From a virus, in the IMG/VR virus record IMGVR_UViG_3300027911_000064, positions 1-24,479 of that record: a stretch of 24,479 nt of DNA. One strand, written 5' to 3'. The position numbers and the translations under genes were made by a program. Below, piece by piece: positions 1 to 24,479 of this stretch. Each line of letters starts with the position of its first letter. Positions within the stretch are counted from its first letter, which is position 1. Under the pieces are notes generated by a model. That model worked only from the letters and a program-made list of their open reading frames with translations, did no database searches and was not told the DNA's origin.

Positions 1-10
1 ATCATATACT

Positions 11-16
11 TATAAT
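11..16 (+). promoter_or_regulatory. Possible sigma-70 -10 box
   Basis: TATAAT at 11-16 is a perfect match to the bacterial -10 consensus and lies about 50 bases upstream of the first gene. The matching -35 box would fall outside the window, so only half the promoter can be tested. The surroundings are very AT-rich, so a chance match is quite possible. Confidence 0.3.
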
Positions 17-64
17 AAAACGACAATAAAACAGACATATGTATTGAAAATAAAACAAACAGCA

Positions 65-715
65 ATGTATAACGAACAACAAATGAAACCAATCGACTCA
101 TTCAAAACTAAGAAAGCTCTAAAAGAGTTTGTATCAAAATGGTTATCATCTTTAGATAGACCCATTACCTTTCAATTAGACTCTGTGGCTGGCCTATGGC
201 TTCATGATCTACTTAAAAGACATCCAAACTATGATCAAAAGACTAAAGATGGTTTAAGGGCCTTCAGAGTGCGTGATAACTCATTTGGTAACGGTGTAGC
301 TACTGATCTACAAACAGCAGACGGCAAATGGGTAGACTTCTCTTGGGTTACTTGTTGCAACTCTAGGTCAAAATCTAATAATGAAAGATTAACTCAAGCT
401 TTCAGAGAAGCGGTCGATATTCAAATATTAAGTTATAAAAATAATAGAGAACTACATTGCGATAGTTGCTTTGCAACTGAGTGTAAACTTCATGCAGACC
501 ATATTGAACCATTCAAAGATATACTTAAAATGTTCTTATCAACATATGGTAATCTTGTTCCAAATGATTTTGATGACTGTCCTATAACTAATAGACCAAC
601 ATTCAGACAAACCAATCAAGTCTTAAAAGAATTATGGCAACGCTACCATAAAGATGTCGCCCGTCTTCAACTTCTTTGTATACCTTGTCATTTAGCTAAA
701 ACTAAATCTTCTTGA
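65..715 (+). CDS. DUF3223 domain protein with C-terminal HNH endonuclease
   Basis: Two parts are visible. The N-terminal ~100 residues look like DUF3223 (the plant DCL-type domain): an opening FKTKKALKEFV helix, a LHDLLKRHP motif, FRVRDN, and a DG-W-DFSW end. The C-terminal ~80 residues look like a zinc-bound HNH nuclease: HCDSCFATEC, then the H-N-H-like ADHIEPF, then LLCIPCH. HNH proteins near terminase genes are common in phages; some assist packaging cleavage and others are homing enzymes, and which applies here is unknown. The start is uncertain. TTG at 44, ATG at 65 and ATG at 83 are in frame and none has a clear Shine-Dalgarno sequence; I chose 65 as the first ATG. Domain calls are from motif recognition, not a search. 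Confidence 0.7.
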   Translation: MYNEQQMKPIDSFKTKKALKEFVSKWLSSLDRPITFQLDSVAGLWLHDLLKRHPNYDQKTKDGLRAFRVRDNSFGNGVATDLQTADGKWVDFSWVTCCNSRSKSNNERLTQAFREAVDIQILSYKNNRELHCDSCFATECKLHADHIEPFKDILKMFLSTYGNLVPNDFDDCPITNRPTFRQTNQVLKELWQRYHKDVARLQLLCIPCHLAKTKSS

Positions 716-747
716 CTTCCTAATATTCACTGTTAGCTTTCAGCTTC

Positions 748-966
748 ATGACCAAAGAAGATATCTTAAGAGAGTACTCACAACTCGCCGCTGAACTCGG
801 TGATATTATCTACAGATCTGAATACCGAGTCCCACAAATCAAAACTAGAATAACTCATCTCAATGAAGAGATGTCCCTTCTTAATATAAAACACAATGAA
901 GAGATGGAGAAGATCAAGAATGATCAACGACAATCAGAACCAGGAAGTCCTCCTACCAACAACTGA
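748..966 (+). CDS. Small coiled-coil protein, unknown function
   Basis: This 72-residue charged protein looks almost entirely helical. It has a pattern of leucine, isoleucine and methionine at heptad-like spacing (ITHLNEEMSLLNIKHNEEME) and a short Ser/Pro-rich tail. The start TTCATG has no obvious ribosome binding site, and the 32-base gap from the HNH gene is short enough for shared transcription. The end overlaps the next gene by 47 bases, so their translation is probably coupled. Small helical proteins of this kind sit upstream of terminase in other podoviruses, but no function is known to me. Confidence 0.6.
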   Translation: MTKEDILREYSQLAAELGDIIYRSEYRVPQIKTRITHLNEEMSLLNIKHNEEMEKIKNDQRQSEPGSPPTNN

Positions 967-1222
967 GGAAGGACTAGACCATTTCGTAGCCTCACTTGTT
1001 GAAGACTACGAACTACCCAACACTGACGATACCTATGACGCTATCGCCACAATGATACTTCACCTACCTCAAACCAAAGCATTCATGCCTAGATCCTATT
1101 TTGGACACGGAGTCCTAAAGTCTATGGCTAATAAAGTAGCGTTTGAAAAGCTTAAGATCTTTAGAGATCGGCGGGAAGCCGCGGAGAAGCTCAAGGATGA
1201 GCAGCAATCCATTCAAGACTAA
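920..1222 (+). CDS. Conserved-type phage protein upstream of terminase, unknown function
   Basis: I place the start at ATG 920 (100 residues) rather than the earlier ATG at 896. GGAGAAG at 905-911 is a good ribosome binding site for 920, and the eight residues gained by the earlier start (MKRWRRSR) look like read-through of the upstream gene in another frame. The protein opens acidic, has a central hydrophobic patch (TMILHLPQTKAFMPRSYFG) and ends in a highly charged helix rich in K, R and E. The HLP-TKAF-SYFG pattern resembles small proteins found next to terminase genes in other podoviruses. No enzyme motif is visible. It overlaps both neighbours, as expected in a tightly coupled early-late junction operon. 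Confidence 0.65.
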   Translation: MINDNQNQEVLLPTTEEGLDHFVASLVEDYELPNTDDTYDAIATMILHLPQTKAFMPRSYFGHGVLKSMANKVAFEKLKIFRDRREAAEKLKDEQQSIQD

Positions 1223-1541
1223 AGAGTTCAAAGCTCTTTTCAAGAAGTGGAATAGAATATTAAATGAAAAGGTAGAAAACTTCGATCTGCCTAATCCACC
1301 TCTTATCGAGTGGCACTCTCATAAATTCAAGAAAGTCAAAGAAGACACAATTGAATACTATGACCTAGCTCTTTCAGTTCTAGAGAACTACCCTTTTAAA
1401 CATAAGAGTTACAGACAGATTTGGGAACTACACTGTGAGGGCTTTTCAATCAGACAAATATCTGAGAAAGTACACTATAAGAAATCATGGATACATGTGA
1501 TCATAACCAATATTCAGAGGACATCGGGATTAATATCGTAA
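1197..1541 (+). CDS. Small helix-turn-helix protein, possible transcription regulator
   Basis: I chose ATG 1197 (114 residues) over ATG 1143. GGAGAAG just upstream at 1183-1189 fits as ribosome binding site, and the first 18 residues of the longer form (Arg/Ser-rich) match nothing sensible. The C-terminal ~45 residues, running from SYRQIWELHCEGFSIRQISE to the VHYKKSWIHVIITNIQ stretch, look like a helix-turn-helix of the sigma-region-4/LuxR type: a helix, a tight Gly turn, a recognition-like helix. Sitting just before GNAT and terminase, it could control the late operon, but that is inference from position. It overlaps the previous gene by 26 bases and the next by 55. Confidence 0.65.
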   Translation: MSSNPFKTKEFKALFKKWNRILNEKVENFDLPNPPLIEWHSHKFKKVKEDTIEYYDLALSVLENYPFKHKSYRQIWELHCEGFSIRQISEKVHYKKSWIHVIITNIQRTSGLIS

Positions 1542-1918
1542 TCAGAGACCCAATGCCAGCTGACAAGAACCTAATCATGTCAACATGGCTTAAAGGGAAT
1601 TACTACGGCAATTCTTATTTCTGGTATATCCCTCAAGATCTCTATTTCCAAGAGTATGCTAAAGTAATCTCAAACATCCTATTTGATCCAAAAGTTAAAG
1701 TAATCGTCGCTTGCGATGAACAAAACCCCTCATGGCTTGTTGGTTACGCTGTCATCAAAAATGAAGCACTGTACTGGATCTATGTGAAACGTGATTACAG
1801 AGAAAAAGGAATTGCAAAGCTGTTACTCAACAATGTAGAAATAAAAGTAGTTAAATCAGTTACCAAGATAGGTAAACCAATAGCGGAAAAGAAGAAGCTA
1901 ATCTTCAATCCGTTCTAA
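1487..1918 (+). CDS. GNAT-family N-acetyltransferase (phage type)
   Basis: The 143 residues carry GNAT features. There is an N-terminal IVIRDP-type strand, then a helix around NLIMSTWLKG. A VIVACDE strand leads to LVGYAVIKN. The acetyl-CoA-binding segment reads YVKRDYREKGIAKLLL, matching the R/Q-x-x-G-x-G/A signature as R-E-K-G-I-A. The C-terminus, ending KKLIFNPF, is typical of GNAT proteins coded near podovirus terminase genes. The acetylated substrate is unknown; host or virion protein targets are both possible. The start at 1487 lies 55 bases inside the previous gene and lacks a strong ribosome binding site. ATG 1553 is an alternative but would cut off the first GNAT strand. Confidence 0.75.
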   Translation: MDTCDHNQYSEDIGINIVIRDPMPADKNLIMSTWLKGNYYGNSYFWYIPQDLYFQEYAKVISNILFDPKVKVIVACDEQNPSWLVGYAVIKNEALYWIYVKRDYREKGIAKLLLNNVEIKVVKSVTKIGKPIAEKKKLIFNPF

Positions 1919-1932
1919 TCAAGGAGAGACAA

Positions 1933-2196
1933 ATGGCAGATACAAAACGTAAATCACTCGAAGACTTCTCTCAAGATTCGGTCGCTTGGTGCCCGTCGTG
2001 GGCAACCCTTCATCAAGCAGAGCGCATTCCTGGAGGCGGCACAGAGCAGTCATTAAACAACACCAAGGTCCCAGGTCTAAAAATGTATTATCACCCAATG
2101 CAGGGCCTAATCCTTGAGAATAAGGGCCAATGGGCTTGCGTACCTCTAGCCAATGTAATCATTGCCGGTGAAACTATCCCTAGCCGAGTGCGTTAA
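1933..2196 (+). CDS. Small hypothetical protein before terminase
   Basis: The start is well fixed: AAGGAGAG at 1921-1928 sits five bases ahead of ATG 1933, one of the best ribosome binding sites in the window. The 87-residue product has a WCPSWATLHQAER motif, a PGLKMYYHP strand-like stretch, and a hydrophobic VPLANVIIAGE end, suggesting a small mixed alpha/beta fold. Proteins with this W-C-P-x-A-T-L layout occur at the same position in other podovirus genomes. I know of no function. It ends four bases before the terminase small subunit start, so it belongs to the packaging transcript. Confidence 0.65.
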   Translation: MADTKRKSLEDFSQDSVAWCPSWATLHQAERIPGGGTEQSLNNTKVPGLKMYYHPMQGLILENKGQWACVPLANVIIAGETIPSRVR

Positions 2197-2199
2197 CCA

Positions 2200-2541
2200 A
2201 TGGGTAAGCCTCATATAGAAATAGACGGAGAACAAGTCTTTGAACTCGCTAAGATTGGCTGTAAAACCACGGAAATAGCTGCTTTTTTCCAATGCTCTAG
2301 GGATACAATTGAACGCAGATTTGCGGCAGAATTAGAAAAAGGGAGAGCAGACGTGCAAATGTCATTACGTCGATGGCAAATAGATAATGCTCGAAATGGA
2401 AATGTCGTAATGCAGATCTGGTTAGGTAAGCAAATGCTAGGTCAAGAAGATAGAATGAAATTTGATATTTCTAAGATACCAAATGAAGTCTTCATAGAAG
2501 AAGCTAAGCGAAGATTAGGCGATGGATCAGAAGAATCGTGA
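2200..2541 (+). CDS. Terminase small subunit (DNA-recognition component)
   Basis: The role is to recognise phage DNA and regulate the large-subunit motor. The 113 residues start with a helix-turn-helix: ELAKIGCKTTEIAAFF, then a CSRDTIERRF recognition helix. A middle section follows, MSLRRWQIDNARNGNVVMQIWLGKQ in outline, and then the L-G-Q-x-D segment characteristic of phage small terminases that resemble DNA-binding replisome factors. The gene is directly upstream of, and overlaps by 20 bases, an unmistakable large subunit, which makes the assignment strong. The length is near the short end for small subunits. The start is the first ATG, three bases after the previous stop. Confidence 0.85.
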   Translation: MGKPHIEIDGEQVFELAKIGCKTTEIAAFFQCSRDTIERRFAAELEKGRADVQMSLRRWQIDNARNGNVVMQIWLGKQMLGQEDRMKFDISKIPNEVFIEEAKRRLGDGSEES

Positions 2542-3958
2542 GATCTTAGCTAAACTATTAGAAAGCAGTAAGGTTAAACGTCCAAATTTCAACATCGAAG
2601 AGTTCTTATTCAAAGAGCAATTAGCGTTAGTAAGAGATCCTGCAAAGTTTGCAACAGCAGTTTGTAGTGTCAGAGCTGGTAAGACAATAGCCTGCGCCGC
2701 TGATCTGATTAATACAGCTTTAACCAAACCCGGAACTGTAGGGCTTTACATTACTCTCGCAAGATCAAGTGCAAAACGTATTGTGTGGCCTGAACTTCAC
2801 AATATTAATCGTAATTATAAACTTGGAGGTATCTCAAATGAGTCTGATCTTAGTTTTAAGTTTGGTGATAGCATTATCTATTGTTCCGGTGCTTCTGATA
2901 GCGCTGAGATCGAAAAGTTTAGGGGACTTTCCAATGTTGCTCTGGCTTATCTTGATGAATCCCAAGCTTTTAGATCACACATTAAAGAACTGGTTGAAGA
3001 GATCCTCATCAAACGATTATACGATACCAATGGAAGATTACGTTTAATAGGAACACCGGGGCCAATTCCCTCAGGATACTTCTATGAAGCTAGTCAATCT
3101 ACTGAGTGGGTTCATCACGCATGGACTCTTCATTCCAACCCCTGGATTGAACGCAAATCAGGTTGCACAGTTGCAGAACTTATTCAACAAGACTGCGCAA
3201 GAAAAGGCGTAACTCTAGATGACCCATCAATCCAAAGGGAATGCTTCGGTAGATGGGTTCTTGACGCTAATAGCTTACTACTGACTTACGATGCTACAAA
3301 GAATCACTATGAGGAGCTTCCAAAAGGTAATTGGAATTATATCTTAGGAATGGACTTTGGATTCGATGATGCTGATTCATTCAGTGTCTTAGGGTGGAGA
3401 GATAACAGCGCTGATACTTATCTAGTTGAAGAAGTGATTAACGAGAAACATACGTATGAGCAGATGGCTCATCAAGTGGATCTATTGTTCAAGAAATATA
3501 AGTTCTGTAAAGTTGTTGCAGATCCAGGCGGTGGCGGTAAGAAGTTAATCGAGTCGCTTAGGCCACGTTACTTAATTCCAATGGAAACGGCTGACAAGTT
3601 AGGAAAGATTGCTAATTATGGACTTCTCAACAATGCACTTAGAACATCTAGATTCTTTGCTAAAAGTACTTCAAGATTCGCTCAGGATTGTAATCTCTTG
3701 GAAAGAGATACAGATAAGTCCACACCTGAGAAGACAATTGTTAAAGGACATTCAGATGCGGTTGACTCTTGCCTCTATGCTTTTAAAGAAAGCCCTGCAT
3801 ACGGATACATTAAACCAAAAGAACCTCTTAAGCCTGGAACCAAAGAATGGGGTGAAGAGCAAGAAGAGAAGATGCGTGAAGCTCTCTATAAGACTATCAA
3901 AGAAGAGCAAGAAGCGATGCAAGACGATATGAAGGATTATGCGGATTACTACCAGTAA
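2522..3958 (+). CDS. terL: Terminase large subunit (ATPase-nuclease packaging motor)
   Basis: The motor drives DNA into the procapsid and cuts the concatemer. All expected elements are present in 478 residues. There is a Walker A-like SVRAGKT (49-55, Lys54) and a Walker B ending LAYLDE (141-146, catalytic Glu146). A coupling motif LIGTPG lies at 175-180. The C-terminal RNase H-like nuclease has acidic residues at MDFGFDD (Asp278), ADPGG (Asp334) and GHSDAVD (Asp412/Asp415). The Walker A lacks the usual first Gly, which is normal for terminases. A Glu/Lys-rich tail from about residue 440 may contact the portal. The start overlaps the small-subunit gene by 20 bases, suggesting coupled translation. 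Confidence 0.95.
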   Translation: MDQKNREILAKLLESSKVKRPNFNIEEFLFKEQLALVRDPAKFATAVCSVRAGKTIACAADLINTALTKPGTVGLYITLARSSAKRIVWPELHNINRNYKLGGISNESDLSFKFGDSIIYCSGASDSAEIEKFRGLSNVALAYLDESQAFRSHIKELVEEILIKRLYDTNGRLRLIGTPGPIPSGYFYEASQSTEWVHHAWTLHSNPWIERKSGCTVAELIQQDCARKGVTLDDPSIQRECFGRWVLDANSLLLTYDATKNHYEELPKGNWNYILGMDFGFDDADSFSVLGWRDNSADTYLVEEVINEKHTYEQMAHQVDLLFKKYKFCKVVADPGGGGKKLIESLRPRYLIPMETADKLGKIANYGLLNNALRTSRFFAKSTSRFAQDCNLLERDTDKSTPEKTIVKGHSDAVDSCLYAFKESPAYGYIKPKEPLKPGTKEWGEEQEEKMREALYKTIKEEQEAMQDDMKDYADYYQ

Positions 3959-4002
3959 ACGTCAACTAAACCATCTTAATGGACACTTAAACATCGTTAT
4001 AG

Positions 4003-4203
4003 ATGGAATTACCTTTCCTAAAGAACAAAAATAACAACCAAGGCGGCTCTACAATAGAGCGAAAGGCTGAATCTACTCCGATGCTGCCTAAGGTAGCGGA
4101 AGAGATCTTAGACGCGTTTCATCGCAAGGATAATAAGGCTTTCAAGGAAGCTCTAGCAGCTTTCTTACGTTTAGTCAGGGAAGAGGATCAACAAGATGGA
4201 TGA
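4003..4203 (+). CDS. Small acidic helical protein, first member of a tandem pair
   Basis: The 66-residue product has an N-terminal MELPFLKNK segment, a low-complexity linker, and a charged helical domain (VAEEILDAFHRKDNKAFKEA and onward to REED). The helical half is clearly related to the whole of the next gene product (shared pattern L-x-x-V-x-x-E-x-x-x-A-F-x-x-K-D and A-L-x-A-x-x-x-x-x-x-E-E-D). No ribosome binding site is visible before ATG 4003. ATG 4081 is an in-frame alternative, but the MxLPFLKxK start is seen in small proteins at the same place in other podoviruses, so I keep 4003. Function is unknown; possibly a head-assembly helper. Confidence 0.65.
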   Translation: MELPFLKNKNNNQGGSTIERKAESTPMLPKVAEEILDAFHRKDNKAFKEALAAFLRLVREEDQQDG

Positions 4204-4330
4204 GTTACTAAGTCAAGTGGTTGACGAACTAATGGAAGCTTTTGAAAAGAAAGATAAACAACTTCTTATGGATGCTTTGAAGGCTTTGATCTTGCACATT
4301 CAAGAAGAAGACAAGGAGACGGATGTATGA
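4196..4330 (+). CDS. 44-residue acidic helical protein, second member of the tandem pair
   Basis: This gene is short enough to be missed by ordinary ORF length cut-offs. ATG 4196 overlaps the end of the previous gene by eight bases, GAAGAGG at 4181-4187 is a fair ribosome binding site, and the TGA at 4328-4330 overlaps the next ATG as ATGA. The product, opening MDELLSQVVDELMEAFEKKD and ending EEDKETDV, aligns end to end without gaps to the C-terminal 40 residues of the preceding protein, which strongly supports real coding and tandem duplication. It lacks the LPFLK N-terminus. Function is unknown. Confidence 0.75.
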   Translation: MDELLSQVVDELMEAFEKKDKQLLMDALKALILHIQEEDKETDV

Positions 4331-4629
4331 TGTCAGCCAGTCAGATGAGTGCAGCAATTAGAGCTAAGAAAAAGAAGATGGAAGAAGATGAGTCTGGAGC
4401 TGTGAAGCTTTCAGGTATTCCAGAAGACGCCACAGATGAAATGGTGATTAAGAATAAAGAAGAAGGTGAAAAGCTGAGCACTAATAAGCCAGTTGATAGT
4501 CATCCTGATAACAGCGGATCAGCTGAAGAGAAAGCTCCAGATCCAGAAGTCTCTGATGAAGAGAGAGCTAAGAAGAACGCAAAGCACTCCAAGATCAAGT
4601 CGATGATGGGACGAATGGCTAATGTCTAA
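4327..4629 (+). CDS. Small disordered charged protein, unknown function
   Basis: The 100 residues begin SASQMSAAIRAKKKK, a short amphipathic basic helix, followed by a long stretch rich in Glu, Asp, Lys, Ser and Pro that looks unstructured, and a final basic helix near HSKIKSMMGRM. The start could be ATG 4327 (in ATGA with the previous stop) or ATG 4330; GGAG at 4316-4319 serves either. The gene ends TAATG with the next gene, so translation is coupled on both sides. Similar MSASxMxAAIRAKKK openings occur in podovirus proteins between terminase and portal, but no function is established that I know. Confidence 0.65.
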   Translation: MMSASQMSAAIRAKKKKMEEDESGAVKLSGIPEDATDEMVIKNKEEGEKLSTNKPVDSHPDNSGSAEEKAPDPEVSDEERAKKNAKHSKIKSMMGRMANV

Positions 4630-4820
4630 TGGAATTTAAAATAGTTTCACCAGAAGAATATGATGAAAAGGTTGTAAGTCTTGGATCTAAAGTAGAGTTC
4701 GCAAACTATGAATTTCACAATGATTTATTCCTAGAAGGGTTTTTAGAAGACGGAAATTTGGTCATCCCATCGACCTCTGCTGAGTGGTATTTCAAGGAAT
4801 TGGTAAAAAAATGGAACTAG
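4629..4820 (+). CDS. Small hypothetical protein
   Basis: A 63-residue acidic protein whose ATG shares its first base with the previous TAA stop. The sequence shows alternating hydrophobic residues and a final WYFKELVKKW helix. No family is recognised. The tight coupling to both neighbours and the absence of a better frame across this stretch are the main support. Confidence 0.6.
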   Translation: MEFKIVSPEEYDEKVVSLGSKVEFANYEFHNDLFLEGFLEDGNLVIPSTSAEWYFKELVKKWN

Positions 4821-5020
4821 ATAAGCTTAAAGAGATTACAGAGTATGCCCGTAAAAACGGGATTAAGTCTCTTAAGTTTGGAGATGTATCAATTGAGTTT
4901 AGAGATATTCTCCCCCCACTTAGAACCAGGACTAATAAACCGGGAGATAAACCACTGAGCGCAGTTAAGGATGTACCAACTCTAGATGATTTAAACGATT
5001 ATATTTATGGCGAAACTTAG
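4811..5020 (+). CDS. Small hypothetical protein
   Basis: I place the start at ATG 4811 (69 residues), which overlaps the previous gene by ten bases, instead of ATG 4784 far inside it; AAGGAA at 4794-4799 can act as ribosome binding site. The N-terminal part, LDKLKEITEYARKNGIKSLK, followed by GDVSIEFRD, is a helix plus strand layout. A Pro-containing linker and an acidic LDDLNDYIYGE end follow. The linear-helix-then-IEF pattern is seen in small proteins near portal genes. Function is unknown. Confidence 0.65.
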   Translation: MELDKLKEITEYARKNGIKSLKFGDVSIEFRDILPPLRTRTNKPGDKPLSAVKDVPTLDDLNDYIYGET

Positions 5021-5258
5021 ACTACTAACAACTGTTGCAGAATGTCGTGGATGTAAGACTCCAAACACTATTGAGTTCCAAGAGCCAAGTATCTTTGGAA
5101 CAGCTATTGTTCCATTCAAGTGTAAGAAATGTGGGAGCAAGTGTGTAACGACTATTAAGAAGAACTTACTTGGTAAGAAGATAGAGATGAAGACTAGTAT
5201 GGTCCAACATACCAAGACGCTTCTTAACATCTTAAAAAGAAGGCAATTGAATGCCTAG
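5007..5258 (+). CDS. Zinc-ribbon protein upstream of portal
   Basis: The 83 residues hold two cysteine knuckles, CRGC near residues 13-16 and CKKCGSKC near 39-46, separated by a hydrophobic strand region. This is a classic single zinc ribbon. The C-terminal third is basic and helical (TKTLLNILKRRQ). A nucleic-acid or protein adaptor role is plausible for such a fold, but nothing in the sequence says which. The start overlaps the previous gene by 14 bases and has no strong ribosome binding site of its own; the end overlaps the portal start by eight bases. Confidence 0.7.
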   Translation: MAKLRLLTTVAECRGCKTPNTIEFQEPSIFGTAIVPFKCKKCGSKCVTTIKKNLLGKKIEMKTSMVQHTKTLLNILKRRQLNA

Positions 5259-7179
5259 TATAACTTTAAAAGAGAAAGATGAAAGAAACTCTAAGAGAAA
5301 GACTTTAGTTGCTAAGACTACAGAAAAGACAAAGCTCCCTATATCATCTTATCAATGGTGGAACGCTCAATCTGATGATGAACTATGTAGCCAAGTCATA
5401 AGTACAGCTAATTACCTTCAGAAGACTCAGCAATACAGAATCAAGGGCGCATCAATATTCAGTCGAATCTATTCAGGTAAAGGACTGATGAACTATGCTC
5501 TTAACTCTAAGATCTTAGACACGTCTAATCAGTTGCCAGTCAGAAGACCCACAATGAACGTGAGTCAGAGTTGCGTTGATACTCTGGTATCCAGAATCAC
5601 GCAGAATAAGCCTAGACCAGTATTTCTAACTGATGGAGCTGATTACAAAGACCGTAACTTGGCTGAGCAATACAACTCTTTCATCGCTGGAGAGCTTTAC
5701 AGGTGTAAGGGACATGATAAAGGCAAGATGATTCTTCGTGACTCTTGTGTCTTTGGTGACGGGTTTATTAAGGTATTTGAGCAAGATAAGAAGATTGCTT
5801 TAGAAAGAACACTATCCACTGAGCTATTCGCTGATAAGGATGACTCTTGGTATGGAAATCCAAGGCAGTTAGTACAGTTTAAGCTCTGTGATAGAGGAGT
5901 AGTTACTGGGATGTGGCCTAAGGCTAGGCTAAAGATTTCTAAATCAAATAAAGCTTATGTTGATGGATCTGGTGAGAGTTCAGAAACCATTTCAGATCAG
6001 ATCATATTAATTGAAGCATGGCATTTACCATCGTTTGAGGGGGCAGAAGACGGGAGACGTGTCATCGTATGCTCTGACGGAGTTGTAGACGATATGCGAT
6101 GGGAGAAGGATTACTTCCCATTTGCTAAGATGGCTTACAACCCTCATTCAGTTGGATATTTCAGTCAGGGATTGATTGAGATGTTAATGGGTACTCAACT
6201 TGGAATTGATACTTTACTGAGAACTATATCAGAATCTATTCACGCAGTAGGAACTCCAAAGGTATTGATTGATGAACTATCAAAGATCCTTGAAACTTCT
6301 CTTAATAATAATATCGGCACTATTGTTAAGTATCGTGGGACACCTCCAACATGGGAAACACCACAATCAAATGCACCTGAGCTATACGAGCATCTGCAAA
6401 GATTAATCACTTACGCTTATCAGATCTCAGGGATCTCTCAATTATCAGCTGGTGGTGTAAAACCAGCGGGTTTGAACAGCGGTGAGGCTCAAAGAGTGTT
6501 CTTAGAGAATCAAGATGATAGGTTTGCCGATCTCTCATCTCGATATGACGACCTATATCCAGATCTTTCTTACAAGATGATGGATGTGGCTAAGGATATT
6601 GTAGACGAGCATGGGTCATACACGACTGTTTACCCTAATAAAGATGGACTAAGAGAGGTTGATCTTCCTAAGGCTGGAGTACTTAAAGATGTCTATGTGA
6701 TTCAATGTTATGACGAATCATCTCTACCTCGTGATCCAGCTGGAAGATACGCAAGGTTATCTGAGATGTTAGCAAGTAATCAGATCACTTTAGAAGAGTT
6801 TAGAGAGCTGCAATCCATGCCTGATCTAAAGAACTCAGATAGACTGGCAAACTCTCTAAGAGAGCGTATTCTTTATATGTTAGACGGCATTGTCGAGAGC
6901 GGTAAAGAGCCTCAACCTGATGTGTTTATCTTAGATCCTAGTGATCTAGCGACAACTCTAGCGACTAACTACATCAATGTTTATTCTCGTTATAAGCTTG
7001 AGGAGAAGAAGATGCAGATGATTAGGGATTTCATCGTAGATATCTCTAATATTAAGGGTGAAATGGCTCAACAAGCGCAAGCCCAAGCCATGGCTCAACA
7101 ACCACAACAGCCTGGACCTAATGATCAGCCTGCTCCAGCTCCTCCTCCAGTTCCTCAAAGTGCAGTATCCGCTGCTTAA
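5251..7179 (+). CDS. Portal protein
   Basis: The portal is the twelve-fold ring at the packaging vertex through which DNA enters and leaves. The 642 residues match podovirus portals in length and style. A helical N-terminus is followed by NVSQSCVDTLVSRITQNKPRP (residues about 104-124, shortened here in function to a helix and K-P-R-P end), the R-D-S-C-V-F-G-D-G segment, and a long helical crown with a PxxGLNSGEA region near the middle. The last ~40 residues are Gln/Pro/Ala-rich low complexity and probably disordered. AGAAGG at 5238-5243 lies just upstream of the ATG. Position between terminase and scaffold/capsid supports the call. Confidence 0.9.
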   Translation: MPSITLKEKDERNSKRKTLVAKTTEKTKLPISSYQWWNAQSDDELCSQVISTANYLQKTQQYRIKGASIFSRIYSGKGLMNYALNSKILDTSNQLPVRRPTMNVSQSCVDTLVSRITQNKPRPVFLTDGADYKDRNLAEQYNSFIAGELYRCKGHDKGKMILRDSCVFGDGFIKVFEQDKKIALERTLSTELFADKDDSWYGNPRQLVQFKLCDRGVVTGMWPKARLKISKSNKAYVDGSGESSETISDQIILIEAWHLPSFEGAEDGRRVIVCSDGVVDDMRWEKDYFPFAKMAYNPHSVGYFSQGLIEMLMGTQLGIDTLLRTISESIHAVGTPKVLIDELSKILETSLNNNIGTIVKYRGTPPTWETPQSNAPELYEHLQRLITYAYQISGISQLSAGGVKPAGLNSGEAQRVFLENQDDRFADLSSRYDDLYPDLSYKMMDVAKDIVDEHGSYTTVYPNKDGLREVDLPKAGVLKDVYVIQCYDESSLPRDPAGRYARLSEMLASNQITLEEFRELQSMPDLKNSDRLANSLRERILYMLDGIVESGKEPQPDVFILDPSDLATTLATNYINVYSRYKLEEKKMQMIRDFIVDISNIKGEMAQQAQAQAMAQQPQQPGPNDQPAPAPPPVPQSAVSAA

Positions 7180-7206
7180 ATACAAACCCCCAAGAAAGGG
7201 AGAACT

Positions 7207-8103
7207 ATGCCTACTGTTAGTCCTATTGCCCGTGCAGTTATCGGTGCGACCTCAGAAGATATGTTTCGTCAACCAAGAGCCTCTATTACCCGTCCAACGG
7301 GTATGGACGTTCTAATCCCAAAGAAAGAAGAGCCTAAAGAGACTGGACAGCCTGTCATTACTGAAGAAACTAAGTCTGACGCAGTTACGTTATCACCTCA
7401 GTTGACGGCTTTAGCTAAGAAACAGCAGAAGTTGCAACAGGAAGTGCAAGCTCTCAGGGATAGAGAGGCTGCATTTACCACAAAAGAGGCGGACCATATT
7501 CCAAAGTCTTCTCTTATTGAGGGTGTTAAGAAGAACGCTCTCCAAACTATAAAAGACACCTTTGGAATGGATTACGAGGAATTGACTAATCTGATTCTAT
7601 CGCAAACTGGAGATCCAGATCCTGTCAAAGAACTCAAATCAGAGATCCAACAACTCAAAACCAATGAAGAACAGAGAGTCTCAAAGCAGTACGAGGCTAC
7701 TGTAAATCAATATAAGAAGGAAATTGAAGCGTTGGTTTCTACTGATGCCAATTTCGTCACTATTAAAGAAGAAGGTGCTCAAGAAGCTGTACTTCAACAC
7801 ATCTTAGACACTTTCAATAATGACAATGAGATTTTAACAGTTGAAGAAGCCTCAAAAGATATTGAGGAGTTTTTAGTCGAAGATGCGCTAAAGAAAACTG
7901 GTCTTACAAAGATCAAGTCTAAACTAGCTCCTCAAGACACTGAGAAGAAACTACCGCCTCCGTCGACAACGGCGGCAAATAAGCAAGCTCCTAAAACATT
8001 AACAAACTCGGTTGAGACTTCTCCTACTAGAAGTGTCAATCAGTTTCAACATCTCAGCATGAAAGAAAGGATTGCTCAGGCAATTCAACGTGCACAGAGA
8101 TAA
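7207..8103 (+). CDS. Scaffolding protein (putative)
   Basis: The assembly scaffold shapes the procapsid and is later lost. The 298-residue product is highly charged and mostly helical. It has a coiled-coil segment near residues 65-95 (LAKKQQKLQQEVQALRDRE), a second one near 140-175, a Pro/Thr-rich linker, and a short basic C-terminal helix (MKERIAQAIQRAQR) of the kind that binds coat protein in P22-like scaffolds. The call rests on composition and on its position directly between portal and major capsid genes, since scaffolds share little sequence. AGGGAG at 7197-7202 gives a good ribosome binding site. Confidence 0.75.
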   Translation: MPTVSPIARAVIGATSEDMFRQPRASITRPTGMDVLIPKKEEPKETGQPVITEETKSDAVTLSPQLTALAKKQQKLQQEVQALRDREAAFTTKEADHIPKSSLIEGVKKNALQTIKDTFGMDYEELTNLILSQTGDPDPVKELKSEIQQLKTNEEQRVSKQYEATVNQYKKEIEALVSTDANFVTIKEEGAQEAVLQHILDTFNNDNEILTVEEASKDIEEFLVEDALKKTGLTKIKSKLAPQDTEKKLPPPSTTAANKQAPKTLTNSVETSPTRSVNQFQHLSMKERIAQAIQRAQR

Positions 8104-8116
8104 GAAAGGATAGAAT

Positions 8117-9442
8117 ATGAGTTTCACAACTCCACAATATTCTAACTCTTCGGATAACGTACAAGTTTTAAAAGAACTTTATACGGATGATTCGTGGGTT
8201 ATGAAAGACTTAGTATACGCAGGTAACGCGGCTTTAGCTTTGTTGCCTAAAGATGAATCAGCTGATGGTATGGGTGGCAAAAGCTTCCCAGTGCCACTGA
8301 TCTATGGTTCTGGTCAAGGTCGTAGTGCGACTTTCTCACTTGCTCAAAGCAATCAAACTGCTCCGAGCCTTGGTGAGTTTTTCGTCACAACCATCTCCAA
8401 CTATCAATTAGTTACGATTGATAACCGTTTCATGGAAGCTACCAAGAATAACGTTTCGGCGTTTATGGATGGCGCTACAATGAACGTGAATACCGGAATT
8501 AACAACATCACCAATGACTTGGCGCATGACTTGTTTAATGACGGCTCTGGTTCTCGTGGAACTTATGGTCTTGGCGCTGGAAGCATTTCTTCTGGTGTGA
8601 TTACCCTAGATTCTGCTCAATCTATCGTTAACTTCGAAATTGGGATGAGCTTAGTCAGTTACTCTGTATCTGGAACGAGCGCTACTCAATCAACAGGTGC
8701 TCATCAAGGGTATGTTGTGGCTGTTGACTCAAGTGCTGGGACTGTTTCAGTGTCTGCTACTCAAGGTGGATCTGTCGCAACTCCTACTTCTTGGAGTTCT
8801 AGCTTTCCTTATCTAGCAGTAGAAGGTGACGTTAACTTCGCTTCTGGTGGTCTCGGTTCAAGCTTGATGCTTAAACTAGCTGGCTTCGGAGCTTGGATTC
8901 CTGCTGTTGCTCCTGGTGGATCTGATTCGTTTTTCGGTCAAAATAGATCGGCTAACGTTTCTCGTCTAGCTGGACTTCGTTTCAATGGCGCGAATGAAAC
9001 CATTGAAGAAGCTTTGATCGACGCTGCAGCTTTGGTTGCTCGTGAAAGATCTACTGCTGGTTATCCAGACTACGCTTTTATGAACTTCGTTTCCTATGCT
9101 GCTCTTATCAAGCAATTAGGAAGCCGAGTACAATATGTTGACGTTAAGCATGATGAAATCGATATCGCTTTCGAAGGTATTCAAGTCATCACCGCTTACG
9201 GCAAAGTAACTGTCCTCCCAGATCGTAACTGCCCTCCTCAAACCTGTTTCTTAATCGCTATGAAAACATGGAAATTGAGAACATTGGGACGCGCTCCTAA
9301 GATCCTTATTTACGGTTCTTATGATTCGAACCAAGGTCTCCGAGTTGGAACAGCCGATGCTGTCGAGATTCGTATTGGATATTACGGAAACCTTACTTGT
9401 AACGGCCCAGTAGCTAATTGTAATATCGCATTAAGCCAATAG
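8117..9442 (+). CDS. Major capsid protein
   Basis: The main shell subunit, presumably with the HK97 fold used by tailed phages. It is 441 residues, directly after the scaffold, with AAAGGA six bases before the ATG. Codon choice looks biased toward GCT, GGT, GTT and CGT, as expected for a highly expressed gene. Residues roughly 150-240 form a Ser/Gly/Val-rich beta segment (for example GYVVAVDSSAGTVSVSATQG), which I read as an insertion domain on the HK97 core, as known in other podovirus coat proteins. The C-terminus, RIGYYGNLTCNGP, is typical of P-domain strands. A strong terminator follows at once, consistent with the need for abundant coat mRNA. Confidence 0.9.
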   Translation: MSFTTPQYSNSSDNVQVLKELYTDDSWVMKDLVYAGNAALALLPKDESADGMGGKSFPVPLIYGSGQGRSATFSLAQSNQTAPSLGEFFVTTISNYQLVTIDNRFMEATKNNVSAFMDGATMNVNTGINNITNDLAHDLFNDGSGSRGTYGLGAGSISSGVITLDSAQSIVNFEIGMSLVSYSVSGTSATQSTGAHQGYVVAVDSSAGTVSVSATQGGSVATPTSWSSSFPYLAVEGDVNFASGGLGSSLMLKLAGFGAWIPAVAPGGSDSFFGQNRSANVSRLAGLRFNGANETIEEALIDAAALVARERSTAGYPDYAFMNFVSYAALIKQLGSRVQYVDVKHDEIDIAFEGIQVITAYGKVTVLPDRNCPPQTCFLIAMKTWKLRTLGRAPKILIYGSYDSNQGLRVGTADAVEIRIGYYGNLTCNGPVANCNIALSQ

Positions 9443-9450
9443 TTTAATCA

Positions 9451-9482
9451 GGGGCTTATTTAATGAGTAAGCCCCTTTTTTT
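9451..9482 (+). terminator. Rho-independent terminator after the capsid gene
   Basis: GGGGCTTA (9451-9458) pairs perfectly with TAAGCCCC (9468-9475) around a nine-base loop, followed at once by seven T residues (9476-9482). It starts nine bases after the capsid stop. Because no clear promoter is seen downstream, partial read-through is probably what feeds the rest of the morphogenesis genes, setting coat protein above the others. Confidence 0.9.
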
Positions 9483-9594
9483 ATGGACAAACGCGCATAT
9501 ACATAAGGGATCATCCTTAAAAGCCCCACGGATATTGCGCTAATCCCTGAGGTTACCCGTCGAAAGACGGCTACGCAGCGCAAAAGGATGCACC
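9483..9594 (+). ncRNA. Structured 5' leader of the gene at 9595 (candidate RNA element)
   Basis: The 112 bases hold no gene. A seven-base stem TTGCGCT (9535-9541)/AGCGCAA (9577-9583) encloses an inner hairpin CCGTC-GAAA-GACGG (9557-9570) with a GNRA tetraloop, leaving an asymmetric internal loop of 15 and 6 bases. The ribosome-binding stretch AAGGATG (9584-9590) follows directly and is exactly complementary to CATCCTT at 9512-9518. AAGCCCC at 9521-9527 also repeats the 3' arm of the terminator. I do not recognise a known riboswitch or ribozyme. Pairings are exact by eye; folding as a functional unit is inference. Confidence 0.5.
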
Positions 9595-10284
9595 ATGTCA
9601 ACAACTTGGATCAATAGAGGTCACTTCTATGTGCCTCATGTCACTCCTGTATTAGTCGATTGTAATTTTATCGTAGACTCTGCCAATGGCAATGGTCTAG
9701 GAATTAAAAGTCTAAAGGGGCAGGGCGTTCAAAACGTCTTCATGCACACTAGCTCTACGCCAGCAAAAGGGCCAAACGGGTATCTTAATCCAAATCCTGC
9801 CTCTGGTTATATCTTGGTGCAACTCGCAGATAATTTTAACCGATATTATGGTGGATTCTCTGGTTTCGTTTCTCCAGTATCTGGAACTCCGATTCTAGTA
9901 ACTACTGGAACGACCGCAGGGCTTGCTTATGTAATTGTAAGCGTTGGAACGACAAGTGTATCGCAATGGCAAAAACTTGGTTTACCTCCAGGCATCACCC
10001 CCGCTGTTGGAGTTTCATTCATCGCAAAAGATACAACCACCGCTACCGGAACTGGAGCAATTGAAGTCCCAGCCGCTACAGCATCTGGAGTTGATCATAT
10101 TGAGGTAATTGGAGATCCAAACTTGTCATTAGGCCCGATCCCAATGGGTGGATCTCCTAATGTGGGTGGGTGGATTGTATTAGCTTGTGAGGCTGCAACA
10201 GCTTTGACAGCTCCAGCAGATGGGTCTGTAGTTGGATTAGCATTCTATATGTCTCAATCAAGCGTTACAGTATTGGGAGAATAA
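9595..10284 (+). CDS. Capsid-associated structural protein, possibly decoration or head protein
   Basis: A 229-residue protein rich in Gly, Ser, Thr, Val and Ala with alternating hydrophobic residues, so probably all beta. It has no signal peptide or membrane segment. AAGGAT at 9584-9589 is the ribosome binding site. It is the first gene after the capsid terminator, the slot often filled by a head decoration or minor head protein, but I recognise no specific family. A segment with repeated TTGTT and GTTSVS patterns is low complexity. The 'decoration' role is inference from position and composition only. Confidence 0.6.
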   Translation: MSTTWINRGHFYVPHVTPVLVDCNFIVDSANGNGLGIKSLKGQGVQNVFMHTSSTPAKGPNGYLNPNPASGYILVQLADNFNRYYGGFSGFVSPVSGTPILVTTGTTAGLAYVIVSVGTTSVSQWQKLGLPPGITPAVGVSFIAKDTTTATGTGAIEVPAATASGVDHIEVIGDPNLSLGPIPMGGSPNVGGWIVLACEAATALTAPADGSVVGLAFYMSQSSVTVLGE

Positions 10285-10293
10285 AATATGTTT

Positions 10294-10332
10294 GGGGGGA
10301 AGTTTCCCTTCCATGGCTTCCCCCCGAAGCCA
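10294..10332 (+). promoter_or_regulatory. Two mutually exclusive hairpins before the adaptor gene
   Basis: GGGGGGAAG (10294-10302) pairs over nine bases with CTTCCCCCC (10317-10325) around a 14-base loop. The right arm can instead join TGGCTTC (10314-10320) with GAAGCCA (10326-10332) over a CCCCC loop. Only one can form at a time. No T-run follows, so it is not a standard intrinsic terminator. The adaptor ribosome binding site AAGGAG starts three bases later. A role in mRNA stability, processing or translation control is inference. Confidence 0.55.
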
Positions 10333-10345
10333 ACAAGGAGAGTGA

Positions 10346-11392
10346 ATGGCAATTCCAGGTGCACCTTTTAACGTAGTTCTTCAGACTGGAAATGCTCAAA
10401 ACCTAGTTTCATGGCCAATCGTATCTGGAGCAACAAGTTACTCAGTACAAAGATCAACAGACGGAATTACTTTCTCATCTCTTGGGACTTCTACAGAGCC
10501 ACAGTATTTAGATACGACTTGTCTAGTAGGTGTTTCTTATTTCTATCAGGTAGCTTCTGTTAATGCGTCTGGAACTTCTGGTTACTCAGCTAGTTATCCG
10601 GCTAGCATTGTTCCATGTTTACCTGGTCAGATTAATTTAGGGTATTTACGTTATCAGGCTCAGTTAAGAGCTGACATGCTTAACAGTGAGTTCATCACAA
10701 CTGATGAATGGAACATCTACATTAATAAGAGCATGTTTAACCTCTTCAATATTTTGACTACTAAATATGGAGAGGACTTTTTTGTAGCTAGTCCTTACAC
10801 ATTTTCAACCACTGGACAAAAGAACTATCCACTTCCAGATGGATCATCAACCTTTGCAGTCAATAACGTGACTCCTCCAGCAGTGTTTAAGCTTCTAGGG
10901 ATAGATTGCGGTGTAGCTGTAGGAAATAACGCTTGGGTGACCTTACCTCGTTACAATTGGATCGATAGAAACAGATTCATATACCCACAACTACAAGCGA
11001 ATGCTTTGGGAGTGTTCAATCTATCTTATCGTCAAATGGGTAATCAACTTTACTTCATTCCTAATCCAACAGCAGGGCAATATATTCAGATTTGGTATAT
11101 CCCAATCATGACTTCCCTTCTTAAAGACACTGACATGCTTAGCTTTTCAATATCTGGGTGGGATGAGTATGTTGTTGTAGACGCTGCGATTAAAGCATTA
11201 ACAAAAGAAGAAAGCTTTGAACAAGCTGAAGAACTTAAGGCAGAACGTACAATTATGATCGAAGCAATTGAGACGACTGCAGCTAATAGAGACGCAGGAC
11301 AGCCAAATACCATTTCAGATACAAGATCAAATACCGGATTCTACGATGGTGGTGGATTTGGTGGAGCAGGACATGGGATGGGGGGCTGGTGA
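10346..11392 (+). CDS. Head-tail adaptor (neck) protein with N-terminal FN3 domain
   Basis: Residues ~1-90 read as a fibronectin type III domain: PGAPFNVVLQTGNAQNLVSW, then SYSVQRSTDG, then FYQVASVNASGTSGYSA. Residues ~95-325 match the helical adaptor found in podovirus necks: LRADMLNSEFITTDEWNIYI, a YFIPNP strand, IWYIP, and GWDEYVVVDAAIKAL-KEES, followed by a helix ending ANRDAGQP. The last ~20 residues are Gly-rich. The adaptor sits between portal and the distal neck proteins. An FN3 domain on this protein is unusual and may face outward as a surface module. The ribosome binding site is AAGGAG, five bases before ATG. Confidence 0.75.
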   Translation: MAIPGAPFNVVLQTGNAQNLVSWPIVSGATSYSVQRSTDGITFSSLGTSTEPQYLDTTCLVGVSYFYQVASVNASGTSGYSASYPASIVPCLPGQINLGYLRYQAQLRADMLNSEFITTDEWNIYINKSMFNLFNILTTKYGEDFFVASPYTFSTTGQKNYPLPDGSSTFAVNNVTPPAVFKLLGIDCGVAVGNNAWVTLPRYNWIDRNRFIYPQLQANALGVFNLSYRQMGNQLYFIPNPTAGQYIQIWYIPIMTSLLKDTDMLSFSISGWDEYVVVDAAIKALTKEESFEQAEELKAERTIMIEAIETTAANRDAGQPNTISDTRSNTGFYDGGGFGGAGHGMGGW

Positions 11393-11694
11393 GCCTACCA
11401 ATATTCAAGAATGACGATTCAGTTTTCCAATTGATGCAAACATCCTGGGCCGCTTCAATCAATCCAGTTATAGAACTACCAATAAACAACGGGCATTTAC
11501 TCCAAAAAGTATCCTTAATCTCAGGGACGAGTCAGGTAAACCATCTACTCGCAAGGAAGCTACAGGGGTGGTTTATCGTGAGACAGCGTAGCGCTGCTTC
11601 TATATATGACAACCAAGACAATAACCAAACACCGCAACTTACTCTGTCTTTAATTAGCAGTGCTGCAGTAGTGGTTGATTTATTCGTATTTTAA
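11389..11694 (+). CDS. Small conserved-type structural protein
   Basis: The 101-residue protein starts at GTG 11389, overlapping the adaptor stop as GTGA; no ATG is available before the conserved-looking start MSLPIFKNDDSVF. Typical features are a WAASINPVI segment, a VNHLLARKLQGWF core, DNQDNNQTP, and a hydrophobic beta end LISSAAVVVDLFVF. Proteins of the same size and pattern follow the adaptor in other podovirus genomes, where they are thought to be neck or tail parts. The exact role is unknown. GGAGCAGG at 11362-11369 is too far away to matter, so translation is likely coupled to the adaptor. Confidence 0.7.
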   Translation: MSLPIFKNDDSVFQLMQTSWAASINPVIELPINNGHLLQKVSLISGTSQVNHLLARKLQGWFIVRQRSAASIYDNQDNNQTPQLTLSLISSAAVVVDLFVF

Positions 11695-11704
11695 AGGAGA
11701 AAAG

Positions 11705-12880
11705 ATGTCAGGTGAAACAACTAGTCCAAATATGAATCTAATACTCCCAGGTGTTTCAATCACTGGAAGTCCTACCTGGGCGCAAGACGTAAACGCTTCT
11801 CTTATATTGATTGACCAACACGATCATTCTCCTGGCTATGGTGTTCAAATAACTCCATCAGGAATGAACATAAGTTCAGATCTTACATTCTTATCTAATA
11901 ACGCAATAGCTTTGAGATCAGCTAGATTCACAGCTCAAAGCGCAGTGCTCTCCCTGAGTACAGATCTTGACTGCTTGTATGTAGTTGGAGTAGACCTCTA
12001 TTACAATGACGGAAATGGGAATCATGTTAGGATTACTCAAAGCGGTGGCGTGGCTGGCTCTCCTGGATCTATTTCTAACCTTACTAGTCCTGCCTCTGCA
12101 TCTTACGTTTCTGCTAATCAGACCTTTGTTTGGCAATCTGCTGCTAACACTCCTGCTAATATGGATTTTGCATCTGCCATATTTAGGAACCTATCTGCCA
12201 GCTCTAAAGGTCTAACTTTAAATCCTCCGGCTAGCATGGCTTCTGATTATTCGTTGACTCTTCCCACGCTTCCAGCAGCTAATAATACATTCCTTCAAGT
12301 TCAATTAGACGGGACAATATCAAGTGCTCTGGTAGTTGATAACTCTACGATTGCTATTAGTTCAAATCAGTTAATTGTTAAGAGCGCAGGAATTACGGCA
12401 ACGCAGTTGGCTTCAAGCTCTGTAACAACCAATAAGATCGCTGATGGGTCTGTAACCCGTCCTAAACTATCAGCTCTTGGGCAGCAGGTTAGCTCTAGCT
12501 CTGGTGGTTATACTTCTTCTAGTGCTTCTTATGCTGATGTTACAAACTTATCGGTCACGATTACCACCACAGGAAGACCTGTCTATGTGGCTATGATTCC
12601 ATTCCAGGCCAGTAGTGGAGCAGAAGCAGCATGTGGGGGTCGGGTTGTTTCTTCTTCATCGATAGCAATAAATCTAAGAATGACTAGAGATGGAAATCAG
12701 TTCTGTGAAACAAGAGTAGAAGGGTACAACTTGACAGGTGGTCTTGGAGCTTGTGTTAACAGCTTCATTTTCACAGACGTAGTAAGTGCAGGGACTTATA
12801 ACTATAAGATTCAAGCTAAAGGTGATGGCGGATATAATGTTGAAGTACACAACTTCCAATTGATTGCGTATGAACTATGA
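11705..12880 (+). CDS. Tail fibre or appendage protein
   Basis: The start is ATG 11705 (391 residues), with AAGGAG at 11694-11699; the upstream alternative at 11675 lies inside the previous gene. Residues ~1-55 form a virion-attachment head typical of podovirus fibres, with W-x-x-D-V-N and a D-Q-H-D-H-S-P-G-Y-G-V-Q-I-T motif. A Ser/Ala-rich shaft follows, and a T-x-x-K-I-A-D-G-S-V-T-R-P-K-L repeat-like motif common in phage fibres lies near residue 245. The last ~110 residues are a beta-sandwich-like tip with the pattern S-A-G-T-Y-N-Y-K-I-Q-A-K ending in YEL. The role is probably host-surface binding or a neck appendage. It ends ATGA with the next gene. Confidence 0.75.
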   Translation: MSGETTSPNMNLILPGVSITGSPTWAQDVNASLILIDQHDHSPGYGVQITPSGMNISSDLTFLSNNAIALRSARFTAQSAVLSLSTDLDCLYVVGVDLYYNDGNGNHVRITQSGGVAGSPGSISNLTSPASASYVSANQTFVWQSAANTPANMDFASAIFRNLSASSKGLTLNPPASMASDYSLTLPTLPAANNTFLQVQLDGTISSALVVDNSTIAISSNQLIVKSAGITATQLASSSVTTNKIADGSVTRPKLSALGQQVSSSSGGYTSSSASYADVTNLSVTITTTGRPVYVAMIPFQASSGAEAACGGRVVSSSSIAINLRMTRDGNQFCETRVEGYNLTGGLGACVNSFIFTDVVSAGTYNYKIQAKGDGGYNVEVHNFQLIAYEL

Positions 12881-15800
12881 CACAGAAACAAGCTCTTAAC
12901 ATTCAGTTTGGACAAGGACTTGATCAGAAAACTGATCCGTTCCAACTTCAACCTGGTAAAATGTTATCGCTTAAAAACACTGTATTTAATAAAGGCGGCT
13001 TACTTCAGAAGCGTAATGGATTTGGTAATCTTGTATCTATACCAGGAGCTAGCTCATTAACAACTTACGGAGATGGTCTTATCGGCATAGGTCATAGTAT
13101 TTGTGACTACTCATCTGAATCAATGACTGCAATCAACAAAGGACTTTATCAACAGGTTTCAGTTAATACATTATCAGAAGTAAGAAATAGCTCTAACATA
13201 ACAGCTCCAGATAGTGCCGTAGCATCAAACGGTCTAACTTGCTGCGTTTACTTAGGGGTAAGTAGCGCAGCATTTTATCAAATCCTTGATTCTAAGACTG
13301 GGCAAGTTGTTGTATCAAATGTAGCGTTACCGGCAACAGCTACTTGTCCTAGAGTGTTTGTTTTAGGTAGATTCTTTATCATCACATTCTTAGCTACAGT
13401 TTCTGCTACAACTCATCTTAGGTATATTTCAATCCCAATAACAACCCCAACATCTCCAAGCTCTGCAGTGGATTTAGAGACTAATGTTAGTGGTCTTTCA
13501 GCTGGATATGATGGATCGGTTGGTAACAATAACCTTTATTTAGCTTATAACGCAAACGATGGCGGAGGAGCTGTAAGGGTAACATTCTTAGATTCTACTC
13601 TTGTTCAACACAATACAGTTGTAATAGCTGCTAAGACATCAAACTTAATGAGTGTGTGTATTGACACCAGCGGAAATCAATCAGTAGTTTACGTTACTTA
13701 TTGGAATAGTGGTGATTCAAACGCTTTTACGACGGTTTACAATCAGAATCTAGTAGTTATCACCGCTGCTGTTAAGACAATCAACACTAAGACTATAACA
13801 GAACTAACATCAAACGCTGTAAATGGGTCTGTGAATATATTTTATCAAAGGACAAACACTTATTCGTTTTCATCTGTTAGGACTGACTTAGTTTACACCG
13901 TAATAATGAATCAAGCTGGTACGATAACAGGATCTGACAACTTGATTAATAATTCATCTGGGTTGGCTTCTAAATCTTTTTATTTGTCAGAGACTGGTAA
14001 GAGTTACGTAATGGTTTCTTACTCTGGAAGTTTGCAGCCTACTTACTTCTTAATTGATATCTTAGGGAACATTGTAGCGAAGCTAGCCTATTCAAATGGT
14101 GGTGGATATTATACAACTCAGGTTCTTCCTAGTGTAACTGTTATAGGCAGTAGTGTTTACCTATCTTATCTTTATAAGGATCTAATCACTCCAGTTAATA
14201 AGATAGTAAATACCAATAACCCATCAGGAATCTACACTCAAAACGGTGTAAATTTAGCCACATTCTCATTTGATTCTTCACAACCTGTTACGGCTGATAT
14301 TGGAAACAATCTCCATATTAATGGAGGTTATCTTTGGATGTATGATGGAGTTAAGCCTGTAGAGCATAACTTTGATGTATTCCCAGAAGACTTTGGAGCT
14401 ACCTGGTCAGCAACTGGTGGTTCAATGGTAGCAAAACCTGATGGATCTACAAATACTAACGCTTACTTCTATCAAGTCACTTATGAATGGACAGATGGGA
14501 AAGGGAACTTGCATAGAAGTTCTCCAAGTTTACCACTTGCTGTTACTACCTCTGGAAGTGGATCATCTGGGTCTGTTGTTTTAAATATTCCTACTCTTAG
14601 ATTCACTGCAAAGACTAGCGTTAGAATCGTCATTTATCGGTGGTCTGTGGCTCAACAGTCTTTCTATCAGGTTACATCTCAAACTAGCCCATTACTTAAT
14701 GACACAACTTTAGCAGATGTTAGCTATACAGATACTTTGGCAGATGCTTCGATTATAGGTAATCAGCTTATTTACACGACTGGTGGGGTAGTTGAAAATA
14801 TTGGAGCACCGGCATTTGACTCTATTACTCTTTATCGTTCAAGGTTATTTGGAATTGATTCAGAGGATAAGAACTTGCTTTGGTATTCTAAACAAGTAAT
14901 CGAAGCCACCCCTGTTGAAATGAGTGATTTGTTTACTATTTATATTGCTCCAACTCAAGGATCTCAAGGATCTACAGGCCCAATGACTGCTCTAGCCGCA
15001 ATGGATGATAAGCTAATCATATTTAAGGCTAATGCCATTTATTACATTACAGGAAATGGTCCAGATAACACAGGGGCTAACAATGATTTTAGTGAGCCTG
15101 TTTTTATTACGTCAACTGTAGGGTGTTCAGATCAGCAAAGTATAGTTCTGTCTCAAAACGGCCTTATGTTTCAGAGTAATAAAGGGATGTGGTTACTGGG
15201 TCGTGACTTATCCACTCAATATATCGGAGCACCAGTAGAGGGGTTTAATCAGTATGTCGCCAATTCTGCCAGCACCATTCCAGGCACTAACCAAGTAAGA
15301 TTCGGGATGAGCAATGGATCAATGCTAATGTATGATTATTATTATGGACAATGGGGTGAGTTTGAGGGTGCGCCGTCTATCTCTGGAACTATTTACCAAG
15401 GGCTTCAAACTATCTTAGACCAGTATGGGAACATTACTCAAGAAACTCCTGGAACTTATCTAGACGGCTCTCGACCTGTACTTATCAGCTTTGTAACTGG
15501 TTGGTTTAATACTGCTGGTCTTCGTGGATTTGAGAGATTCTATGAGTTTAACTTCTTAGGTACTTACTTGTCTCCTCATAAGTTGGCTATCCAAGTTGCT
15601 TATGATTATGGAAATCCATCACATCAGTCTATTTACTCACCAAATAATTTTGCTCCTGCATATGGTGATGAGTCTATTTACGGTGGTGGGCAATCTTACG
15701 GTGGTCCGTCTAATATCGAATCTTTTAGGATATTTGCTAAAGTGCAAAAGTGTAATGCGTTTCAGATCTCAGTTAGTGAGATCTATGATCCATCTCTAGG

Positions 15801-15900
15801 CGTAGCAGCTGGAGCAGGATTAAGCTTGTCAGGGATTAACATAGTAATGGGCATAAAGAAGATGTGGAGCCCAACACCAGGAAAGGTATCGGTTGGATAA
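12877..15900 (+). CDS. Stabilisation / tail-hub protein, P22 gp10-like
   Basis: Such proteins plug the portal-adaptor stack and form the tail hub. The 1007 residues open with a block typical of phage stabilisation proteins: QFGQGLDQKTDP, L-Q-P-G-K-M-L-S-L-K-N-T-V-F-N-K-G-G, then LQKRNGFGNL. The rest is almost all beta with many repeats of hydrophobic-polar strands, consistent with a beta-propeller. It is about twice the length of P22 gp10, like the longer versions in Bcep22-type phages. The C-terminal part near VAYDYG and the GGGQSYGGPS loop resembles nozzle domains. The start overlaps the previous stop as ATGA and has no ribosome binding site of its own, pointing to coupled translation. Confidence 0.8.
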   Translation: MTQKQALNIQFGQGLDQKTDPFQLQPGKMLSLKNTVFNKGGLLQKRNGFGNLVSIPGASSLTTYGDGLIGIGHSICDYSSESMTAINKGLYQQVSVNTLSEVRNSSNITAPDSAVASNGLTCCVYLGVSSAAFYQILDSKTGQVVVSNVALPATATCPRVFVLGRFFIITFLATVSATTHLRYISIPITTPTSPSSAVDLETNVSGLSAGYDGSVGNNNLYLAYNANDGGGAVRVTFLDSTLVQHNTVVIAAKTSNLMSVCIDTSGNQSVVYVTYWNSGDSNAFTTVYNQNLVVITAAVKTINTKTITELTSNAVNGSVNIFYQRTNTYSFSSVRTDLVYTVIMNQAGTITGSDNLINNSSGLASKSFYLSETGKSYVMVSYSGSLQPTYFLIDILGNIVAKLAYSNGGGYYTTQVLPSVTVIGSSVYLSYLYKDLITPVNKIVNTNNPSGIYTQNGVNLATFSFDSSQPVTADIGNNLHINGGYLWMYDGVKPVEHNFDVFPEDFGATWSATGGSMVAKPDGSTNTNAYFYQVTYEWTDGKGNLHRSSPSLPLAVTTSGSGSSGSVVLNIPTLRFTAKTSVRIVIYRWSVAQQSFYQVTSQTSPLLNDTTLADVSYTDTLADASIIGNQLIYTTGGVVENIGAPAFDSITLYRSRLFGIDSEDKNLLWYSKQVIEATPVEMSDLFTIYIAPTQGSQGSTGPMTALAAMDDKLIIFKANAIYYITGNGPDNTGANNDFSEPVFITSTVGCSDQQSIVLSQNGLMFQSNKGMWLLGRDLSTQYIGAPVEGFNQYVANSASTIPGTNQVRFGMSNGSMLMYDYYYGQWGEFEGAPSISGTIYQGLQTILDQYGNITQETPGTYLDGSRPVLISFVTGWFNTAGLRGFERFYEFNFLGTYLSPHKLAIQVAYDYGNPSHQSIYSPNNFAPAYGDESIYGGGQSYGGPSNIESFRIFAKVQKCNAFQISVSEIYDPSLGVAAGAGLSLSGINIVMGIKKMWSPTPGKVSVG

Positions 15901-15901
15901 T

Positions 15902-17173
15902 ATGGAGAATCATGATGCAAAGGCTAAGTTCTTACTTGCGATTCACTCTCAAACTCTTAAGCATTATGATGCTGGTGGTACTGTGCTTGGCGGTCCTAGT
16001 GGTGGGGGTGCTGTTCAAAGTGGGTCAAATCCAAATCAAGGATTCTTAGGTTCTGTAGGAAATACTCTAGGATTAAATAACAACTTCCAAGCAGGGGCTG
16101 CTAATATTCAAGCTGGGACTAACGTAGGCCAACTTAACAATGCTTATACTGGTGCTCAACAAGGATTAGCCGGTCAACAAGCGTTTGCTCAACAGGCTGC
16201 CGCTCAAAATGGATTTGGTAATCAAGCAAATACGTTTGCTCAACAGCAGGCTCTTTCTAATCAACTTCAAGCTCAAGCTAGAGGTGAGGGGCCAAACCCA
16301 GCTCAAGCAGCTCTTAACAACGCCACAGGACAGAACGTTAATAATCAGGCTGCGCTTATGGCTTCTCAACGTGGTGCAGGGGCTAACGCTGGATTAATAG
16401 CTCGCCAGGCAGGAATGCAAGGCGCTAACATTCAGCAACAAGCCGCAGGACAAGGCGCTGTGATGCAAGCTCAACAACAATTAGCAGCTCAATCGGCTTT
16501 AGCTAATCAACAAGCTCAAATGCAGGGAGTAGCCGCTAATCAGATCGCAGCTCAAGGCCAAGGAGCTACTAACTATTCGTCAGCCCAACAAGGTGAGCAA
16601 GGCATACTTCAAGGTGCTAACCAGGGGTTTAATAACGCTGGTGTTACGATGCAGGGGAATATAAACAACGCAAATGCGCAGGCGGCTTTAGCTAATCAGC
16701 AATCTAATGGGAAATTGTTTGGTGGATTAACTTCTGGTCTATCAGCGGCTGCTGGGCTTTTCGCTCACGGTGGAGAAGTTAAGATGGCAGAGGGTGGTCC
16801 CATATCATTCGCTGGCCAATGGTTGAATAACGCCCCAATGCAATCGTCTGCACCACAAATGGAATCAATGGGTGCAATTCCTCAAAATAATGACAATTCA
16901 ATGGCTGAAGGAATGAAACAGTTAGGAACTGCTGAACATACCGCTTTTGAAAACTCAATTCCTGCTCTTGAAAAAGGCGGAGACGTTAAAGCTAAAGATC
17001 CAAAGCAAAAAGCAGTTAAAGAAGGCGACTCCTACTCTAATGATAAGATACCAGCCCTTCTATCTGAGGGAGAAGTTGTCATAGATAGAGACACGATGAA
17101 AGACCCAGGTCCTGTTGGAAAGATGGCAAGAGCCTTAGCTGCTCACATTGAAAAAAGGAATAAGAAAAAATGA
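15902..17173 (+). CDS. Ejection (internal virion) protein 1, Gln/Ala/Asn-rich
   Basis: Proteins of this kind travel inside the capsid and enter the host envelope with the DNA. ATG 15902 (423 residues) lies just after the previous stop; TTG 15893, three codons earlier with AAAGG upstream, is an equally possible start. Residues ~10-25 carry a H-Y-D-A-G-G motif. From ~40 to ~285 the chain is dominated by Gln, Ala, Asn and Gly with QQ and AQ repeats. Then comes HGGEVKMAEGG, and near the C-terminus NDKIPALLSEGEVVIDRDTM, a known ejection-protein signature of the S-x-G-E-V-V-I type. A final basic helix ends NKKK. It is the first of three similar proteins. Confidence 0.75.
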   Translation: MENHDAKAKFLLAIHSQTLKHYDAGGTVLGGPSGGGAVQSGSNPNQGFLGSVGNTLGLNNNFQAGAANIQAGTNVGQLNNAYTGAQQGLAGQQAFAQQAAAQNGFGNQANTFAQQQALSNQLQAQARGEGPNPAQAALNNATGQNVNNQAALMASQRGAGANAGLIARQAGMQGANIQQQAAGQGAVMQAQQQLAAQSALANQQAQMQGVAANQIAAQGQGATNYSSAQQGEQGILQGANQGFNNAGVTMQGNINNANAQAALANQQSNGKLFGGLTSGLSAAAGLFAHGGEVKMAEGGPISFAGQWLNNAPMQSSAPQMESMGAIPQNNDNSMAEGMKQLGTAEHTAFENSIPALEKGGDVKAKDPKQKAVKEGDSYSNDKIPALLSEGEVVIDRDTMKDPGPVGKMARALAAHIEKRNKKK

Positions 17174-18699
17174 AACTAGATCTATCTAAGGTTAAAAAAG
17201 TATCTGGAGATAAAGAATCAAGTACATTCCAACATCCAGATGGTCATTCCTTCAAAATAGCTCACAAAGGTGTATCAGCTCTTCAACGTAAACAGATTGA
17301 GAAGATGCCAATTGCTAAAATGGCAGAAGGTGGAGAACCAACTCCTATGCCACAGGCTGGCCCTAGTATTCCTGAACAAGAAAAAGATAATAGTAAGCCA
17401 CAATATCCATATGGTGCGCCAGAAGGAAGTGAAGACAATCAACAACCTAAATCTCAAGATCAAGCTATGCTTGATAGACCAAACGTAGAGCAAGAGCAAC
17501 AACCTGTTCAAGCATCTCAACAGCCTCAATCTATGGCTCAAAATGCTTACGATTCTTCACAATTAACTAATAGCGCCTACAATTTAGGACTTCAAGGCAT
17601 CGGAGAACAAGGCGCTAATTCTGCTAATTTGTCACAAAAAAATGCAGAAGTAATACAAAAGGACTTAGCAGATAGAGAACAGTTTAATAAAACGTCTCAA
17701 GCTGCTCTAGACGCATTAACTCAGCAAAGGCAGCACTTAATGAGTGATTACGCTGCTGATCATATTAATCCTAGTCATTATTTAGAGAATATGGGCGCAG
17801 GTCAAAAGATAGCTACAGGAATTGGCTTGTTACTGGGTGGGTTTAGCACCCCATTTACTGGTCAGGGGAATCCTGCCATGGATATGCTTCAAAAACAGAT
17901 TGACAGAGACATTAATGCTCAGATTTCAAGGAAGGATCAGCAAAAGACCCTCATAGGAGCTAATGAAGCTGCGTTACATGACCATATTATGGCAGTTAAC
18001 CAAACCAGAGTTAACATGAACGATATAATGGCTCACAAGATCGAATTAGAAGCTGCAAAGATTGGTACTCCTCAAGCGATTGCAACTGCTAAAATTGCTA
18101 GCTCAAAATTCGCACTCGATAATGCTGGCTTAATACAAAGTAACGCAATGAGAGCGGCAGCTTTAAATGGTGCCTCTAATGGTATGGACCCATCAAAACT
18201 GGTTCCTATATTAGTCCCAAAAGAGCATCAAGCTAAGGCATTTGGAGAGATAGAAGCTGCGGAAGATACAAAACGAATGGCTGGTTCTATAATGAAGTCA
18301 TTTGATGAAGCAGCGAAAGATAACACTGTCATGAAAACTGGAGGAGGTTTTCTTAGGACTCCACCATCTGTTTATTCACTACATCAAGCAATGCAACCAA
18401 CGTTTAAGGATTTAGAAGGAACAGTTAGACAAGCTGCAATGGATAATACTTTTAAAAATATAACCCCTATGCCTGGAGATGTTGATAGTACTATATCAAC
18501 AAAAAGGAAGGCTTTAGAAGATTATCTTAAATCAAAATTATCTGCTCCAACTGCTAGAGGATATGGGATAGATTTATCTCGATATAATAGCACTGCCCCA
18601 ATGCAGAGTCAGAACCCAAACGAGGGTAAAATAGCCGTTAATTCAAGTGGCGATAAACTTATCCTTAAAGGCGGAAAATGGATACCTTATGGAAAATAA
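17170..18699 (+). CDS. Ejection (internal virion) protein 2
   Basis: The 509 residues start in ATGA with the previous gene. The N-terminus has a short folded part (STFQHPDGHSFKIAHKGVSA) and then IAKMAEGGEP, repeating the KMAEGG motif of the upstream protein. A Gln/Pro-rich linker (~55-125) follows, then long helices. A Gly-rich hydrophobic segment near residue 215 (IATGIGLLLGGF) could insert into a membrane. The last ~25 residues, NPNEGKIAVNSSGDKLIL then GGKWIPYG, are a small beta unit seen at the ends of similar phage proteins. A role in the conduit is inferred from context and composition. Confidence 0.75.
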   Translation: MKLDLSKVKKVSGDKESSTFQHPDGHSFKIAHKGVSALQRKQIEKMPIAKMAEGGEPTPMPQAGPSIPEQEKDNSKPQYPYGAPEGSEDNQQPKSQDQAMLDRPNVEQEQQPVQASQQPQSMAQNAYDSSQLTNSAYNLGLQGIGEQGANSANLSQKNAEVIQKDLADREQFNKTSQAALDALTQQRQHLMSDYAADHINPSHYLENMGAGQKIATGIGLLLGGFSTPFTGQGNPAMDMLQKQIDRDINAQISRKDQQKTLIGANEAALHDHIMAVNQTRVNMNDIMAHKIELEAAKIGTPQAIATAKIASSKFALDNAGLIQSNAMRAAALNGASNGMDPSKLVPILVPKEHQAKAFGEIEAAEDTKRMAGSIMKSFDEAAKDNTVMKTGGGFLRTPPSVYSLHQAMQPTFKDLEGTVRQAAMDNTFKNITPMPGDVDSTISTKRKALEDYLKSKLSAPTARGYGIDLSRYNSTAPMQSQNPNEGKIAVNSSGDKLILKGGKWIPYGK

Positions 18700-21442
18700 C
18701 AGCGTTCCACAATTACCACCTGGGTATCAAGTGGCGGAAAATGCTGGTAATCCTATTGATCAACCTGTCGATGACACTTCTACGCCTTCTTTACCAGAGG
18801 GTTTCCAGTTACAAGAGGATAAGTATGGCTCACTCGGGCAACAAGCTATTTCTGGACTTGAAGGAGTCGCAAAAGGTGTACTTGGTCCGTTAGCAACTGG
18901 AGCAGAAGTAGCGTTAGGCGTAAAACCTCAAGATATAAGAGGAAGAGCAGAAACTAACCCATGGACTAGTGGTATTGGAGAAGCTGTTGGTTTTGGTGGA
19001 TCAATGATCTCTGGCCTAGGAGAAGGCGCACTTGTTTCTAAGCTTGGTCAATCGGTTACTAAAGCATCTGGGCTTGGTTTAGAAGGCTCAAGTCTAGTAA
19101 GTAAAGTTGCATCTCATGCAGTTGGCTCTGCTGCTGAAGTTGCTGCTCTTCAAGCTTCAGACGAACTTTCAAATGTAATAAAAGAACAGCCTGGGATGTC
19201 TTTGGGACAATCTGCAATAAATGTAGGATTGTCTGGTATTTTAGGTGGGGCAGGCGGGGCAATCATTGGAGCCGTTAGTCCTCTATTTAACCACGCTCTT
19301 GATAAGATAGGAATTTTAGAAAGACCGGTTATTTCAGAGTTAGACGCAAATGCTGTTAATAACGGGGTATTTAAAGAATCAATTGAGAATTCCTCAAACA
19401 TTCCTGAAAATATTAAGCCTAAAATATTAGGTGGCTTAGGTGAGCAAAAGGAAAACGCTAAGGAAATTATAAAATCAGCTCAAGATATAGGATCTCCGGT
19501 ACTAGAGGGAATGACATCGGCGAGTAAATGGATTCAAGAAGGTGAAGACGCTCTTGTAAACGGAGCGCCTACTATATCAGGAATAGCCAGGCAAAAGAAA
19601 TATCAGGAAGTTTATAATGCAATAGAAAACACTACTAATACAGCTTTAGGAGAAGGATCAGATTATACACAGGCTGAGCTTGGAAACGTATTTAAAGGCT
19701 CATTAACAGGAAAAATAGAAGAATCGGTAAAGCCTATTAGTGATCTATATAATGAGATTAAACAAGGCACTGAAGCCATACCTCTTAGTGAAAGATCAGC
19801 TCCTGCTATTGCTAGAAACATAGAAAAACTTCAGGAGTTTAGAGTATCCCCTGGATCTCCAGAGGGGCAACTTGCAAGTCGAGTGATTAAAGAGATCGAA
19901 AACCTTAAAACAGTCGATGACGTTAAAACTTATAAATCAATCTTAATGCGGTCTATTTCTCCTACTGCTTCTAGTGGTGAAAAACGTATGTCTGGAATTT
20001 TAGCAGATAAACTATCCCAGTTAGAAGAGAGAAGCATAGAGAGATACGCTAAAGATAGCATGAAAACTCCTCAAGCTAAGGAACGGGTGTTATCTCTTAT
20101 TGATAAAAGGGATGAAGCTAACGCGCTTTATAAGCCATTTATTAAAGATGTTGGAACATTAGCTGAGAAGCTTGGTAAGGGTCGCGTATACGGTGCACAA
20201 GACGCTATTAACTTTATCAATGATCTAACACCAGAAAGCGTAGTTCAGAAGTTATTCTCTAAGAAAGACTCCGAGTTCTTGAAGTTCTTCTCTGATAAGT
20301 TTCCTGAAGAAATGGATTTGATGAGACAGTATCAAAAAGGTGTTATCCGAGACGCTGCTAGTAAGTCTGGAGAATTAACTCCAAATAGAGTGTTTTCAGA
20401 GATAGATAAATTACAGCCAGAGATTAAGAAGTCTATTTTTACTCAAGAAGAATTGAATAAATTAAAATCAGCTCAAGTAGTAAGCCAAAGCATACCTGAG
20501 TCTTTTAACCCATCTGGGACTAGTCATGTGAGTGCATTTCGTTCGTTCTTTGAACATCCAACGGGTGCTATTGTTGGTAATATTAGAGATAAAGCTATTG
20601 AACAATTCATAAAGCATGCTGGTGGTGGTCCTGAACTTAGAACGGCTCAAGCTATAGCTAAGATGTCTATCCCTGGAAAAATAAATGAATCAAAAGCTTC
20701 AATAGATTATATTAGAAATGTTATTTCAGGAGAAAGCTTATTAAATAAGTCCATTTCTAGTCTATTTAAAGCAGGAGCAGAAGTAATTCCACAGAGGTTA
20801 ATACCTGATCAATCTTCAAGAGATAGGTTAGAGAAATCAATAGAGCATAATAGCGATATTAAAAACGCTTCAAATGTAGCTTCTGGCATTAGTCATTATC
20901 TACCTAACCACGCATCTTCTGCTATCTATATGGCTGCAAATGCAGCTAATTATTTAAATAGTTTAAAACCAACTCAGAACAAAAACTCTCCTTTTGATAG
21001 ACAATCACCAATAGACAAAGGGGCACTAGCTAATTACAAAAGACAATTAGATATAGCTCAACAGCCTTTAATGGTCTTACAACATGTTAAGAATGGTACT
21101 TTAAAAACTCAAGACGTTAGAACTTTAAACACAATTTACCCAGATCTTCATAAGAGAATGGTCCAAAAAGCTTTCGATGAGATTGCTAAGGTTTCCACCG
21201 ATGGTAAAAACATCCCTTATTCTCAACGTCAAAGCTTAAGCCTTCTCATGGGGAAACCTCTTGATAGCACTATGACATTACCCGTGATGCAAGCCGTAAT
21301 GGTTGCTAACTCTAAGGGTGAAGCCCAAATGGCTCAGAAGCAAAGGGCTGTTTCTAAGAGTACTTCAACGACTATGGCTAAGGTTAATTCACTTTATGAA
21401 ACTCCAAATCAATCAAGAGCAGCTGATAGGAGTGGACACTAA
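18689..21442 (+). CDS. Ejection (internal virion) protein 3, large
   Basis: I chose ATG 18689 (917 residues), overlapping the previous stop by 11 bases; the GTG at 18647 would run 53 bases into the previous gene. The first 50 residues hold two copies of a short motif, LPPGYQV and LPEGFQL, found in other ejection proteins. Residues ~65-235 are Gly/Ala/Ser-rich with several hydrophobic stretches (GLSGILGGAGGAIIGA and others) that could line a membrane channel. The remainder is long charged helix. No lytic transglycosylase motif is visible, so wall digestion must come from elsewhere. As the largest of three in a row, it matches the size order of T7- and Bcep22-type ejectosomes. Confidence 0.75.
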   Translation: MENNSVPQLPPGYQVAENAGNPIDQPVDDTSTPSLPEGFQLQEDKYGSLGQQAISGLEGVAKGVLGPLATGAEVALGVKPQDIRGRAETNPWTSGIGEAVGFGGSMISGLGEGALVSKLGQSVTKASGLGLEGSSLVSKVASHAVGSAAEVAALQASDELSNVIKEQPGMSLGQSAINVGLSGILGGAGGAIIGAVSPLFNHALDKIGILERPVISELDANAVNNGVFKESIENSSNIPENIKPKILGGLGEQKENAKEIIKSAQDIGSPVLEGMTSASKWIQEGEDALVNGAPTISGIARQKKYQEVYNAIENTTNTALGEGSDYTQAELGNVFKGSLTGKIEESVKPISDLYNEIKQGTEAIPLSERSAPAIARNIEKLQEFRVSPGSPEGQLASRVIKEIENLKTVDDVKTYKSILMRSISPTASSGEKRMSGILADKLSQLEERSIERYAKDSMKTPQAKERVLSLIDKRDEANALYKPFIKDVGTLAEKLGKGRVYGAQDAINFINDLTPESVVQKLFSKKDSEFLKFFSDKFPEEMDLMRQYQKGVIRDAASKSGELTPNRVFSEIDKLQPEIKKSIFTQEELNKLKSAQVVSQSIPESFNPSGTSHVSAFRSFFEHPTGAIVGNIRDKAIEQFIKHAGGGPELRTAQAIAKMSIPGKINESKASIDYIRNVISGESLLNKSISSLFKAGAEVIPQRLIPDQSSRDRLEKSIEHNSDIKNASNVASGISHYLPNHASSAIYMAANAANYLNSLKPTQNKNSPFDRQSPIDKGALANYKRQLDIAQQPLMVLQHVKNGTLKTQDVRTLNTIYPDLHKRMVQKAFDEIAKVSTDGKNIPYSQRQSLSLLMGKPLDSTMTLPVMQAVMVANSKGEAQMAQKQRAVSKSTSTTMAKVNSLYETPNQSRAADRSGH

Positions 21443-21496
21443 CTCATAGTTATAGACCTTTAGGTTTACAGCCTATTAACTCATGAGGGGGAATAA

Positions 21497-21844
21497 ATGG
21501 GTCAAACACGTTTCAATAATTACACGCAGTTTTCAGCTACAGCCGTTTCAGGCACAAATACCTATCATTCAGCTCCAACCGATATAAACCAAATGCACAA
21601 TCTCGGTTTGGATATTACTTTTATTGGTACTATGGCTGGAACTCTCACAGTAGAAGCTTGCAATGATAATATTAATTTCAAGGCTTTAACTTTCAATCCA
21701 GTACTATCGCAGCCTGCGGGTTCAGGATTAGCTTATTTGATCGATTTAAATCAGGTGCCTTGGCAATATATTAGAACAAGTTACGTTAACTCTTCTGGAT
21801 CTGGAACTCTGACCTCTATTTTAACTAGTAAGGATCTATCGTGA
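21497..21844 (+). CDS. Small beta-rich structural protein, fibre-associated
   Basis: A 115-residue protein after a strong ribosome binding site (GAGGGGGA at 21485-21492). It reads as a beta sandwich: LDITFIGTMAGTLTVEACND, then a F-x-x-L-T-F strand, then WQYIRTSYVNSSGSGTLTS. This G-T-L-x-V-x-x-x-x-D/N-G pattern and a C-terminal Y-x-x-x-S-G-x-G-T motif are shared with the protein at 23422, so the two are likely paralogues. Proteins like this recur beside phage fibre genes and may be fibre accessories or spike bases. The GTG of the fibre gene overlaps its stop. Confidence 0.65.
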   Translation: MGQTRFNNYTQFSATAVSGTNTYHSAPTDINQMHNLGLDITFIGTMAGTLTVEACNDNINFKALTFNPVLSQPAGSGLAYLIDLNQVPWQYIRTSYVNSSGSGTLTSILTSKDLS

Positions 21845-23412
21845 CAAGTTTCGCTTGGCCCAGTACATCTTCTGGAGTTGCCACATATGCAAACGTAGCA
21901 GCTCTTCCTGTTACGGCAACTAGCGGTGATTTAGCCGTCACAGTAGATACAGGTAACCTTTACGAATACAGCGGCTCTGCGTGGAGACTTCTAGCTAGTC
22001 CAGGATCACCATCTGGAATTGGAGCTTTTAGCTCTACTCCAACTGCTCAGGGGTTATCAATTTCAGGTGGATTAATAAGTCTTGATTCAGCGGACGCTAC
22101 ACATCCTGGAGGGATAAGCGTTTCTGATTGGAATACTTTCAACAATAAGCAATCTGCGCTTACAATTGGTAATCTGACAGACGCTGGTACTGATGGGATA
22201 ACAGTGACAGGCGGGACTGGATCTATAATAGGCTCTGGAGTCTCTTTATCACAGCATGTTGCTGATGTTTCACATAACGGGTATTTAAGTTCTACTGATT
22301 GGTCTACATTCAATAATAAACAGTCTTCATTAACTATAGGGAACTTAACGGATGCAGGTACTGATGGGATTACCGTTACTGGTGGTTCAGGATCTGTTAT
22401 TGGATCAGGGACTTCATTATCCCAACATGTGGCTGATACAACCCATAACGGTTATCTATCATCGACTGATTGGAATACGTTCAATGGAAAACAAGCTTCT
22501 GGTACTTATGTAACCTCTATTTCAGTTGCAAGCTCTAATGGTTTTGCAGGTAGTTCTAGCGGTGGGGCAACTCCTGCATTGACTTTATCAACTAGTATTA
22601 CTGGTATTTTAAAAGGCAATGGAACCGCAATCTCCGCTGCTACCTCTGGTACAGATTACAGTTTAGGAACTTCTGCATTATCTACTGGTATCTTAAAATC
22701 TACAACCACCACTGGGGCTTTAACAATTGCTGTTGCTGGCGATTTCCCAACTCTAAATCAAAATACATCTGGGACCGCTGCAAATGTCACTGGTACTGTG
22801 GCAATTGCTAACGGTGGGACAGGACAAACCACTAAAGCACCAGCTTTTGACGCTCTATCCCCTATGACAACTGGTGGAGATATTATTTATGGTGGGGCTT
22901 CCGGTACGGGTACAAGATTAGCTAACGGGACTGCTGGTCAGTTTTTAATATCAAACGGTGGTACTTCAGCTCCTTCATGGAGTGCTAATACTGGAATTTA
23001 TGTAAGTGCAAATAGCGCGACTGGATCAGTGACAAGTTCTTTTACTACCACTCAGTGGACTTCGGTAACAAAAAACGGGATTACTGATAGTGGGTCTGGA
23101 GTGTTCACGATTGTAACTCCTGGGCTTTATTTTATATCATACAATCTTGACTTAACTGCCACACTTAACGCTGTAGGCGATTTGGTTCAAATGCGTATTT
23201 TTCAAAATAACGCTACAACCTTAAACTATATAAACTTTAGGTACGAAGTAGCAAACGCATCATCAACTAATATGGGTACAGTTACGTCTCTTGTAAGATT
23301 AGCTCTGAATGACACCATTAGAGGACAAGTTAAATCAGGGGCGACCTCTACACCATCATATGCTGGTAATGACACTAGTGAATGGTTACAAATCTTTAAG
23401 ATCGCAGACTAA
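21841..23412 (+). CDS. Tail fibre with tandem repeats and C1q-like tip
   Basis: The start is GTG 21841, overlapping the previous stop as GTGA. Order of the 523 residues: an N-terminal attachment domain (~1-60, with DLAVTVDTGNLYEYSGSAW); two full plus one partial 57-residue repeats (~86-216, each with D-W-x-T-F-N-x-K-Q and L-T-I-G-N-L-T-D-A-G-T-D-G); a shaft with the very common fibre motif AIANGGTGQTTKAPAFDALS and GDIIYGG (~320-365); and a C-terminal ~120-residue domain (GLYFISYNLDL to EWLQIFKIA) resembling a C1q/TNF-like receptor-binding tip. It probably trimerises. Host-binding role is inferred from fold and context. Confidence 0.85.
   Translation: MTSFAWPSTSSGVATYANVAALPVTATSGDLAVTVDTGNLYEYSGSAWRLLASPGSPSGIGAFSSTPTAQGLSISGGLISLDSADATHPGGISVSDWNTFNNKQSALTIGNLTDAGTDGITVTGGTGSIIGSGVSLSQHVADVSHNGYLSSTDWSTFNNKQSSLTIGNLTDAGTDGITVTGGSGSVIGSGTSLSQHVADTTHNGYLSSTDWNTFNGKQASGTYVTSISVASSNGFAGSSSGGATPALTLSTSITGILKGNGTAISAATSGTDYSLGTSALSTGILKSTTTTGALTIAVAGDFPTLNQNTSGTAANVTGTVAIANGGTGQTTKAPAFDALSPMTTGGDIIYGGASGTGTRLANGTAGQFLISNGGTSAPSWSANTGIYVSANSATGSVTSSFTTTQWTSVTKNGITDSGSGVFTIVTPGLYFISYNLDLTATLNAVGDLVQMRIFQNNATTLNYINFRYEVANASSTNMGTVTSLVRLALNDTIRGQVKSGATSTPSYAGNDTSEWLQIFKIAD
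22096..22488 (+). repeat. 57-residue (171-base) tandem repeats within the fibre gene
   Basis: Two full copies (22096-22266 and 22267-22437) plus a 17-codon third (22438-22488), each starting at a T/S-H-x-G motif and containing D-W-x-T-F-N. The spacing between the three Asp-Trp pairs is exactly 57 codons. The protein copies are nearly identical in the second half, but many third codon positions differ, so the duplication is old rather than a recent DNA amplification. Confidence 0.9.
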
Positions 23413-23421
23413 AGGAGATTT

Positions 23422-23781
23422 ATGAAAATTATAGGTGGATTACCAAATAGTTTAGGTGCAGTACCAGAACCTTATATAATTTTAAAAGCTGGAGACATGG
23501 CAACTGCAACACTTACCAGTGACCCAATGCTTGTTTATGAGATGATTTTAAGCTGTATTCAAGCTGTTTACACAGGATCTCCAGTTGGTACGTTAAAATT
23601 ACAGCAGTCGGTAAATGGAACTACATGGACAGATGTTGCGTCTAGCGCTGTTTCTATTAGCGCTGCTGGTGATACTATTTGGAGCGTTACAGATCTCGCT
23701 GCACCATTAATGAGAGCTGTTTACACAAAAACATCAGGGACTGGTACAATAAATATCTATGCTTTCAGCAAGGGGGCTTAA
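23422..23781 (+). CDS. Small beta-rich protein, related to the one at 21497
   Basis: The 119 residues follow a strong AAAGGAGA ribosome binding site (23412-23419). They show the same design as the product at 21497: a strand pair ending G-T-L-K-L-Q-Q-S-V-N-G-T-T-W, a middle loop, and a C-terminal strand pair R-A-V-Y-T-K-T-S-G-T-G-T-I-N-I-Y. The two genes flank the fibre gene, suggesting duplication or a shared fibre-associated role. Its stop is directly followed by the ATG of the last gene. No specific function is known. Confidence 0.65.
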   Translation: MKIIGGLPNSLGAVPEPYIILKAGDMATATLTSDPMLVYEMILSCIQAVYTGSPVGTLKLQQSVNGTTWTDVASSAVSISAAGDTIWSVTDLAAPLMRAVYTKTSGTGTINIYAFSKGA

Positions 23782-24479
23782 ATGGGCTTTGTTGATCTAG
23801 GAAAAGCTCCTGCTGGACCAAAAGGAGATCCAGGCCATGGGGCTGTTGATCCTAAATTAATACAAGGCCTAAGGGATGATATAAATAAAAAGCATGATAA
23901 AATATTAAGCTCTGACAATATCCCAGAAGGCCCAAATAATCTGTATTTTACGACACAGAAGATGTCAGAAATATACAAAGAAATTGATGACTTAGAAAAA
24001 TTAATCACTGAAAAATTAGATAACATTTCTAAACGTATTGTTACTTCTGATGAAGTTAAAGAATCTCAAGATAAAAAGTTTTATACTCTAAAAGACAAAG
24101 AAGAGATTTTAAAACATCTTGAACAGGGTGCCGAAGTTTTTGCTCGCTCCATCGCTCAATCCAATATAGCTGACTGGGTCGTGGTAAATGGCAATAATGA
24201 TTTATGCAATGAAGACACCAAAACTCTATCCTATTTCAACACCTATATCGAGGAAGTAAAAAAAGCTCTCACTCGTTTAGGATCTAAGAATAAAGTTTAC
24301 AATTTGGTCGCCGATGATGATCATGTCGGTATATTTTCTTTGGCCAAAGCCCCAGAACAGGTATTTATAGGCTTTGAAAATGGCAGCTGGAAAAATAATC
24401 ATGATGCATTATATGCCGATAATCTTAATAGGAATTTTCAATATGCTACACTCGGTGCGCTTGAGGCGGAAATCAACAA
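23782..24479 (+). CDS. Fibre or appendage protein, 3' end beyond the window
   Basis: An open frame from ATG 23782, next to the previous stop, runs with no stop codon for 232 codons to the window end, so it is partial. AGGGGG at 23771-23776 is its ribosome binding site. It opens with a short collagen-like stretch (AGPKGDPGHG), then the fibre motif SDNIPEGPNNLYFTTQKMSE, seen in many phage fibres, then charged helical coiled coil (~75-115). From about residue 115 a different domain begins (SIAQSNIADWVVVNGNNDLC, later YNLVADDDHVGIFSLAKAP), which I do not recognise. Codons in this part look richer in GCC, TCC, ATC and GTC than in the upstream fibre gene. Confidence 0.8.
   Translation, partial: MGFVDLGKAPAGPKGDPGHGAVDPKLIQGLRDDINKKHDKILSSDNIPEGPNNLYFTTQKMSEIYKEIDDLEKLITEKLDNISKRIVTSDEVKESQDKKFYTLKDKEEILKHLEQGAEVFARSIAQSNIADWVVVNGNNDLCNEDTKTLSYFNTYIEEVKKALTRLGSKNKVYNLVADDDHVGIFSLAKAPEQVFIGFENGSWKNNHDALYADNLNRNFQYATLGALEAEIN

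Follow-up and report, generated by a model that had tools for sequence, protein, structure and literature searches.

The window, i.e. the whole analysed stretch of 24,479 nucleotides, comprises positions 1-24,479 of IMG/VR record IMGVR_UViG_3300027911_000064. Genes for the portal and the terminase large subunit lie upstream. An SU10-type major capsid protein gene (8117-9442, plus strand) is recognised by Pfam SU10_MCP (PF17236) with E 7.8e-6, above the cut-off, and remains outside the element described here. It is followed on the same strand by an intrinsic terminator at 9451-9482, which fold and sequence show as an 11 bp stem (9451-9461/9465-9475) plus a T run. Next comes an ORF, here called gene 2 (9595-10284, plus strand), for a beta-rich, probably virion-associated protein of 229 aa; it is the putative regulated gene, and its homologues are always found 3' of the element. 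Tblastn searches with capsid, gene 2 and terminase against 50,697 phage records yielded no match and bacterial and archaeal genome contigs no confirmed relative, so that the window is assigned to an uncultured phage lineage. Between gene 2 and the following gene (10346-11392) lies a strong inverted repeat without T run (GGGGGGAAG ... CTTCCCCCC, 10290-10330), directly before the ribosome site of the latter. The product of this following gene has an N-terminal domain weakly similar to fibronectin III/cytokine-receptor folds (Pfam, sub-threshold) and weakly matches a PHROG of major tail protein.

The gene-2 product has no Pfam match. One of 35 gene-2 family members marginally matches a PHROG for structural proteins of the virion (E 0.0098). 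The AlphaFold model is beta-rich, with a pLDDT of 66 at first and of 89 from a deeper alignment. Foldseek with this model returned nothing at E<=0.001 and matched no solved fold, and the gene-2 profile found no match among PDB sequences; its designation as probably virion-associated consequently rests on gene position and the predicted beta-rich fold. Homologues range from about 212 to 578 aa owing to large internal insertions (e.g. L011:7456-9021 compared with 9595-10284 in the window), with conserved N- and C-terminal parts.

Relatives from IMG/VR comprise 80 capsid loci and 67 gene-2 loci, and 69 distinct gene-2 leaders were compared. By sequence, three classes are distinguished: class C (n=28) with an invariant ACUAG, class B (n=8) and class A (n=4), the last consisting of the window, L002, L003 and L005. 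The distance between capsid stop and gene 2 start varies from 135 to 1977 nt, some genomes having tRNA genes or other DNA in between. The region directly 5' of gene 2 remains recognisable whatever this distance. In several relatives, but not in the window, tRNA genes (Asn, Gly, Pro, Met) separate the capsid gene from the gene-2 leader; they are on the strand of the element in L002 (7404-7478), L003 (7376-7457) and L005 (7386-7465), and on the minus, i.e. opposite, strand in L015, L033 and L057. Of the capsid relatives, 15 that have no gene 2 were examined; none shows the signatures of class A, B or C, apart from a single string match in L030 and another in L066, both apparently due to chance. 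An earlier note on this leader had linked it to the capsid gene. Since it stays adjacent to gene 2 across capsid gaps of 135-1977 nt and capsid relatives without gene 2 lack its signatures, the element belongs to gene 2 instead. In a scan with the class-C core DNA pattern, six viral contigs matched, all six with a class-C gene-2 leader; the class-B pattern matched 12 stretches, five of them gene-2 leaders and seven without the element in their flanks. The RNA thus appears to be dedicated to gene 2, the two DNA-pattern scans having provided no convincing copy elsewhere.

The leaders share a common plan, which reads from 5' to 3': a hairpin H1, the 5' strand of P2, the 5' strand of P3, the 3' strand of P2, a linker, the 3' strand of P3, the Shine-Dalgarno sequence and the ATG. 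An outer helix, P1, joins the H1 region with the Shine-Dalgarno region and encloses the H-type pseudoknot P2/P3. In the window, where all parts are on the plus strand, H1 is the hairpin TAAGG-GATCAT-CCTTA at 9504-9519 (stem 9504-9508/9515-9519), which is present in class A and excludes P1. The 5' strand of P1 is the anti-Shine-Dalgarno CATCCTT (9512-9518), invariant in the four class-A leaders and with covarying P1 partners in class C; its 3' strand AAGGATG (9584-9590), assigned from the sequence and the P1 tests, includes the Shine-Dalgarno AAGGA (9584-9588). P2 is formed by GGAT (9530-9533) and ATCC (9543-9546); two of its four pairs have changes in both strands in class A, and it covaries in classes B and C. 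A lower P2, taken from the RNA fold, pairs AGCC (9522-9525) with GGTT (9551-9554); 87.5% of its class-A cells are paired, and its class-B equivalent is 100% paired. P3, which completes the pseudoknot, consists of TTGCGCT (9535-9541) and AGCGCAA (9577-9583). The P2-P3 linker contains a hairpin with a GAAA tetraloop, CCGTC-GAAA-GACGG (9557-9570), which is variable and not conserved.

The earlier note had placed the 7 bp stem 9535-9541/9577-9583, the GAAA hairpin and AAGGATG where they are found here, and AAGGATG indeed adjoins the stem and complements CATCCTT. The 15/6 internal loop that it described has the given sizes (9542-9556 and 9571-9576) but is no plain loop, its 15-nt side carrying the 3' strand of P2 (9543-9546). 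P2 pairs across the stem and thereby makes the pseudoknot, which that reading missed, as it did H1. AAGCCCC (9521-9527) repeats an arm of the terminator (9469-9475) as noted, yet the repeat is probably coincidental, because AGCCC is kept in class A though the terminators differ.

Taken alone, the window sequence gives a modest signal of RNA folding (z = -2.0, with equal stability in 7 of 200 shuffles). For the L001 copy, which has the same leader as the window, the topology score is 45; its shuffles average 20.9, and none of 60 attains 45. This score is alignment-free and combines P1 with an H-type pseudoknot; over the 69 leaders it averages 47.5 compared with 33.5 for dinucleotide shuffles (60 per leader), and 41 of the 69 leaders are unmatched by any of their 60 shuffles. 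Leaders of other genes on these contigs (n=200) score as chance predicts (10 against 9.5 expected). Relatedness among sequences is not preserved in the shuffle controls, here and in the class tests. Some remote gene-2 leaders are without signal in this score (L006, L020, L042, L108, L115, L136 and L145).

A generic structure finder chose the wrong helices in several leaders (L002, L003, L006 and L007 among them), for which reason the classes were tested on anchored or MAFFT alignments. In class C, eight of nine P2 pairs are changed on both sides, with a covariation of 0.418 against 0.179 (sd 0.029) when shuffled, and covariation falls if the partner is slid along. Class-C P3 strands score 18.8 with their own and 10.7 (sd 0.73) with swapped partners, P1 strands 18.0 and 14.4 (sd 0.56), in both cases without any of 300 swaps reaching the own-partner value; H1 scores 13.3 compared with 10.6 (sd 0.40) in shuffles (0/200). 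In class B, changes affect both strands in 11 of 15 pairs (0.512 vs 0.200 in the score), and 16 of 400 swaps reach the own-partner score of its P1, a weak test. In class A, five pairs are changed on both sides (0.288 vs 0.140) and 95.5% of cells are paired, a share that falls to 47% or less on sliding. As class A shows no variation in P1, the argument for P1 in the window is one of analogy. Covariation in two stems had been named beforehand as a mark of a maintained structure. It is present in 9535-9541/9577-9583, i.e. P3, with three pairs changed on both sides among the four class-A sequences, and its counterpart in classes B and C shows strong covariation. The stem 9557-9561/9566-9570 fails in this respect: the GAAA hairpin is missing from L002 and L005, and L003 has a different one. 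As a core feature it was rejected, and it is regarded as a variable, dispensable insert.

Unpaired letters are conserved as well, namely ACUAG and C(A/G)N in class C, CAAG and UAAAUCU in class B, and AGCCC, CUAA and ACGC in class A. A further group of gene-2 leaders, class D (n=8; L032, L073, L093, L098, L099, L104, L106 and L114), has a long P1 such as GATATCCTC/GAGGATATT, a conserved GGTGAG, an extra inner hairpin and an apparently different 5' hairpin; its P1 scores 18.3 with own and 15.5 with swapped partners (0/400). The element classes may share one ancestor. On this comparative sequence evidence, the existence of the helices P1, P2, P3 and H1 is close to established. As the relatives keep the fold while changing its letters, a real and undescribed on/off control looks likely, and the comparison of leaders supports the earlier proposal of a structured cis-acting leader able to sequester the ribosome-binding site.

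H1 and P1 share paired nucleotides in 26 of the 28 class-C leaders, and by inspection CCTT is common to both in class A; because of these shared nucleotides the two are mutually exclusive. The masked state of the ribosome site proposed earlier is found in P1, not however as an alternative to the reported stem: P1 is compatible with P3, and its true alternative is H1. In the window the computed energies of the two states are comparable (-19.5 kcal/mol for the P1 state, -17.2 kcal/mol for the H1 state), and in class C they amount to about -4 to -10 kcal/mol for H1 and about -7 to -17 kcal/mol for the P1 duplex. The leaders possess what generally characterises a translational switch, a Shine-Dalgarno helix conserved through sequence change and a conserved, exclusive alternative helix. 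Their predicted anatomy is that of a bistable translational switch, in which H1 would be able to form first during transcription. Given that the pairing of P1 with the Shine-Dalgarno region covaries, P1 very probably represses translation. H1 would represent the open state.

Upstream of H1, a motif search located a promoter-like, genome-specific 15 bp motif, TGGACAAACGCGCAT (9484-9498, plus strand), with the consensus [T/C]GGNCAA-N5/6-CAT and variable letters specific to each genome. Two further places of the motif exist per genome, one shortly before the ATG of a small gene whose product begins with MELPF, here the MELPF gene (in the window 3980-3994, ATG at 4003) and one in the 5' part of a scaffold-like ORF (7344-7358). 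Copies within a genome are alike: CGGACAACCCGGCAT occurs three times identically in L003, and L005 and L039 agree in 15 of 15 positions. Matches of the motif to its own genome exceed those to other genomes both in the scaffold region (11.2 vs 9.2, sd 0.22, 0/400) and in the MELPF region (11.5 vs 9.7, sd 0.21, 0/300, leaving out three loci for which the searched stretch ran round to include the site itself). In its sequence the motif looks like a phage-specific late promoter that co-varies per genome. As it sits just upstream of H1, it suggests that the 5' end of the gene-2 mRNA may lie at or near H1. The MELPF copy ends 8 nt before the ATG without an intervening Shine-Dalgarno sequence (3980-4010), and the MELPF mRNA would be nearly leaderless if the motif is a promoter. 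A sigma-54 reading was rejected, the GG-GC spacing being 8 and not 10. The phage RNA polymerase profile PF00940 has no match in 15 records, nor in the control genomes.

Rfam 15 covariance models at the gathering threshold do not match the window, and in nine relatives of classes B and C they match tRNAs only; permissive searches gave sub-threshold chance matches only. The Rfam ribozyme models (HDV-like, pistol, twister, hatchet) have no match either. Compared by eye, HDV-like and pistol folds have only the H-type strand order in common with the element, which has no hairpin at the place of HDV P3 and no core match.

The product of phage T4 gene 32 is a single-stranded DNA-binding protein, and its leader pseudoknot is an autogenous operator with an A+U-rich ribosome site. 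According to a 2010 review, the T4/T2/RB69 gene 32 leader pseudoknot is possibly the only viral pseudoknot used in translational autoregulation; it is located 67 nt upstream and is the nucleation point from which gp32 binds cooperatively across an unstructured ribosome site (PMC3014915). The present 5' leaders of a phage gene likewise contain an H-type pseudoknot, with P2/P3 covarying in three classes, although the phages are unrelated. Here, however, the pseudoknot is enclosed by a Shine-Dalgarno-containing helix and accompanied by an alternative hairpin, the ribosome site is paired in P1, and gene 2, near the capsid gene, encodes a predicted beta-rich protein without database match. Alternative helices are a feature of the operator of rpsO, the gene of ribosomal protein S15. 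This operator also has a pseudoknot (PMC3014915). It resembles the element as a translational operator with a pseudoknot near the ribosome site and differs in gene and sequence, no Rfam leader model matching here at threshold. SAM-II and preQ1 riboswitches control access to the Shine-Dalgarno sequence by a compact H-type pseudoknot, whereas here a separate outer helix takes up this sequence, without Rfam match or metabolic gene. The Mu-gpT-DE motif, a name that occurs once in PMC7657543, is a structured phage RNA downstream of a Mu-like capsid gene. The present RNA is set apart from it by location, as it goes with the following gene, gene 2 being always adjacent and the capsid gene 135-1977 nt away; no Rfam family at all matches here, though the Rfam copy may not contain Mu-gpT-DE. 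The coat-protein operators of MS2 and Q-beta would be comparable in action, should the repressor here be a virion protein; these are single hairpins of RNA phages, in contrast to a pseudoknot plus switch in dsDNA phages with a putative repressor.

Taken together, the region is rather probably the 5' leader of a late transcription unit of its own, which begins with gene 2, and acts in cis as a bistable switch of translation, a reading drawn from comparative sequence data. H1 would fold first during transcription and trap the anti-Shine-Dalgarno segment, so that the Shine-Dalgarno sequence emerges free (ON). On opening of H1, the same nucleotides would pair with the Shine-Dalgarno sequence as P1, which closes around P2/P3 and prevents initiation (OFF). 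Linking the two strands of P1, the pseudoknot is probably the sensor: once bound by a partner, for which the gene-2 product or a different virion protein is the most plausible candidate, it would shift the balance towards P1 and so provide feedback control. That the ligand is a virion protein is a guess, favoured because the conserved unpaired letters change between classes while the fold persists.

P1 and the pseudoknot could also form a constitutive structural leader without ligand, which sets a low or delayed translation as a kinetic folding timer or shields the start site from terminator read-through transcripts. The P1/H1 overlap by itself can make such a timer, and a primary sequence that varies between classes while the topology stays is expected if only shape matters; the strongly conserved unpaired letters within classes nevertheless exceed the needs of a passive rate-setter, and we regard this as unlikely. 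The same letters would suit a riboswitch for a small molecule or ion, with the pseudoknot as aptamer for a metabolite that signals the cell state in late infection and H1/P1 as expression platform. Compact pseudoknot, exclusive helices and a sequestered ribosome site are indeed the typical layout of translational riboswitches, but each of the classes A, B and C conserves other letters, without a common aptamer core, which is unusual for one small ligand. Moreover, Rfam contains no matching riboswitch, and the element is convincing only before one virion-associated gene where metabolite riboswitches usually serve several, all of which makes a riboswitch decidedly improbable.

The promoter-like motif directly upstream of H1, which puts the structure at the mRNA 5' end, would agree with a stabiliser or processing element, in which H1 and the pseudoknot protect the late mRNA or recruit antitermination (as in HK022 put RNA) without direct effect on initiation. 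Such an element needs neither a P1 covarying with the Shine-Dalgarno region nor a place always directly before the start codon, both of which are observed here, and is considered very unlikely. A self-cleaving ribozyme, trimming the 5' end of the gene-2 mRNA or separating an upstream tRNA, might be suspected from the same-strand tRNA gene that precedes the element in L002, L003 and L005, as HDV-like ribozymes near phage tRNAs are known; with no tRNA in the window, opposite-strand tRNAs in L015, L033 and L057, no Rfam ribozyme match and no catalytic core common to the classes, its probability is minimal. Nothing points to an independent small RNA, which had been another early suggestion. For the ribozyme, metabolite-riboswitch and small-RNA readings there is no positive evidence.

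The preferred reading of a bistable switch before gene 2 may tentatively be extended, with less than even confidence, to an undescribed family of pseudoknotted operators in uncultured tailed dsDNA phages. In these, a virion protein, either the capsid protein or the product of gene 2, would bind the pseudoknot, flip H1/P1 and thereby match its own synthesis to head assembly, and co-evolution of RNA and protein would have led to lineage-specific classes with one fold. The structural proteins of tailed phages are required in strict ratios, and to our knowledge few RNA-level controls of virion genes are described from dsDNA phages. The leaders compared here represent a well-defined RNA family without Rfam entry, in which many divergent uncultured phages keep a predicted pseudoknot-plus-switch on one probably virion-associated gene. 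With their natural variants and compensatory pairs, they would make feedback control of phage head-gene expression directly testable.
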